Positions 1-64,000 of a stretch of 64,000 nucleotides of DNA are shown here, piece by piece. The position numbers and the translations under genes are program-made. The notes below the pieces were generated by a model, which worked only from the letters and a program-made list of their open reading frames with translations, did not search any database and was not told the DNA's origin. Numbering within the stretch: the first letter of the stretch is position 1; each line of letters opens with the position of its first letter. Source of the stretch: Acidothermus sp. GTDB lineage: Bacteria; Actinomycetota; Actinomycetes; Acidothermales; Acidothermaceae. The stretch covers positions 1-64,000 of the forward strand of contig JAIMAI010000008.1 of NCBI GenBank assembly GCA_023512015.1. The letters are read 5' to 3'.

Positions 1-119
1 TTTTTTTTATTTTTTGGCTGCCCCTGTTTATATTTATTTCTTGGTGGGGGGGGGTGTTTTTTTTTTTTTTTTTTTTGGGTTGGGGGGGGGGGGGCCGCCC
101 CAACCACCTCGACGCGCAT
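1..119. other. Homopolymer-rich contig end, probable artefact
   Basis: Runs of T (1-8, 57-76) and G (46-54, 81-94) in DNA that is otherwise evenly GC-rich look like low-quality read or assembly ends rather than genome. The gene expected after mraZ on the minus strand is rsmH. A minus-strand ATG at 119 with AGGGGA five bases upstream could be its start, but the reading runs straight into the homopolymer, so no gene is annotated. Bases 120-214 hold nothing else I recognise. Confidence 0.6.
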
Positions 120-214
120 CGACGTCCCCTGCCGCGCTGCGGGTCGAACCCGGTCACCTGGCGCCGGGGAAGATGCGCCAGGGGACACGCGGCCGGAGGC
201 GCCGGGGCACGCCA

Positions 215-646
215 TCACAGGACTCCGGGAAGAACCTCGTCGCTCAAGGCGGCGAAAGCTGGTTCCTGCTCGGCCAAGTACCGCTGCCACGCTTCGGCGT
301 CCCAGATCTCCACGCGGGTATTGGCGCCGATGACCGCGCAGTCGCGGGTGAGTCCCGCGTATTCCCGCAGGGCGGGCGGAATGGTGAGCCGCCCCTGTTT
401 GTCCGGGACCTCGTCGGAGGCACTGGCGAAGAAGACCCGCGAGTAGTCGCGCACGTTCTTGGCGCCGACGGGGGTGTGCCGCAACGCTTCGGTGATCCGC
501 GCGAACTCGGCGGTTGGGAAGACGTACAGACAGCGCTCCTGCCCCTTCGTGATCACTAAGCCGTCTGCCAACTCCTCGCGGAACTTGGCGGGCAGGAAGA
601 GACGGCCCTTGTCGTCCAGCCGCGGAAAGTGAGTGCCGAGGAACAC
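215..646 (-). CDS. mraZ: Transcriptional regulator MraZ
   Basis: MraZ is a DNA-binding repressor of the division and cell-wall (dcw) cluster that it heads. The 143-residue product opens with [20 protein letters not shown], the hallmark first SpoVT/AbrB-like half. A second half, [20 protein letters not shown], repeats the fold. The length fits the family. The reading frame stays open to 841, but the GTG at 646 is chosen because GGAGG lies five bases upstream and the family motif starts there. Its MraZ box lies just upstream. The rest of the dcw operon would lie beyond the left window edge. Confidence 0.95.
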
Positions 647-683
647 GATCACCTCCGCAGCGGGCCGCCGTCCTACCCTTTGC

Positions 684-719
684 CTCCATTGCGCGCCACT
701 GTACTCCACTTCGCTCCAC
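684..719 (-). promoter_or_regulatory. MraZ box: four direct repeats with 10-bp period
   Basis: Read on the minus strand, four hexamers follow each other with exact 4-base spacers: GTGGAG (714-719), GTGGAG (704-709), GTGGCG (694-699) and ATGGAG (684-689). GTGG(A/T)G repeats with 4-base spacing are the known MraZ operator. The array lies about 40 bases upstream of the mraZ start, so it is the autoregulatory site. Two repeats are perfect and two carry one change each. Confidence 0.9.
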
Positions 720-894
720 TTGAGAAGCTCTCGACGCGCGCGCCGCGTCCCGCTGCTCCCGCGCGCTGAACCGCGACCCTCTGGGCGACGTCGAGAGCGG
801 CAGTACGAAGGGGTCCTGAGAGGGCGGCGGACCTGACACACTCGAAGACACGGCCCGGGTCCACGGCGCCGGAGGCTGGGGCGAGGAGGAGTGA

Positions 895-1893
895 GTGGCT
901 GGGTTCCCGGGTAGTGAGAACGCCGACCTGCGGCACGTGGCGAAAACCGGTCGGTTGATCTGCGAGGCGGTCGAACGCGTCATCGATGGGAAATCCGACG
1001 TCGTTCGACTGGCGGTGACCGTCTTGCTCTCCGAAGGTCACATCCTCATCGAGGACGTCCCCGGGGTGGGCAAGACGATGCTGGCCAAAGCCTTGGCCCG
1101 TGCCATCGACTGCTCGGTACGCCGCATCCAATTCACCCCTGATTTGTTGCCCAGCGACATCACCGGAGTTTCCGTCTACAATCAGGAGACCCGCGAATTC
1201 GAATTCAAGCCGGGGCCGATTTTCGCGAATATCGTGGTCGGCGATGAAATAAATCGGGCCTCACCGAAAACCCAGTCGGCGCTCCTGGAAAGCATGGAGG
1301 AACGTCAAGCCACGGTCGACGGCCGCACCTACCGGCTCGCCACGCCGTTCATGGTGATCGCAACCCAGAATCCGGTCGAAATGGAAGGCACGTATCCCCT
1401 TCCGGAGGCACAACGGGACCGATTCGCCGTCCGGCTCGCCATGGGATATCCCTCACCGGCCGCCGAGCAACAAATGCTCGATACCCACGCGAGCCGAAAT
1501 CCCTTGGACGACCTCGAACCGGTCACCGATGCGGGTGCGGTGGCCAAGGCTATCGAAGCAGTCCGCTCCGTCCACGTGGCCGCAGACGTCCAGCGCTACG
1601 CCATCGACCTCGTCACTGCGACGCGGCGGTCTCCCGAGCTGCGGCTCGGTGCTTCCCCGAGAGCCACCCTCCAACTCATCAAGACGGCGCGGGCGGCCGC
1701 GGCCTTGGACGACCGCGACTACGTCCTTCCCGACGACGTCCGCGACCTCGCCGTCCCGGTGCTCGCCCACAGACTCCTCCTCGCCCCGGAAGCACACGTA
1801 GCACGCCGCACCGCCGTCGACATCCTCGCCGACCTGCTCCGTACGGTGCCGGTTCCGGCGCCGTCGGTGCCCCCCTGGGGGGCGATGCGCTGA
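895..1893 (+). CDS. MoxR-family AAA+ ATPase
   Basis: A 332-residue AAA+ ATPase of the MoxR class, thought to act as a chaperone for maturation of metal- or MIDAS-containing proteins, usually next to DUF58 genes. Walker A is GVGKTM near residue 62, Walker B is [11 protein letters not shown], and sensor 1 lies in the [11 protein letters not shown] segment. The GTG start at 895 has GAGGAGG about seven bases upstream. Its TGA overlaps the ATG of the DUF58 gene (TGATG at 1891), which shows translational coupling. It diverges from mraZ. Confidence 0.93.
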
Positions 1894-3173
1894 TGCGGGC
1901 CGCGCTCGCCGGGCTCACCACGCGGGGAAGATCGTTCCTCGCGGCCGGTGTCGCTGCGAGCCTGTCCGGTCTCGTTCTCGGCGAACGAGACCTGCTGCGG
2001 GTGGGGATACTCCTGCTCGCCCTTCCGCTCGTCGCCGCCGCCGTGATCTCGCGGGCCCGTTATCGGCTGGCGTGCTCACGCCGAATCGACCCCCCGCGGG
2101 TTCCGGTCGGTGAGCCCGCTCGGGTGGTGCTCCGGATCGACAACCTCTCCCGACTGCGCAGCAGCGTCTTGCTCGCCGAAGACCGCCTCCCCTACAGCCT
2201 GGGAGGTCGCCCACGGTTCGTGATCGGCAAGATCGAGCCGAGCGGGGTACGGGAGATTCGCTATCCGGTGCGGGCCGAAACCCGCGGGCGCTACACCGTC
2301 GGACCGCTTACCCTCCGCTTCACCGACGTCTTCGGACTGGTGGAGACCACCCGTTCCTTCCGCTCGACCTCGACCATCGTGGTCACCCCGCGCGTCCACG
2401 AGCTCCCGAGCCTGCGCAGCGGGATCGGGCGTTCCGGGAGTAACGACGGTGAGGCGCGGCTGCTCGCCACCAGCGGCGAGGACGACGTCACCCCCCGCGA
2501 GTACCGGCACGGGGATGACCTCCGCCGCGTGCACTGGCGGCTCACCGCCCGGCACGGCGAGCTCATGGTGCGCCGCGAGGAGCAACCGTGGCACCGGCAC
2601 GCAATCGTCGTCCTCGACCGGCGGAACAAACGCCACCGCGGCGACGGCCCCGCCTCCTCTTTCGAATGGGCGGTCAGCGCTACCGCGTCGATCGGCGTTC
2701 GCCTGCTGCGCGACGGTTACCGCCTGCAGTTGACCGACTCGGCAGGCACCCTCCTCGCCCCCCATCACGCCTCGGCGTCGGCGGAGATGGAACTCCTCGA
2801 CGCCCTCGCCGCGGTCACGCTCGGGGACGACGACCCGCTGCGGGATGTCGTGACGCGATCGAGGCAGGACGGTGGGTTCGGCCTCGTGGTCGCCGTCCTC
2901 GGGGAACTGACCCGAGCGGACGTCGACGCGCTCGCCACGCTGCGCCGACGCGCCCCGAGCTGCTTGGCCATCGTGCTCGACGTACGCACCTGGAGTCCTC
3001 TCGCCCCGGCCGGTACGGCTGCCCTCCCCGCCGCGCAAGCCGCCAGCCTCCTCCAGGCCAGTGGGTGGCAGGCGACGGTGGCGGACGCCCACCGCGGCGT
3101 GGCCGCCGCGTGGCGGGGTCTGCGCCTCGGCGGTGACCGGTGGAGACCCACTGTGGAGGCCGGACGCCCATGA
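1893..3173 (+). CDS. DUF58 membrane protein
   Basis: A 426-residue protein with two N-terminal membrane segments (about 10-60), a beta-rich middle, and the DUF58 signature YRHGDDLRRVHWRLTARHGE around residue 205. DUF58 proteins are partners of MoxR ATPases, and the three-gene set MoxR-DUF58-transglutaminase is common in actinobacteria. The precise role is unknown. The gene overlaps moxR by one base and the transglutaminase gene by four (ATGA at 3170), so the three are co-translated. Confidence 0.9.
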   Translation: MRAALAGLTTRGRSFLAAGVAASLSGLVLGERDLLRVGILLLALPLVAAAVISRARYRLACSRRIDPPRVPVGEPARVVLRIDNLSRLRSSVLLAEDRLPYSLGGRPRFVIGKIEPSGVREIRYPVRAETRGRYTVGPLTLRFTDVFGLVETTRSFRSTSTIVVTPRVHELPSLRSGIGRSGSNDGEARLLATSGEDDVTPREYRHGDDLRRVHWRLTARHGELMVRREEQPWHRHAIVVLDRRNKRHRGDGPASSFEWAVSATASIGVRLLRDGYRLQLTDSAGTLLAPHHASASAEMELLDALAAVTLGDDDPLRDVVTRSRQDGGFGLVVAVLGELTRADVDALATLRRRAPSCLAIVLDVRTWSPLAPAGTAALPAAQAASLLQASGWQATVADAHRGVAAAWRGLRLGGDRWRPTVEAGRP

Positions 3174-5458
3174 ACCACCAGCTGCGGACGAGTGCGGCCG
3201 CGGCGGCCGCCACGTTCCTCGGGGCCCTCGCTCTCGCGCCGCTCTTCGTCGGGTTCCGATGGCTCGGCCCGGTCGTCGTGGTTATCGTCTGCGTCGCGGG
3301 GGCGTCGCTGCTCATCCGCTCGATTCCGGGGGTGGCCGGCGCTGCCCCCCTCGCCGCAGCAGCCGGTTATCTTTGCGCCCTCACCGCGCTCTACGCACCC
3401 TCGCAAGCGATCGCGGGTTTCCTTCCCGGACCGGCCGCGGTGCACGCCCTCGGGACCACGTTGAGCAGCGGGTTCACCGACACCACCGAGATGAGTGCAC
3501 CGGTCTCGCCGACTACCGGCATCAGTTTGATCACAACGGGGGGCATCGGCCTCGTTGCCGTGATCATCGACATTCTCGCCACCACCTTGCGCAGGCCGGC
3601 GCTGGCCGGCCTCCCCCTCCTGGCGGTCTTCACCGTTCCCGCCGCCGTCCTCACCAAAGGTGTCGGCTGGGTACCGTTCGTCTTCGCCGCCGCCGGCTAC
3701 CTGCTCCTGCTCGTCGTCGAGGGACGGGAACGCCTCGCCGGGTGGGGTCGCTCGGTGGTCGGTTCGGCAGCACGGCGATGGGGGGCAGCCGGCTCGGTCG
3801 GTCGGCAGATCGCCCGCTCGGGGCGAGGGATTGCTGCGATGGCGATCACGATTGCCGTGGTGGTACCGCTCGCGATCCCGGGGCTGCATGCGGGATGGTT
3901 CGGCACCCATCACACCGGCAACGCCGGAGTCGAGCCCGGGGGGCACGGCGCTACGATCCAGCCGTTCGTCACGCTGCGCCGCGACCTGACGCGCTCTACG
4001 CCGATCCCAGAATTCACCTACACCTCGACCGGCGAACCCGGCTATTTCCGCATGCTCACCTTGGACGAATTCGACGGGACGACGTGGCGGGCCACCGGAC
4101 TTGCATCCGGGGACGACATCTCGGCACGAGAACTTCGTAGCGGCACGGGCGGACGCGAGGTCGTGACGACGGTAACGGTGAGCGGCCTACGCGAGGCATT
4201 CCTCCCGGTACCTCAGGTTCCGGTAGCGGTCGATGTCGACGGGCCGTGGAAATTCAACACGACCACACAAGTGTTTTACAACCCGCAGGGAGTAACGCGC
4301 GCAGACCAGCGCTACACGGTGGTCAGCCGACCGCTGACGCCGTCTGCGACCGAGTTGGCAGAGGTATCCGCAGCGGTCGACCCGTCGGTCGCCACCTACC
4401 TGCAGTACCCGTCGAGCATCCCGCAGAACATCAAGCAGCTCGCGGACCAAATCGTCGCCGGCGCACGCACCCCGTACCAGAAAGCAATCGCTTTGCAGAA
4501 TTGGTTCCTCGCCAATTTCACCTACGATCTCGATGCCAAATCCGGCAGTTCGACGAATGCGTTGGAATCGTTCCTGCGCGATCGCACCGGATACTGTGAA
4601 CAATTCGCCGCGACGATGGCCCTGATGGCGCGCATGGAAGGCATCCCGTCGCGGGTGGACATCGGCTTCACCCCGGGAACCCAGATTCCCGGGACGAACC
4701 GCTATCTGGTTACCACCGCCGACGCACATGCATGGCCCGAGTTGTATTTCAGTGGAATCGGGTGGCTCCGCTTCGAGCCCACCCCGCGCGGCGACGGGCA
4801 GGCCACCGTTCCTCCCTACGGAGCCGGGGGCACCGTCCCCTCCGCGACCCTGCCCCCGACACCGGGCGCCAGCGCGCCGCAAGTCGGGAACATCCCGTCG
4901 GTTGCTCCCGGTGGAGCCGCCGCGCCCAACGCAGGTACTCAGTCGGGGGGCGAGGGCCTCTCCCTCCCGCATATCCCGCTCCCGCTCGTCGGTCTCGTAG
5001 GTCTGATCGTGCTCGCCGTCCTGTGTGGGCCCGCGGCCCGGTGGTGGGTACGGCAACGGCGTTGGTCTGCTGCGGACGACGTCGCGGCCCGCGTGCACGC
5101 CGCTTGGGCCGAGCTCGGGGACGACCTGCGGGATCTGGGGTTGGACTGGTCCGGGGAGACCGACACCCCGAGGCGAGCTGCCACCGCCTTGGCGGCCAGC
5201 ACCCACCTACGGTTTCAAGAAGACGCGCGGGAAGCCCTACTCCGCCTCGCCCGGGCAGAAGAAATCGCCCGATACGCTGGGCCACTCGCCGCACAGCGAC
5301 TCAGCGACACCCACGCCGAGCGAGATCACAACATCGTGCGACAAGCATTACGTGAGGCGGTTCCTCGTGGGCGAAGGATTCGGGCCCTGCTATTGCCCGC
5401 ATCGATTGCCCAAGGTTTGCGTACTCGTCGCGCCGGTAGACGGGCCACGATTCCGTAG
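3170..5458 (+). CDS. Membrane-bound transglutaminase-like protein (DUF3488/DUF4129 type)
   Basis: A 762-residue protein with about six N-terminal membrane helices, then an extracytoplasmic transglutaminase-like cysteine-protease fold. The triad is visible: Cys in RTGYCEQFAATMALMARM, His in ADAHAWPELYF, and Asp-region FEPTPRGD. A Pro/Thr/Ala-rich stretch, one more membrane helix (about residue 610) and a cytoplasmic DUF4129-like tail follow. The ATG at 3170 overlaps the DUF58 stop. Family knowledge supports a peptide-bond or crosslink enzyme at the cell surface; the substrate is unknown. Confidence 0.88.
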   Translation: MNHQLRTSAAAAAATFLGALALAPLFVGFRWLGPVVVVIVCVAGASLLIRSIPGVAGAAPLAAAAGYLCALTALYAPSQAIAGFLPGPAAVHALGTTLSSGFTDTTEMSAPVSPTTGISLITTGGIGLVAVIIDILATTLRRPALAGLPLLAVFTVPAAVLTKGVGWVPFVFAAAGYLLLLVVEGRERLAGWGRSVVGSAARRWGAAGSVGRQIARSGRGIAAMAITIAVVVPLAIPGLHAGWFGTHHTGNAGVEPGGHGATIQPFVTLRRDLTRSTPIPEFTYTSTGEPGYFRMLTLDEFDGTTWRATGLASGDDISARELRSGTGGREVVTTVTVSGLREAFLPVPQVPVAVDVDGPWKFNTTTQVFYNPQGVTRADQRYTVVSRPLTPSATELAEVSAAVDPSVATYLQYPSSIPQNIKQLADQIVAGARTPYQKAIALQNWFLANFTYDLDAKSGSSTNALESFLRDRTGYCEQFAATMALMARMEGIPSRVDIGFTPGTQIPGTNRYLVTTADAHAWPELYFSGIGWLRFEPTPRGDGQATVPPYGAGGTVPSATLPPTPGASAPQVGNIPSVAPGGAAAPNAGTQSGGEGLSLPHIPLPLVGLVGLIVLAVLCGPAARWWVRQRRWSAADDVAARVHAAWAELGDDLRDLGLDWSGETDTPRRAATALAASTHLRFQEDAREALLRLARAEEIARYAGPLAAQRLSDTHAERDHNIVRQALREAVPRGRRIRALLLPASIAQGLRTRRAGRRATIP

Positions 5459-5520
5459 CCGTTGCCGCTTCGAGTCGGTGTGATTCGGCGGTCGGTCGAG
5501 TGCTCGCCGGATGTCGAGGA

Positions 5521-5880
5521 TCAGCCAGGATTTTCCCGGCGTCGATCCCAGCGTTCCTCCATGCGGTGCAGGAAACGACGGCGTGGCGGCTTCGGCCGCC
5601 CAACGCCCCGAGCACGGCGACGCCAGATCGCCCCGGCGTAGAGGAGTGCCCCGATTGCCACCAGGATCCCGAGAACCGCAATCTCGTACTGGCGGATCAG
5701 GATTCCGACCGGGACGAGCAAGGCTCCCAAGATACCCGCAATCGCCGAACGGAGAAGGCGACGGCGGCGATAGATCCGTGGGTCGATGGACCGGACCGTT
5801 GCGGCAAATTTGGGATCGTCTGCCGACAACGTGCGTTCGATCTCTTCGAGCACACGCTGCTCATGCTCTGAGAGCGGCAC
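5521..5880 (-). CDS. DUF3040 small membrane protein
   Basis: A 119-residue actinobacterial DUF3040 protein. It starts PLSEHEQRVLEEIERTLSAD, the family opening. Two adjacent membrane helices (about residues 40-85) and a strongly basic tail follow. GTG at 5880 is preferred because GGAGGG lies four bases upstream and the family motif begins there; an in-frame ATG at 5904 is the alternative. Function is unknown. It is convergent with the transglutaminase gene and downstream of the HEPN gene on the same strand. Confidence 0.85.
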   Translation of the reverse strand: MPLSEHEQRVLEEIERTLSADDPKFAATVRSIDPRIYRRRRLLRSAIAGILGALLVPVGILIRQYEIAVLGILVAIGALLYAGAIWRRRARGVGRPKPPRRRFLHRMEERWDRRRENPG

Positions 5881-5904
5881 GGTGCCCTCCCGCGACCATC
5901 CCAC

Positions 5905-6290
5905 TGCGCGCCACGATGCGCGTAGTCGGTGATACCAATATCTCGACGGTTTTATTCACGTGTGCGGCATTCGATCGACCGAGATCTCCTCGGATCGTCG
6001 CGGCGCTTGCTTTCAGGATACGAGCGCACGACGCAGAGCGGTAGGAGAAGCACCAGGTCAGATCGACGAACGTTGGCCTGCTGTCGTGCGGAACCATCGC
6101 TCCTCCCTGCCCGCGCGCTGCCCGAGCGACTCCGGAACGTCGACACTTCTGAGATCGACGGACGGGGAGGATACCTGAGACGGACGGGGACGGTACCCGA
6201 GCAGAGCCAAAGGAGCGAAAGGCGGAAGGGTGGCGAAGACGAGAGAGCTCAAGGGCGGGAGAGCCCAAGCGAGGTGGGCGATGGCGTGGA
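5905..6290. other. 386-bp stretch without a confident gene
   Basis: This lies between the DUF3040 and HEPN genes, both on the minus strand. The only candidate is a minus-strand frame of 78 codons (6294-6058) whose GTG overlaps the HEPN stop (GTGA) and whose first 33 residues are hydrophobic. It is treated as a finding rather than a gene. I see no tRNA, clear terminator or repeat apart from two nearby copies of CCCCGTCCGTC on the minus strand (about 6155-6185). Confidence 0.4.
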
Positions 6291-6803
6291 TCACGCTGCC
6301 GACGAGCGTGGGTTCGCCGGTGCCGGCTCCGCTCGGTTGATTTCCCGTTGGACGACGGTGAGGAAGAGTTCGGCGTCGCGTAGGAGATCATCGGCTTCGC
6401 GCGTGGTCACCACCGATGGGAGACCTGCTTCTGCCGCCGCGCGTTTGGGAGCACCTGCGGAGAAATATGCCGCCCACTCCGATAGGTGAGGGGCAACTCG
6501 ACTCAACAGCACCCAGACATTGCGAGATCCTCGGCCGCGTCGAGAACCCATCGCGTCCGGTCGTGCCCGAACGGCCAGGACGGCGGCGGCTGCACGCAGC
6601 GCGGCCAGGTGTGCCGCGGCATAGCGGTAAGCAGGGTTGGTACTTCCCGAAGCTTCTACGATTCCGGCGGAAGCAAGCCGGAGCAGATGACGGGCCTGTC
6701 GCAGCGACGCCGAGAGTCCGGTCGGGGAAGGTGCAGCAGAAGAACGGTCGCAATCGAGAACGGGAAGGGGCGCTGCGGCGGGCGACGGATGCGACGGAGA
6801 CAT
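6291..6803 (-). CDS. SAV_6107-family HEPN protein under LexA control
   Basis: A 170-residue mostly helical protein of the actinobacterial SAV_6107 HEPN family. HEPN domains are often RNases or nucleotide-binding partners. The canonical HEPN R-hydrophobic-x3-H motif is present as RYAAAH (Arg60, His65), followed by LAALRAAAAVLAVRARP. The ATG has GGGAGGA about four bases upstream. A perfect LexA box lies inside the spacer of a promoter about 90 bases upstream, which predicts SOS induction. It sits directly downstream of the mutasome operon. Catalytic activity is inference from the motif. Confidence 0.85.
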   Translation of the reverse strand: MSPSHPSPAAAPLPVLDCDRSSAAPSPTGLSASLRQARHLLRLASAGIVEASGSTNPAYRYAAAHLAALRAAAAVLAVRARPDAMGSRRGRGSRNVWVLLSRVAPHLSEWAAYFSAGAPKRAAAEAGLPSVVTTREADDLLRDAELFLTVVQREINRAEPAPANPRSSAA

Positions 6804-6843
6804 GGTTCCTCCCGACTGTCGATGCCCTTCGGGCGGGGAGCTG

Positions 6844-6888
6844 CTTCGCCTGGGAGGCGGCGGGTCGAGGACCGCCCCCCAGGCGAAG
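6844..6888. repeat. Inverted repeat in the HEPN gene leader
   Basis: CTTCGCCTGGG (6844-6854) pairs with CCCAGGCGAAG (6878-6888), and the stem extends inward through GCGG/CCGC with mismatches. It lies between the predicted HEPN promoter -10 (6887-6892) and the start codon at 6803, so most of it would be in the mRNA leader. No U run follows on either strand, so it does not look like an intrinsic terminator. Confidence 0.55.
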
Positions 6889-6915
6889 ATTCGAACGTAT
6901 GTTCGATAAAGCCAA
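6887..6915 (-). promoter_or_regulatory. HEPN promoter with LexA (SOS) box in the spacer
   Basis: Minus strand: -35 TTGGCT (6910-6915), 17-base spacer, -10 GAATCT (6887-6892). Within the spacer and flanks sits the perfect palindrome TCGAACGTATGTTCGA (6891-6906), the actinobacterial LexA consensus GAAC-N4-GTTC. LexA bound here would cover the spacer and block transcription. The arrangement is the same as at imuA'. Confidence 0.85.
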
Positions 6916-7122
6916 GATAGTGGGCTCCGGTGAGGAAGTCAAGCCACGATCGGCGCTCCTTGAGGTGTCGGCTCGGGTTCCGGCAATTTGGGTTTCGGCG
7001 GCTCAGTTGCAGCGGCTCGGGGCGATCGGCTTGGGTTCGGCAGTTCGGGCGGCCGGTTCGGGTTCCGACGGTTTGAACCGGGTATTTCGCGGAAAGCGTG
7101 GGCTAAGATCATCCGATCGGTC
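6916..7122. other. Intergenic region downstream of dnaE2
   Basis: About 200 bases between the end of dnaE2 and the HEPN promoter. It holds several imperfect copies of GGTTCGG / GGGTTCCGG-like words (about 6975-7085), a low-complexity stretch that would read as Pro-rich on the minus strand. I see no gene or terminator. Confidence 0.4.
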
Positions 7123-10100
7123 TCAGCGGAAATCCCGAGAAGCGCGGCGGATCCCCAGGGGAAGCGGGGCAAGCTTTTCGGCAATCACATTGACCACACC
7201 GTCGGCCCGCTCCAGCCGTCCTCGGACGATCAGCGCAGGTGCCGTTCGCGCAATCCGTCGGTAACGGACCCAGACCCCGATCGAACAGATCACGTTGACC
7301 ATCCCGGTCTCGTCCTCGAGGTTCAGGAACGTCGTTCCCCGGGCCGTCGCCGGACGCTGCCAGTGAGTGACCACTCCCCCCACGAGGACTCGAGAATTAG
7401 AGCGCGTCCGGCGCAGCTCTGCGGCGGGAATCACCCCCATCGCGGTCAGTCGATCCCTGAGGTGAACCGTCGGATAGACCTCGGGGGTGATCCCAGTGGC
7501 TCGCAGATCGGCGAGGGTCGTCTCGACCTCGTCCATCGCAGGAAGCTGCGGGGGATTCTCTCCCACCACCACTCCGGCCAACCGATCCGGACCTCCGGCT
7601 GCCACAGCACCCGCGACCCATACCGCTTCCCGCCGGGACAGACCGAAGCAGCCACACGCCCCCGCTTCGGCGAGCGCCTCCATCTGGGCCGCAGTGAGGC
7701 CGCAGCGTGCCGCGAGATCGGCCATGTCGCGGTACGGACGATTCGCCGCGATCCGTTGAGCGACTTCGGCACCGATACCCTTCACCGAGACCAATCCCAG
7801 CCGCACCGCCCACCGGTGCGAACCTTCCTCCACTGGTTCCAGCGTCGCCTTCGCGGCACTCGCGTTCACACACGGACGACGCACGACCACCCCGTGTCGA
7901 CGAGCGTCGGCCACTACCGACTGAGGGGAATAAAAACCTAAAGGCGCCGCATTCAACAATGCCGCACAGAACGCCGCCGGATAATACTTCTTCAGCCACG
8001 CACTGGCATACACCAAGTATGCGAAGCTGATGGCGTGGCTCTCGGGGAAACCAAAATGAGCGAAAGCTTGCAATTTCTCGTAGATTTCGTCTGCGACCGC
8101 TCCGGTGATACCGCGGGCGGCCATTCCGGCGTAGAGCTTGGCCTTCAACCGCTCCATCCGCTCAACCGAACGTTTGGCGCTCATCGCCTGCCGGAGTTGG
8201 TCTGCTTCGGCGGGGCTGAGACCGGCCACGTCGATGGCCATCTGCATGATCTGCTCCTGGAAGAGCGGGACCCCGTAGGTCCGCTCCAAGGAATGACGCA
8301 GCAGCGGATGGGCATACCGTACCGGTTCGCTTCCATTGCGGCGCCTGATGAACGGATGCACCGATCCGCCCTGGATCGGACCGGGACGGATGATGGCAAC
8401 CTGAGTGACCAGGTCGTAGAAATTCCGCGGACGCACCCGAGGAAGAGTTGCCATCTGTGCCCGGCTCTCCACCTGGAAGACACCGACCGAATCTGCCTCG
8501 GACAGCATCTCGTACACCCCCGGGTCCTCCGGAGGAATCGTTTCCAAGGAAAGCCGACGCCCGTGATACTTCTCGATCAAGTCGAAGCAGCCGTGCAACG
8601 CAGAAAGCATTCCCAAACCGAGCAGGTCGAATTTCACCAGGCCGACTCGGGCACAATCGTCCTTGTCCCACTGCAGCACCGTCCGTCCCGCCATCCTCGC
8701 CCACTCCACCGGACACACCTCGGTCACCGGGCGATCGCAGATCACCATGCCTCCCGAATGGATCCCGAGATGTCGGGGAAATCCGAGGATGTGGTTGGCC
8801 AGGGTCACGACCTCATCGGGCAGGTCGTGGTCGGCGTCCGCTCCGGAAGGAACCGCACCGACCCGATCGATCTGCTTGGACCAGGCGTCCTGCTGACCGG
8901 GCGAATATCCAAGGGCTCGAGCCACGTCCCGGACGGCGGACCGCGACCGATACGTTATCACGTTGGCAACCTGCGCCGCGCGATCCCGACCGTACCGCTC
9001 GTAAACGTGCTGGATCACCTCTTCCCTCCGGTCGCTTTCGATGTCGAGATCGATGTCGGGAGGGCCGTCCCGTTCGGGGGTGAGGAACCGCTCGAAGAGC
9101 AACCGAAAAGCGATGGGGTCCGCTTTGGTGATGCCGAGAACGTAGCAGACCACGGAATTCGCCGCGGATCCGCGGCCCTGGCAGAGAATGTCACGAGCGC
9201 GGCAGAATTCCACGATTTCCCAGACGGTGAGGAAGTATCCGGGGAATCCCAACTGCTCGATGACGTCGAGCTCGTGACGAAGTTGCCGGTAGACCTCGGG
9301 TCTGGCCTGCGGGGAGCCGTAAAGACGCTGCGCTCCCCGCATCGCCAATTCCCGCAGATAACTCATCTCGGTGTAGCCCTCGGGCACCGGGAAATCGGGG
9401 AGCCGCGGGGCGATCAATCGTAGATCGAAGGCACACTCGCGGCCCAGCCGCGCCGCGTTGGCCACCGCCTGCGGATAACGACCGAATCGCGCGACCATCT
9501 CCGCCCCCGAACGCAGATGTCGCACCGGGGCGGGCGGTAGCCAACCCTCCATCCGGTCCAGACTCCGCCGCGCTCGCACCGCCGCCAACACCGCGGCGAT
9601 CCGTCCTTCTCCTGGGGTTGCATAGTGAGCGTTCGTGGTGGCCACCACCGGCAGACCTCGACGAGCGGCAGCCTCCGCCAGCGCGTCGTTGACCGTGGAA
9701 TCCAAAGGTTGCCCTTCGTCGGTGAGCTCCACCGCCACGTTGTCGCGCCCCATCAGGTCGACCAGATCGTCCAAAGCAGCACACACCCCCGGCAAGCCGT
9801 CCCTCACGAATCCCCGACGCACCCGACCTTTCCGGCATCCAGTGAGCACCAGCCAATGGCCTCCGTGCAGGCCGGCGATCCGTTCAAGGTCGTAATGCGG
9901 CCGACCTTTCTCCCCGCCTCGCAACTGAGCCTCACCGATGGTCGCGGCGAGCCGCCGGTATCCTTCGACGTCACGGGCGAGAACGAGCAGGTGTTCGCCG
10001 TCCGGGTCGGCGACTCCCGGGCGGGGTGCTTGCGCACCCACCGATAATTCGGCCCCGAAAACAGTACGAATTCCCCACTCCGCCGCGGCTTCGGCGAACC

Positions 10101-10422
10101 GCACGACCCCATAGAAACCATCGTGGTCGGTCAGGGCGAGGGTCTCGATACCCAAGTAGGCCGCTTCCTCGACCAACCGTTCGGGAGAACTCGCCCCGTC
10201 GAGGAAACTGAAATTCGAATGACAGTGCAATTCCGCATACGGGACGGCCGGAGCATTCCTGTGGGCCGACGACGTGGACGCCGGCCGGTACGGCGGACGT
10301 CTGCGGGACACCGGGGCATCGACGTCCGCGGGAAAAACCGCAGTAGCCGGATCCACCGTGGGACGGCCGGCCAGCCGACGTTCCAGCTCCTGCCACGGTA
10401 TCGGCGGATTGCTCCACCCCAT
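7123..10422 (-). CDS. dnaE2: Error-prone DNA polymerase DnaE2 (C-family)
   Basis: DnaE2 is the catalytic subunit of the SOS mutasome that copies past DNA lesions with ImuA' and ImuB. The 1099-residue protein has an N-terminal PHP domain (YAELHCHSNFSFLDGASSPE, about residue 62), the palm motif PDIDLDIESDRR near residue 450, finger and helix-hairpin-helix regions, and a C-terminal OB fold (VLVGGVVTHWQRPATARG). Length fits the family (about 1,050-1,100). It starts 12 bases after imuB with a GAGGG Shine-Dalgarno, so it is the last gene of the LexA-controlled imuA'-imuB-dnaE2 operon. Confidence 0.96.
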   Translation of the reverse strand: MGWSNPPIPWQELERRLAGRPTVDPATAVFPADVDAPVSRRRPPYRPASTSSAHRNAPAVPYAELHCHSNFSFLDGASSPERLVEEAAYLGIETLALTDHDGFYGVVRFAEAAAEWGIRTVFGAELSVGAQAPRPGVADPDGEHLLVLARDVEGYRRLAATIGEAQLRGGEKGRPHYDLERIAGLHGGHWLVLTGCRKGRVRRGFVRDGLPGVCAALDDLVDLMGRDNVAVELTDEGQPLDSTVNDALAEAAARRGLPVVATTNAHYATPGEGRIAAVLAAVRARRSLDRMEGWLPPAPVRHLRSGAEMVARFGRYPQAVANAARLGRECAFDLRLIAPRLPDFPVPEGYTEMSYLRELAMRGAQRLYGSPQARPEVYRQLRHELDVIEQLGFPGYFLTVWEIVEFCRARDILCQGRGSAANSVVCYVLGITKADPIAFRLLFERFLTPERDGPPDIDLDIESDRREEVIQHVYERYGRDRAAQVANVITYRSRSAVRDVARALGYSPGQQDAWSKQIDRVGAVPSGADADHDLPDEVVTLANHILGFPRHLGIHSGGMVICDRPVTEVCPVEWARMAGRTVLQWDKDDCARVGLVKFDLLGLGMLSALHGCFDLIEKYHGRRLSLETIPPEDPGVYEMLSEADSVGVFQVESRAQMATLPRVRPRNFYDLVTQVAIIRPGPIQGGSVHPFIRRRNGSEPVRYAHPLLRHSLERTYGVPLFQEQIMQMAIDVAGLSPAEADQLRQAMSAKRSVERMERLKAKLYAGMAARGITGAVADEIYEKLQAFAHFGFPESHAISFAYLVYASAWLKKYYPAAFCAALLNAAPLGFYSPQSVVADARRHGVVVRRPCVNASAAKATLEPVEEGSHRWAVRLGLVSVKGIGAEVAQRIAANRPYRDMADLAARCGLTAAQMEALAEAGACGCFGLSRREAVWVAGAVAAGGPDRLAGVVVGENPPQLPAMDEVETTLADLRATGITPEVYPTVHLRDRLTAMGVIPAAELRRTRSNSRVLVGGVVTHWQRPATARGTTFLNLEDETGMVNVICSIGVWVRYRRIARTAPALIVRGRLERADGVVNVIAEKLAPLPLGIRRASRDFR

Positions 10423-10434
10423 CGGTCCCCACCC

Positions 10435-12063
10435 TCAGTCGTAACGACCCTCGGCAACCCAGCCGCCGTTGCGGGAACTCACCAGCCAGGCCATGCCGTC
10501 CGCGGTGACCAACTGCAGCCGCACTCCACGGCGGGCCGACCCGGCGTCCCACCACCGTTCGTCGAACGGCCACGGCCCCGCCCACGCCGTCACCGGAAAC
10601 GACTCCCCTTCGAAGGAGAACCACTGCGGCGAACCGCTCAACCGCAACCGCCCGTCGACCCGCACGACTTCCCCCGCAGCCGTGCTCACCACCGCCCGGC
10701 GCGGCGGATCCCAGACGGTCGACGGCGACGGAGAAGGCAGCGACCCCGGCCACGGATCTGCGAAATCGGGTGATTTTCCCTCGATCCCCGAATTCCAGGG
10801 GAGCCACCGCACCCGCGATATCGGATCCCGGCCACCTCCGAGGACGCCGACCAGTACGCCGTCCGGGCCGAGCATTCCTTCCAGACGAGACAACACCTGC
10901 GATATCCGACTCCGGCGATCCCCTTCTCCCCCTCGTTCCCCCCATAACGACAATTGCCGACCCGCGTCGAGCACGGTCTCGTCGGCCACGAGCCGCAACC
11001 ACACCAGACCGGAACGCAATTCCCCGGACTCCAGCCATCCCGCTACCTGCCATCGCACTCGGTCGACCATGGCCGCGACCGAGAGAACCCGCGCATCCAC
11101 GGACCGCCAGACACGAGACCGCACGGCACCGTCCTCAGCTCTCGCTTCGACGACCACCCTCGTGCAGCCCAGCCCTCGGCGTCGTAGCATTCCGTGCAAT
11201 TCCTCCGCCAGGGATCGGGCGACGAACGACGCGCCGTCCACTCGGTCGATCGGTGGGTCGAGGTCACGCTCCACCGTTACCGCCGACATTCCTTTCGCAG
11301 CCGGAAAGAATCGGGCCGGTTTCCCGGATGCCAGGTCGTGAGCCAGTGCCAACTGCTCCCCCCAGCGGCTCGCCACCACATTCCTGGGGAGAGCAGCGAA
11401 ATCCCCGAGCGTTCGCAGGCCGAGTCGAGTCAACACCGCTGCGCCCCCATCTCCCAGGCGGGACACCGGAAGCTCTGCGAGAAAAGCAGCCGACTCCCCC
11501 ACCGGAACGATCCGCCCACTGTATGCCGCCTGGACCGCCGAGAAGAACCCATCGGAAATCCCGCAACGGACCGGATATCCCAGCCTGCCGGTCACCCGCT
11601 CGATGATGATGCGGGTGAGTGGCAGCTCTCCGCCGTGATAACGAGCCGCTCCCCTCGCCGGAGCAACCAACAGGCCGGGATAGACGACCTCCGGATCCGC
11701 AACGACTTCTGCGACACACGCGACCACGGCCTCGAAAAGCCGGTTATCCCGCATGGGATCACGCGGATAGAGCCGAAGCCACGGACACCGGGCTTGAGCG
11801 TCCCGCAACCGCTGACCCCGGCGGACCCCGGCGGCTCGAGCGGCGGGAGTGCAGACGAAAATCCTCCCTTTCTCGATGACGGCGCTTGCCACCCCCGGTT
11901 CGCCACCGGCAGCGAGCACGGGCCAATCCGGGCACCAGACCGCCAGAACCCGCTCCGTCGGAAAAGTCGAGGAAACCCGGAGCTCCCCCGGCAGCGACGA
12001 CGGCGCCGACGGCGGAACCTGCTTCTTTTTCCCCGCCGACGTCGACGCAGCCGACGACGTCAT
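10435..12063 (-). CDS. imuB: ImuB, catalytically dead Y-family polymerase adaptor
   Basis: ImuB bridges DnaE2, ImuA' and the beta clamp in the mutasome. The 542-residue protein has a Y-family fold in which the first catalytic segment reads VLAVWCPDWPVLA, without the DxDxFF acidic motif of active polymerases, as expected for ImuB. A clamp-binding motif QLSLWG is present near residue 380. Helix-hairpin-helix residues appear as RLGLRTLGDFAALP. The frame stays open far upstream, but the ATG at 12063, 32 bases after the imuA' stop, gives the family length. Confidence 0.92.
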   Translation of the reverse strand: MTSSAASTSAGKKKQVPPSAPSSLPGELRVSSTFPTERVLAVWCPDWPVLAAGGEPGVASAVIEKGRIFVCTPAARAAGVRRGQRLRDAQARCPWLRLYPRDPMRDNRLFEAVVACVAEVVADPEVVYPGLLVAPARGAARYHGGELPLTRIIIERVTGRLGYPVRCGISDGFFSAVQAAYSGRIVPVGESAAFLAELPVSRLGDGGAAVLTRLGLRTLGDFAALPRNVVASRWGEQLALAHDLASGKPARFFPAAKGMSAVTVERDLDPPIDRVDGASFVARSLAEELHGMLRRRGLGCTRVVVEARAEDGAVRSRVWRSVDARVLSVAAMVDRVRWQVAGWLESGELRSGLVWLRLVADETVLDAGRQLSLWGERGGEGDRRSRISQVLSRLEGMLGPDGVLVGVLGGGRDPISRVRWLPWNSGIEGKSPDFADPWPGSLPSPSPSTVWDPPRRAVVSTAAGEVVRVDGRLRLSGSPQWFSFEGESFPVTAWAGPWPFDERWWDAGSARRGVRLQLVTADGMAWLVSSRNGGWVAEGRYD

Positions 12064-12095
12064 CCGATTCCCGGCGCCCACGGCCGTTGCCCCCC

Positions 12096-12788
12096 TCAGC
12101 TCGCTTCGCCCACTCGAAGAATTGCCTGCTGCAGACGATCGCCGTTCGAGACGATCGGGTGCTCTGCGATACGCCAGCGTGTCGCCGCGGTGAAACCCAC
12201 GACTCCCCGGCCTCGGGCCACCACGTCGAATTCGCCCCGGCACACGTACCCTTCGCCGCGCCCCGGCCCGCTCCACCACCGTGATCTGACGGTGAGCCGT
12301 ACCGCCGCTTCCCCCCATTCCCCTGTGATCATCACGATGGCCGACCGCTCCCGGGCCCGGGCGGCGAGACGGCGCAGCGTGGTCGCCGTCCGGCCGGTGG
12401 TCGCCGTCCGGCCTGGAGGATGGACGACGACCAGGTCGAAGCCTTCGAGAAGAGCAGCGGTGACCTCCGGCCAGCGGTCCCCCGCGCGCGGGAGGCGGAC
12501 GAACCGCTCCAGCTCCACCCCGAGCTCCGCGGCAGCCGCCGTCCCGACGAGAGGAACCCCCACCTCCGCACACCATCCCCCATGACGCGACACCGCAGCA
12601 AGCAGAGCGATCGTGAGGAACGTCGAGTTCGCGACACACAACACCGAGCCGCGGCGCAGTTCCCCCCCGGGGAACAAGCCGGCCAGGGAGGAAGAAAGCG
12701 GGAACCCGGCCGGGGAAACCGCAGTGAGGAGATCGCCCCGATGGACGTCGTCCGGCAGCGGGGCGACGGCCGAAGCGGTCGGAACCAC
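12096..12788 (-). CDS. imuA': ImuA' mutasome subunit (RecA-like)
   Basis: A 230-residue member of the ImuA'/RecA-like family, the third mutasome component. It has a RecA-like core with LPDDVHRGDLLTAVSPAGFP near the start, SSLAGLFPGGELRRGSVLCV in the position of a degenerate P-loop, and FDLVVVHPPG as a Walker B-like strand. The GTG at 12788 is chosen because it lies six bases after a -10 (GATACT), so the mRNA is predicted to be leaderless. The frame also contains ATGs at 12806 and 12821, but these fall inside the promoter and LexA box. Confidence 0.85.
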   Translation of the reverse strand: MVPTASAVAPLPDDVHRGDLLTAVSPAGFPLSSSLAGLFPGGELRRGSVLCVANSTFLTIALLAAVSRHGGWCAEVGVPLVGTAAAAELGVELERFVRLPRAGDRWPEVTAALLEGFDLVVVHPPGRTATTGRTATTLRRLAARARERSAIVMITGEWGEAAVRLTVRSRWWSGPGRGEGYVCRGEFDVVARGRGVVGFTAATRWRIAEHPIVSNGDRLQQAILRVGEAS

Positions 12789-12794
12789 AGAGCG

Positions 12795-12823
12795 AGTATC
12801 GAACATATGTTCGAAGAGCACAA
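12795..12823 (-). promoter_or_regulatory. imuA'-imuB-dnaE2 promoter with LexA box in the spacer
   Basis: Minus strand: -35 TTGTGC (12818-12823), 17-base spacer, -10 GATACT (12795-12800). The perfect palindrome TCGAACATATGTTCGA (12799-12814) fills the spacer and matches the actinobacterial LexA box. The predicted transcription start coincides with the GTG of imuA' at 12788. Confidence 0.88.
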
Positions 12824-12857
12824 TGGGGTCGGGCGTCTGATCGATTACCCTGAAGCC

Positions 12858-13355
12858 GTGATGTCGTCCCTACCTCCCTCTGTGATCAGGGTTCGTGATG
12901 CTCTTCGAGCCGCCGGAGTAGAACCAGAAATTCGTTTCCTCGCCGAATCGGCCCGGACAGCCGCTCAGGCCGCCGCCGCCCTCGGCGTCGAGATCGGTCA
13001 GATCGCCAACAGCCTGATCTTTCAAGCGGACGGCGCCCCGCTGCTCGTTCTTGCCAGCGGTCGTCATCGGGTGGACACCAGGAAAGTCGCCCAACTGATG
13101 GGGGTAGCCGACGTCCGCCGCGCCGACCCCGAATTCGTCAGGGAGCACGCCGGAGTGGCCATCGGCGGGGTGGCCCCTGTCGGACATCCCCGCCCCCTCC
13201 GCACCGCGGTCGACCTGACACTCGCCGACTACGAGACGATTTGGGCGGCGGCAGGCCACCCTCACGCTGTTTTCCCTACGACTTTTGCGGAACTGGTCCG
13301 CATCACCAACGGAATCGTCGGCGTCATCGGGTCTGAAGACGGCAACACCCGATAG
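12858..13355 (+). CDS. YbaK/ProX-type aminoacyl-tRNA deacylase
   Basis: A 165-residue YbaK/EbsC-family protein that removes wrongly attached amino acids from tRNA in trans. Visible family blocks are SLIFQADGAPLLVLASGRHR with the preceding IGQIAN, the RKVAQLMG segment, and IGGVAPVGHPRPLRTAVD, which contains the conserved GG-P-GH signature. A -10 (TACCCT, 12846-12851) ends six bases before the GTG at 12858, so leaderless translation from it is likely; ATG at 12861 is the alternative. It diverges from imuA'. Confidence 0.88.
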   Translation: MMSSLPPSVIRVRDALRAAGVEPEIRFLAESARTAAQAAAALGVEIGQIANSLIFQADGAPLLVLASGRHRVDTRKVAQLMGVADVRRADPEFVREHAGVAIGGVAPVGHPRPLRTAVDLTLADYETIWAAAGHPHAVFPTTFAELVRITNGIVGVIGSEDGNTR

Positions 13356-13457
13356 GCGATGAGCGGGGTGGACGTCGTCCACAGTGGCCTGGGCGGCCAT
13401 CCACAGCGGAGCCCGTTGCTGGGGAGGGAGGCGGGGGAAGCCGTACGGTAACGATTC

Positions 13458-14774
13458 GTGACCACGGCCATCGAGGCGAACGAGCGCATCCACTCAGCGC
13501 TGGAAAATCTGGAAGAAGCAGCGAAGCAGCTCGTCCACGCCCTCTTCGAAACCGACGACTCCCGGTTTTTCCCCTCACAACCGATGGAATGGTTGCATCG
13601 AATCGAGAGAATCAAAAGACGCCTCGACGCCGCCCAGACATCCCTCATCGCCGCCGCCGAAGCACGTCACCTCCCCCGCCACAATGGGGCAACCTCCTCG
13701 GAGGCATGGCTGAGAAACGAACTAGGGATGTCGATCTCAACCGCCAAGGATGCCGTACAACTCGCTCGCGAACTCCCCGTGCACCCAGCAGTGCGAAATG
13801 CCTTCTGCGCAGGGGATATCAACGTCCAAGGCGCCTCAGCCATTTGTGAAGCCTTGCGCTCCTTTCCGGCCAAAACCCCCCATCGCACTCTCGAAGTGAT
13901 CGAAGAGGACCTCGTCAGTACGGCCCGGGAGAAAGGACCGACCTCCGTGGCTCGGAGGGCATCCGAATTCTTGCATCGCCTCGCCCCCGAAGCTCTTGCC
14001 GCGCAAGAAGCACAGCAGCAAGAGGAGAGCAGACTGAAGCTGCGGGTATGCCCGGACGGGAGGCTGAACCTGCGGGGGATGCTGGACCGCGAGAGTGGAG
14101 CGCTCGCTCTCGCCGTCCTCGGTTCACTGGCTGCTCCGAGCTCCAGCGACGATCCTTCCCATCCGCGAGACAGCGAGCAGCGGTACGCGGACGCACTGGT
14201 GAGCGTTCTGCGAATCGCGCAGAGCAGCGACAAGGTCCCCACCGTCCACGGGGAGCGACCCACGGTCGTCGTCACCGTCGGCTTGGAGACGCTATGTCAG
14301 AAGCCCGGACAGGGTCCGGGGTATCTGCAAACCGAAGCACCGATCTCTGCCGCCACGGCCCGGCGGCTGGCGTGTGATGCCCGGCTGGTTCCCCTTGTGC
14401 TCGGTAACGAAAGCGAACCGCTCGACGTCGGGCGCGCCACATACACCCCTCCCCTGTCGCTCCGCCGGGCTGTGGTGGCTCGAGACCGGGGGTGTGCCTT
14501 CCCGGGATGCGACCGACCAGCGAGCTGGTGCGACTGCCACCACATGGTGCACTGGGCGGACGGCGGCTCGACGTCGATCGATAACTTGTGTCTCTTGTGC
14601 CCCCGCCATCACACCATCGTGCACACCGACGGATGGAAAGTGTTCCTTGGAGAAGACAAACGGCCCTGGTTCGTCCCACCACCCTGGGTAGAGCCGGATC
14701 AAGAACCCCGTCAGCACATGCGTTACCGAGCGGGGCCACTCCTCGTTCCCGCAACCGACGTCGTCGCGTCGTGA
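13458..14774 (+). CDS. DUF222/HNH endonuclease-like protein (13E12 repeat type)
   Basis: A 438-residue protein of the actinobacterial DUF222-HNH (mycobacterial 13E12) type, often multicopy and of unclear role. The N-terminal DUF222 helical domain spans about 1-330. The C-terminal HNH nuclease reads RDRGCAFPGCDRPASWCDCH then HMVHWADGGSTSIDNLCLLC then PRHHTIVH, with all metal and zinc ligands kept. GTG at 13458 is the start. Its end overlaps the convergent metF by 52 bases. Target DNA is unknown. Confidence 0.85.
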   Translation: MTTAIEANERIHSALENLEEAAKQLVHALFETDDSRFFPSQPMEWLHRIERIKRRLDAAQTSLIAAAEARHLPRHNGATSSEAWLRNELGMSISTAKDAVQLARELPVHPAVRNAFCAGDINVQGASAICEALRSFPAKTPHRTLEVIEEDLVSTAREKGPTSVARRASEFLHRLAPEALAAQEAQQQEESRLKLRVCPDGRLNLRGMLDRESGALALAVLGSLAAPSSSDDPSHPRDSEQRYADALVSVLRIAQSSDKVPTVHGERPTVVVTVGLETLCQKPGQGPGYLQTEAPISAATARRLACDARLVPLVLGNESEPLDVGRATYTPPLSLRRAVVARDRGCAFPGCDRPASWCDCHHMVHWADGGSTSIDNLCLLCPRHHTIVHTDGWKVFLGEDKRPWFVPPPWVEPDQEPRQHMRYRAGPLLVPATDVVAS

Positions 14775-15697
14775 GGCGAGGCCGCTGCCAACCCCAAGCG
14801 TTGGTAGATTTCTCGCGTCGCCGTCGACCGATTCAGGGTGTAGAAATGCAACCCCGGCGCGCCCTCCTCCAGAAGCTGCTCACAAAGTGACGTCGCAGCG
14901 TCGATACCGATCGCGCGAACCGCTTCGGGCTGGTCCGCCACCGCAAGGAGACGATCGGCCAAAGCCCTGGGAAACTCCTCCCCCGAGAGCAGGGCAAAGC
15001 GTTCGATCTGGCCGATCGAGGTGATCGGCATTATGCCGGGGATGATCGGCACGTCACATCCGGCACGCGCCACTCTCTCGCGAAGACGTAGGTAATCCTC
15101 GACATAGAAGAACATCTGCGTGATGGCGAATTCCGCCCCGGCTCGGCACTTCGCTACGAAGTAGCGGGTGTCGTCGTCGACGGTGAGGGCGCGAGGATGT
15201 TTACGGGGAAATGCCGCAACACCTACGCAGAAATCACCCAGCCTCTTCAAGAGATCTACGAGTTCGACAGCATAGCGAAGTCCTTCAGGATGGGGGATCC
15301 ATTCCCCGTCAGGGTTCCCGGGCGGATCGCCGCGCAGCGCCAAGATATTGCGGACCCCCGCTTCCGCGTACTGACCTATCACCCGTTTGAGGTCACTGAC
15401 GGACTGATTGACGATCGTCAAATGCCCCAGGGGCACCAGCGTCGTTTCCGTCGCGATCCGCTCGGTGAGCCGCACCGTAGCAGCGGCGGTATGGCCTCCC
15501 GCACCATAGGTCACGGAGACGAATGTCGGACGCAGGGACTCGAGTTGCCGAATGGTCTGAAAGAGCGCACGTTCGCCGTCCGGTGTCTTCGGTGGGAAGA
15601 ACTCGAACGAGAACGAACGACCGTGACGGTCGAGGAGTTCACGAATCGCAGGGGCACGCCTAGGAGCAAGACCCATGCGTCGATCACTAGACGTCAT
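14723..15697 (-). CDS. metF: Methylenetetrahydrofolate reductase
   Basis: This enzyme reduces 5,10-methylene-THF to 5-methyl-THF with FAD, supplying methyl groups for methionine. The 324-residue TIM-barrel protein begins the family block [14 protein letters not shown] at about residue 31. It also has [34 protein letters not shown] and [11 protein letters not shown], all MetF motifs. The frame is open well upstream, but the ATG at 15697, overlapping the thiE stop by 11 bases, fits the family. It is translationally coupled to thiE. Confidence 0.95.
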
Positions 15698-16352
15698 CGA
15701 GTGCTCCGCGGTCCCACTTCGCGAGGCGGGAAGCCAATTCCGCCGCCACCGAGGCTGGATCGGCTGCCTCGGTGAGAGCGCGTACGACCACGACTCTGCG
15801 AGCACCAGCCTCCAGAACCACGTCGAGGTTGTCCGTGGTGATCCCACCGATCGCGAACCACGGCTTGCTTGAAGCACGCGATGCTGCGTACCTGACCACT
15901 TCAAGTCCGGCCGCAGGGCGCCCCGGTTTGGTAGGAGTCGGCCAACACGGTCCCACACAGAAATAATCGACGTCGGGATCCGCCAACGCCTCGTCGATTT
16001 GGGCGGGTGAATGAGTAGAGCGGCCGATGAGAACGTCGCTCCCCACCAGCCGGCGCGCTACGGCCACCGGAAGATCATCCTGTCCCAGGTGCAGCACGTC
16101 AGCCCCGGCAGCATACGCGAGGTCGGCCCGGTCGTTCACGGAGAGCAGGGCATCATGACGGCGGCACGCCGCCTCGAATACGGCCAGCAGTGACAGTTCG
16201 TGTCGTGCCTCCAGACCCTTCTGACGGAGCTGGACGATGTCTACCCCGGCACCGAGGACGGCGTCGAGAAAGTCAGGGAGATCCCCCTTATCTGCGCGGC
16301 CATCGACGCACAGATACAGGTGGGCGTGAGCGAGCTTGTCCCGTCTGCTCAC
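15687..16352 (-). CDS. thiE: Thiamine-phosphate synthase
   Basis: ThiE joins HMP-pyrophosphate and thiazole phosphate to make thiamine phosphate. The 221-residue barrel shows [68 protein letters not shown] and WFAIGGI, the family's substrate and phosphate sites. GTG at 16352 is preferred, with GGGAG upstream though at a long 11-base spacing; a TTG at 16382 would add ten residues. It diverges from the riboswitch-controlled thiO and precedes metF. Confidence 0.93.
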
Positions 16353-16442
16353 GGAGATGTCGTCTCCCTTCGCCTGTGGCAAGCAGCGAAGACGCTGCCG
16401 ACTCGAGAGGTGCGGAGGCCAGCGTACGCTGGGAGAGGCGCG

Positions 16443-16531
16443 GGAGTCTGGGGCACCAGGCTGAGAGGGCAGCTGACGCCGCTGCCGACCGTGAGAACCT
16501 GCTCCGGATCATGCCGGCGAAGGGAGACTCT
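16443..16531 (+). promoter_or_regulatory. TPP (THI-box) riboswitch
   Basis: The conserved landmarks are in order: GGGGCACC, CTGAGA (16461-16466), GACC, GAGAACCTG, GGATCATGCCGGCGAAGGGA. Stem P1 is exact: GAGTCT (16444-16449) pairs with AGACTC (16525-16530). The Shine-Dalgarno for thiO (AAGGGAG, about 16520-16526) is itself the 3' conserved part of the aptamer, so thiamine pyrophosphate binding should hide it and shut off translation of thiO-thiS-thiG. Confidence 0.95.
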
Positions 16532-16533
16532 CC

Positions 16534-17736
16534 GTGGGCGTTTCTCCGTCCGCTGACATTCCGCCGTCCCATGATGCCGATCTGTTTGCCGATGTCGTCG
16601 TCGTCGGCGGAGGGGTCATCGGCCTTGCGACGGCGTGGCGATGTGCGCAGCGAGGATTCGACGTGGTCCTGCGGGATGGTCGACCGGGATCCGGAGCCTC
16701 GCGTTATGCAGCAGGGATGCTCGCACCTGTAACGGAGGCGCATTTCGGCGAAGAAGCACTACTGCGCCTCAACATCGCCGCGGCGGCTGCGTATCCGGCG
16801 TTCGCAGCGGACGTAGAAGAGTACGCGGGCCAAACGATCGGGTATCGGACGACGGGCACCTTGGCGATCGCTTTCGATGCCGATGACCGCGCCGTTCTCA
16901 CCGAATTGCATGAATATCATCGCTCTCTTGGCCTGGCTAGCTCTTTGCTCACGGGGCGGGAATGCCGGGAACTGGAACCCGCCCTTGCCCCCACCGTCCG
17001 AGGAGGGCTCTGGGTCGAAGGAGATCACCAGGTAGACAACCGGCGGCTGGTGGCGGCCCTGCTCGCGGCTTGTCGGCGCAGTGGGGTGCGAATCGTGCAG
17101 CGCCCGGTCGCTCGCCTGGAGTGGGACGGCGATCGCGTCATCGGTGTGGATGGGGCGCGGGCGGCGTGGACGGTGTTAGCCGCTGGGGCGTGGAGTGCAC
17201 ACATCGAGGGCCTCCCGGAGGAGATGCGGCCTCCGGTCCGTCCGGTCAAAGGCCAGATCCTGCGCCTCGCGCATGATCCCAGTCGCCCACTCCTCGGACA
17301 CGTGATCCGGGCATTCGTCCGCGGTCGACCGGTGTACCTCGTGCCCAGAGAGACGGGTGAGATCGTCCTGGGGGGTACGGTCGAAGAGCTCGGCTTCGAT
17401 CAAAGGGTCACGGTGGAGGCCGTGGCCGACCTCCTCGCGGACGCTCGACAACTCGTCCCCGGGCTCGTCGATGCGGATTTCGTGGAAGCGTCAGCCGGGC
17501 TGCGACCCGGCTCGCCGGACAACGCTCCCATCGTGGGGAAGATCGGGCCTGAAGGCCTTGTCGTGGCCACCGGCCATTACCGCAATGGAATTTTGTTGAC
17601 CCCCGTGACAGCCGACTCTGTCGCCGAGCTACTCAGCTCCGGACAACTCCCTGAGATCATGCGGCCGTTCGATGCGCGCCGATTCGTAGGCGCCGTCGTT
17701 GACGCTCACTCACGTCCCCTCGCAGGTGAACCCTGA
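16534..17736 (+). CDS. thiO: Glycine oxidase ThiO
   Basis: A FAD-dependent oxidase that converts glycine to dehydroglycine for thiazole synthesis in thiamine production. The 400-residue protein has the Rossmann motif VVVVGGGVIGLATAWRCAQR at about residue 21, RYAAGMLAPV, a DAO-family middle, and the C-terminal GLRPGSPDNAPIVGKIG and ATGHYRNGILLTPVTA blocks. GTG at 16534 lies right after the TPP riboswitch, whose aptamer holds its Shine-Dalgarno. First gene of thiO-thiS-thiG. Confidence 0.95.
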   Translation: MGVSPSADIPPSHDADLFADVVVVGGGVIGLATAWRCAQRGFDVVLRDGRPGSGASRYAAGMLAPVTEAHFGEEALLRLNIAAAAAYPAFAADVEEYAGQTIGYRTTGTLAIAFDADDRAVLTELHEYHRSLGLASSLLTGRECRELEPALAPTVRGGLWVEGDHQVDNRRLVAALLAACRRSGVRIVQRPVARLEWDGDRVIGVDGARAAWTVLAAGAWSAHIEGLPEEMRPPVRPVKGQILRLAHDPSRPLLGHVIRAFVRGRPVYLVPRETGEIVLGGTVEELGFDQRVTVEAVADLLADARQLVPGLVDADFVEASAGLRPGSPDNAPIVGKIGPEGLVVATGHYRNGILLTPVTADSVAELLSSGQLPEIMRPFDARRFVGAVVDAHSRPLAGEP

Positions 17737-17810
17737 TCCGATCGGGCCCGTGCCGCCTTCCGGGAGGAGACGAACGCAGATTTTCGGCAGGTGAAAGCCA
17801 GGAGGTAGGG

Positions 17811-18790
<980 letters not shown>

Positions 18791-18827
18791 GCGGAAAGTA
18801 GCGGCCACGCCCCTAGACTCGACCCTT

Positions 18828-20678
18828 GTGGAGACGTCGGTCACGGACGCCCTCCTCGGACGACTCCTCGACGGGCGGTACCGCATCGAGGAGCGCGTTG
18901 CGCGAGGGGGGATGGCGACCGTCTACCGGGCTCGCGACATCCGGCTCGACCGGGTCGTCGCGGTCAAGGTGATGCACGATGTCTTCGCCGAGGATCCGGA
19001 GTTCGTTGCTCGATTCATTCGCGAGGCCAAAGCGGCGGCGAGTCTGTCGCATCCAAATGTCGTCGCCGTCTTCGACCAGGGGGAGGACGGGGGTTGCGTC
19101 TACCTGGTCATGGAATACGTCGTTGGGGAGACCCTTCGGGAGCTGTTGCGGCGACGCGGGCGATTGTCGGCGTCCGAAGCCCTTGGAGTGATCCAGCCGG
19201 TTCTCGCTGCGCTGTCGGCAGCGCATGCCGCCGGCCTCGTCCACCGCGACGTCAAACCCGAGAACGTCCTGATTTCTTCCGACGGCCGGGTGAAGGTCGC
19301 CGATTTCGGCCTCGCACGGGCGATCAGCCGGACGACGACCAGCTCCTCGACCCTGCTCGGCACGGTGGCATACCTCGCTCCCGAACAGGTGACGCGTGGG
19401 GTAGCGGATGCCCGCAGCGACGTCTACGCAACCGGGATCATGTTGTTCGAGATGGTGACGGGACGGCTCCCGTTCGACGGGGAAACACCGATCGCGGTGG
19501 CGTACCGACACGCCCATGAGGATGTCCCGGATCCGTCGACGTTGGTGCCGGATGTGCCGCCGCCTCTCGCGGGGGTGATACGGGCCGCAACCGCCCGCGA
19601 TCCGGATGCCCGCCCGGCCGACGCAGCCGCGCTCCTCACGTTGGTCGCCCGCGCCCGTCGCACACTGCCGGCCAGCACGGCCGACGGCGACGCTCCCACG
19701 ACGATGGTTCCTTGGATCCATGAAACGCTCGTGGCTCCCCGGGCCCCCAAGGGGGCAGGGAAGCGACGTCGCCCCCGCTGGGTGGCGTTGGTCGCGCTCC
19801 TCGTCGTCCTGCTGCTTGCCGCGGGAGCGGCCGCTGCTGGATGGTGGTATGCGGCGGGACGGTACACGCGGGTGCCGAATCTCGTCGGTTTGTCGCAGAG
19901 TCAAGCGGCGAGTCGCGCGGCGGCGGCCCATCTCACCTTGAAGATCGCAGGAGAGGACTGGAGCACCCAATACCCAGCCGGCGCCGTCATCAGCCAACAG
20001 CAGAAACCGGCGACTTCACTGCTGCGGGGATCGGTGATCTCCGTCGTCCTGTCCAAAGGTCGGCATCTGACGAAGGTCCCGGACCTGGTTCCCGGGCAGA
20101 TGTCCCTGGATGGATACCGGCAGGCACTGGCCGAGGCCGGCCTGACCCTCGGGTCGGTGAGCGAGCGGTACGACGAGAGTGTCGCCGCCGGCGACGTCTT
20201 GGCGGTCGATCCGCCCGCCGGAACACAGCTCGATTGGGGTAGTGCGGTCTCGGTCGTCGTGAGCAAGGGGCGACAGCCGATTCCGATTCCTCACGTCGTG
20301 GGGCAATCGATCGATGACGCAACGACGATTCTGCGGAACGCAGGTTTCACGGTTCGTGTGACGCAGGATTTCAGTGATACGGTCCCCCGCGGACAAGTGA
20401 TCAGTCAGTCTCCGGACGGCGGAAGCGGCTACCGCGGCGACACCGTGACCCTCGACGTCTCCGAAGGCCCCCAACTCTTCCCGGTACCAAAGGTGACGAG
20501 TGACCTTGCGGATCCGACGAGTTGGATCAGCGTCGATCAGGCCCGCCAGATTCTGGAATCGGCGGGATTCACGGTAAAGGTCGGCAAACAGGGTCGGTTC
20601 GGCATCGTGATTCGCCAGGATCCCAAACCCGGAAGCATGGAACCGAAGGGATTCACCGTCACCATCGACGCTGCATGA
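18828..20678 (+). CDS. Ser/Thr protein kinase with four PASTA repeats (PknB type)
   Basis: A 616-residue membrane kinase that couples cell-wall muropeptide or lipid II sensing to phosphorylation of division and wall proteins. The kinase domain has the Gly loop (ARGGMATVYRARD), Lys47, catalytic HRDVKPEN (Asp141), DFG (159-161) and GTVAYLAPEQ. A juxtamembrane Pro/Arg stretch, one membrane helix (about 333-355) and four extracellular PASTA repeats follow. GTG at 18828 lies eight bases after TAGACT (18814-18819), suggesting a leaderless mRNA. The frame is open further upstream into thiG. Confidence 0.93.
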   Translation: METSVTDALLGRLLDGRYRIEERVARGGMATVYRARDIRLDRVVAVKVMHDVFAEDPEFVARFIREAKAAASLSHPNVVAVFDQGEDGGCVYLVMEYVVGETLRELLRRRGRLSASEALGVIQPVLAALSAAHAAGLVHRDVKPENVLISSDGRVKVADFGLARAISRTTTSSSTLLGTVAYLAPEQVTRGVADARSDVYATGIMLFEMVTGRLPFDGETPIAVAYRHAHEDVPDPSTLVPDVPPPLAGVIRAATARDPDARPADAAALLTLVARARRTLPASTADGDAPTTMVPWIHETLVAPRAPKGAGKRRRPRWVALVALLVVLLLAAGAAAAGWWYAAGRYTRVPNLVGLSQSQAASRAAAAHLTLKIAGEDWSTQYPAGAVISQQQKPATSLLRGSVISVVLSKGRHLTKVPDLVPGQMSLDGYRQALAEAGLTLGSVSERYDESVAAGDVLAVDPPAGTQLDWGSAVSVVVSKGRQPIPIPHVVGQSIDDATTILRNAGFTVRVTQDFSDTVPRGQVISQSPDGGSGYRGDTVTLDVSEGPQLFPVPKVTSDLADPTSWISVDQARQILESAGFTVKVGKQGRFGIVIRQDPKPGSMEPKGFTVTIDAA

Positions 20679-20721
20679 CCACTGGAACGGCGACTGCTCG
20701 GGCACGTGGCAGGCTGGGGAC

Positions 20722-22981
<2,260 letters not shown>

Positions 22982-23048
22982 CTAACTGGAGCCCGTGGGA
23001 CCGTCGGTCCGATAGTTCACGAACCTCGATGCGGGGAACGATGGCCGG

Positions 23049-24074
23049 TCAGCCGAAGAAGACTTGGGCTTCGGCATACCGCTCGGGCGGCACGGTCTTC
23101 AGGGCGCCGGTGGCTTCGGAGAGCGCGACCCGGATGATGTCCGTCCCGCGCAGCGCCACCATGGTGCCCCACGCCCCATCCCGCACCGCGTCGATGGCGT
23201 GCAGGCCGAAGCGGGTCGCGAGCACGCGGTCGAACGCGGTCGGGGTGCCTCCGCGCTGGATGTGCCCGAGAACGGTGGTGCGGGCTTCCTTTCCGGTCCG
23301 CTTCTCGATCTCGTCGGCTACCCGCTGGCCGATGCCGCCGAGTCGCACGTGCCCGAACGCGTCGAGTTCCCCGCTCGCGAGTTCCATGGTCCCTTCCACG
23401 GGCACCGCGCCTTCCGCGACGACGACGATCGGCGCGTACCGGCTCTGGAACCGTTTCTCGATGTAGTCGCAGACCTTTTCGATGTCGAAGGGGATTTCCG
23501 GAATCAAGATGACGTTGGCGCCGCCGGCCAGCCCAGCGTGCAAGGCAATCCAGCCGGCGTGCCGTCCCATGACCTCGACGATGAGCGCCCGGTGGTGGGA
23601 TTCGGCTGTGGTGTGCAGCCGGTCGATGGCTTCCATCGCGATGTTGACGGCGGTGTCGAAGCCGAAGGTGTAGTCGGTCGCAGATAGGTCGTTGTCGATG
23701 GTCTTCGGGACGCCGACGACCTGCACGCCGCGTTCGTGGAGCTTGGTGGCGACCCCGAGGGTGTCCTCTCCCCCGATGGCAATGAGGGCGTCGATTCCGA
23801 GTTTTTCGAGGTTCTTGGCGATGAGGTCGTACCCGCCTTCGATTTTGGCAGGGTTGGTCCGGGAGGTACCGAGGATCGTGCCTCCGCGCGGGAGGATGCC
23901 GCGGACTTCGCGGATCCCGAGCGGCATGGTGTCTGCTTCGATCGGGCCGCGCCATCCGTCCTTGAAGCCGACGAATTCGTATCCGTACTCGGTGACCCCT
24001 TTGCGGACGACGGCCCGGATGACCGCGTTGAGTCCGGGGCAGTCCCCTCCGCCGGTGAGCACTCCGACCCGCAT
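23049..24074 (-). CDS. pfkA: 6-phosphofructokinase, predicted PPi-dependent
   Basis: A 341-residue phosphofructokinase of the actinobacterial group III. Motifs: GVLTGGGDCPGLNAVIR, GGEDTLGV (101-108), PKTIDNDL (catalytic Asp127) and MGRHAG. Residue 104 is Asp and 124 is Lys. In family knowledge this pair marks pyrophosphate as phosphoryl donor, while ATP enzymes carry Gly104. A PPi enzyme would be reversible. The ATG at 24074 has GGAGG seven bases upstream. Confidence 0.92.
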   Translation of the reverse strand: MRVGVLTGGGDCPGLNAVIRAVVRKGVTEYGYEFVGFKDGWRGPIEADTMPLGIREVRGILPRGGTILGTSRTNPAKIEGGYDLIAKNLEKLGIDALIAIGGEDTLGVATKLHERGVQVVGVPKTIDNDLSATDYTFGFDTAVNIAMEAIDRLHTTAESHHRALIVEVMGRHAGWIALHAGLAGGANVILIPEIPFDIEKVCDYIEKRFQSRYAPIVVVAEGAVPVEGTMELASGELDAFGHVRLGGIGQRVADEIEKRTGKEARTTVLGHIQRGGTPTAFDRVLATRFGLHAIDAVRDGAWGTMVALRGTDIIRVALSEATGALKTVPPERYAEAQVFFG

Positions 24075-24182
24075 CGTGCGACCTCCATCATGTTCGAGCT
24101 GCTGCCGCGAAGGCGGCCGCGAGACATCCACCGTCGGGCAAGCCTAGCGAGGTGTCTCCCCCCACGCGTGGCGGGTCCTGGG

Positions 24183-24935
24183 TCAGTGGGCTGCGACGGC
24201 CGCCCCGTCCGAACCCGCCCCCGAAGGGGACGGGACAGGGGGGTCGATACGGCCGTGTTTGCGCAGCAGCTCCTTGGCCTTGGTGGCGTAGATGTCGACG
24301 TATTCCTGGCCGGAAAGTCGCATCAATTCGTACATGATTTCGTCGGTGACGGCTCGGAGCACGATCCGGTCGTCGCCCATGCCTGCGTAGCGGGAGAAGT
24401 CCAGCGGTTTGCCGAAACGCACCTCGGGTCGTACCAAGCGGGGCACGATCTGACCGGGCGGCTGGAGCCGATCAGTGTGGACCATGGCGCAGGGGATGAC
24501 CGGTGCCCCGGATTCGAGTGCGATCCTGGCCACCCCGGTGCGCCCGCGGTACAGCCGCCCGTCCGGTGAACGCGTCCCTTCCGGGTAGATGCCGAGCAGT
24601 TCCCCGGCCTGAAGCACCTCGAGCCCGGTCCGCAGTCCGGCTGCGCTGGCCTTGCCTCCGGAACGGTCGACCGACAGCTGGCCGATGCCGCGGAAGAAGA
24701 GCCGACTGATCCAGCCCTTCAGCCCTCGGCTGGTGAAGTATTCCGCCTTCGCCATGAAGGTGACCTTGCGCCCCGGGATGACGAGGGGCGCGAAAAAGGA
24801 ATCCGAGAACGACAGATGGTTGCTCGCGATGATGGCCGGACCTCGACGGGGGACGTTCTCCAAACCCACGACTTTGGGACGGAAGACGAGGCGGAGCACC
24901 ACCCCGAGGGTCCATTTGAGAATCCAGTAGAGCAT
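24183..24935 (-). CDS. 1-acyl-sn-glycerol-3-phosphate acyltransferase (PlsC family)
   Basis: A 250-residue PlsC-type acyltransferase that acylates lysophosphatidic acid or a related acceptor at the membrane. It has an N-terminal hydrophobic helix, the catalytic NHLSFSD (H-x4-D) near residue 38, and the substrate-site motif YPEGTRSPDG around 117. ATG at 24935 has GGAGG four bases upstream. The C-terminal 25 residues are Pro/Ser/Gly-rich. It is divergent from the next gene, with only 29 bases between starts. Confidence 0.93.
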   Translation of the reverse strand: MLYWILKWTLGVVLRLVFRPKVVGLENVPRRGPAIIASNHLSFSDSFFAPLVIPGRKVTFMAKAEYFTSRGLKGWISRLFFRGIGQLSVDRSGGKASAAGLRTGLEVLQAGELLGIYPEGTRSPDGRLYRGRTGVARIALESGAPVIPCAMVHTDRLQPPGQIVPRLVRPEVRFGKPLDFSRYAGMGDDRIVLRAVTDEIMYELMRLSGQEYVDIYATKAKELLRKHGRIDPPVPSPSGAGSDGAAVAAH

Positions 24936-24964
24936 GCCACCTCCGTCGAGGGCAGGATAGAAGC

Positions 24965-25732
24965 ATGCCCGGCCGCGACAACGGGTTGGTGGCCCGCTCG
25001 TATCTCGTTCTCGGCGATCTGGATCCTCGACTGGTCGATACCTTGCTAGGCGCGCTGCGGGAAGCGGGGATCGCGGCGTACGCCCTCCCCAGCCCGGGAC
25101 GGGTCGGCGGCTACCTGGATGTGCGGTTGCCGGAGGCGCCGCAGGATCGACTGTGGGTGGATGCGAACCGTTTCGATGATGCCCGAGCGTTGCTCCGCGT
25201 GCACTTGCGTGCTCAGGGCGCAACCGGCGCCGACGGCGGTCACCCGCTGGCTGACTCTGACCCTCGCCCTGCCGTGGACGGCGGCACTGCTCGCGAGGTC
25301 GATCCTGATCGCGCTTTCGCCGCGTTGGTGGCGGCGTTCGACGAACCGGTCGAGGCGGCGCCGTGGCCCGCGGCGGAGGACCTCCCGGAGGAACACGACA
25401 GCCGCGTGCCACGTCGGGTGCTCCGCCAACCTCTGCCGCCACCGAGCCCACCGGAGGTTCCGACCGGGGAGTACGACCCTCTGTCGGTGCTCGACGAGCA
25501 CTTCGTGCCGCCCGACCCTCCTCCGCCCCCGAAGCTCAGCAAGCCCAGCCGCTGGGCCATCGTCCTGCTCGCCACCGGCCTCCTGTTGATCGCCCTGAAT
25601 AGCTTCACCGATCTCCTCCCGAGCGGGACGGTGACGGCGGGGATCGCCGCCATCGTGGGCGGAGTCGCGATCCTGATTCACCGGATGCGGGCCGAGCCGC
25701 CGGAAGACCCCGACGACGGAGCTGTCGTCTGA
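24965..25732 (+). CDS. Conserved actinobacterial membrane protein, unknown function
   Basis: A 255-residue protein. Residues 1-85 form a soluble domain (SYLVLGDLDPRLVDTLLGAL and VRLPEAPQDRLWVDANRFDD), which looks like the DUF2007-type signal-transducing fold seen beside such genes. A Pro/Glu-rich linker follows, then two membrane helices (about 196-240). It has no enzymatic motif I recognise. Its last 55 bases overlap the convergent EEP gene. Confidence 0.75.
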   Translation: MPGRDNGLVARSYLVLGDLDPRLVDTLLGALREAGIAAYALPSPGRVGGYLDVRLPEAPQDRLWVDANRFDDARALLRVHLRAQGATGADGGHPLADSDPRPAVDGGTAREVDPDRAFAALVAAFDEPVEAAPWPAAEDLPEEHDSRVPRRVLRQPLPPPSPPEVPTGEYDPLSVLDEHFVPPDPPPPPKLSKPSRWAIVLLATGLLLIALNSFTDLLPSGTVTAGIAAIVGGVAILIHRMRAEPPEDPDDGAVV

Positions 25733-26472
25733 TCTCGCAGGGTGAGCACGGCCGCCACCGGCCGATGATCGCTTGCGCGGGGGATGGCCGGGTGTTCGGG
25801 CACTCCACACTCGACAGCGGTCAGGCCTTCCCCTAGAAAGATCGCATCGATGCGACTGCGGGGGGTGCGGGCGCTGTACGTTTCGCCGGACCCCACCCCG
25901 GCGGCGGCGTAAGCGTCCGTGAACCGGGCGGCGAGCCGCTGCCAGGCGACGCCCGACGGTTCCTCGTTGATGTCGCCGGCAAGGATCACTGGACCGTCGG
26001 GCTGTGCGATCTCCGGAATTGCCAAGATTTCGTCGACGTGGCGGACGCGCTCGGCCGCATCCAGTCCAAGGTGGATGCTCCCGACGACGAAACGCCGCCC
26101 GGCGATCTCCAAACCGGCCAGCGCCACCCCCCGGTGGTGCAGGCCTGGTTGATGGCTCAAACGGATATCCCTTGTCCACCGCACCCCTACCCGGAGTGCC
26201 GCGAGGAGAAGGACGCCGGCAGCCGTCCGCCCTCCGGTGACGACGTAAAGCCCCGATTCGCGGGCGAGCCGGGCGCATTTGGCGCGCCACCGGAGGAAGC
26301 GCGGGGCTTCTTGGATGCACACCACGTCGGCGGCGACGTCGAGGATGACGCGGGCTACTGCAGCGGGGTCGTCACGCAGCGAGCGGATGTTGTAGCTCAG
26401 CAGGCGGATTTCCCGACCTCGCTCGGACGCCGACACGCCTGCGGAGTGACCCTCGCTCCTCAGCACGCCCAT
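25678..26472 (-). CDS. Endonuclease/exonuclease/phosphatase (EEP) family hydrolase
   Basis: A 264-residue member of the EEP superfamily of metal-dependent phosphodiesterases. The metal and catalytic blocks are visible: IRLLSYNIRSLR, VVCIQEAP (Glu), VVGSIHLG (His), VILAGDINEEP (Asp/Asn), RIDAIFL and ASDHRPVAAVL (Asp-His). No signal peptide or membrane segment, so it is probably cytoplasmic. The substrate cannot be read from sequence. No clear Shine-Dalgarno precedes the ATG at 26472, so a start further inside is possible. Confidence 0.85.
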   Translation of the reverse strand: MGVLRSEGHSAGVSASERGREIRLLSYNIRSLRDDPAAVARVILDVAADVVCIQEAPRFLRWRAKCARLARESGLYVVTGGRTAAGVLLLAALRVGVRWTRDIRLSHQPGLHHRGVALAGLEIAGRRFVVGSIHLGLDAAERVRHVDEILAIPEIAQPDGPVILAGDINEEPSGVAWQRLAARFTDAYAAAGVGSGETYSARTPRSRIDAIFLGEGLTAVECGVPEHPAIPRASDHRPVAAVLTLRDQTTAPSSGSSGGSARIR

Positions 26473-26529
26473 GAAGCGATGGTGCCAGTCGGGTCCGGTC
26501 CGAGCCCGCTCCCCGCCGCAGCGGCTCGC

Positions 26530-27474
26530 TCAACGGGCTCGGGCAAGGTCGGCCGCTCCGACGATCCCGGCCGCGCTGCCGAGGGCGGCGAGCCGGACGG
26601 CCGGCTGGGGACGATACGCCGCCCCGGTCAGGGTCGCCTGGAAAGCCGCCCGCGCAGGGCCCAACAGGAGCTCTCCCGCTTCGGCTACCCCGCCTCCGAC
26701 GACGAAACAGGCGGGGTCGAGGACGGCGGCGAGCCCGGCGAGTCCTTCCCCCAGCCATCGACCGATCTCCGCGAAGCACTCCAGCGCCACGGGATCGCCG
26801 TCCCGTGCGGCCGCGGTGATCTGCGGGCCGGTGATCTGCTCCGGGTCGCCTCCTGCCGCGTCAAGCAGCCGGGCCGCTCGGTCGGGCTGGGCCGCCGCGA
26901 GCCGACGGGCGTGACGCACGAGGGCGTTGCCGCTGGCGTACTGCTCGTAGCAGCCGCGTTGACCGCATCCGCAGGCTTCGCCGTCCGGGACGACGCGGAG
27001 GTGGCCGATCTCCCCGGCGATCCCGAATCCTCCCCGGTACAGTCGGCCGTCGAGCACGATCCCGCCGCCGATCCCGGTACCGACGATCACGGCAACGACG
27101 TCGGTGCAGCCGCGGGCCGCGCCGAATCGGGTCTCCGCCCAGGCGTGACAGTTGCCGTCGTTTTCCACCACGATGGGCAGGTCCACTACCTTGGCCAGCC
27201 GCTCGGTGAGGGGTTCGTCGCGCCACGCCAGGTTGGGGGCGAAGTAGACGGTGCTCCGCTTGGTGTCGATGAATCCGGCGGCTCCGATTCCGACCGCGTC
27301 GACCGGATGCTCGGCCGCAAGCCGCGTGACCAGCGTCGCGATCACTTCGGCGATGGCGGAGGGGTCGGTCTTGGGGGTCGCCTCTCGGACGGCGGCCACG
27401 ACGGCCCCCTGGTCGTCGACCACGCCGGCCGCCACCTTGGTACCCCCGACGTCCACGCCGATGGTGAAGCCCAT
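26530..27474 (-). CDS. ROK-family sugar kinase, glucokinase-like
   Basis: A 314-residue ROK kinase. The phosphate-1 motif is TIGVDVGGTKVAAGVVDD, GTGIGGGIVLDG is the phosphate-2 segment, and the ROK zinc site is CGCGQRGCYEQYASG. Catalytic Asp lies in VENDGNCHAW. These fit ATP-dependent glucose phosphorylation, the main actinobacterial glucokinase type, but other hexoses are possible. ATG at 27474 is chosen over the further upstream frame because the family begins with the phosphate-1 strand. Confidence 0.9.
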   Translation of the reverse strand: MGFTIGVDVGGTKVAAGVVDDQGAVVAAVREATPKTDPSAIAEVIATLVTRLAAEHPVDAVGIGAAGFIDTKRSTVYFAPNLAWRDEPLTERLAKVVDLPIVVENDGNCHAWAETRFGAARGCTDVVAVIVGTGIGGGIVLDGRLYRGGFGIAGEIGHLRVVPDGEACGCGQRGCYEQYASGNALVRHARRLAAAQPDRAARLLDAAGGDPEQITGPQITAAARDGDPVALECFAEIGRWLGEGLAGLAAVLDPACFVVGGGVAEAGELLLGPARAAFQATLTGAAYRPQPAVRLAALGSAAGIVGAADLARAR

Positions 27475-27543
27475 CTCGACCTCTTCGCCTCGTTCCGGTG
27501 TCACGCCGCCGGGCTGACCTGGAGTGCCGGGATCGTCCCGACC

Positions 27544-28011
27544 TCAGAAGATCGCTGCCAGCAGGTACATCCCGGCAACGAATATGACACCCAAGCCCAG
27601 CGACCCGACGATCATAATCAGGGTCTTGGATCGGGTGCTGGTCAGCCTGGCGAGGGTCGCCCGGGTATCGGCGTCCGTGTCGATGAGGAACGGGGTCGCG
27701 CAGGCCGGGCAGGCGTCGGCGTCGAGGGGAACGGCGGCCCCACACCCGCGGCACGGCCAACACGGAGTTTTGTGATCGAGAGAGGCTGGTGTCGATGTCG
27801 GCTCGCTCGACGCGGGCTCGCCGGACGCATCCGCGGCGGGAGTCGCAGAGAGAGGCGGCGCTGGCGGGAGTGCCGACGATGCTCCTGCGGCTCCGGCGAC
27901 CTGCGCGACCACGAGCGGCTGCTCCGCGGTCGGGGTGTAGCAAAGGGTGCACCAGCGCGCGTCGGCCCGCAGCCGCGCGCCACATTGCCGACAACGCACC
28001 TCTTGGGTCAC
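27544..28011 (-). CDS. Zinc-ribbon membrane protein, unknown function
   Basis: A 155-residue protein with an N-terminal zinc ribbon (CRQCGARLRADARWCTLC), an Ala/Pro/Ser linker, a second ribbon (CWPCRGCGAAVPLDADACPAC) and a single C-terminal membrane helix (about 130-153), so it is a tail-anchored type. GTG at 28011. It lies between the ROK kinase and the divergent acyl-CoA ligase. No enzymatic motif; a scaffold or regulatory role is only a guess. Confidence 0.8.
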   Translation of the reverse strand: MTQEVRCRQCGARLRADARWCTLCYTPTAEQPLVVAQVAGAAGASSALPPAPPLSATPAADASGEPASSEPTSTPASLDHKTPCWPCRGCGAAVPLDADACPACATPFLIDTDADTRATLARLTSTRSKTLIMIVGSLGLGVIFVAGMYLLAAIF

Positions 28012-28148
28012 ACAGCGTGCTTCGGCACCCCGCCGGGAGCCCTTGACGCCTGCTCGTCCCGGCTCTCACGCGTGCCGACGGTCACCGGCCGCGGGGAGGC
28101 GGTACCGTCCCTGTCGAGCCCTGCCGAGCGGAGACGACAAGGAGCACC

Positions 28149-29999
28149 GTGGCCGACGCCGACCGTACGCTTCAGGTCACGGCGATGCCGGGGTCGACCG
28201 TCATCGCCGAGCACGAGACCCTCACCGATGCGGTGGAACGTCACCGCCGGGAGCGGCCGGACGCCGTGGTGTACCGCCGCCGACGTGCCGGCGACGAGCA
28301 CCCTGCGGGGTCCTGGACGCCGGTCACCGCGGCCGAGTACGCGGAGGCCGTCGACGCCCTTGCGAGGGGATTGTTGGCGGCCGGGCTCAACCCCGGAGAT
28401 CGGGTGGCGTTGTTATCGCGTACCCGCTACGAGTGGACGTGGATCGACTACGCGCTCTGGCACGCCGGCTTGGTCAGTGTCCCGATCTACGAGACCTCCT
28501 CGACCGAACAGATCGCCTGGATCCTGGCCGATTCGACGCCGTCCGCCGTCATCGTCGAGACCTCTGAGCACGCCCGCCGTCTCGCGGAGCTCGCGGACGC
28601 GACCGTCTGTCCTCGGACGATCTGGACGATCGAGAACGGTGACCTGGAGGAACTCGCCGCAGCGGGCAGATCGGCAACTGCGTCGGACGACGGGGACCGG
28701 CTCACCCAGGCGAGATCGACTCTTCGGGCCTCCAGTCTCGCCACGCTGGTCTACACCTCAGGGACCACGGGACGACCGAGGGGGTGCATGCTCACCCATC
28801 GCAACCTGCTCTTCGCAGCCCGCTCCGCGATCGAGAGCCTTCCCGAGTTGTTCCACGAGAAGACCTCGGCGCTGCTCTTCCTCCCGCTGGCCCACGTCTT
28901 CGCCCGTGAGATCGAGGTGGCCTGCCTCGAAGCGGCCGTTCCGGTGGGCCACTGCCCCGACACCTCTCGGCTCCCCGGCGATCTCGCGTCGTTTCGCCCC
29001 ACGCTGCTGCTCGCCGTCCCCTACCTGCTGGAGAAGGTGTTCTGGTTCGCGGCCCGGAAGGCCGAGCGTCAAGGAACCGGCTGGCTGTTTCAGGCATCGG
29101 TCCGCACCGCCGAGCAGGCGAGCCGCGGGCCGCTCACCCTCGGGGTCCGCATCCGCCGTGGCATCTTCGACGCCTTGGTCTACCGCCGGATTCGCTCGGC
29201 CCTCGGCGGGTCGGTGGAGTTCGTCGTCTCCGGGGGCGCCCCGTTGGCCCCTCACCTGGGCCACTTCTTCCGCGGGGCGGGAATTCCGGTGCTCGAAGGC
29301 TGGGGTCTGACCGAGACGACGGCGGCGGCGACCGTCAACCGCCCGACGGCCACGAAGATCGGAAGCGTGGGGGTGCCGATGTGTGGGACGGAGGTGGGTC
29401 GCACCCCCGAAGGAGAGTTGCTGGTCCGCGGTCCGCACGTCTTCTCCGGATACTGGCGCGACGAGCCGGCGACCCGCGAGGTGCTGGACGCCGAGGGGTG
29501 GCTGCACACCGGAGACCTCGGCGAGATCGACGCAGACGGCTTCGTGACGATCACTGGACGGCGCAGGGAGATCATCGTGACGGCCGGGGGAAAGAACGTC
29601 GCCCCTGCTGCCTTGGAGAACCGCCTGGTCAGCCACCCGCTGATCGCACAGTGCGTCGTGCTCGGCGACCGTCGTCCCTACGTCACCGCGCTGATCACGC
29701 TGGATCCGGAGGCGGTCGAGGAGTGGAAGACCAAGGTCGGCAAACCGGCCTCCCTCACCCTCGCCGACCTCGCCGACGACCCCGACCTCCTCGGCGAGCT
29801 ACAGGCGGCCGTCGACGAAGCCAACCAGGCGGTCTCGCGGGCGGAGTCGATTCGGCGTTTCCGCGTGCTGCCCGTCCAGTTCACCCAGGACGGCGGTCAG
29901 CTCACGCCGACGTTGAAAGTCCGCCGCGACGTGATCGCCTCCCAGTTCGCGGAGGAGATCGACGCCTTGTATCGACCGATGAAGGCGCCGCCTTCCTGA
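28149..29999 (+). CDS. Long-chain acyl-CoA synthetase (FadD15-like)
   Basis: A 616-residue AMP-forming acyl-CoA ligase. P-loop-like motif YTSGTTGRPRGCMLTHRN, the gate region, VEFVVSGGAPLAPHL, GWGLTETTAAATVN and the hinge-region GWLHTGDLGEIDADGFVTIT then GRRREIIVTAGGKNVAP are all intact. In mycobacteria the homologue FadD15 (Rv2187) sits next to pimB' and an NlpC/P60 gene, as it nearly does here. GTG at 28149 has AAGGAG upstream. Confidence 0.94.
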   Translation: MADADRTLQVTAMPGSTVIAEHETLTDAVERHRRERPDAVVYRRRRAGDEHPAGSWTPVTAAEYAEAVDALARGLLAAGLNPGDRVALLSRTRYEWTWIDYALWHAGLVSVPIYETSSTEQIAWILADSTPSAVIVETSEHARRLAELADATVCPRTIWTIENGDLEELAAAGRSATASDDGDRLTQARSTLRASSLATLVYTSGTTGRPRGCMLTHRNLLFAARSAIESLPELFHEKTSALLFLPLAHVFAREIEVACLEAAVPVGHCPDTSRLPGDLASFRPTLLLAVPYLLEKVFWFAARKAERQGTGWLFQASVRTAEQASRGPLTLGVRIRRGIFDALVYRRIRSALGGSVEFVVSGGAPLAPHLGHFFRGAGIPVLEGWGLTETTAAATVNRPTATKIGSVGVPMCGTEVGRTPEGELLVRGPHVFSGYWRDEPATREVLDAEGWLHTGDLGEIDADGFVTITGRRREIIVTAGGKNVAPAALENRLVSHPLIAQCVVLGDRRPYVTALITLDPEAVEEWKTKVGKPASLTLADLADDPDLLGELQAAVDEANQAVSRAESIRRFRVLPVQFTQDGGQLTPTLKVRRDVIASQFAEEIDALYRPMKAPPS

Positions 30000-30168
30000 G
30001 AATCCCGGGAGCTCCACAGGGCCCGCGCCCGGACCCACGGTGGATGGTCGGCATCAGATGCTCAGCCGAACCCCGCAGGTGGCCGACATTGTCCGCGGTG
30101 GGCATCGCCCCCGGAGCGGTCGGCGCCCGTGCGTCGGGGGCAGGAAATCACGAAAGGTCGTCTGCGCA

Positions 30169-31368
30169 ATGACGGTGATCGTCGAGCCCGATCACGCTCG
30201 GGCTGAGCGGCTGGCCGCTTCGCTCGTGCCGCAACCCGCGGTGGTCGCAACCCTCGCCGCACTGCACGATCACCTAGCTCATCATCTCGGCGAAGACGTC
30301 GTCGTCCTCGGCCCTTCGGTGGACCTCGCCGACGCTCTGACCCTCAGCGCCCAGATGCGGCTGGCCCGGCCGAGCCTCGGGGTCATCGTCGTCCGCAGCT
30401 CTTTGGACACCAGCCTGCTGGTCGACGCCCTGCGCCACGGCGTCCGTGACGTCGTCGCGGACGGCGAGACGACCGCCCTGCGCGACGCCGTCCGACGCGC
30501 CGGTCAGCTCGCTCACGAGATTCGTTGCCGCAGCACCGGGACGCCTGATGCGGCCGAGCGAGGGGTCGTCATCACGGTCTTCTCGACGAAGGGAGGCTGC
30601 GGAAAGACGACGTTGGCGTGCAATCTCGCCGCGTGTCTGGCGGACGGCGGCGGCGCCGACGTCTGCCTGGTGGACCTCGACCTGCACTTCGGTGACGTCG
30701 CGGTGGTGCTCCGTCTACTCCCCGCCCGAACCCTCGCCGACGCCGTTCCACACGCGATCGATCTGGACGACGCGGGGGTCGAAAGCCTGCTGACCCGCCA
30801 CTCCCCTGGCCTGTTCGCCGTCCCCGCCCCGATGGATCCCATGGCCGCGGAGACGGTGGACGCCGACGTGGTGGCTCGCGTGCTGAGGCTGCTGGCACGG
30901 CGTTTCCGCTATGTGGTGGTGGACACTCCCCCGGCGTTCACCGACCACGTGCTGACCGCATTCGATCAGTCGGATCTGGTTGCCCTCGTAGCCACCTTGG
31001 ACGTCCCGGCGATCAAGAGCTTGCGGCACACCCTCGACACCTTGGAAGCCTTGAGATTTCCGCGCAACCGGCTGCGGGTGCTGCTCAATCGGGCCGATTC
31101 GAAGGTCGGCCTCGACGTGTCCCACATCGAGGAGACTCTGGGGTTGCCGATCGCGGCACACATTCCGTCGTCGCGCGACGTACCGGCGTCGGTCAACCGG
31201 GGTGTCCCCCTCATGCTCGACGACCCCAACCACCCGGTCAGCCGAGCGATCGGTGAGTTCGCGGCGACGCACGTGCTACCGCTCGGTCGCGACGCGAACC
31301 CTCGGATCCCGGCCGCCCTGCGCGCCGACCGACGCCGCTTGATCCCGCTGCGGCGGAGGCGTCCGTGA
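30169..31368 (+). CDS. CpaE/TadZ-like ATPase with degenerate receiver domain
   Basis: A 399-residue protein. The N-terminal part (about 1-125) is an atypical receiver-like domain, and the rest is a MinD/ParA-type ATPase: STKGGCGKTTLACNLAA (deviant Walker A), CLVDLDLHFGDVAVVL and FRYVVVDTPPAF. CpaE/TadZ proteins place Tad pilus machinery at the membrane, but no other tad gene is in this window. It overlaps the sensor kinase by four bases (GTGA at 31365), so all three genes of this cluster are coupled. Confidence 0.87.
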   Translation: MTVIVEPDHARAERLAASLVPQPAVVATLAALHDHLAHHLGEDVVVLGPSVDLADALTLSAQMRLARPSLGVIVVRSSLDTSLLVDALRHGVRDVVADGETTALRDAVRRAGQLAHEIRCRSTGTPDAAERGVVITVFSTKGGCGKTTLACNLAACLADGGGADVCLVDLDLHFGDVAVVLRLLPARTLADAVPHAIDLDDAGVESLLTRHSPGLFAVPAPMDPMAAETVDADVVARVLRLLARRFRYVVVDTPPAFTDHVLTAFDQSDLVALVATLDVPAIKSLRHTLDTLEALRFPRNRLRVLLNRADSKVGLDVSHIEETLGLPIAAHIPSSRDVPASVNRGVPLMLDDPNHPVSRAIGEFAATHVLPLGRDANPRIPAALRADRRRLIPLRRRRP

Positions 31369-33071
31369 GGAACCGGCGACTCGGCGGTTTCGACTCACCG
31401 ATCCTCACCTTCGGCATCAGGATCGCCCTGCTCTGCTTCTGCTTGATCGCCGCAGGGCTGGACCCCGAACCCCGCCGCGTGATAGCGGCGACACCGTTGT
31501 TGGGCGTCGCGGCGGCAACCGCACTCTTGCCCGTCCGACGCCTCACGGTCCGCCGACTCCTACCGGTAGTGGAGGCGGTGGTCGCCGCCGCTGCGGTCGT
31601 AGTGCCGCCCGTCGTCCGCCCGAGCCTGCTCCCATACCTGCTGGCCCCGGCCTTCAGCGCCGGGCTGGAATTCGGACTGGTTCCGGCCCTCGCGGTACCG
31701 GGCGCCGCTGTCGTGATCTTGCTCTGTGGTGGGGGTCTGGTGGTCGCGGCGACGGCACTGCCGGGTTTCGCGGCGACCGCCGCTCAGTGGGTCTTGCTCG
31801 CGGCGGCGGTCGGGGCGCTGGCGGCTTGGATTCGTCGGTTGGCAGCAGCCACGCCGGGCTCGGAGGTAGCGCGCTCCTACCAGGTCGCATACGGCTTGTT
31901 GCACCAGCTCCGCGACGTCAGTCGACAACTGTCCGAGGGGTTGGACGCCGTCGCGGTCGCCCACGGCCTCTTGCAAGCGATCCGTGGTCAGGTCGCTTTC
32001 GCCCGGGCCGCGGTGCTGGCCCGCTCCGACCGCGGACACCTCGTCCCGCTTGCAGTGCAGGGAGGGGAGACGAACTCCTGGCCGCGGTCCATGGCTGCGG
32101 TGCTCGACGAAATCGGGGACACCGGTGGCGCGGTGATCCGACAGGGTCCGTTCCTCGTCGCAGCGGAAGTACCCGCTCAGCGCACCGCCGAGCCGACCGG
32201 CTGGCATGCGGTGTTCCCGGTCCGCCTCGGAGGGGAGCTCGGTGCCGTGGTGTTGGAGGCGGACGCCTCCGTCGCACCCCCCGATCGGGCGACCACCGCG
32301 GCCATCCGCGGGTTGGTAGACGACGCCGCGATCCGCCTCGAGACGGCCTTGCTCTTCGGGGAGATTCGTTCCCTGGCCACCAGCGAAGAACGGCGACGCC
32401 TCGCGCGGGAAATCCACGACGGTATCGCGCAGGAGCTGGCGTCGATGGGATACCGGATCGACGAGCTGATCGCCCAAGCGTGTGAGATTCCCGAGCTGCG
32501 TGCGCTGCTGGTCGACCTGCGGGCCGAGGTGTCGCGGCTCATCAGCGAACTGCGCCTGTCGATCTTCGATTTGCGCAGTGAGGTCGGCTCGCAGCCGAGC
32601 CTCGGGGCCGCTCTCTCCGACTACCTCCGGTCGGTCAGCGCCGCGGCCGGTTTCACGGTCCACATCGTGCTCGACGAGACGACCCTGCGTTTGCCGATCG
32701 CCCAGGAGACCGAACTACTCCGCATCGCCCAGGAAGCGATCACGAATGCTCGCCGCCATGCCGCAGCGCAGAATCTGTGGGTCCGCTGCAGGGTCGATCC
32801 GCCGTTCGCTCATCTACGTATCGAAGACGACGGCCGCGGTCTCGGGCAGCCGCGCGTCGACAGCTTCGGCCTGGAGGTGATGCGGGAGCGCGCCGCGCGC
32901 ATCGGCGCGGAGCTGTCGATCGTACCCCGGCCGACCGGCGGAACGATCGTCGAAGTTCGGCTCGGAGAGCAGGTCCCTCCTGCCGATGAGGGAGGCGTGG
33001 AAACCGCGCCAGGCACTCCGCAGGCGCTCACCTTCGCCACTCCCCAGGAGGGAGAAGACCCCGATGAGTGA
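31365..33071 (+). CDS. Sensor histidine kinase (NarX/DesK-type, HisKA_3)
   Basis: A 568-residue membrane kinase. About five hydrophobic helices fill residues 10-165, followed by a GAF-like sensor domain (about 190-330). The dimerization helix carries phospho-acceptor His351 in REIHDGIAQELASMGYRIDE. The HATPase domain shows ELLRIAQEAITNARRHA and DDGRGLG. GTG at 31365 overlaps the CpaE-like gene. The following regulator is its probable partner. The signal is unknown. Confidence 0.92.
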   Translation: MRNRRLGGFDSPILTFGIRIALLCFCLIAAGLDPEPRRVIAATPLLGVAAATALLPVRRLTVRRLLPVVEAVVAAAAVVVPPVVRPSLLPYLLAPAFSAGLEFGLVPALAVPGAAVVILLCGGGLVVAATALPGFAATAAQWVLLAAAVGALAAWIRRLAAATPGSEVARSYQVAYGLLHQLRDVSRQLSEGLDAVAVAHGLLQAIRGQVAFARAAVLARSDRGHLVPLAVQGGETNSWPRSMAAVLDEIGDTGGAVIRQGPFLVAAEVPAQRTAEPTGWHAVFPVRLGGELGAVVLEADASVAPPDRATTAAIRGLVDDAAIRLETALLFGEIRSLATSEERRRLAREIHDGIAQELASMGYRIDELIAQACEIPELRALLVDLRAEVSRLISELRLSIFDLRSEVGSQPSLGAALSDYLRSVSAAAGFTVHIVLDETTLRLPIAQETELLRIAQEAITNARRHAAAQNLWVRCRVDPPFAHLRIEDDGRGLGQPRVDSFGLEVMRERAARIGAELSIVPRPTGGTIVEVRLGEQVPPADEGGVETAPGTPQALTFATPQEGEDPDE

Positions 33072-33807
33072 TGCGGTCTCGTGGGAAACGGCGCACGCCG
33101 CTCCTCGGGACGTCGAGCGAGCGTACGTGAGGACCCACGGCATTCCCGGGTCCAACGGTCGGCACCGCACCACGGTGGTGCTCGTCGACGACCACGAGCT
33201 CATTCGCCAGGGACTGCGGCGGGCTTTCGAGCGGGCTGCGGATTTCGAGGTTGTCGGGGAAGCAGCGACTGCAGCCGACGCTCGCTCGGTGGTGTCGGCG
33301 CTGCGCCCGGACGTGGTCGTGGTGGACATCCGGCTCCCCGACGGCGACGGCTTGGATGTCGCTCGGGAGTTACGTCGGCATTTCCCAGATCTCGGGATCG
33401 TGGTCCTCACGATGTACGCCGGGGACGAGCACCTCTTCGGAGCACTGGAGGCGGGAGCGTCCGCGTTCGTGGCCAAGGATGCCCCCGCTGAGGACGTCGT
33501 GAGCGCCGCCCGACACGCCCTGGTGTCTCCTCGGTCCTTCTCGGCCACCGATCTCGCCGAGGCGATGCGGCGGCGTCTGGCCCCGAGCGGGCCGCAGCTC
33601 ACCCCTCGGGAACGGCAGGTGCTCCACTTACTCGCGGACGGCTTGGGCGTCGGCGCGATCGCCCGGCACCTTTTCATCAGCGAATCGACGACGAAAACCC
33701 ATATCTCCAAGCTCTACGAAAAGCTCGGAGTGGCCAACCGCGCGCAGGCGTTGATGGCGGCGATGCGCCTCGGACTTCTCGAATCGGACGACGCCGAGCT
33801 GCCGTAG
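33064..33807 (+). CDS. NarL/FixJ-family response regulator
   Basis: A 247-residue two-domain regulator with a 38-residue N-terminal extension. The receiver has VVLVDDHELIRQGL (acidic pocket), phospho-Asp88 in VVVVDIRLPDG, and the Lys in AFVAKDAP. The C-terminal LuxR-type helix-turn-helix is LTPRERQVLHLLADGLGVGA then IARHLFISESTTKTHISKLY. ATG at 33064 overlaps the kinase end by eight bases. It very likely receives phosphate from the kinase. Confidence 0.94.
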   Translation: MSDAVSWETAHAAPRDVERAYVRTHGIPGSNGRHRTTVVLVDDHELIRQGLRRAFERAADFEVVGEAATAADARSVVSALRPDVVVVDIRLPDGDGLDVARELRRHFPDLGIVVLTMYAGDEHLFGALEAGASAFVAKDAPAEDVVSAARHALVSPRSFSATDLAEAMRRRLAPSGPQLTPRERQVLHLLADGLGVGAIARHLFISESTTKTHISKLYEKLGVANRAQALMAAMRLGLLESDDAELP

Positions 33808-33881
33808 CACAGACGGCGCGGCGCCGACCGCAGTGATCGCAGATGATCTCCGCTGCCAGGCGCCGTCTCCCTCGGCAGATC

Positions 33882-35024
33882 TCACGATGTCCGCCTCGCC
33901 GAACCCTCCAGCAGTGCGGCGAGCCGCGCGGCGGTGGCGTCCCACGTCGCGTGCTCCACGACCCACGCTCGGCCCGACGCCCCCATCTCTTCCGCCCGAG
34001 CCCGGTCGGTGAGCAGGTCGCTCAGGACGGCGGCGAGCCGCGCGTCGTCTCGACCGTCGACCACCACCCCTCCCTCCGGGGCAACCGCTTCGGGCGCTCC
34101 TCCCGAGGTTCCCGCGACGACCGCTAGACCGCTCGCGGCCGCTTCGAGATACACGATCCCGAACCCCTCGACGTCCAGGTGGAACCAGCGGTCGCGGCAC
34201 GGCATGGCGAAGACGTCGCCGACGCGGTAGTGGGCCGGTAACTCGGTCCACGGCACGGCCCCCGCGAAGACGACGTGATCGCGGAGGCCGAGCGCATGAG
34301 CTAGCCGCTCCAGGCGGCGGCGGTAGGGCCCTTCTCCGACGAGAAGGAGCGCGACGTCCGGCACCTTCTCGCGGACCAGCGGCAGGGATCGCAGCAGGGA
34401 ATCTTGACCCTTGCGTGGGACGAGCCGGGAGATGCACACCACCACGCGGCGGCCGTCGAGACCGTATCGGGCGCGCAGCTCGGCCCCATCGACGTCGGGA
34501 TGGAAGACCTTCGGGTCGACCCCGGGCGCGAGCCGTTCCAGCCGCACCTCCGGCCCGACCGCCGCAGCGAGTCGGCCGCGAGTGTACTCGCTGATGTAGG
34601 TGAGGACGTCGACCCTGCGGGCCAGGCCACGGAACAGCTGACGCGCTCCCGGGAAACGCAGCCATGCCAGCTCGTGACCGTGACTGCTGGCGACGATGCG
34701 GGTGGCTCCTGCCTTGCGCAGCAGCGGGGCCAGGAATCCCAGGGGTGCAGCGGCGCCGAACCAGACCCGGTCGGCACCGAGATCGCGCAGGAGAGCGCGG
34801 GCGCGGCGCGCGACGTCGGGGGTGGGCAGCATGAGCGAGGTCGGGTGACGGGTGACGTCGAAGGGCTGGTGGCGATCGAACTCGGTGTCTCCCGGCCAAC
34901 GCGGGGCGTAGACGTGCACCTGCCAGCCGTGAGAAGCCAACCTCGTGACGACCGCGTGAACGAAAGCTTGGATTCCTCCGGGCCGCGGGGGGAAGTCGTT
35001 GGTGACCACGAGCAGCCGACCCAT
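33882..35024 (-). CDS. GT4 glycosyltransferase, PimB'-like
   Basis: A 380-residue GT-B glycosyltransferase of family 4. N-terminal acceptor domain LLVVTNDFPPRPGGIQAFVH, SSHGHELAW, donor domain VVCISRLVPRKGQDSLL, LLLVGEGPYRRRLE, and the E-x7-E motif EGFGIVYLEAAASG. Gene context (acyl-CoA ligase on one side, NlpC/P60 on the other) matches mycobacterial PimB', the second mannosyltransferase of phosphatidylinositol mannoside synthesis. The donor and acceptor remain inferred. Confidence 0.88.
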   Translation of the reverse strand: MGRLLVVTNDFPPRPGGIQAFVHAVVTRLASHGWQVHVYAPRWPGDTEFDRHQPFDVTRHPTSLMLPTPDVARRARALLRDLGADRVWFGAAAPLGFLAPLLRKAGATRIVASSHGHELAWLRFPGARQLFRGLARRVDVLTYISEYTRGRLAAAVGPEVRLERLAPGVDPKVFHPDVDGAELRARYGLDGRRVVVCISRLVPRKGQDSLLRSLPLVREKVPDVALLLVGEGPYRRRLERLAHALGLRDHVVFAGAVPWTELPAHYRVGDVFAMPCRDRWFHLDVEGFGIVYLEAAASGLAVVAGTSGGAPEAVAPEGGVVVDGRDDARLAAVLSDLLTDRARAEEMGASGRAWVVEHATWDATAARLAALLEGSARRTS

Positions 35025-35040
35025 GGGTCGATCTTTTCAC

Positions 35041-35072
35041 GAAAACGGTGGCCGCCTTCGAGGCGGCCACCG
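35041..35072 (-). terminator. Rho-independent terminator of the NlpC/P60 gene
   Basis: A perfect 11-bp stem, CGGTGGCCGCC (35046-35056) against GGCGGCCACCG (35062-35072), closes a 5-base loop. Read on the minus strand it is followed by TTTTC (35045-35041). It lies 21 bases beyond the stop of the NlpC/P60 gene. Confidence 0.85.
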
Positions 35073-35093
35073 TCGGGCAGGTCGTGCGAGCGT

Positions 35094-36146
35094 TTACGGT
35101 CGCGAAGCTCCGACGATGTCGTGCCGGTACCCGAAGGTATTGATGCGCACGTAGGAGCCGGTATACGGAGCTTCGATCATCCGGCCACCCCCGATGTAGA
35201 TCCCCACGTGGTGGATCGGGTGCCCGAAGAAGATCAAGTCTCCCGGTTGGAGATTCGAGAGCGGGACGTGACGGGTCACCGCGTACTGGGCGGCGGCATT
35301 GTGCGGTAACGACACACCCGCGGCTTCCCAGGCGCGCATGGTGAGGCCGGAGCAGTCGAAGGACGACGGTCCGGCGGCGCCGTAACGGTACGGCTTGCCC
35401 AGCTGGGCGTAGGCGTAGCGGACGGCGGCTGCGGCGCGTCCATCGGCGGCGACCGGCACAAGCGGCTGCGAGACCTCGGTGCGGGATGCGCGGCTCGCCG
35501 CTTGCTGCGCCGCGAGCGCGGCGGCTCGGCGGGTGGCCTCGGCTCGGCGCGCGGCTGCCTGCCGGGCGGTGGCCACCAGGCGTTCTTGCCGCGCGACGAG
35601 TTTTTCGATCTGTTGGCGCTGAGCGGCGAGCGAAGCGTTCAGCTTGCCGATCGTGGTGACCTGTTGGTCTGCCGCCTTGCGGGCGGCCAGGAGCTGGGCC
35701 TGCAAGGCCTTGACCTGACGCAGCGTGGCGCTGCGTTCCCCGACCAGCAGCGCAAGGATCTGCGCTCGCTCGAGAGCCCGCTGCGGATCGCCGTCCACCA
35801 GAAGTGATTCGACAATGCCGGACCCGCCGACACGGTAGGCGGTCACGGCCACGGTCGCGACGTCGTCCTGAGCCGCCCGCAGCCGGCTCTCTGCGCGGTT
35901 GACTGCCGCCTGGCGGGCGGCGAGGAGCCGTTGAGCCGCGGCGAGCTGGTCCTGGGCGGCGTCGTACTGCTCGATGAGCAGCTCGGCTTTGTCGGAGAGC
36001 GCCTCCAGTGCCTGCTCCGCGGCGCTCACGGACGGTGGTGGATCGGCATGGGCCTGGGCTAACGGCAGGATCGACCCGATGCTGGAGAGCGCAACGACGA
36101 TCGCTGCGCCACGGAGGCGATACCCAACACGGAAGGGGAACGCCAC
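35094..36146 (-). CDS. Secreted NlpC/P60 peptidoglycan hydrolase with coiled coil
   Basis: A 350-residue exported hydrolase. Signal peptide (about 1-33, ending AQAHA), a long alpha-helical coiled coil rich in Ala, Gln and Arg (about 40-220), and a C-terminal NlpC/P60 domain with catalytic Cys265 (SSFDCSGL) and His313 (HHVGIYIG). This is the RipA/CwlO-type layout that cleaves stem peptides at D-Glu-mDAP. A c-di-AMP riboswitch lies in its leader and an intrinsic terminator follows it. Confidence 0.94.
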   Translation of the reverse strand: MAFPFRVGYRLRGAAIVVALSSIGSILPLAQAHADPPPSVSAAEQALEALSDKAELLIEQYDAAQDQLAAAQRLLAARQAAVNRAESRLRAAQDDVATVAVTAYRVGGSGIVESLLVDGDPQRALERAQILALLVGERSATLRQVKALQAQLLAARKAADQQVTTIGKLNASLAAQRQQIEKLVARQERLVATARQAAARRAEATRRAAALAAQQAASRASRTEVSQPLVPVAADGRAAAAVRYAYAQLGKPYRYGAAGPSSFDCSGLTMRAWEAAGVSLPHNAAAQYAVTRHVPLSNLQPGDLIFFGHPIHHVGIYIGGGRMIEAPYTGSYVRINTFGYRHDIVGASRP

Positions 36147-36164
36147 GAAGGCGGTCTCCTGTTC

Positions 36165-36360
36165 TTCCTCGACGCCTACCGGGTTAGCTGACGGGTTCGG
36201 GCGGGAAGAAGCGCCCTACCGCGGATGCGGATTCACCCCGGGGAAGTTGGGTCCCCGGCTCCGGGGCGACCTGCCGGTCACCGCCGGACTCGGCGTAGCG
36301 GCCGCCGTCACACGGACGTGCGACTACGAACGGCCGCTGGCCCAGAGCGTAGCGAGGTCG
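36165..36360 (-). promoter_or_regulatory. c-di-AMP (ydaO-yuaA) riboswitch
   Basis: Minus strand, in order: CTACGCTCTGGGCCAGCGGC, then CCGGGGACCCAACTTCCCCG, GGGGTGAATCCGC, GGTAGGGCG, CGAACCCGTCAGCTAACC, CGGTAGGCGTCGAGGAAGAA. These are the conserved cores of the ydaO aptamer, which turns genes off when c-di-AMP is high. It sits directly upstream of an NlpC/P60 wall hydrolase, the classic target class in actinobacteria. The 5' boundary is approximate. Confidence 0.9.
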
Positions 36361-36574
36361 TCACCGCGACGCAACCATTCCGCAACCTTCGCGGTCGTGT
36401 GTCGTCGGTCACAGCAGGTCGCGTCGAGTCGAAGCTCTGTGCCCGCCGGCGGTCGGCGAAATCCGGCCTGGAGATCGGGTCGGGCGAAATCCGCGGTGGC
36501 GCCGGGATGGTAGACGCGGCGGCACCCGCAGCCGACCGCCGAAATTATCGGCACCTCGAAATAGTTGCGAGCTC

Positions 36575-36602
36575 TTGACACGCCGGCGCCCGCCGCTATT
36601 CT
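36575..36602 (+). promoter_or_regulatory. Strong promoter for the cellulase gene
   Basis: TTGACA (36575-36580), 16-base spacer, TATTCT (36597-36602). This is the best match to the housekeeping consensus I noticed in the window. The predicted start is near 36609, giving a leader of about 170 bases before the chosen ATG. Confidence 0.75.
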
Positions 36603-36609
36603 TGCGATC

Positions 36610-36626
36610 TGGCGGGCCACCCGCCA
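36610..36626. promoter_or_regulatory. Palindrome at the cellulase transcription start, candidate operator
   Basis: TGGCGGGCCACCCGCCA is a 7-bp perfect inverted repeat around a 3-base centre. It begins eight bases after the -10, at the expected transcription start, where a repressor would block initiation. It does not match the CelR-type TGGGAGCGCTCCCA site I know from actinobacterial cellulases. The regulator is unknown. Confidence 0.5.
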
Positions 36627-36782
36627 ATGTTCACGAGACACCATCCCGGACCGTGGTTCTCGACTCGTCGGCGCCCTACGGGGGAGCGTCGGTGCTTGAT
36701 GGGCGCACATCGCGCGTACAGGAAAACACGAAGTGAAGAACCGTCCGGAATTCGTCGCCCTCCGTGGAACAGGTGGTGCTGC

Positions 36783-39647
36783 ATGACCCGCCCTCCGTCC
36801 GTTTCGCGTCGTCCCCTCCGCGGCTCACTGGAGTTGAATGCCCGCGCGAAGCGGCTCATCGCATCGGCAGCCAGCGTCACCGTCGTTGCTTCCTCTCTCG
36901 CCGGAGGGGTCATCGCGGGAGCCACCCGCGGATCCGCGGCGACGAGCCCTGCCACCGCGCACTACTCCCTGCCGCTCGCCCTCCAAGAGTCGCTGTATTT
37001 CTACGACGCGCAGAAATCCGGACCGGCTCGAAGCCTGGGCGACCAACCCTTGGAGTGGCGCGGAGACTCCGAACCGACCGACTCCTGCGTCCCGCTGCAA
37101 CCGATGGCGAACAATGTCGGGACCAACATGTCGTCGAGTTTCATCGCGGCGAATCGCGCGGTGCTCGACCCCGACGGCAACGGCTGCGTCGACGTCTCGG
37201 GTGGTTTCCACGACGCCGGCGACCACGTGAAATTCGGCCTGCCTCAGTCGTACGCTGCATCGACGCTGGGGTGGGGGATGTACGAATTCCCGCAAGCGTT
37301 CCAAGCCACCGGCACGTGGAACCACGGCTTGGACGAACTGAAGTGGTTCAGCGATTATTTCATGCGCTCTACTTTCCGCGACGCCGCAGGTAATGTCGTC
37401 GCTTTCGCCTATCAGGTCGGCGAAGGCTCGGTCGACCACAACTACTGGGGACCCTCGGAATTGCAGGATCCGAAGCTCTACCCGCGGCCGGCGTATTTCG
37501 CGACCTCCGAGACTCCGGCGAGCGACCAAGCCGCGGGCGCCGCGGCGGCCCTCGCCGTCCATGCGCTGCTGGTCTCGGCTACCGACCCGACTTACGCGGC
37601 CAAGGCACTCGATGTGGCAAAGGCTCTGTACGCGTTCGCCGTCCGCTACCGCGGCCTTGGCTATTCGGGAGGGTTCTACAACTCCAGTTACGACGAAGAC
37701 GAGCTGGCGTGGGCGGCGGTGTGGCTCTATCTCGCGACCGGCCAGCGGTCGTACCTCACCGACATTCTGGGAACGGACTCCGCGGGACGCTACACCGGGT
37801 GGATGAAGCGAATCGTCGCCGACACCAACAACACTTGGCAGAACACCTGGGTGATGTCCTGGGACACCAAGTGGGGCGGAGTCTTCAGTGTGCTGGATCC
37901 GATCGTCGCCGCCGACTCCTCGATTCCGCAGGTGGTCCGCGACCAGATTCATTACTTCGACAAGTGGCAGGTCCAGTACTGGTCGCACGTCGCCCACGAC
38001 AATGCGGCCGACACGAATTTCATCGCGACGACTCCGGCCGGATTCTCTTACCTGACGACGTGGGGATCCGCCCGGTACAACACCGCCGCCCAATTGGAGG
38101 CGCTCGCCTACCGGCACAACTTCCCGAGCGATCCGCAGTCGTCTGCGTTCAGCGATTGGGCCATGAGCCAGATGAATTACCTGATGGGCGACAACCCGGC
38201 GAATTTCTCCTACATCGTGGGCTTCGGGTCGAACGTTCCGGGTGTGGGCTCCCTGGTCGGGGGGACCGCGAAGGCAGCTTCCCATCCGCACCACGCCGAC
38301 GCGCACGGGTCGCTCACCAATAGCCAGGACGATCCACCGAACGATCGTCACATTCTTTGGGGTGCCCTCGTCGGAGGCCCCGATTCCCAAGATCACCCCG
38401 ATGACGTGACGACCGACTACGTCCTCAACGAGGTGGCGGTGGATTACAGCGCCGCGTTCGTGGGGGCGCTGGCGGGACTGTACGAGTACTACGGTCAAGG
38501 CCAGCCGATGACGCAGTTCACCCCGGTGCCCGAGGCGCCGGAGAATCCGTACTACGCAACGGCCACCGTGAACCAGAACTCCAATCAGGGAACACAGCTC
38601 ACCGTCACCATCAACAACACGGCGACGCATCCGCCGCACTTCGAGTCCGACCTGAGCGCACGGGTGTATTTCAACATCCGATCGCTGTGGCAACACGGAC
38701 AGACCATCGCCGACGTCTCGACACCGGTGTATTACGACGCGGCAGCCCAGATCGACGGAACGCCGACACGGATCAGCGGCCCCACCCGCTGGGGTGATGC
38801 TGCGAGCTGTGTCTACTACGTGACGATCGACTGGTCGGGACACCCGATCGGTCTGCCCCCGTCGCGCGCGTTCCAATTCGGCATCAACGCCGCGATCGGG
38901 CCGAATTGGCAGTACTACTGGGATTCCTCGGCCTCCTACAGCTTGACCGGACTGGTCAACGGGACATACGCGAGTACTCCCGATCCCTACATCCCGGTCT
39001 ACGCCAACGGAGTCCGGGTGTTCGGCCAAGAGCCGTCCCTGACCAGCGATGAGTCGTGCGGCTCCACCGGCTCGACCTCACCGTCGCCCTCGCCGAGCCC
39101 CACGCCCTCACCCACGGCGAGCCGGACGCCGACGCCGAGCCCCTCGCCGTCACCGACGCCGTCGCCTACCGCGAGCCGGACCCCGAGCCCCTCGCCGTCA
39201 CCCACACCGTCACCGAGCCCGACTCGGACTCCTACCCCGTCGCCGTCACCGACGCCGTCACCTACCGCGAGCCGGACTCCGAGCCCGTCGCCCTCGCCGA
39301 CGTCCTCCCCCGGCGGCCTGCGCTGCGCCGTCCATTACGCCAAACAGACCGAGTGGCAGAACGGCGCCACGATCAACATCACGATCACCAACACCGGGAG
39401 CACGACGATCGCAGGCTGGACGCTGGTTTGGAGTTTCCCGAATTCCAGCCAGATCGTCACGGGGGCGTGGAACGCCACCATCGCCCAAAGCGGCACCCGC
39501 GTGACGGCCACCAATCCGGCTAGTGCGTGGAACGGCACGATCCCGCCGAACGGGACGTCGAGTTTCGGGTTCAACCTCGCCTACAGCGGGAGCGATCCGA
39601 TACCCACTTCCTTCACCCTCAACGGCGTCGCCTGCGCGACGAACTGA
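36783..39647 (+). CDS. Secreted modular cellulase GH9-CBM3-CBM2
   Basis: A 954-residue extracellular endoglucanase, probably processive. Signal peptide (about 1-52), GH9 catalytic domain with nucleophile-side GGFHDAGDHVKFG (Asp144, Asp147) and catalytic acid Glu550 in NEVAVDYSAAF, then a CBM3c-like module (about 588-750), a Pro/Ser/Thr linker (about 760-843) and a C-terminal CBM2 (about 848-954). The usual PHHR of GH9 reads PHHADAHGS here. ATG at 36783 is chosen for the signal peptide; in-frame ATGs at 36627 and 36699 would add unlikely Arg-rich residues. Confidence 0.93.
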   Translation: MTRPPSVSRRPLRGSLELNARAKRLIASAASVTVVASSLAGGVIAGATRGSAATSPATAHYSLPLALQESLYFYDAQKSGPARSLGDQPLEWRGDSEPTDSCVPLQPMANNVGTNMSSSFIAANRAVLDPDGNGCVDVSGGFHDAGDHVKFGLPQSYAASTLGWGMYEFPQAFQATGTWNHGLDELKWFSDYFMRSTFRDAAGNVVAFAYQVGEGSVDHNYWGPSELQDPKLYPRPAYFATSETPASDQAAGAAAALAVHALLVSATDPTYAAKALDVAKALYAFAVRYRGLGYSGGFYNSSYDEDELAWAAVWLYLATGQRSYLTDILGTDSAGRYTGWMKRIVADTNNTWQNTWVMSWDTKWGGVFSVLDPIVAADSSIPQVVRDQIHYFDKWQVQYWSHVAHDNAADTNFIATTPAGFSYLTTWGSARYNTAAQLEALAYRHNFPSDPQSSAFSDWAMSQMNYLMGDNPANFSYIVGFGSNVPGVGSLVGGTAKAASHPHHADAHGSLTNSQDDPPNDRHILWGALVGGPDSQDHPDDVTTDYVLNEVAVDYSAAFVGALAGLYEYYGQGQPMTQFTPVPEAPENPYYATATVNQNSNQGTQLTVTINNTATHPPHFESDLSARVYFNIRSLWQHGQTIADVSTPVYYDAAAQIDGTPTRISGPTRWGDAASCVYYVTIDWSGHPIGLPPSRAFQFGINAAIGPNWQYYWDSSASYSLTGLVNGTYASTPDPYIPVYANGVRVFGQEPSLTSDESCGSTGSTSPSPSPSPTPSPTASRTPTPSPSPSPTPSPTASRTPSPSPSPTPSPSPTRTPTPSPSPTPSPTASRTPSPSPSPTSSPGGLRCAVHYAKQTEWQNGATINITITNTGSTTIAGWTLVWSFPNSSQIVTGAWNATIAQSGTRVTATNPASAWNGTIPPNGTSSFGFNLAYSGSDPIPTSFTLNGVACATN
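39064..39312 (+). repeat. Repeat-encoded Pro/Ser/Thr linker of the cellulase
   Basis: Imperfect tandem repeats encode PSPTASRTPxPSPSP about three times, with a DNA unit near CCGTCACCTACCGCGAGCC. It links the CBM3 and CBM2 modules. Such repeats are prone to length change by slippage, and sequencing assemblies often collapse them. Confidence 0.85.
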
Positions 39648-39786
39648 GGACCCGCGCCTAGGAGGCCGCACCTGAGGGGCAGGCCTCGCCCGAGCCGACC
39701 TCCCCTCCACGCTTGGGCTCACCCCGAGCCGAGGTCCCACTCCCCGGCGGGGTCGCCCTGACCCCGGGGTCTCCAAAGGCTCGGCC
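39648..39786. other. Intergenic region between two convergent genes
   Basis: GC-rich, with an inverted repeat GAGGCC (39662-39667) / GGCCTC (39682-39687) just after the cellulase stop, and CCCCGGGG nearby. These could slow or end transcription but there is no T run. No gene seen. Confidence 0.35.
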
Positions 39787-39972
39787 TCATCCCGCGCGCG
39801 GGATGACCGGGGACGACGGAAGAAGCCCCGCCTCGGCCAGCACTGAGATCGCCCGCCGCTCGGCGTCGTCCAGGTCGACCGGCAAGTCGATGGGCGAGTC
39901 GAGGATGAGCGGGATGACGCACTCGCCGCACGCCCGACCGCGTGCGGGACAGGCTTCGCAATCGATGAGCAC
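39787..39972 (-). CDS. Small Cys-motif protein, PafBC-type promoter
   Basis: A 61-residue protein starting MLIDCEACPARGRACGECVI: four Cys as C-x2-C-x5-C-x2-C, a probable metal or Fe-S site. The rest is LDDAERRAISVLAEAGLLP. I recall similar short proteins in many actinobacteria but know no function. GTG at 39972 has GGAGG six bases upstream. A RecA-NDp-type promoter 50 bases upstream predicts DNA-damage induction, in parallel with the divergent exonuclease gene. Confidence 0.85.
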   Translation of the reverse strand: MLIDCEACPARGRACGECVIPLILDSPIDLPVDLDDAERRAISVLAEAGLLPSSPVIPRAG

Positions 39973-40022
39973 GGCTCACCTCCACATCCGAGCGGGCGTG
40001 GCCCTCGCACACCAGCGTCGTC

Positions 40023-40045
40023 ACCCTACGAACGCCCACCGACAT
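40023..40045 (-). promoter_or_regulatory. RecA-NDp/PafBC-type promoter of the Cys-motif gene
   Basis: Minus strand: ATGTCGGTGGG (40035-40045), 6 bases, TAGGGT (40023-40028). The published motif for PafBC-dependent DNA-damage promoters is TTGTCRGTGGC-N6-TAGggT, so this differs only at the outer bases. The start lies about 45 bases further on. Confidence 0.8.
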
Positions 40046-40125
40046 TTCCGCCCACAGCGACGTGCCGCACGAACGACCCTGCCCACCTCCGCCTGACCCA
40101 CCACTCATCGCGTCGGTGCCCGGAA

Positions 40126-40148
40126 ATGTCGGTGGGCGCCGCTAGCGT
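40126..40148 (+). promoter_or_regulatory. RecA-NDp/PafBC-type promoter of the exonuclease/GIY-YIG gene
   Basis: ATGTCGGTGGG (40126-40136), 6 bases, TAGCGT (40143-40148), in the TTGTCRGTGGC-N6-TAGggT pattern. The -10 ends seven bases before the GTG at 40156, so the message should be leaderless. With the divergent promoter it forms a 17-bp inverted repeat (40034-40050 and 40121-40137). Confidence 0.82.
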
Positions 40149-40155
40149 CCGAGCT

Positions 40156-41892
40156 GTGCCCAGCCCTCTCGACCACCAGACCACGATCGACGAACTGGGT
40201 TGTCCGCTCCACGAGGTCACCTTCGTCGTCGTAGATCTCGAGACCACCGGCGGATCTCCGTCGTCCGGAGCCATCACCGAGATTGCCGCGGTCAAGGTGC
40301 GTGGAGGCGAAGTCCTCGGAGAACTGCAAACGCTGGTGAATCCCGGGCAGCCGATCCCGCCGTTCATCGCCGTCTTGACCGGTATCACGGAGATGATGGT
40401 CCGCGAAGCGCCCCCGATCGGTGCGGTTCTCCCCACCTTCCTGGAATTCCTCGGGCGAAACATCCTGGTCGCCCACAACGCTCCCTTCGACGTCGGATTC
40501 CTGCGGGCCGCCTGCGCGGCGCACGGCTACGAGTGGCCGCCGGTGGAGATTCTCGACACCGCTCGGCTTGCTCGCCGCGTCTTCACCCGCGACGAAGCGC
40601 CGAACTGCACGCTTTCGACCCTCGCCCGGCTCGTGCGGACTTCTCATCCCCCGACCCATCGCGCCCTCGACGACGCACGCGCCACCGTCGATGTGCTCCA
40701 CGCCATGCTGGAGCGGCTCGGCTCCTTAGGCGTTCATTCGTGGGACGACTTGCGCACGTACACCGCACAGGTCACCGCCGCGCAGCGTCGCAAACGCCAC
40801 CTCGCCGACCGACTTCCCAACTCTGCAGGGGTGTACGTCTTCCGCGACCGTCGCGGACAGGTGCTCTACGTCGGCAAAGCCAAGAACATTCGTCAGCGGG
40901 TGCGAAGCTATTTCACCGCCGCCGAGACACGGCGGCACGTGATCGACATGATCCACGCGGCCGAAGATGTCACACCCATCGTGTGCGCGAATGAATTGGA
41001 GGCGGAGGTTCGCGAATTACGCATCATCGCCGAGCACAAGCCGCCGTACAACCGCCGTTCGAAATTCCCCGAGCGCGTGAGCTGGGTGAGATTGACCTCC
41101 GAGCGATTTCCGCGTCTGACGATCGTCCCGGTGGTTCGGGACGACGCGGCCTGCTACCTCGGGCCCTTCTCGTCGAGGGACGCCGCTCAGCGTGCCATCG
41201 AGGCCCTGTACGACGCCTTTCCGCTCCGCCGCTGCACCGAGCGACTCGGTCCGCGCACCCGCCGTCCCGCCTGCGCGCTCGCCGAACTGGGCCGATGCGG
41301 GGCACCGTGCGAAGGCCGCCAAACCGCTGCGGAATACGCCGCGGTCGCGGCGAGTGTGCGCCGCGCCATGACCTGCGATCCCTCGGTAGTGATCGATACT
41401 GCGGCGAGCCGTATTCGGGCCTTGGCGAATTCCCTGCGGTACGAAGAAGCAGCCGAGGTACGCGACCGGCTCCTGCACTTCCTGCGCGCGGTCGGCCGAT
41501 CGCAGCGCCTCGCCGCTCTCGCGGGGTGTCCGCAGATCGTTGCGGTCCGTCCGCAAGAGAACGGTGAGACCGAGGTCGCCGTCATCCGCCACGGTCGCCT
41601 CGCCGGGGCCGACCGAATTCCATCCGGCCACCCAACGGCGTCGAGCATCGCGGCGGTCGTCGCGACCGCGGAAACCCCGCTGGCAGTCGGGTACGGGACC
41701 CTCGCCTACGCGGGCGTGGAGGAAATGGAGTGCATCCTGCGGTGGCTGGAGCACCCGGCGACTCGCCTGGTCGACGTCACCGGGACGTGGGCACTGCCGC
41801 TCCCGGGCTTTCCGGCGTCGCTTCCGCGGTTGCTCTCATCGGCCCGACCCGTCGAAACCCGACTCGTCGAAAAGACCTCCGATGCCGCCTGA
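40156..41892 (+). CDS. DEDDh exonuclease fused to UvrC-like GIY-YIG nuclease
   Basis: A 578-residue fusion. Residues 15-185 are an epsilon-type 3'-5' exonuclease (VVDLETTGG, ILVAHNAPFDVGFL, THRALDDARATVDVL give D-E-D-H-D). Residues 220-330 are a GIY-YIG domain (GVYVFRDRRGQVLYVGKAKN). The rest resembles the UvrC middle, but the RNase H-like and HhH ends of true UvrC are absent. It matches mycobacterial Rv2191 in content and position. GTG at 40156 follows a PafBC-type promoter; the earlier ATG at 40126 lies in the promoter. Confidence 0.9.
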   Translation: MPSPLDHQTTIDELGCPLHEVTFVVVDLETTGGSPSSGAITEIAAVKVRGGEVLGELQTLVNPGQPIPPFIAVLTGITEMMVREAPPIGAVLPTFLEFLGRNILVAHNAPFDVGFLRAACAAHGYEWPPVEILDTARLARRVFTRDEAPNCTLSTLARLVRTSHPPTHRALDDARATVDVLHAMLERLGSLGVHSWDDLRTYTAQVTAAQRRKRHLADRLPNSAGVYVFRDRRGQVLYVGKAKNIRQRVRSYFTAAETRRHVIDMIHAAEDVTPIVCANELEAEVRELRIIAEHKPPYNRRSKFPERVSWVRLTSERFPRLTIVPVVRDDAACYLGPFSSRDAAQRAIEALYDAFPLRRCTERLGPRTRRPACALAELGRCGAPCEGRQTAAEYAAVAASVRRAMTCDPSVVIDTAASRIRALANSLRYEEAAEVRDRLLHFLRAVGRSQRLAALAGCPQIVAVRPQENGETEVAVIRHGRLAGADRIPSGHPTASSIAAVVATAETPLAVGYGTLAYAGVEEMECILRWLEHPATRLVDVTGTWALPLPGFPASLPRLLSSARPVETRLVEKTSDAA

Positions 41893-41997
41893 AGAAGCGT
41901 TCGGACGCGGCCCGATGGATGGGCGGTGGATAGCGGATGCTGCCGGCGTCCGCGACATCCCGCCGCTGCCTGACCTAAAGCCGACTAAGGTAAAGAC

Positions 41998-42282
41998 GTG
42001 ATCACAGCGATTGTTTTGATCAAAACCCGAGTCGACCGCGTACCGGAAGTAGCTGAGCAGATCGCCGACCTGCCGAGCGTCACGGAGGTCTATTCGGTGA
42101 CCGGCGAATTCGACCTCGTGGCCCTCGTTCGCGTCCGCGCTCACGAGGAACTCGCGCACGTCATCCCGGGCCAGCTCAACAAGGTCGAGGGGGTCACGGC
42201 GACCGAAACCCTGGTCGCGTTTCGCACCTACTCCCGTCACGACCTCGAGGCCGCTTTCTCCCTCGGCCTCGAAGACAGCTAG
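41998..42282 (+). CDS. Stand-alone Lrp/AsnC ligand-binding (RAM) domain protein
   Basis: A 94-residue protein that is only the effector-binding domain of Lrp/AsnC regulators, without helix-turn-helix: VYSVTGEFDLVALVRVRAHE and the KVEGVTATETLVAFRTYS strand. Such proteins bind amino acids as oligomers and may modulate other regulators. GTG at 41998 lies six bases after TAAGGT (41986-41991), so it is probably leaderless. It neighbours trpD, convergent. Confidence 0.9.
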   Translation: MITAIVLIKTRVDRVPEVAEQIADLPSVTEVYSVTGEFDLVALVRVRAHEELAHVIPGQLNKVEGVTATETLVAFRTYSRHDLEAAFSLGLEDS

Positions 42283-42318
42283 CTCGCCTGAATCGACCCC
42301 TCGTCGCCGGCGAAGTAG

Positions 42319-43374
42319 TCAGCGACCCTCGCGCACCGCGGCACTCGCAGCGATCCATGCGTCGAGGAGTTCGGCTGCCTTTCCGGTGTCCACCGCCGTC
42401 TCGCACCTGCCCAATGCCTCGGTGAACTGATCGATCAACCGGTCCGGATCGGGTCCGTCGAAGGCGACGAGGCCGGCTGCGGCGTTGAGCAGGACGGCGT
42501 CCCGCACCGGCCCAGGTTCACCGGCGAGCGTGGCCCGCGCCATCGCGGCGTTGTGGACGGCGTCCCCACCGCGCAGCGCCGAGCCCTCCGCGCGGGCGAT
42601 GCCGAGCACCTGCGGATCCAGCACCGTACGGACGGTTTCGCCGTCCCGCACGACCCAGATCGTCGAGGGGGATGTGACGGTCAGCTCGTCGAGACCGTCG
42701 TCGCCACGGAAGACCAGGGCCCGCGACCCCCGCCGGGCCAACACTCCGGCGACCACGTCGGCCATGCGGGCGTCGGCCACCCCCACCGCGCTTGCGACCG
42801 GACGCCCGGGGTTGGTGAGCGGGCCGAGGAAGTTGAAAACCGTGGGGACGCCGAGTTCCCGCCGGGCCACCGCCGCGTGACGGAGCGAGGGATGGAAAAC
42901 CGGGGCGAAGAAGAATCCGATACCGACCCGTTCGACGCACCGCGCTACCGCCGCACCGTCGAGGTCGATCGCGACACCCAGGGCTTCGAGGAGATCGGCG
43001 GCGCCGCACGACGACGACGCGGCTCGATTACCGTGCTTGGCCACGGCAACCCCCGAGGCCGCGGCCACGATCGCGGCCATCGTCGAGATGTTCACGGTAT
43101 GCGCCCGGTCACCGCCCGAGCCGACGATGTCGAGCACCTCTCCCAGCGGGGGCACCGGTTCGGCGAATTCCAGCATGGTGGCGGCCAGGCCCGCGACTTC
43201 CTCCGCTGTTTCGCCCTTTGCCCGCAGCGCCATGGCGAACCCCGCGATCTGCGCGTCGGTCGCCTCGCCCGTCATGATCTGGCGCATCGCCCAGGCCGCC
43301 TGCGCCTCGGTGAGATCCCGCCCGGCGAGCAAGGCGGCGAGGATTTCGGGCCAGGAGGGCGGATCGGCGCTCAT
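42319..43374 (-). CDS. trpD: Anthranilate phosphoribosyltransferase
   Basis: TrpD transfers phosphoribose from PRPP to anthranilate in tryptophan synthesis. The 351-residue protein has the PRPP loop [52 protein letters not shown] and [13 protein letters not shown]. No other trp gene is adjacent. The same position beside ctaE is seen in mycobacteria (Rv2192c). Confidence 0.95.
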
Positions 43375-43389
43375 CGGGAGCCTCGGCTG

Positions 43390-43842
43390 TCAGCGGCGGC
43401 GAAGCAAGTCCGCGACCACCGGCGTCAGCCGCACCCCGTCGATCGGATGGGGCACGGCGGCGTCGGCCCTCGACCACGCGGCGAGCCACGCGTCGTCCCG
43501 CCTCCCGGTGAGGACGACGATCGGCGGGCAGCGGTAGACCTCGTCCTTGAGTTGCCGGCAGATGCCCATGCCGCCTGCCGGAACCGCTTCGCCGTCCAAG
43601 ATGAACAGGTCGATCCCGCCGCAGTCGGCCGCCCGAACGACCGCGTGATGCGTCGCGCATTCGAGGTAGCGGACCTCGGGGAGGTCCGGAGCGGGACGAC
43701 GGCCGAGCGCGCGCCGGACCCGCTCCCGCACTGTGAGGTCGTCGCTGTAGACGCAGATCGTCAGCGTGCGGTTGTGAGCGCCAGGAGCGGAGGACCGTCG
43801 CGCGTCGGCGGACCGGGAAACGGTGAGGCTTTCGACGCTCAT
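43390..43842 (-). CDS. Degenerate receiver (pseudo-receiver) protein
   Basis: A 150-residue protein with a receiver fold: [20 protein letters not shown], an Asp in the phospho-acceptor position ([13 protein letters not shown]), and [10 protein letters not shown]. The conserved C-terminal Lys is replaced in [12 protein letters not shown], and the acidic pocket is reduced to one SDD. It has no output domain. It is probably a phosphorylation-independent protein-interaction module. It lies 15 bases upstream of trpD on the same strand. Confidence 0.75.
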
Positions 43843-43955
43843 CGACGACCCTTCCTGGCCTGGGATGCGAGTTTTTCCGCGCCGATGCTATCGCGGGATA
43901 CCGCCGGGCTGGGGGGCGCCACAGCAGAGCGGAACGGTCCGACAATAATGGCCCC

Positions 43956-44627
43956 GTGGCGACCGCGACGACCTTGGGCAAGAGCCACGCCCATGGTTCC
44001 TTCACCCGACCCAGCCTGGTCAGTGTCGGGACCATCGTGTGGCTGTCATCAGAGTTGATGTTCTTCGCGGCGCTGTTCGCGATTTACTTCACGATCCGCT
44101 CGGTGAATCCGGTGTGGCCGATGCCGGTCCGCGGACCCGGCACGCCTCCGGTGAAGCTGGAGACGGCCTTCGACGGCGCCATCACCATCGTGTTGGTCCT
44201 GTCGAGCGTTACCTGCCAGCTCGGGGTTTTCGCGGCCGAAGAACGGCGTCTTCGACGCAGCGGGTCGATCTTTCGCGTTTCGTCGTGGGGCCTGCGGGAG
44301 TGGTACATCCTGACCCTCATCATGGGGGCGATCTTCGTTTCCGGGCAGTGCTACGAGTACACCCGCTACGTCACCGACTACCACGAAGGCTTGAATGGGA
44401 TGACGATTTCGTCGTCCGCCTACGGCTCGATTTTCTATCTGGCCACGGGGTTCCACGCGATGCACGTCACCGGCGGTCTCATCGCCTTCGTCTTCCTGAT
44501 GCTGCGCCTGTCGAAGGGGCGGTTCACCCCGGAGAAGGTGACGAGCGCGGTCGTCGTCTCCTACTACTGGCACTTCGTGGACGTGGTCTGGATCGGGTTG
44601 TTCTCCACCATCTTTCTCATCAAGTAA
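43956..44627 (+). CDS. ctaE: Cytochrome c oxidase subunit III
   Basis: A 223-residue membrane protein of the aa3 oxidase with five to six helices. Typical blocks: [52 protein letters not shown] and [19 protein letters not shown] at 43956 follows an AT-rich AATAAT by six bases. First gene of ctaE-qcrC-qcrA-qcrB, the actinobacterial bc1-oxidase order. Confidence 0.96.
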
Positions 44628-44675
44628 GAGGGCACGTGGGACAGCGAACGGTGCGCGATCGGTAGAGGAGAAAAC

Positions 44676-45482
44676 GTGAGAGTGCGGCCCCTTCGGATCC
44701 GGGTGCGGCATCGGCGACTGGCAGGCTTCGTCGTGCTATCGGCCGCTTTGTTCGCGGTCGGCACCGGCTATGGTCTTGCCACCGAGCACACCGGTGCGGC
44801 GGCAGCCGGTGACCCGAGCGCGCAAATCGCCCAAGGCCGGGCGCTGTTCCTGCAGGGCTGCGCGAGCTGCCACGGCAAGGCGGCGGAAGGAACTGCCAAC
44901 GCGCCAAGCCTCATCGGGGTCGGCGCGGCGGCTGTCGATTTCCAAGTGAGTACCGGCCGGATGCCCCTGGCGCAGCAGGGAGCGCAGGCCCCGGCGAAAC
45001 GTCCCCGCTACACCCAGGAACAGATCGAAGCCCTGGCCGCATATGTAGCCTCGCTCGGGCCCGGCCCGGCGATCCCCGGCAAGGAGCAGTACACCCCTCC
45101 GAAGAACGCCGACCTCGCCTTCGGTGGCACGCTTTTCCGGACGAATTGTTCGGCGTGCCATAACTTCACCGGGGAAGGAGGGGCTCTCGCGTACGGCAAG
45201 AAAGCGCCGCCGTTGACCCATGCCACGGACCGCCAGATTTATGAGGCCATGCTGACCGGACCCGGGACCATGCCGGTCTTCTCCGACGCGCAGCTCACGC
45301 CCCAGGAGAAGCAGGACATCATCGCCTACATCAACGCGGTGCGTGCGGTCCCGGACCCCGGCGGTTTCAACCTGGGACGGCTGGGCCCGGTGACGGAAGG
45401 TCTCGTGGCGTGGCTCATCGGAATGGCGGTGCTCGCCGTCGTCGCCATGTGGATCGGAGCACGGGCGAAGAGGGCGCAATGA
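44676..45482 (+). CDS. qcrC: Diheme cytochrome c subunit of the bc1 complex
   Basis: A 268-residue membrane-anchored diheme cytochrome c. An N-terminal signal helix (about 15-37) precedes heme sites CASCH and CSACH, each with a distal Met region, and a C-terminal helix (about 240-260) anchors it. Actinobacteria lack a soluble cytochrome c, so QcrC passes electrons directly from bc1 to the oxidase. GTG at 44676 has GAGGAG upstream. It overlaps qcrA by four bases. Confidence 0.96.
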   Translation: MRVRPLRIRVRHRRLAGFVVLSAALFAVGTGYGLATEHTGAAAAGDPSAQIAQGRALFLQGCASCHGKAAEGTANAPSLIGVGAAAVDFQVSTGRMPLAQQGAQAPAKRPRYTQEQIEALAAYVASLGPGPAIPGKEQYTPPKNADLAFGGTLFRTNCSACHNFTGEGGALAYGKKAPPLTHATDRQIYEAMLTGPGTMPVFSDAQLTPQEKQDIIAYINAVRAVPDPGGFNLGRLGPVTEGLVAWLIGMAVLAVVAMWIGARAKRAQ

Positions 45483-46468
45483 GCGAACATCACGGCCTTC
45501 AGCAGCCGACGCCGGCGCGTTCGGTTCGACCCCCCGTCATCGAACGGGTGGTTCGACCCCAGGACGCCGACCCGCGGCGCGCCAAACGCGCCGAACGCCT
45601 CGTGGCGTTGTCGTTCCTCGTGTCGGCCATCGGCACCGCCGGTTTCATCGCCGCCTACGTGGCTTTCATCCCCCACGGGCCGGGAAGCGCCGGTGAATCC
45701 AACCGCTGGCTAGGGGCCAGCCTGGGAGTTGCGCTGGCCGGTCTTGCCTTCGGCATCATCGGCTGGGTGCGCTGGCTGATGCCGGCCCACGAAACGGTCG
45801 AGGAACGTCACGGCCTCGCCTCTCCGCAAGACGACGTCTCAGCCGCCGCGCGGATCGTCGTCACCGGCGTCCGCGAAACCGGTCTGCCGCGACGTTCGCT
45901 GCTCAAACGCACCCTCGGCCTCGCGGTGGGACTCCTCGCGCTCCCACCGATCGTCATGCTCCGCGACCTCGGTCCCCTCCCGCGCACTGGTCTGCGCACC
46001 ACCCCGTGGACCAAGGGATCCCTGCTGTACAACGCCGAAACCGGGCGCCCGGTGAAATTGGGGGACCTGGAAGTGGGTGGTTTCACGACGGTGCTGCCCA
46101 AGCCACGGGAGGAACTCACCGAGGAAGAACTAGCCAAATCCGCCGTCGTGCTGATCCGCCTACGGCCCGGGACGAACAAGCCCCTGCCGGGACGGGAGAA
46201 CTGGGCTTACCAGGATCACGTCGCCTACTCGAAGATTTGCACTCACGTCGGATGTCCGCTCACGTTGTACGAAAAGCAGGTGCAGCAGTTGCTCTGCCCT
46301 TGCCATCAGTCGACCTTCGACGTTCCGGACGGCGCCGCGGTCGTCTTCGGTCCCGCCGCACGTCGACTGCCGCAGCTCCCGATTTCCGTCCATCTCGATA
46401 CCGGTGAGTTCTACGCGACCGCCGGCTTCGACGAACCTGTCGGCCCGAGTTTCTGGGAGCGGGGATGA
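45479..46468 (+). CDS. qcrA: Rieske iron-sulfur subunit of the bc1 complex
   Basis: A 329-residue Rieske protein. Three membrane helices (about 45-70, 80-105, 140-165), the actinobacterial pattern, precede the periplasmic [2Fe-2S] domain with ligands in CTHVGCPL and CPCHQSTFD. ATG at 45479 overlaps the qcrC stop (ATGA); its own stop overlaps the qcrB start in the same way. Confidence 0.96.
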   Translation: MSEHHGLQQPTPARSVRPPVIERVVRPQDADPRRAKRAERLVALSFLVSAIGTAGFIAAYVAFIPHGPGSAGESNRWLGASLGVALAGLAFGIIGWVRWLMPAHETVEERHGLASPQDDVSAAARIVVTGVRETGLPRRSLLKRTLGLAVGLLALPPIVMLRDLGPLPRTGLRTTPWTKGSLLYNAETGRPVKLGDLEVGGFTTVLPKPREELTEEELAKSAVVLIRLRPGTNKPLPGRENWAYQDHVAYSKICTHVGCPLTLYEKQVQQLLCPCHQSTFDVPDGAAVVFGPAARRLPQLPISVHLDTGEFYATAGFDEPVGPSFWERG

Positions 46469-48189
46469 CGAGCGAGTACCACACCGCCGTGGGCGCCGAC
46501 GGCGCGAGGGGCGACGGTCGTGCCGATGGGCGGGTGCCCGCCCAGGTCACCCGTGCTTTGACGGAAGTCGACGAACGATTCGGGACCGCGAGTTTCTTGC
46601 GCCGCACGCTCAACAAGGTCTTCCCGGACCACTGGTCCTTCATGCTCGGCGAAATCGCTCTGTACTCGTTTGTGATCCTGCTGCTCTCCGGGACCTTCCT
46701 CACGTTCTTCTTCCGTCCGAGCCAACAAGAGGTCATCTACAACGGCTCCTACACCCCGCTCCGGGGCATCCAAATGACGGAGGCGTTCGACTCGACGCTG
46801 CGGCTTTCCTTCGACGTCCGCGGCGGGCTGTTGATGCGCCAGATCCACCACTGGGCGGCACTCCTGTTCGTGGCGGCCATCATCGCGCACATGTGCCGCA
46901 TTTTCTTCACCGGTGCGTTCCGCCGTCCGCGTGAGACCAACTGGCTCATCGGTTTCACCCTGATGACGCTCGCTCTGCTGGAGGGATTCGCCGGATATTC
47001 GCTGCCCGACGACCTGCTTTCCGGGACCGGGCTTCGCATTGCGTACGGGGTGGCGGAGTCGATTCCCATCGTCGGGACCTACGTCGCGGAATTCCTCTTC
47101 GGGGGGCAGTTCCCCGGCACGGATCTCATCCCGCGCCTGTACGTCGTCCATATCCTGCTCATCCCGGGGCTGTTGCTAGCGCTGATCTCCGCTCACATGA
47201 TGATCATGTGGCACCAGAAGCACACTCAGTGGCCGGGGAAGCACCGCACCAACGACAACGTCGTCGGCGCGCCGTTCTTCCCGGCTTTCATGGCCAAAAC
47301 CGGCGGCTTCTTCTTCTCCGTCTTCGCGGTGACGGTGCTGCTCGCCGCGTTCTTCCAGATCAACCCCGTGTGGCTGTACGGGCCGTACGATCCGACCCAA
47401 GTCTCCGCCGGATCCCAGCCGGACTTCTACATCGGCTGGCTCGAAGGGGCCTTGCGGATGATGCCGAACCCGGAGACGAACATCGCCGGCCACACCATCA
47501 GTTGGAACGTGTTCGTTCCCGCCGTACTCATCCCCGGACTGTTCTTCACGGCGATGGCTATTTATCCCGCGCTTGAAGCGTGGGTCACCGGGGATCGGGA
47601 AATCCACAACGTCTGTGACCGACCGCGGAATCGGCCCGGACGCACCGGCCTCGGCGTCATGATGATTTCGTACTTCGCCATCATGCTGCTCGCCGGCGCC
47701 AACGACCTCATCTCCGTGCACTTCGACATCAGCTTGTACACCACGACGTGGATTTTCCGGATCGCGTTCCTCGTCGTGCCTCCGTTGGCCTTCCTCGTCA
47801 CCCGACGCATCTGCATCGGATTGCAGCGCCACGACCTGCGGACCGCCCAGCACGGGTACGAGACCGGGCGTATCGTCATGCTCCCCCACGGGGAGTTCAT
47901 GGAAGTGGAATCGCAGCTCCCCGACGAGGAAGTCGCCCGCATGGGGTTGGAGTACCGCCAGGGCCCGGCTCCCGAACTTCCGCCGCCGGTCGACGAGCAT
48001 GGCGTGCGCGCCCCGCACACTCGCAACCCGCTGCTGAAGGTGCGGAGGGCGCTGGGGACGCTGCTGTACGAGCCGGAGCTACCCGAGGCCCGCGAAGCAG
48101 CTCGTCACGAGTTACCGGCCCATGGGGTCCGCGGTGAACTCCCCAGCGGCGAGGACAGAGAAGAAGCGGAGCCGTCGCGACGCGGCTGA
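46465..48189 (+). CDS. qcrB: Cytochrome b subunit of the bc1 complex
   Basis: A 574-residue cytochrome b. Heme-ligand His pairs lie in QIHHWAALLF and AHMCRIFFTGAFR-type helix segments and again in YVVHILLIPG and ISAHMMIMWHQKHTQ. The PEWY-type quinol site and the long C-terminal cytoplasmic extension (about 425-574) are typical of actinobacteria. ATG at 46465 overlaps qcrA. It ends the operon. Confidence 0.96.
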   Translation: MTSEYHTAVGADGARGDGRADGRVPAQVTRALTEVDERFGTASFLRRTLNKVFPDHWSFMLGEIALYSFVILLLSGTFLTFFFRPSQQEVIYNGSYTPLRGIQMTEAFDSTLRLSFDVRGGLLMRQIHHWAALLFVAAIIAHMCRIFFTGAFRRPRETNWLIGFTLMTLALLEGFAGYSLPDDLLSGTGLRIAYGVAESIPIVGTYVAEFLFGGQFPGTDLIPRLYVVHILLIPGLLLALISAHMMIMWHQKHTQWPGKHRTNDNVVGAPFFPAFMAKTGGFFFSVFAVTVLLAAFFQINPVWLYGPYDPTQVSAGSQPDFYIGWLEGALRMMPNPETNIAGHTISWNVFVPAVLIPGLFFTAMAIYPALEAWVTGDREIHNVCDRPRNRPGRTGLGVMMISYFAIMLLAGANDLISVHFDISLYTTTWIFRIAFLVVPPLAFLVTRRICIGLQRHDLRTAQHGYETGRIVMLPHGEFMEVESQLPDEEVARMGLEYRQGPAPELPPPVDEHGVRAPHTRNPLLKVRRALGTLLYEPELPEAREAARHELPAHGVRGELPSGEDREEAEPSRRG

Positions 48190-48201
48190 TTCCCGTTCGC
48201 C

Positions 48202-48924
48202 TCAGCCCTGTCCCGGAGCATTTCTCGCAGGGACCGACTCGTTTTCTATTCCCTCCAACCGCTGCGCGAGCTCGGACGACGTACTCGGCTGATTGGATTC
48301 CACGAAATAGGCCGCAATACCGGCGGTGAGCGTTCCGAAGAGCGCCATCCCGCTCAGCATCAAGACGATCGCGACGGCCCGACCGGTCGCCGTCACGGGG
48401 TATCGATCCCCGTACCCGACCGTGGTCACGGTGGTGAAAGCCCACCAAAGCGCGTCGCCGAAAGTCCGAATATTCCCACCGCTCGCGGAACGCTCGACCG
48501 CCACCTCGGCCGCAGCGCCTGCCCCGAGTACGACGGCCGACACCAAGGCGACGTAGCGCAGGCCACGCCTCCCCAAGATCGCGCGACTATCCCGCAGGAC
48601 TCGGACGAGCAGAGATCCCAAGCGCAACAGTCTGAGGACACGCAGAGGCCGCAGGAACGGTAGTACCAAGATGGCCAGATCGATCACATGGGTACGCACG
48701 AATACGCTTCGGCTCGGGGCAAGGGTCAGCTTCACGAGGTACTCGACCGCGAAAAGAGCCCAGATCGTCCAGTCGGCGGCCGATATCGCACTTCGGACCC
48801 CAGCCGGCAGGGCGACAACCTGAGGAATCACCAGCAGCGGAATCATGATGACGGCCAGCGCCATCATCAACGGATCGGCTATCTGGGTGAACCGTTCGTA
48901 GGCCTGTTGGCGATCATCAGACAC
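48202..48924 (-). CDS. Voltage-gated K+ channel (six-helix type)
   Basis: A 240-residue channel subunit. The S4 voltage sensor is RPLRVLRLLRLGSLLVRVLR with Arg at every third position. The selectivity filter is TTVTTVGYGDRYP. Six helices fill residues 15-205 and a short cytoplasmic tail follows. It should form a tetramer that passes K+ on depolarisation. It sits between the bc1 and oxidase operons, which hints at membrane-potential control, but the link is only positional. Confidence 0.92.
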   Translation of the reverse strand: MSDDRQQAYERFTQIADPLMMALAVIMIPLLVIPQVVALPAGVRSAISAADWTIWALFAVEYLVKLTLAPSRSVFVRTHVIDLAILVLPFLRPLRVLRLLRLGSLLVRVLRDSRAILGRRGLRYVALVSAVVLGAGAAAEVAVERSASGGNIRTFGDALWWAFTTVTTVGYGDRYPVTATGRAVAIVLMLSGMALFGTLTAGIAAYFVESNQPSTSSELAQRLEGIENESVPARNAPGQG

Positions 48925-49192
48925 GGCCTCATCTTAGCGAGCATCCTCGCAGGACAGGTGAGAAACAGGGTGCTTGGCCCCGGCTCACCCAGATGTCTCA
49001 GCGCAGCGTATCGGCCAAGCGTGGAGAATGCGGAAAAGGGTCGGTCTTCATGAGAGTCTCACCTCAGACAGCTTCGTCAACCGCACTGCGACGTGCGCCA
49101 AGGCTGCCCGGCGAGAAGGCTTCGAGCAAACAACACCTTCTTTTGTGGGGTTACGGCCACAGGCTCTGCGTTGACCCGACATCCCGGAGGGG
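48925..49192. other. 268-bp intergenic region, no gene seen
   Basis: Between the divergent-facing start of the K+ channel gene and the end of ctaF. It holds a weak inverted repeat TGACCC/GGGTCA (about 49174-49197) near the ctaF stop that could be part of its terminator. No coding frame, RNA or repeat is convincing. Confidence 0.4.
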
Positions 49193-49591
49193 TCAGCGGG
49201 GAGTGTGCACCCCCCGGTAGTACTCCAAGATGAAACCGCAGGCGCTGATGAGCACGAGCATCAAACCGACGAGCAGCAGCCACCAGGCGAAGACCACGCC
49301 GAGCGCGGCGATGGCGCTGGAAGCCGCGAGGAACAACGGCCACCAGCTGTTCGACGGGAAGAAGCCGTACTCGCCCGCACCCTCGGAGATATCGGCGTCG
49401 GGACGGTCCTCCGGGCGCAACCCGGTTCGGCGTCCGGTGACGAAGAGAAAGAATCCGACCAGGAAAGCCAACCCGACGGTCAACGCGAGAGCCGTCGTCC
49501 CCGTCGGGTCGTGCGAGGTGTACCAGTAGACGACGTCGACGATGGCGAAGAACGCCGCCCATCCGGTGAAGAGAAATCCCTCGGTCTTCAC
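49193..49591 (-). CDS. ctaF: Actinobacterial cytochrome c oxidase subunit IV
   Basis: A 132-residue protein with four membrane helices, the actinobacteria-specific oxidase subunit: [20 protein letters not shown], the [20 protein letters not shown] loop, and the end FILEYYRG. Its GTG overlaps the ctaD stop by four bases (GTGA at 49591-49588), so it is coupled to ctaD. Confidence 0.95.
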
Positions 49592-51297
49592 GACCCCTCA
49601 CCCCCGGACCGCGCCCCAGCCCCGACCGGGATCCGCGACGGATGCGGAAGGGCGAGCTCGGGGTGATGCAGGTCGAAAGCGGGCCGTTCCGACCGGATCC
49701 GCGGAATCCGGCGGAAATTGTGCCGCGGCGGAGGACACGAGGTCGCCCATTCCAGCGACGCTCCCCAACCCCACGGGTCGTCGGTATTGACGTGCGGCGC
49801 GTACCGCCAGGTACGCCAGACGTTGATGGCGAACGGCACCATCGACAAGCCCAGGAGGAAGGCGCCGAGCGTCGACACCGTGTTCAAGAAGGTGAAACCC
49901 TCTTTGGGTAGATAATCCGCGATGCGCCTGGGCATCCCTTCGACGCCGAGCCAGTGCTGGACGAGGAAGGTGGTGTGGAAGCCGACGAAGAGGGTCCAGA
50001 AATGTACCTTCCCGAGCCGTTCGTCGAGCATCTTGCCGGTCATCTTCGGCCACCAGAAGTAGAAGCCTCCGAACATGGCGAAGACGACCGTGCCGAAGAG
50101 CACGTAGTGGAAGTGCGCGACCACGAAATACGTGTCCGTGACGTGGAAATCGAGCGGCGGGGACGCGAGGATGATCCCGGTGATACCACCGAAGAGGAAG
50201 GTCACCAAAAACCCCAGCGCCCACAGCAGCGGCGTATCGAAGGTGAGCTGACCCCGCCACATCGTGCCGATCCAGTTGAAGAACTTGACTCCGGTCGGAA
50301 TCCCGATGAGGAATGTCATGAGCGAGAAGAACGGGAGCAGGACTGCGCCCGTGGAGAACATGTGGTGCGCCCAGACGCTCATCGACAGTCCGGCGATGGA
50401 AATCGTCGCGAAGACCAATCCCTTGTAGCCGAATACCGGCTTACGGCTGAACACCGGCAGAATCTCGGTGATGATGCCGAAGAACGGCAGGGCGACGATG
50501 TACACCTCGGGGTGGCCGAAGAACCAGAACAGGTGCTGCCAGAGAATAGGCCCACCGTTCGCAGGGTCGAAGATGTGCGCCCCGAGTTTGCGATCCGCCT
50601 CCAAGCAGAGCAGCGCCGCGGCGAGCACCGGGAAAGCGAGCAGCACCAGCAGGCTGGTCAGTAGCACATTCCAGGTGAAGATGGGCATGCGGAACATCGT
50701 CATTCCGGGAGCGCGCATCACCAGGATGGTTGTGATGAAGTTGACTCCCCCGAGGATCGTGCCGAGCCCCGAGACTACGAGACCCATGATCCACATGTCG
50801 CCGCCGAGCGATGGCGAATGGGCGACGTCCGAAAGCGGGGTGTAGGCGTACCACCCGAAGTCGGCCGCTCCCCCGGGGGTGAGGAATCCCCCGATGGTGA
50901 TGAGCCCTCCGAAGAGGAACAAGTAGTAGCTGAAGATGTTGAGTCGGGGGAAAGCGACGTCCGGTGCACCGATCTGCAGCGGCATCACAACGTTCGCGAA
51001 ACCGATGAACAGTGGCGTCGCGAAGAGCAGCAGCATGATGGTGCCGTGCATCGTGAAGAGCTGGTTGTACTCCTCCACGGTCAGGAACTGCAAGCCGGGC
51101 CGCGCCAGCTCGGCCCGCATGAGCAGGGCCATGATGCCGCCGATGATGAAGAAGCCGAAGGACGTGGTCAAATAAAGCTGGCCGATCAGCTTGTGGTCCG
51201 TCGTGGTGAGCCAGTTGACGAGCGCCGAACCCCGCCGTTCGGCCCGCCGTATGCGTGCTGGCGCCCGGACGCCGACCTCGTTCTCGTCTGCGGTCAT
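49588..51297 (-). CDS. ctaD: Cytochrome c oxidase subunit I
   Basis: The catalytic heme-copper subunit, 569 residues and 12 helices. Heme a ligand in [11 protein letters not shown], the CuB centre His-Pro-Glu-Val-Tyr in [13 protein letters not shown] with the crosslinked Tyr, His-His in WAHHMFSTG, and heme ligands in [11 protein letters not shown] are all present. The C-terminus is extended and basic. It starts one base inside the ctaC stop (TGATG) and is followed by ctaF. Confidence 0.97.
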
Positions 51298-52100
51298 CAG
51301 GCACCTCCCGATGTGTAGTGCGCTTCCATTGTCGCAAGGTCACGCTGGTAGGTGGCGGGGTCGACCACCTTCACGTAGAAAATCATCTGGTCGTGGTAGA
51401 GGCCACAGAGCTCCGTGCATCTCCCGATGTACGTGCCCTCCTTGCCCGGCTCGATGTGTACGTCGAATTCACTCATCCGCCCCGGAATCACGTCGCGCTT
51501 GAACAAGAAATTGGGGACCCAGAACGCGTGGATGACGTCCGGGGAGACCAGCTTGAAGCGCACCGTCTTACCCGCCGGGAGTTCCAGCACCGCCGGATGT
51601 CCGTGCGCGGCGTCACCGGTGATCTGCGCTATCGTCCGCGCATCCGGCTGCGGACCGGAAAGGTAGTTGAACTGCCAGTCCCACTGGTAACCGACGACCT
51701 CGACCGTGACGTCGGGGTTGGCCGAAAGCTTGGTGATGGCGTCTTCGTCGCGCGCCGTGAAGTAGAAGAAAACCGCGACGAAAATGATGGGGACGACGGT
51801 GTAGAGAATCTCGATCGGAATGTTGTACGTGAACTGTGGCGCGTGTCGACCATCGCGTTTGCGATAGGCAATGACACACCAGATGATCAACCCCCACACC
51901 ACGCACCCGATGAACAGGAGCGCCGCCCAGCCGCCTTGCCAGAGCCGCAGCACTCGCTCGCCTTGCTCGGTGATGGGACGCGGCATCCCGAGCCGCGGAA
52001 GCTCGTTGGCCGTGCAGCCGCTCAACGCAACGAGCAGCACGAGACCCAGCACCAAGCGGACGCCGACCCTGCGCCGTCGCGGCCGAACCATCCGCGACAA
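51297..52100 (-). CDS. ctaC: Cytochrome c oxidase subunit II
   Basis: A lipoprotein subunit with the CuA centre, about 267 residues. A lipobox LVALSGC gives the mature N-terminus, two membrane helices follow (about 60-85 and 105-125), and CuA ligands lie in [22 protein letters not shown]. The start is uncertain: TTG at 52100 has AGGAG at ideal spacing and ATG at 52091 is next; a GTG at 52193 would give an unusually long N-terminal region for a lipoprotein. First gene of ctaC-ctaD-ctaF. Confidence 0.93.
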
Positions 52101-52409
52101 AGGAGAACTCCTCACGTCGTCGCGCGGACCGCGCCGTACGACCACCGGATCGCCGCTCACCTCACGCCTTTCGTCATCGGAAGACGTCCTCACCGGTCAT
52201 ACCGCGCGCGCCCGCATAGGGGACGCGACGGCCGGGAGCGAAACCAGCTCGACCCTACTCCACGAGCCCATCCGGCCCGGCAGCCGGGCAGACCCGCCGC
52301 GGCGATGAAAGACCGGACGGCGACTAGTGCCGCGCCGAGACCGGGCAGCGGAAACGGCACGGCGAGCCGCTCCGCAACCGCGACCCGTGACCGAGCTGTC
52401 GGTGAGACC
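52101..52409. other. Leader region upstream of ctaC, no gene seen
   Basis: About 300 bases between adoK and ctaC, both on the minus strand. In mycobacteria asnB lies near here; it is absent. The region must hold the ctaC promoter, but I cannot pick a convincing -35/-10 pair. Confidence 0.4.
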
Positions 52410-53393
52410 TCAACCGAGAGGAGCGAGGTGCGGCTCCACCTCGGCTGCAGCGGCGGCACCGAATGCGGCGGCGAAGCGCTCGAGGAACTGTGAGGGCTTC
52501 ACCTGGTATTCCTGGGTTCCCACCGTCTCCAATGCGTGCGAGGCGAGAAGCGACCCGAGCTGTGCGCAGCGCACCGGCGAGACCCCCCACGCCATGCCGC
52601 TCAGGAAACCGGCGCGAAACGCGTCACCGATCCCCGTCGGGTCGGCGTGACACCGGGCGGGAGCGGCGGGCACCGCGATCGATTCACCGTCCCGCTCCTC
52701 GACGACCACGCCGTCCGGGCCGTAGGTGGTGACCCGCATCCCCACCCGTGCGAGTACGTCGCCGCCGTCCCAGCCGGTCTTCTTCTCCAGCAGCGCTTTC
52801 TCGTACTCGTTGCAGAAGAGCACGGCCGCGCCGTCGATCAACTCGCGCAGCTGGGCGCCGTCCATGTTCGTGACCTGCTGAGAAGGATCGGCGACGAAAG
52901 GGAAACCCCGCTCGCGGCACTCCACGGTGTGGCGGTGCATCGCCTCCGGATCGTTCGGACTGACGACGACCAGGTCCAGACCCCCGAGACGCTCCGCGAT
53001 GGGGGCCAACTCGATGCGGCGGGCTTCGGTCATCGCACCCGGGTAGAAGGACGCGATCTGGTTCTGATCGAGATCGGTGGTGCAGATGAAGCGGGCGGTT
53101 GCGAAGAGATCGCAGACGTGGACGCCGCTGGTGTCGACGCCGTTACGCTCCAGCCACGCCCGATAATCGGCGAAATCCGGACCCACGGCGCCGACGAGCA
53201 CGGGTCGGACGCCGAGAGCCGCCATGCCGAAGCAAATATTTGCCGCGACTCCCCCGCGGCGGAATTCCATGCGGTCGACCAGGAACGACAGCGACACCCG
53301 GTGGACCTGTTCGGAGACGATCTGGTCGGCGAACCGTCCCCTATAGAACATGAGTTGGTCGGTCGCGATCGACCCCGTGACAGCGATCCGCAC
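52410..53393 (-). CDS. adoK: Adenosine kinase, PfkB family (AdoK-like)
   Basis: A 327-residue PfkB-fold kinase. It begins IAVTGSIATDQLMFYRGRF, closely like mycobacterial AdoK (Rv2202c), with FLVDRMEFRRGGVAANICFG, TTDLDQNQIASFYPGAM, ADPSQQ and the catalytic DPTGIGDAFRAGFLSG (anion hole and base). It phosphorylates adenosine to AMP. Position near ctaC and the Fe-S carrier gene is the same as in mycobacteria, which supports the name. Confidence 0.88.
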   Translation of the reverse strand: MRIAVTGSIATDQLMFYRGRFADQIVSEQVHRVSLSFLVDRMEFRRGGVAANICFGMAALGVRPVLVGAVGPDFADYRAWLERNGVDTSGVHVCDLFATARFICTTDLDQNQIASFYPGAMTEARRIELAPIAERLGGLDLVVVSPNDPEAMHRHTVECRERGFPFVADPSQQVTNMDGAQLRELIDGAAVLFCNEYEKALLEKKTGWDGGDVLARVGMRVTTYGPDGVVVEERDGESIAVPAAPARCHADPTGIGDAFRAGFLSGMAWGVSPVRCAQLGSLLASHALETVGTQEYQVKPSQFLERFAAAFGAAAAAEVEPHLAPLG

Positions 53394-53423
53394 GCTCGGC
53401 TCGACAGAAGAAAGCGCCTGCGA

Positions 53424-53774
53424 TCAGTGGAAGGAATCGCCGCAGGCGCAGGAGCCGGTGGCGTTCGGATTGTCGATCGTGAAGCCCTGCTTCTCGATGG
53501 TGTCGACGAAATCGATCGTCGCGCCGGCCAGGTAGGGAGCGCTCATCCGGTCGACGACGACGTTCACCCCTCCGAATTCCCGGACGATGTCGCCGTCGAT
53601 GCTGCGATCGTCGAAGTAGAGCTGGTAGCGCAGCCCCGAGCAGCCTCCGGGCTGGACGGCCACCCGCAGCGAGAGATCCGTCCGACCCTCTTGTTCGAGG
53701 AGCGCCCGGACTTTCGCCGCAGCCTTGTCGGTCAGGATCACACCCTGATTGGTGGCTTCGCTCTGTATGGTCAT
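53424..53774 (-). CDS. erpA: A-type iron-sulfur carrier (ErpA/HesB family)
   Basis: A 116-residue A-type carrier that delivers Fe-S clusters to target enzymes. The three cluster Cys are in PGGCSGLRYQL and SCACGDSF. ATG at 53774 is chosen because the family starts ILTDKAAAKVRALL about a dozen residues in; the open frame extends further upstream. It lies 30 bases before adoK on the same strand. Confidence 0.92.
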   Translation of the reverse strand: MTIQSEATNQGVILTDKAAAKVRALLEQEGRTDLSLRVAVQPGGCSGLRYQLYFDDRSIDGDIVREFGGVNVVVDRMSAPYLAGATIDFVDTIEKQGFTIDNPNATGSCACGDSFH

Positions 53775-53856
53775 CGCTCCGTACCCTCCACTGTGACGGT
53801 CACGCGTTCTCCATCGTCGCACACCCCGGCCGCGGACGACGCTCCAGCGCAAGCTT

Positions 53857-53998
53857 GCACAGCCCGGCGCCCCAGATGAACGCCCTCCGCAGGTGCCTCC
53901 GGCTCACAAGCCCCGGCGCCCCAGATGGACGCCCCGCGGCGCCCCACGCCCACAGCCCCGGCGCGCCGCAAGGATCACAGCCCCGGTGCCCCCCAGAC
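53857..53998. repeat. Degenerate repeats of the pspAB 3' end
   Basis: Four related 20-24 base units lie at 53857-53878, 53904-53927, 53950-53969 and 53975-53998. Minus-strand core: CATCTGGGGCGCCGGGGCTG. The last unit is the pspAB terminus itself (VWGAPGL plus TGA). The unit at 53904 keeps the in-frame-looking stop TGTGA. They look like decayed tandem copies of a gene end. Confidence 0.65.
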
Positions 53999-54550
53999 CG
54001 GGAACCACCTGCTCAAATCCTTTTCGATCTTGATGTCGTTCGCCAACGCACTCGAGATCTCCAGCTCCAATGCGTTGTCGCGGCGGTGGTCGCGGCCCGA
54101 CAGCGGAGCGAAGGGGTAGAACGTGCCTCGCTTGTACAGGTAGACGAGAGCGAACCGACGGCCGTCGGGATGAGCGAAGGAGACCAGCGAACACAGCAGA
54201 GCCGGGCCGAACCCCGCGCCCTGCAGGGTCGAGTTGACGGCGTGGATATCGGTCACCAAACCCGGCAAATCCTCGGGGTCGTGGCGAAGCAAGAGCCAGG
54301 TGTAGCCGAATTCATCCTTGCTGATCTCGACTTTCGGACCCTGGTCGGCGTCCAGCAATTCCTGGACGTCGGCTTCGGTCCGCGCGAAGGCGCCGCCTTC
54401 GACCGGCTTGTAGGCGACCGAGCCCAATCCGGTGGGCGTGAAGCCGAGCCCTGCTTGGAGCGTGAGCCCCGCCGCCGGCAGTCCGAAAAGGTCGTCCAGG
54501 TCGGGTCGCGCGGGTTTGGAACGTCCGAGCAGCGCGTCGAGAAAGCCCAC
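53975..54550 (-). CDS. PspAB family protein
   Basis: A 191-residue actinobacterial PspA-associated protein B. It begins MGFLDALLGRSKPARPDLDD, followed by LFGLPAAGLTLQAGLGFTPT, FGYTWLLLRHDPEDLPGLVT and DIHAVNSTLQ. It belongs to the PspA-HtpX cluster that answers envelope stress; the biochemical role is not known. It overlaps htpX by one base. Its 3' end is the source of nearby degenerate repeats. Confidence 0.88.
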   Translation of the reverse strand: MGFLDALLGRSKPARPDLDDLFGLPAAGLTLQAGLGFTPTGLGSVAYKPVEGGAFARTEADVQELLDADQGPKVEISKDEFGYTWLLLRHDPEDLPGLVTDIHAVNSTLQGAGFGPALLCSLVSFAHPDGRRFALVYLYKRGTFYPFAPLSGRDHRRDNALELEISSALANDIKIEKDLSRWFPVWGAPGL

Positions 54551-55461
54551 TAGATCTCCCCGAGCTCCCGCGACAGCTTCGCGAGCTGGGCCAGCCGCTT
54601 CTCGAGCGGCGGATGCGTCGAAAAGAGCGTCGACAGCGAGAAACCCTCGGCCAAAGCGGGCGTGAAGAAGAAGGCATTGAAAGCCTCCGCGGCACGCAGG
54701 TCCCGGGTCGGGATTCGCGCCATCGCACCGGTGACCTTCTGCAGCGCACTCGCGAGCGCGCTGGGTCTCCCCGTCAGCAGCGCACCCGAACGGTCAGCCG
54801 ACAGCTCCCGATACCGCGACAACGCACGGATCAGCAAGAAGCTGATCGCGTACACGATCATCGATATGATCATGATAAAGAAGGCGACCAGCGCTCCGTT
54901 CTCGTTCCGGTCCCTGCGGTCGTAACCGCCGAACATCCCGGCGTACATGGCCCAGCGGCTGATGAAACCGGCGACGACGCCGAGGAACGACGCAATCGTC
55001 ATGACGGCGACGTCGCGATGCGCCACGTGGGACATCTCGTGTGCGAGGACTCCTTCGATCTCCTCGGGGTCGAGACGGCGAAGCAATCCGGTCGTCGCGC
55101 AGACCACGGCCCGCTTCTGGTTTCGTCCGGTGGCGAACGCGTTCGGGATGTCGGTGTCGGCGATGGCCACCTTCGGCTTCGGGGAATTCGAGAGCGCACA
55201 GAGGCGATCGACGATGGCGTGCAGTTCGGGGGCTTCCTGCTCGCTGACGATCCTCCCGTTCATCGCGAAGAGGGCGATGCGATCGGAGGCGTAGTACTGG
55301 AGCAAGAAGAAGCCACCAACGAGAATGATGATCGCGATGAGCGAGACCTGGAGGGCCACCAGCGCGGCGATGAACGCCACGTAGAGCAGTCCCAGCAGGA
55401 ACATGACGACGACCATCCGCGACACGAGGCCGCGGTCGGGGGCGAATCGGTTGCGGGCCAT
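54550..55461 (-). CDS. htpX: HtpX-type membrane metalloprotease
   Basis: A 303-residue M48 zinc protease of the inner membrane that degrades damaged membrane proteins. Zinc motif HEMSH (residues in VLAHEMSHVAHRDVAVM) with a third-ligand Glu in RYRELSADRSGALL. Four membrane helices. ATG at 55461 has GAGG upstream and matches homologues (ARNRFAPDRGL); the alternative at 55494 overlaps the pspAA stop (ATGA), so coupling is also possible. Confidence 0.93.
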   Translation of the reverse strand: MARNRFAPDRGLVSRMVVVMFLLGLLYVAFIAALVALQVSLIAIIILVGGFFLLQYYASDRIALFAMNGRIVSEQEAPELHAIVDRLCALSNSPKPKVAIADTDIPNAFATGRNQKRAVVCATTGLLRRLDPEEIEGVLAHEMSHVAHRDVAVMTIASFLGVVAGFISRWAMYAGMFGGYDRRDRNENGALVAFFIMIISMIVYAISFLLIRALSRYRELSADRSGALLTGRPSALASALQKVTGAMARIPTRDLRAAEAFNAFFFTPALAEGFSLSTLFSTHPPLEKRLAQLAKLSRELGEI

Positions 55462-55490
55462 GGAAACCTCACGTCGCGAGAATCCAACGC

Positions 55491-55769
55491 TCATCCGGGG
55501 ATCAGACCCTCCTCACCGAGCAGGGCGCGCACTTCCTCGACCGTCGCGTCCGCCGGTGGGAGGACCAGGTCGGACGGTCCGAGGTGGTCATCAGCCAACC
55601 GGCGTCCGCGTTCTTGAACCAGGACCAACATCTCGCCCAGAGCCTTCCGAAAGGTGAGCTCATCCCCGGCTTCGACCGCCGAGGCAAGCGCGGCGTCCAA
55701 CTCGTTCAACGCCGCGACGGTGTCCTCGGACACCTCGTACTGCCCCTCGCCGAGCAACCTGATGATCAC
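55491..55769 (-). CDS. PspAA family protein
   Basis: A 92-residue small protein of the PspA-associated A family: MIIRLLGEGQYEVSEDTVAA, LNELDAALASAVEAGDE, EVRALLGEEGLIPG. It sits between pspA and htpX with 4-base overlaps on both sides. It is thought to work with PspA; no activity is known. Confidence 0.88.
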   Translation of the reverse strand: MIIRLLGEGQYEVSEDTVAALNELDAALASAVEAGDELTFRKALGEMLVLVQERGRRLADDHLGPSDLVLPPADATVEEVRALLGEEGLIPG

Positions 55770-56542
55770 TTCGACTCACCCGCGGCATCGCGCGCGCCCG
55801 CCTGCTCCCCTGCCGGTCCGATGGCCGGGGCCTCCTTGCCTGCGGCCAATTCGTTCTTCATCTTGGCGAGTTCGAGCTCGACCTGGTTGGTGGAGGCCAT
55901 CCGATCCAGCTCGGCCTGGATGTCGTCCTTCGTCGTCCCGGTGACGTCTTCCAATGCTCCCGATGCCAGCAGCTCGTCGATGGCTCCCGCGCGAGCCTGC
56001 ATTTGCTGCGTCTTGTCCTCCGCCCGTTGGATGGCGAGCCCGACGTCCCCCATTTCTTCGGAAATCCCGGAGAAGGCCTCGCCGATCCGGGTTTGCGCTT
56101 CGGCCGCGGTGTAGGTGGCCTTGATCGTTTCTTTCTTGAGCCGGAACGCGTCGACCTTGGCCTGGAGGCGCTGAGCCGCGAGCGTGAGTTTCTCTTCTTC
56201 CGCCTGCAACGACGCATGCTGTGCCTGGAGGTCCCCGATCTGGTTCTGCAGCGCCGATTTGCGGGTCAATGCCTCCCGCGCGAGATCCTCCCGACCCTGG
56301 GCCAGCGCGGCCCGCGCTTGGTTCTCCAATTTCTCGACCTGCTGCTGGAGCTGCTGGGCCTGCAGTTCGAGGCGTTTGCGGGACGTCGTGACGTCGGCCA
56401 CGCCGCGGCGGACTTTCTGCAGCAGCTCGAGCTGCTTGGTGTAGCTGTAGTCGAGCGTTTCGCGCGGATCTTCCGCCCGGTCCAGGACCTTGTTCGCCTT
56501 CGCCCGGAAGATGAGCGACATCCGCTTCATCAGACCAGCCAT
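55766..56542 (-). CDS. pspA: Phage-shock protein A / IM30 family
   Basis: A 258-residue coiled-coil, ESCRT-III-like membrane-remodelling protein. Start MAGLMKRMSLIFRAKANKVL and DRAEDPRETLDYSYTKQLEL are family blocks, followed by long helices (about 25-190) and a disordered Ala/Gly/Glu tail. ATG at 56542 has GAGGAG nine bases upstream; the frame is open 44 codons further but carries no family sequence. First gene of pspA-pspAA-htpX-pspAB. Confidence 0.93.
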   Translation of the reverse strand: MAGLMKRMSLIFRAKANKVLDRAEDPRETLDYSYTKQLELLQKVRRGVADVTTSRKRLELQAQQLQQQVEKLENQARAALAQGREDLAREALTRKSALQNQIGDLQAQHASLQAEEEKLTLAAQRLQAKVDAFRLKKETIKATYTAAEAQTRIGEAFSGISEEMGDVGLAIQRAEDKTQQMQARAGAIDELLASGALEDVTGTTKDDIQAELDRMASTNQVELELAKMKNELAAGKEAPAIGPAGEQAGARDAAGESK

Positions 56543-56732
56543 CGGTGCCGACTCCTCGCTGTCGTTGAACGTCGAACCAGCCCGCCGCTGGTCCGCGGGG
56601 CTGTAGTAGCAGCCTAAGCGGGACTGGGGACGTTCGGCAGTGGGTCCAATCTGTGGACGTCGGAGCGTGCCCACGCGTTCCCACCCGGCAGCGCCACACC
56701 CGGACGGCGCAGCGCGCGGCTACCCTGAGGGC

Positions 56733-57311
56733 GTGTTCCGCCGTTCGCCGACCGACACCCCATCCGTGAGTGATCACGAGACGACCGCGGTAGCAGCGGG
56801 CAGCAAGGACGCCCCGCCGAAGAAGGGCAAGCCCACCCGCAAACGGCGCGAAGCCGAGGCCGCCCGCAAGATGACCTTCATAGAACGCGCCACGCGGGGC
56901 AGCCGACCCAGTCGTGCCGAGCTGTACGCGCGCCGAGAGGCGATGCGTCGCGGAGACGAGAGCGTACTCCCGGCGCGGGACCGCGGACCCGTCCGCCGTT
57001 TCGTTCGGGACTACGTCGACGCCCGCCGGAACTTGGGGTCGCTTTTCATCCCGGTCGGATTGCCACTGATCGTGCTGGTGAACATCCCTTCGTTCCTCAT
57101 CAGGGCGCTTGCCACACTGCTCCTCTACGCACTGCTTCTTGCAATCATCGTCGATTCGATGCTGCTCGGGTTCCTGGTGCGCCGCGAAGTACAGAAGCGG
57201 TTCCCCAACGAGTCGGTGCGCGGTGTCGCGCTCTACGCCGTCACGCGGGCCATGCAATTTCGCCGCATGCGCATCCCAGCCCCCCGGGTCACCCGCGGCA
57301 CCAAGCTGTGA
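56733..57311 (+). CDS. DUF3043 membrane protein
   Basis: A 192-residue actinobacterial DUF3043 protein. A basic N-terminal region (KKGKPTRKRREAEAARK) is followed by GPVRRFVRDYVDARRNLGSL and two or three membrane helices (about 105-150). Unknown function. GTG at 56733 lies six bases after TACCCT (56721-56726), so a leaderless message is predicted. It diverges from pspA. Confidence 0.88.
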   Translation: MFRRSPTDTPSVSDHETTAVAAGSKDAPPKKGKPTRKRREAEAARKMTFIERATRGSRPSRAELYARREAMRRGDESVLPARDRGPVRRFVRDYVDARRNLGSLFIPVGLPLIVLVNIPSFLIRALATLLLYALLLAIIVDSMLLGFLVRREVQKRFPNESVRGVALYAVTRAMQFRRMRIPAPRVTRGTKL

Positions 57312-57344
57312 ACCGTCCGACGCGTTGCCGTTAGGGTCGCCTTC

Positions 57345-58346
57345 ATGGAATACCGACACCTTGGCCGGAGCGGCCTCATGGTCAGTGAGATCGCTTACGG
57401 GAACTGGCTGACCCACGGCTCCCAGATCGAGGCGGACGCCGCCAAGGCCTGCGTCCGCGCCGCCCTCGACGAGGGCATCACGACGTTCGATACCGCCGAC
57501 GTCTACGCGGGCACCCGCGCGGAGTCGGTCCTCGGAGAGGCGTTGGCCGGCGTCCGACGCGAGTCCTACGAACTGGCCACCAAGGTGTTCTGGCCGACCG
57601 GACCGGGAGCAAACGACCGCGGCCTTTCGCGCAAACACATCATCGAAAGCTGTCACGCGTCGCTTCGCCGGCTACGGACCGACTACATCGATCTGTACCA
57701 AGCCCACCGCTACGACGTCGAAACCCCACTCGAAGAGACCCTCCGCGCCTTCGACGACCTGGTGCGGCAAGGCAAGGTGCTCTACGTCGGGGTCAGCGAA
57801 TGGACGGCGTCACAAATCGCCGAAGCGCTGCGGATCGCCGACGAAATGGGTTTCGATCGCATCGTGTCGAATCAACCGCAGTACAACATGCTGTGGCGGG
57901 TCATCGAAGCCGAGATCCTGCCGCTCGCCCGGAAGGAAGGTATCGGCCAATTGGTGTTTTCGCCGCTCGCACAGGGCGTCCTGACCGGGAAGTACCGCCC
58001 CGGCGAGCCCCCTCCGCCCGGTTCTCGCGCCACCGACGAGAAGGGTGGGGCCACGTTCATCTCACGGTGGCTGCGGGACGACGTCCTCGCTCGCGTCCAG
58101 CAACTGCAGCCGCTCGCGGCCGACGCGGGACTCGACATGGCCACCCTTGCGCTGGCATGGGTGCTGCAAAACCCGCTCGTCTCGTCGGCCATCATCGGAG
58201 CGAGCCGACCCGAGCAGGTCCGCGCCAATGTTCGGGCCAGCGGGGTCAAGCTCGAGCGTGACCTACTCGCCCGGATCGACGAAATCCTCGGACCGGTCGT
58301 GGAGCGCGATCCCAAACAGACTGCTCAGCTGCCCCGGCGGCCTTGA
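57345..58346 (+). CDS. Aldo/keto reductase (Kv-beta-like)
   Basis: A 333-residue NADPH-dependent aldo/keto reductase. Catalytic tetrad: Asp and Tyr in FDTADVYAG, Lys in ELATKVFWP, His in [12 protein letters not shown] site [15 protein letters not shown] near the end. It is of the KCNAB/YghZ type. The substrate is unknown. ATG at 57345 lies seven bases after TAGGGT (57332-57337), a leaderless pattern. Confidence 0.92.
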
Positions 58347-58501
58347 CCTGGCGTCTGCCACGCCTCATCCCCCCAAAAGGGTGATATCGGAGCACTCGAA
58401 GCCGCTGTTTTGTATCAAAACCCCGTACTGCGGGCTCTAGCTGGTAGTACCCGCCGCTGCTCCGGCCATGCGTCGGATCGGCTCACCCGCAAGGAGCCCT
58501 C
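58347..58501. other. Intergenic region upstream of the large orphan gene
   Basis: AT-richer than its surroundings around 58408-58425 (CTGTTTTGTATCAAAACC, itself partly self-complementary, TTTTG/CAAAA). It must hold the promoter of the 1143-residue gene. AAGGAG lies six bases upstream of the ATG at 58502. Confidence 0.4.
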
Positions 58502-61500
58502 ATGTCAGAAATTGGTTCGATTCGCCTCACCCCTCCAAATCCTCGTCCCGGCCAGACCGTCCTCGTCGAGGTTCTGGACGAAAAGAATGCCCTCATCACC
58601 GACTCGTTCGTCTCCGTGGACGGCCGACCCGGGCCGGTACACCACCTGCAGTTCCCGGATGAAGGAACCAGGACTCTGCTGGTTCGTCGCATCGACGCCG
58701 CCGGGAGCGAAACCAAGGAAGTGACGATCCCAGTCTCCGGACCCGAACTCACCTTCAAGGATCCCCATCTGGGTAAGTCGAGTCTGGCACTCCTCTCCGT
58801 CCGTCAGGCCCAAGGCCAGCCGTATCGCGCCACGTTCCATCTCGGGCGGCCCTCCGCGACCCTTCCCGTGCACCCGGCTCACCCGGGAAAGCCTGCCGGG
58901 CCGGTCCTTCCGACACAACTTGCGACGTCGCTCAAGACGGGGAGACTGGCCACGATTCTCGCCGAACGGGGAAGGCCGATCACTTCGACGACGGGGCCAC
59001 TCGTTCGCCCGTCACCGAAGCGCGGCCCAAGCCGCCGTTTCACCTCGACCGTCGTCCACCTCGATGAGGCCGACATCGCCGAAATCATCGGAGCCCAACG
59101 TCGAGAATCTTCCGAGCCCCGGTTCATCTGGGACTTCGGCGACGGGACGAAGGTCACCACCGTAGCGCCGTATGTCGAACACGATTATCGAGATTCCCTC
59201 GGACCCAACGACGAGTACGGCGTATTCCACGTCACCTGCACAGCGGTGGCCGACCAGGTGACGGTCAGCCGCACGCTGATAGTGCACTCGGCATACGCCC
59301 TGTGCAAGCAGCGAGGCGCGATCGTCCCTCACCTGGATGCCGACATCTACGCGACCAAAACGGCAAGTGGGTTCACCGGGACCTTTACCGTGCACAACAT
59401 CGAGGACTTCCCGCTGACTCTCGACCGCATGGCAATCGTGCCTCTCGCGGATGCCCAGCATGCCGGTGACGACCTCGCCGTCCCGACTTTCACGGTGATG
59501 AGCAGTCCCGTTGTAGTACCGGCGAACTCGACTACCGTCATAGCGGTCCACGCGCCGTACTCCGAGACGCTGCCCGACCACGCCCCCGGTTTCACCGTCT
59601 ATTACGGGGGAACCGGCAACGGCACCAAGGTGCGAATTTCTCACACATTCGAACTCTCCGTGGCGGATCAGCATCGCAAGCCCCCAAGCTTCATGCCGCC
59701 TTCGGTCCCCTCGAAGACGAGGCAGACCTGGCCTTGGGAAGAGGTAGAGAAGAGCCTTGTCGAACGCCTCGGTGCGACGGTGCAGCCGCATGCCACGAAT
59801 ATCGATCGCGCGACGGGCACCCTTGCGATCAGTCTTCCGCGGGGAAGCACCCTCAACAGCTCGCAAACGATCCGCACCGTGGTCAGCAGCGTGCTCGCGG
59901 CCGCTGGTGCGCGCACCGCACCGTCGAGCAGTCGCGAAACCGTCGTCGCTCGTTCTCACGTACGGTTGCGCCCTGAGTTCGAGACGGGATCCTCCTCGCG
60001 ACTCTCTGCCCACGTGTCGCCGCTCGACACACCCCGTGGCTTCCACCCGCTGCCTCCGCCACCACCGCAACCGGGAATCGTCGCGGAAGGCCAGATCTGC
60101 GACCCCGACAACATCAGTGGCTCGGACCGCGCCCAAGCCGAAGCCCAGGATCTCGTCTGCCAGCTCACCTCCGAGCAGGTCCAAGTGACGATGCCCGCGC
60201 GGTTCATGAACGCCCGCAAAGGAGACGTCATCCTCTCGCCCGGTGATTCGAGCATCATCGGAAGCCTGCTCCGCCAGGTCAACCCTCCGCAGAAGTACAG
60301 TCACTCCGGAATCATGACCCGCAACTACGACGAAATCACCCACTCGACGGCGTCGGAGAAATGGCTGCTGGACCATCTCGCCGGCGTTCTACCCGGCTCT
60401 GATGGTTTCGACCCCGTGGCTCTGAAGTACCTGTGGCCGGGTGTCGTCCGACAAAGCGTCGACGCGGCCATCAACGGGGAGGATTTCATCTCACCGGAAG
60501 GCAAGACCTACAAAATCGATTCGTTCTCGCCGCGAGCCATCGGGGTCACCGCGAACGACCACTTCGAAATCGTGCCACCCCTCGTCGTCAAACCGGATCC
60601 CTTGGAGGAGACGTCGTCGGTACGCGCCGCTTTGCACGCGGCCGCTATCGAAGCGGCCACCGGTGCAGGTCGGCCGACGGTTCGTTCCAAGAGTCACTAC
60701 CGGTTCTACGGCTACACCGATCCGCTCGCGGTTCTCACCCCCGCCGGTGCGGATGCCGGATGGGCTGCTGGGACCTACGGAACCGTCTGTTCGTCCTTCA
60801 TCTGGAGCGTGCACCGTGCGCTCGGCCACCACATGGAAGCGACAACCAGCATCGTCATGCCGACGGATCTGGAAGCAGCGGACGTGGCGGCCGGCGCGGA
60901 AGTCGGCGCGAACAACCCGGATGGGCTCTACCGATACACCGCCGCGGAACGAGCCGTCGCCGGCCAGTGGCTGTACAACTACATCTACGCCGCGGCAGCC
61001 GATAAGGCAGGGTGGCTCGGAGGACTCCTCACCGACGCGCCGGACGACACGGCCAACCAATTCGTGAACGCTTTCGCAAACGACGACACCACCGGCACCG
61101 ACTCCACGGCCTGGCAGCAGACGACCGATGCACTCGCGATCTCACCGGACAACATCCTCTTCTGGGATCCCCCGAGCAAAGGCGGGTTGTACGGTTACGC
61201 CGAACCGTTGCAATACCGCGAACCGCGGATCGAGACCTACACGGTCTCGCGGTGGAAGCGAGTTCTGACCAAGGGCCGGGTGCACGGCACGGTCAGCTAC
61301 CAAGGGCAGCCGGTCGCCGGGGCCACGGTCAGCTTGTACGACGGCGCGCTGGCTATCACCGCCGCTGATGGAACCTACACGCTGGACAACATTCCGTTCG
61401 GGAATTACCAGCTGAGGGCCCAGAAGGTGATCGACGGCGTCCTCTGCGAAGCGAATGAGACGATAAGCCTCACCGTCGCAGACCTTCCTAAAAATCTCGC

Positions 61501-61933
61501 CTTGCAAGGTCCTCCCGAGGAGAACCGCGTCGCGCAGGTGTACGTCGATTTCTACGGGGTGGACGACGAGTACTGGCCGTTCGACGACGAAATCGATGAC
61601 CCCGGACCTGAGTACTACGAGGTGGCGGTTAATCCGGGGAATCCCATCGGCACGCTCGTTCTCCCGGACTATCGTTGGGGCGGCGAGATGCGCGTGCACT
61701 ACACCCTGACGTTCCGACTGTTGGCGAACAACGACATCGACGTCACCGTGCAGTGCAATTTGTACGAGGGAACCGATGAGGACACCACCGACCTCGACGG
61801 GGTGAGTTCGATGGAATTCACTGTGCCACGCGATCAGACCATCGGAAATACTCTCCGTACCGACAACACAGACGAGGGAGGGGACTGGTGCACCCTGGCC
61901 GTTAGCGTGAAGAACGCACGCAACACCGCCTAG
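58502..61933 (+). CDS. Large orphan protein with PKD-like, permuted papain-like and Cna-B-like domains
   Basis: A 1143-residue protein without signal peptide or membrane helix. A beta-rich N-terminus precedes a PKD-like domain (FIWDFGDGT at 208, about 185-275). Residues about 580-820 look like a circularly permuted NlpC/P60 (YiiX-type) fold: KGDVILSPGDSSI, then His601 in KYSHSGIM, then Cys763 in YGTVCSSFIW, so His precedes Cys. A carboxypeptidase-regulatory/Cna-B-like domain follows (about 925-990, GTVSYQGQPVAGATVSLYDG) and a final beta domain. ATG has AAGGAG upstream. Function unknown; a peptidase, amidase or lipid-acting enzyme is possible. Confidence 0.7.
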   Translation: MSEIGSIRLTPPNPRPGQTVLVEVLDEKNALITDSFVSVDGRPGPVHHLQFPDEGTRTLLVRRIDAAGSETKEVTIPVSGPELTFKDPHLGKSSLALLSVRQAQGQPYRATFHLGRPSATLPVHPAHPGKPAGPVLPTQLATSLKTGRLATILAERGRPITSTTGPLVRPSPKRGPSRRFTSTVVHLDEADIAEIIGAQRRESSEPRFIWDFGDGTKVTTVAPYVEHDYRDSLGPNDEYGVFHVTCTAVADQVTVSRTLIVHSAYALCKQRGAIVPHLDADIYATKTASGFTGTFTVHNIEDFPLTLDRMAIVPLADAQHAGDDLAVPTFTVMSSPVVVPANSTTVIAVHAPYSETLPDHAPGFTVYYGGTGNGTKVRISHTFELSVADQHRKPPSFMPPSVPSKTRQTWPWEEVEKSLVERLGATVQPHATNIDRATGTLAISLPRGSTLNSSQTIRTVVSSVLAAAGARTAPSSSRETVVARSHVRLRPEFETGSSSRLSAHVSPLDTPRGFHPLPPPPPQPGIVAEGQICDPDNISGSDRAQAEAQDLVCQLTSEQVQVTMPARFMNARKGDVILSPGDSSIIGSLLRQVNPPQKYSHSGIMTRNYDEITHSTASEKWLLDHLAGVLPGSDGFDPVALKYLWPGVVRQSVDAAINGEDFISPEGKTYKIDSFSPRAIGVTANDHFEIVPPLVVKPDPLEETSSVRAALHAAAIEAATGAGRPTVRSKSHYRFYGYTDPLAVLTPAGADAGWAAGTYGTVCSSFIWSVHRALGHHMEATTSIVMPTDLEAADVAAGAEVGANNPDGLYRYTAAERAVAGQWLYNYIYAAAADKAGWLGGLLTDAPDDTANQFVNAFANDDTTGTDSTAWQQTTDALAISPDNILFWDPPSKGGLYGYAEPLQYREPRIETYTVSRWKRVLTKGRVHGTVSYQGQPVAGATVSLYDGALAITAADGTYTLDNIPFGNYQLRAQKVIDGVLCEANETISLTVADLPKNLALQGPPEENRVAQVYVDFYGVDDEYWPFDDEIDDPGPEYYEVAVNPGNPIGTLVLPDYRWGGEMRVHYTLTFRLLANNDIDVTVQCNLYEGTDEDTTDLDGVSSMEFTVPRDQTIGNTLRTDNTDEGGDWCTLAVSVKNARNTA

Positions 61934-62088
61934 GGAGCGTCCAGACTCATCGGCCCGTAGACGGCACGACCGTCGTGCGACAAGGTGACCCGCGCGACGC
62001 CGGAGGCGAGCAGACTCCTCTGCTCTCCCAACCAGCTCTCCGCATCGGCTTGGCTGGGGAATTCCTCCGACGTCGGCGGGTCACCGAC
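61922..62088. repeat. Direct repeat copy A (167 bp)
   Basis: About 90% identical to 63036-63205. It carries the stop and last ~50 codons of the small conserved gene found intact at 63044-63247, with one codon (Trp) deleted. It begins exactly where the large orphan gene ends, so that gene's TAG stop lies inside the repeat. Confidence 0.9.
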
Positions 62089-62220
62089 GATTCGCACGGC
62101 TCTCCTCCCGGCGCTCCACCCCCTCGAGCAGGCCGACTCGACCTCATCCGGCGCGCCTGTGAGCCACACGGCAGATACGCGTCGACGTACCCGAGTGACG
62201 TGCTTGACGACAAAGCGCAT
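61930..62220 (-). pseudogene. Partial duplicate of the small conserved gene
   Basis: A 96-codon frame. Its last ~55 residues (GDPPTSEEFPSQADAESWLG, then EQRSLLASGVARVT and DGRAVYGPMSLDAP) duplicate the gene at 63044-63247. The first ~40 residues are unrelated to that gene's N-terminus (which reads EWVWRFEDARGEPV) and rich in Arg and Val. It overlaps the large gene's stop by four bases. It is more likely a gene fragment left by duplication than a working gene, though the frame is intact. Confidence 0.55.
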
Positions 62221-62231
62221 GACCCGATACT
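62204..62231 (+). promoter_or_regulatory. Promoter candidate for the 62377 gene
   Basis: TTGACG (62204-62209), 16-base spacer, GATACT (62226-62231). Good housekeeping-type match in an otherwise non-coding stretch; the start codon lies about 145 bases downstream. Bases 62232-62340 hold nothing else I recognise. Confidence 0.55.
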
Positions 62232-62340
62232 GTGCGAATCATGCATCAGTCAAGATCTTGATCGCTCAGCGTTCCGATCTCTCAGGCCATGCAACCCACA
62301 CTGGCGCACCACGACAAAACATCTCGGTCACGTCTTCGAC

Positions 62341-62364
62341 GCGAATTAGGGAGCGAATTAGGGA
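62341..62364. repeat. Tandem duplication of a 12-bp word
   Basis: GCGAATTAGGGA occurs twice in direct tandem, immediately followed by GG, just before the start of the 62377 gene. The second copy supplies its GGGAGG Shine-Dalgarno (62361-62366). Confidence 0.85.
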
Positions 62365-62376
62365 GGCTGAGCCCAG

Positions 62377-63102
62377 TTGAATCTTCCGTCGCAGCCGCGA
62401 TGGCTCATCGCGGGTTTGCCGGGGCTCGGAATCGCAGCAGCGCTCGTCGGTATCATCCTTGCAACCGGGCCGTTTTCTCACACATCGAGAGCGGCCACCA
62501 CTGAAGAAGTCAAGGCTGCGGCGGCCGGTGCCCTCCAGGTCGACGCCTCACTTGGAGTGCCCCATCCCATCAACGGGCCGACGCCCGGCACGGACTATTC
62601 GTCCCCAGCGATTGCCCAGCCCGATGCGACCACCCTTCACCACCTGCAGGAAAGCGAAAACGCTCGTATCAACGCCAACTTCGACGAGAACGCGGCTCCT
62701 CGCGAAAGAGCAGTCTTGGCGAACGTCCTCGACGCCGAAACTCATGCGGACGAGCGCATCCTCGGCGGAGGAATAAGGAATCTGCGGATCACCAGCATTC
62801 ACATCTCCGATGACGTCGCTACGGTGAACGGCGTCTACTATCTCTGGTCACGCTTCCAACACAAAGTCGGACGGGCTTGGCGCGTCTACGAGCCAGGTGG
62901 GGACACCGATTTCCAGATGACGCTGGTAAAGGGCGCCGACGGACGTTGGAAGGTCCATACCTTCACCTGGAGTCCGGCGCCCGGCTCCGAGCCGCAACGG
63001 AAAATCACAGAAAAATCCCGTCGGCACAGCCACCGAACAACGCCTAGGGGGCGTCCAGACTCATCGGCCCGTAGACCGCACGACCGTCGTGCAGCAAGGT
63101 GA
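62377..63102 (+). CDS. Exported or membrane-anchored orphan protein
   Basis: A 241-residue protein not recognised. A single hydrophobic segment (about 9-32, LIAGLPGLGIAAALVGIILA) acts as signal or anchor; the rest is extracytoplasmic. The middle (ITSIHISDDVATVNGVYYLW to DGRWKVHTFTWSPAPGSE) has an alternating pattern like a small alpha+beta ligand or NTF2-like fold. TTG start with GGGAGG ten bases upstream. The last ~20 residues (TTPRGRPDSSARRPHDRRAA) come from reading antisense into repeat copy B, so the native C-terminus was probably altered. Confidence 0.6.
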   Translation: MNLPSQPRWLIAGLPGLGIAAALVGIILATGPFSHTSRAATTEEVKAAAAGALQVDASLGVPHPINGPTPGTDYSSPAIAQPDATTLHHLQESENARINANFDENAAPRERAVLANVLDAETHADERILGGGIRNLRITSIHISDDVATVNGVYYLWSRFQHKVGRAWRVYEPGGDTDFQMTLVKGADGRWKVHTFTWSPAPGSEPQRKITEKSRRHSHRTTPRGRPDSSARRPHDRRAAR

Positions 63103-63205
63103 CCCGCGCCACCCCAGCGGCGAGCAGACTCCGCCACTGCTCCCCCAACCAGCTCTCCGCATCGGCTTGGCTGGGGAATTCCTCCGACGTCGGCGGATCA
63201 CCGAC
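63036..63205. repeat. Direct repeat copy B (170 bp)
   Basis: Partner of 61922-62088, same orientation, about 1.1 kb apart. It covers the last ~54 codons of the intact small gene at 63044-63247 plus a few bases beyond its stop, and it supplies the 3' end of the 62377 gene. Confidence 0.9.
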
Positions 63206-63247
63206 CGGTTCCCCGCGGGCGTCCTCGAACCGCCACACCCACTCCAC
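63044..63247 (-). CDS. Small conserved actinobacterial protein
   Basis: A 67-residue protein: VWRFEDARGEPVG, then EEFPSQADAESWLGEQWRSL, VTLLHDGRAVYGPMSL. I recall similar short proteins (F-PSQADAE-W-GE pattern) in many actinobacteria, with no known function. GTG at 63247 lies eight bases after TAGGGT on the minus strand (63256-63261), a leaderless arrangement. Its 3' part is duplicated 1.1 kb away, and it overlaps the 62377 gene end by 59 bases. Confidence 0.8.
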   Translation of the reverse strand: MEWVWRFEDARGEPVGDPPTSEEFPSQADAESWLGEQWRSLLAAGVARVTLLHDGRAVYGPMSLDAP

Positions 63248-63324
63248 GAACGATCACCCTAGCGGCCCGGTCCGCCGCCACCCCCGGCCCCCGCCTTGAC
63301 CCCCTGAAGGCCGAAGTGGTTTGC

Positions 63325-63440
63325 TCGACCTGCACAACTGCACACGCGCCCGAACGTGCAGGGGAAGTCCGGTCGAAGTCCGGCGCTGACCCGCAACCGT
63401 AGGCCGTGGCCCACGTCACGGCGAGCCGGGGTACCTGCCG
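63325..63440 (+). promoter_or_regulatory. Cobalamin riboswitch
   Basis: Conserved core GGGGAAGTCCGGTCGAAGTC then CGGCGCTGACCCGCAACCGT (63361-63400), and a B12-box-like GAGCCGGGGTACCTGCCGG (63423-63441). An upstream stem is CCTGCAC (63329-63335) / GTGCAGG (63356-63362). Binding of adenosylcobalamin should repress the downstream secreted-protein gene. Confidence 0.88.
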
Positions 63441-63501
63441 GGCGCGGAGCGGCTCCATCACCACCGTCGAGGTCTGCGGGGCGGAGCCCGGGTACCCGGA
63501 C

Positions 63502-63583
63502 GACGCCCCACGCGCGACGCGCGTGGGGTGCGGCGTCTCCGGGGCCGACTCGGGGACCGGCCTCGCCCTCGCCGATCCCCGAG
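63502..63583 (+). promoter_or_regulatory. Probable expression platform of the cobalamin riboswitch
   Basis: Two hairpins follow the aptamer. CCCCACGCGC (63506-63515) pairs with GCGCGTGGGG (63519-63528) around GAC, extended by GACGCC/GGCGTC. CTCGGGGA (63549-63556) pairs with TCCCCGAG (63576-63583), ending right at the Shine-Dalgarno AGGAG (63584-63588). No T run follows, so control is more likely at translation than at termination. Confidence 0.6.
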
Positions 63584-63591
63584 AGGAGATC

Positions 63592-64000
63592 ATGTTCGCC
63601 GTCCGTTTCGTCGCCGCCCGCATCGCCGCGTTCGCGGCCGCTTCCGTGGCCGGTCTGGCCCTCGCCACCTCAGTCGCCACCCCCGCTCCCGCCGCCTCCT
63701 CCGACGTCGGTCTCTTCGGTACGGCCGACCCCACCTACGACGGCGTCTACCGTCAAGGACTGGCGATCCTGGGACTCGTCGCCGCCGGTCACCAGCCCGA
63801 CGCGGCTGCGATCGACTGGCTGCTCCGCCAGCAGTGCGCGGACGGCGCCTTCACCGCGTACCGTTCCGACCCCACCGTCCCGTGCACGGCGAGCAAGGAA
63901 GACGAGAACGCCACCGCGCTCGCGGCGATGGCCCTCGCCGCCGTCGGGGGTCACGGCACCGAGGCCCAACGAGCCGCCGACGCGATCAAGAAGTTCCAGC
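63592..64000 (+). CDS. Secreted prenyltransferase/squalene-oxidase-repeat-like protein (cut by window end)
   Basis: ATG at 63592 with AGGAG four bases upstream; no stop before 64000, so at least 136 residues. A signal peptide (about 1-35, ending TPAPAA) is followed by GLAILGLVAAGHQPDAAAID, WLLRQQCADGAFTAYRSD and ALAAMALAAVGG, the alpha/alpha-barrel repeat pattern of prenyltransferase/terpene-cyclase-like proteins. Such exported proteins behind cobalamin riboswitches occur in actinobacteria next to B12-uptake genes, so a role in cobalamin capture is likely but unproven. Confidence 0.8.
   Translation, partial: MFAVRFVAARIAAFAAASVAGLALATSVATPAPAASSDVGLFGTADPTYDGVYRQGLAILGLVAAGHQPDAAAIDWLLRQQCADGAFTAYRSDPTVPCTASKEDENATALAAMALAAVGGHGTEAQRAADAIKKFQ

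Follow-up and report, generated by a model that had tools for sequence, protein, structure and literature searches.

A SAV_6107-type HEPN gene under predicted LexA control beside the imuA'-imuB-dnaE2 mutasome of an Acidothermus sp. and its possible part in translesion synthesis

The SAV_6107-type HEPN gene that neighbours the mutasome genes in the window (the whole 64-kb stretch of Acidothermus sp. DNA that was analysed) has at its promoter a LexA operator that is conserved in many relatives, and its membership of the LexA (SOS) regulon, which the preliminary description of this DNA had claimed, is strongly supported by these sequences. We judge the chances to be slightly better than even that its product is a damage-induced, catalytically inactive HEPN accessory of translesion synthesis, serving as an adaptor or a nucleic-acid-binding partner. 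The elements from which this reading is built are the box and promoter and their conservation, the operon context, the loss of the catalytic histidine and a covarying hairpin in the leader RNA. In actinobacteria, resistance mutations are driven by error-prone synthesis that DNA damage induces, and the composition of the mutasome is still described as elusive (PMC10421592). Under predicted LexA control over many families, and often encoded in polymerase operons, the HEPN protein is a direct candidate for a missing part; this would place it in repair rather than among toxins or defence systems, and a new leader RNA is also indicated. SOS operons with HEPN in many relatives, a PafBC-type promoter in many of them and the covarying leader hairpin appear to be new here. 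The genes and LexA boxes concerned are:

5521-5904, minus strand: DUF3040 gene (SCO2097-like), downstream of HEPN; PF11239, 1.4e-21
6291-6803, minus strand: SAV_6107-type HEPN gene, 170 aa, ATG at 6803, stop at 6291-6293; PF18726, E=2.9e-36
6891-6906, no strand assigned: perfect LexA box TCGAACGTATGTTCGA of the HEPN gene, one of three perfect boxes in the assembly
7123-10422, minus strand: dnaE2 (error-prone polymerase), upstream of HEPN; NF004225, 1497 bits, cut-off 939
10435-12051, minus strand: imuB (Y-family-like); IMS, 2.6e-9; longest ORF to 12639, true start downstream of that
12096-12821, minus strand: imuA' (longest ORF); NF058630, 149 bits, cut-off 65
12799-12814, no strand assigned: perfect LexA box of imuA' (TCGAACATATGTTCGA), from a sequence scan

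The HEPN ORF scored 124.4 bits against the Pfam model PF18726 (HEPN_SAV_6107; cut-off 27.2) over model positions 1-98 of 98, in agreement with the family assigned to it in the preliminary description. NF058630 matches imuA' from residue 49, so the true start of imuA' is probably downstream of its LexA box, and the window contains imuA'-imuB-dnaE2 and HEPN as two consecutive LexA units. Both boxes, 5.9 kb apart, were read as originally reported and are the only perfect 16-mers in the window. The 12-base core GAAC-N4-GTTC would be unsurprising alone (2 found in the 64-kb window versus 1.37 expected), but a pattern search of the whole 2.1-Mb assembly returned only three perfect 16-mers, at the lexA promoter (lexA was recognised from its ORF beside this third box), imuA' and HEPN, which puts the HEPN box among the genome's three best; a chance origin was rejected on this count. 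An assignment of the box to a divergent gene was rejected too, since the upstream dnaE2 is on the same strand.

Sites with one mismatch in the assembly include one before ruvC (read from its ORF), one near an Rv2578c-like gene and another adjoining a RecA-like match on contig C66. The lexA promoter (L227; C66:24038 in this genome) has one perfect and two one-mismatch boxes, in common with a divergent LysM gene whose position resembles that of Rv2719c/divS.

The scan upstream of HEPN found one sigma-70-like promoter, with 9 of 12 matches and 0.0 expected in shuffles:

6914-6942, minus strand: HEPN promoter TTGACT-17-TATCTT, -35 at 6942-6937, -10 at 6919-6914; promoter scan

With the promoter in this place the operator starts 7 nt after the -10 and would cover the start site. 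The nearest relatives, L074 and L075, have TTGACG-N17-TAGAGT and TTGACG-N17-TAATGT, with the distance to the box unchanged. The box had earlier been placed in the 17-base spacer of a TTGGCT/GAATCT promoter, a layout said to be that of imuA'; the scan puts the HEPN box past the -10 instead, whereas the imuA' box sits inside the spacer of TTGTGC-17-GATACT (read by eye), so the two layouts differ. In undamaged cells, LexA bound to the operator at the transcription start would block RNA polymerase, and RecA-driven cleavage of LexA would open the HEPN gene together with imuA'-imuB-dnaE2; such binding and induction are predicted for the organism of the window.

To follow the operator across relatives, whole genomes were searched for the family, and the homologous loci taken from them were put in the orientation of the HEPN domain. 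A perfect LexA box was present within 470 nt upstream of HEPN in 37 of 107 loci versus 2 of 1769 control windows, and a box with at most one mismatch in 59 of 107 versus 9 of 1769; the control windows, of the same length and from the same loci, mix promoter and coding DNA and are unmatched for intergenic position, and the enrichment is too large to be explained by that mixing. The N4 bases vary between loci, so simple inheritance of copies does not account for the sites. Within 1 kb, 20 loci from 19 further families had 16 perfect boxes and 4 with one mismatch, and in loci with a DUF6504 gene before HEPN the box was further upstream. The preliminary description had proposed looking for boxes upstream of homologues, and on these counts, 59/107 with at most one mismatch and 20/20 in the further loci, they are conserved. 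Most Streptomyces-type loci have a degenerate CCGAAC-N4-GATCGA, which agrees with the S. venezuelae LexA consensus tCGAAC-N4-GNNCGa (PMC9380542). Of the 28 named Corynebacterium loci, 22 have a site with two mismatches or fewer, and in 9 there is a site with a single mismatch.

In Corynebacterium the genes run metF-HEPN-DUF3040-mraZ, and the LexA site precedes HEPN. We take metF of C. glutamicum to be cg2383. The mraZ gene of this species is cg2378, and cg2381, which is placed in the LexA regulon of Jochmann et al. 2009 as cited in PMC5055667, is induced by ciprofloxacin (M 3.86; PMC5055667). From the gene order and the position of mraZ, cg2381 is very probably the C. glutamicum orthologue of the HEPN gene; C. 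glutamicum was absent from the records returned by a Corynebacterium-only alignment, so this identity rests on gene order. The LexA regulation of cg2381 matches that predicted for the HEPN gene, but cg2381 is listed only as a conserved hypothetical. The earlier statement that no description of such a gene was known must thus be qualified by cg2381, LexA-regulated and ciprofloxacin-induced; it stands for the HEPN identity and the polymerase linkage, which were in no paper found, and within the open-licence literature we found nothing joining HEPN with SOS or translesion synthesis.

Many of the homologous loci carry, upstream of the LexA box, TTGTCGGTG-N8-TATATT, which is the RecA-NDp motif; its consensus was reportedly given by Gamulin in 2004 as TTGTCRGTG-N8-TANNNT. 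With at most one mismatch the motif was found in 53 of 107 loci (37 of 59 general, 16 of 18 Streptomyces-type and 0 of 30 Corynebacterium) versus 0 of 873 control windows of 870 bp, and in most general (non-Streptomyces-type) loci the LexA box is 7-9 nt behind it. The RecA-NDp motif is the route by which PafBC activates damage genes (PMC6789036, PMC8223512). In many relatives the PafBC-type promoter overlaps the operator, and both branches of the damage response could thereby act on HEPN. The loci with this overlap include L112-L151 (e.g., L127, L139 and L147), and the promoter is also found in Streptomyces-type HEPN loci without a good LexA box. The HEPN promoter of the window is without the motif, its best match having 4 mismatches.

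Gene order supports the link to the mutasome that the preliminary description had drawn. In L039 and L055, from another family, HEPN is the first gene and is followed by imuA', imuB (found as DinP-like) and dnaE2, and operon-like runs with a DnaE-type polymerase, DinP or both occur in many other families. The order DUF6504-HEPN-DnaE was found in L052, L053, L060, L063 and L066, and 10 of the 20 further-family loci share it; for three loci the DUF6504 assignment was checked against Pfam. In most of these loci DinP and DUF3040 come next, and a methyltransferase gene frequently intervenes. In L054, L067, L195, L201 and L202, DinP comes directly after HEPN or after the methyltransferase. A polymerase gene lay within the fetched stretch in 13 of the 20 further-family loci. 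Streptomyces-type and Mycobacteriaceae-type loci have no adjacent polymerase gene, and their constant neighbour is the methyltransferase or DUF3040. The order metF ... HEPN ... DUF3040 ... mraZ, common among the loci, points to a single ancestral SOS cluster, parts of which were later lost in individual lineages; with this shared place the adjacency events are not all independent, and the adjacency of HEPN to polymerases may in part reflect inherited position rather than function. The ImuA'-ImuB-DnaE2 mutasome is under LexA control, as is predicted for HEPN, neighbours it in the window and shares one cluster with it in L039 and L055, but HEPN is not described as one of its components (PMC10421592) and is absent from a genus presumed to be Mycobacterium.

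The DnaE proteins of the DUF6504 loci form their own group in an unrooted tree, apart from the DnaE1 and DnaE2 of the window, and score similarly against the DnaE1 and DnaE2 models, below both cut-offs; this distinct group, whose genes share an SOS operon with those for DUF6504, HEPN and DinP, was seen in L052, L053, L060, L063, L066 and L192-L208. A conserved class I methyltransferase lies between HEPN and DinP or DUF3040 (in L054 at +413..+1127 from the HEPN domain start), and the same type is found downstream of HEPN in Streptomyces-type loci. Its best NCBIfam match was CmoM, below the cut-off, and it possibly belongs to the HEPN damage operon.

The DUF3040 gene is a conserved neighbour of HEPN in most relatives, and no gene order is more constant than HEPN-DUF3040(-mraZ). 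One could argue from this that transcription from the LexA promoter of HEPN continues into DUF3040, which encodes an SCO2097-like morphological protein, and mraZ, so that division is delayed. SOS regulons do usually hold a division inhibitor, but the divergent LysM gene at the lexA boxes is a better candidate for it, and in several families polymerase genes stand between HEPN and DUF3040. In C. glutamicum treated with ciprofloxacin, moreover, cg2381 rises strongly, mraZ falls and cg2380 is unmentioned (PMC5055667). We regard a role in regulating division or the dcw cluster as quite unlikely.

The distribution of the gene also bears on its role. It was found in 120 of 168 genomes of the class and in 269 of 301 genomes of one family, where among the misses listed all but one belonged to genus g4, presumably Mycobacterium. 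This genus is without the HEPN gene yet keeps DnaE2 and ImuA', so a mutasome can work without HEPN. In genus g250, 60 of 61 genomes have the gene; we identify this genus as Corynebacterium, since the only records that an alignment of its proteins retrieved were from Corynebacterium. Co-occurrence with imuA'-imuB-dnaE2 thus ranges from one cluster (L039/L055) through neighbouring units in the family of the window to the DnaE2/ImuA' of g4 without HEPN. With one copy per genome and near-universal presence in its lineages, HEPN fits a core repair role rather than that of a mobile toxin.

The 6291-6803 product is predicted to have the all-helical fold of the HEPN superfamily. Its AlphaFold model was confident (pLDDT 91.1, pTM 0.83), and the best fold match in the PDB was 2hsb (AF_0298, a HEPN protein; TM 0.73/0.78, E 0.04), then 1wol and HEPN-MNT toxins (8xeh); all of these are HEPN proteins, at modest E-values of which 0.04 was the best. 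The nearest solved structure, UPF0332/AF_0298 (2hsb), retains the Arg and is without the His at the canonical site, as is the window protein, although it is archaeal, has 19% identity to the window protein and is of unknown function. In the HEPN survey of Anantharaman et al. 2013 (PMC3710099) the window protein is a clear member of HEPN-M (SAV_6107), which is PF18726, with fold, actinobacterial origin and unconserved catalytic motif alike; the survey gives neither regulation nor gene neighbours for this family, to whose description the present analysis adds SOS control, polymerase linkage, the PafBC-type promoter and the leader hairpin. Some weak PF18726 matches in other classes (L068-L081), which are without LexA boxes and resemble generic HEPN proteins, were set aside as not belonging to the SAV_6107 family.

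The preliminary description took R60-Y-A-A-A-H65 for the motif of HEPN RNases and proposed that the protein is a damage-triggered growth brake or a mutasome partner; as a brake it would cut RNA with R60 and H65 so that growth is slowed during repair. The letters are present as written and fit R-x4-H, the gene is damage-controlled by sequence, and the HEPN superfamily includes many RNases (PMC3710099). As a catalytic motif, however, RYAAAH does not hold up: it forms the start of helix 2 in the model, and in a profile alignment (97% probability) it aligns with RFATAY of the generic HEPN group. The proposal had been staked on conservation of R60 and H65, and for H65 this fails: across 155 homologues residue 65 is His in 46 and Tyr in 104. 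R60 is Arg in 94 of 155 (89 of 97 outside Corynebacterium) and is absent from most Corynebacterium, though the LexA box is kept there.

The catalytic site was located with the help of 2hsb and the generic HEPN group, and in the alignment to 2hsb the canonical region LREESDYG corresponds to KRAAAEAG, so that the canonical site of the window protein is RAAAEAG, with the Arg kept and the His missing. This Arg, R121, is kept in 145 of 155 homologues, with no His 5-7 residues beyond it, and the protein has no conserved R-x4-6-H, the hallmark of HEPN ribonucleases, in its C-terminal half. The most conserved residues among the homologues include W97 (155), A72, A74, F147 (152) and R70 (151), followed by A68, W110 (149), G127 (147), R121 and F114 (142). 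The survey likewise lists the catalytic motif of the SAV_6107 family as 'No' (PMC3710099). With H65 unconserved and in helix 2, and the canonical site without His, the protein is unlikely to cut RNA by the usual HEPN mechanism.

HepT/MNT-HEPN toxin-antitoxin systems (PDB 8xeh, 6m6u, 5yep) share the fold class, but HepT proteins have R-x4-H (e.g., RNILVH) in the C-terminal half, where the window HEPN is without His, and are paired with MNT; a profile alignment of the HEPN protein with HepT toxins was not significant. No MNT antitoxin was seen beside HEPN among the neighbours found, which were screened without an MNT-specific profile. Those neighbours were repair polymerases, DUF6504, the methyltransferase and DUF3040, none of them antitoxin-like, and a core, single-copy gene whose distribution is not patchy does not behave as an MNT-HEPN system. 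We consider the growth-brake proposal very unlikely, and as the reading as an RNA-cutting toxin fails, a helper of damage-tolerant DNA synthesis, which would act in contact with a polymerase, becomes more likely.

Between the LexA box and the start codon, the HEPN leader of the window folds into an 18-bp hairpin, referred to as hairpin A (-50 kcal/mol and z=-3.4 for the leader):

6804-6813, minus strand: Shine-Dalgarno region GGGAGGAACC of the HEPN gene, read from the sequence
6843-6889, minus strand: 5'-leader RNA hairpin A, 14-18 bp stem, loop CCUCGACCC; from folding and covariation

The loop CUCGACCC is common to 7 leaders from several families (the window, L074, L075, L066, L192, L196 and L207), in which 13 of 14 pairs have compensatory changes (score 0.898 versus 0.270 in shuffles). 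A second hairpin, with the loop AGGGAAG, was found in Mycobacteriaceae-type leaders, where 95% of cells are paired and 10 of 15 pairs have double changes. The level of double changes in hairpin A was reached by 3 of 500 shuffles and that in the AGGGAAG-loop hairpin by 0 of 500; both sets were picked by a loop and stem requirement, which biases the percent paired upwards and the compensatory changes less so. In leaders of L118-L150 the AGGGAAG-loop hairpin follows the LexA box at a distance of about 20 nt, for example at L147:4284-4329 on the minus strand.

In whole-genome searches the strong match of each hairpin model was the HEPN leader where one exists and other matches were weak, most of the genomes searched having contributed sequences to the models; in its own genome, the hairpin A model matched only the HEPN leader. 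Rfam gave nothing above the gathering score for these hairpins. An ordinary intrinsic terminator was considered and rejected, as there is no T run, the loop is conserved and each genome has one strong match.

The hairpin would provide control after initiation, possibly through feedback by the HEPN protein or by masking of the ribosome site. GAGGA in the Shine-Dalgarno region is complementary to UCCUC at the loop of hairpin A, and it is conceivable that the ribosome site pairs with the loop. HEPN domains commonly bind RNA or nucleotides, and together with the strong covariation and the strong genome match of each model at the HEPN gene this fits a protein whose main ligand is RNA, its own leader hairpin included, and whose link to polymerases is indirect. 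Two loop types occur in different lineages, though, neither being clearly present in Corynebacterium or Streptomyces-type leaders, and we find it unlikely that the protein is mainly such an RNA-binding autoregulator. Taken further, the reading as a translesion-synthesis accessory would make the protein an unrecognised ancient component of that process, a dead HEPN under LexA and PafBC control that works with DnaE, DinP or ImuB and whose synthesis is adjusted through a leader hairpin of a new class, to which the protein itself may bind; we put this forward tentatively, as somewhat improbable in its entirety.

Near its start, at about 50-110, the window has a low-complexity run (translated FFFFFFF) that may be an assembly artefact. 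The imuA' box (region 12799-12821) lies in the gap to a divergent YbaK-like gene with a tRNA-editing domain (12850-13355, plus strand), and from there could act on this gene too. A DUF222-HNH (13E12-type) gene (13458-14774, plus strand) separates the mutasome genes from metF, and 13E12-type DUF222-HNH genes are SOS-linked in M. tuberculosis.
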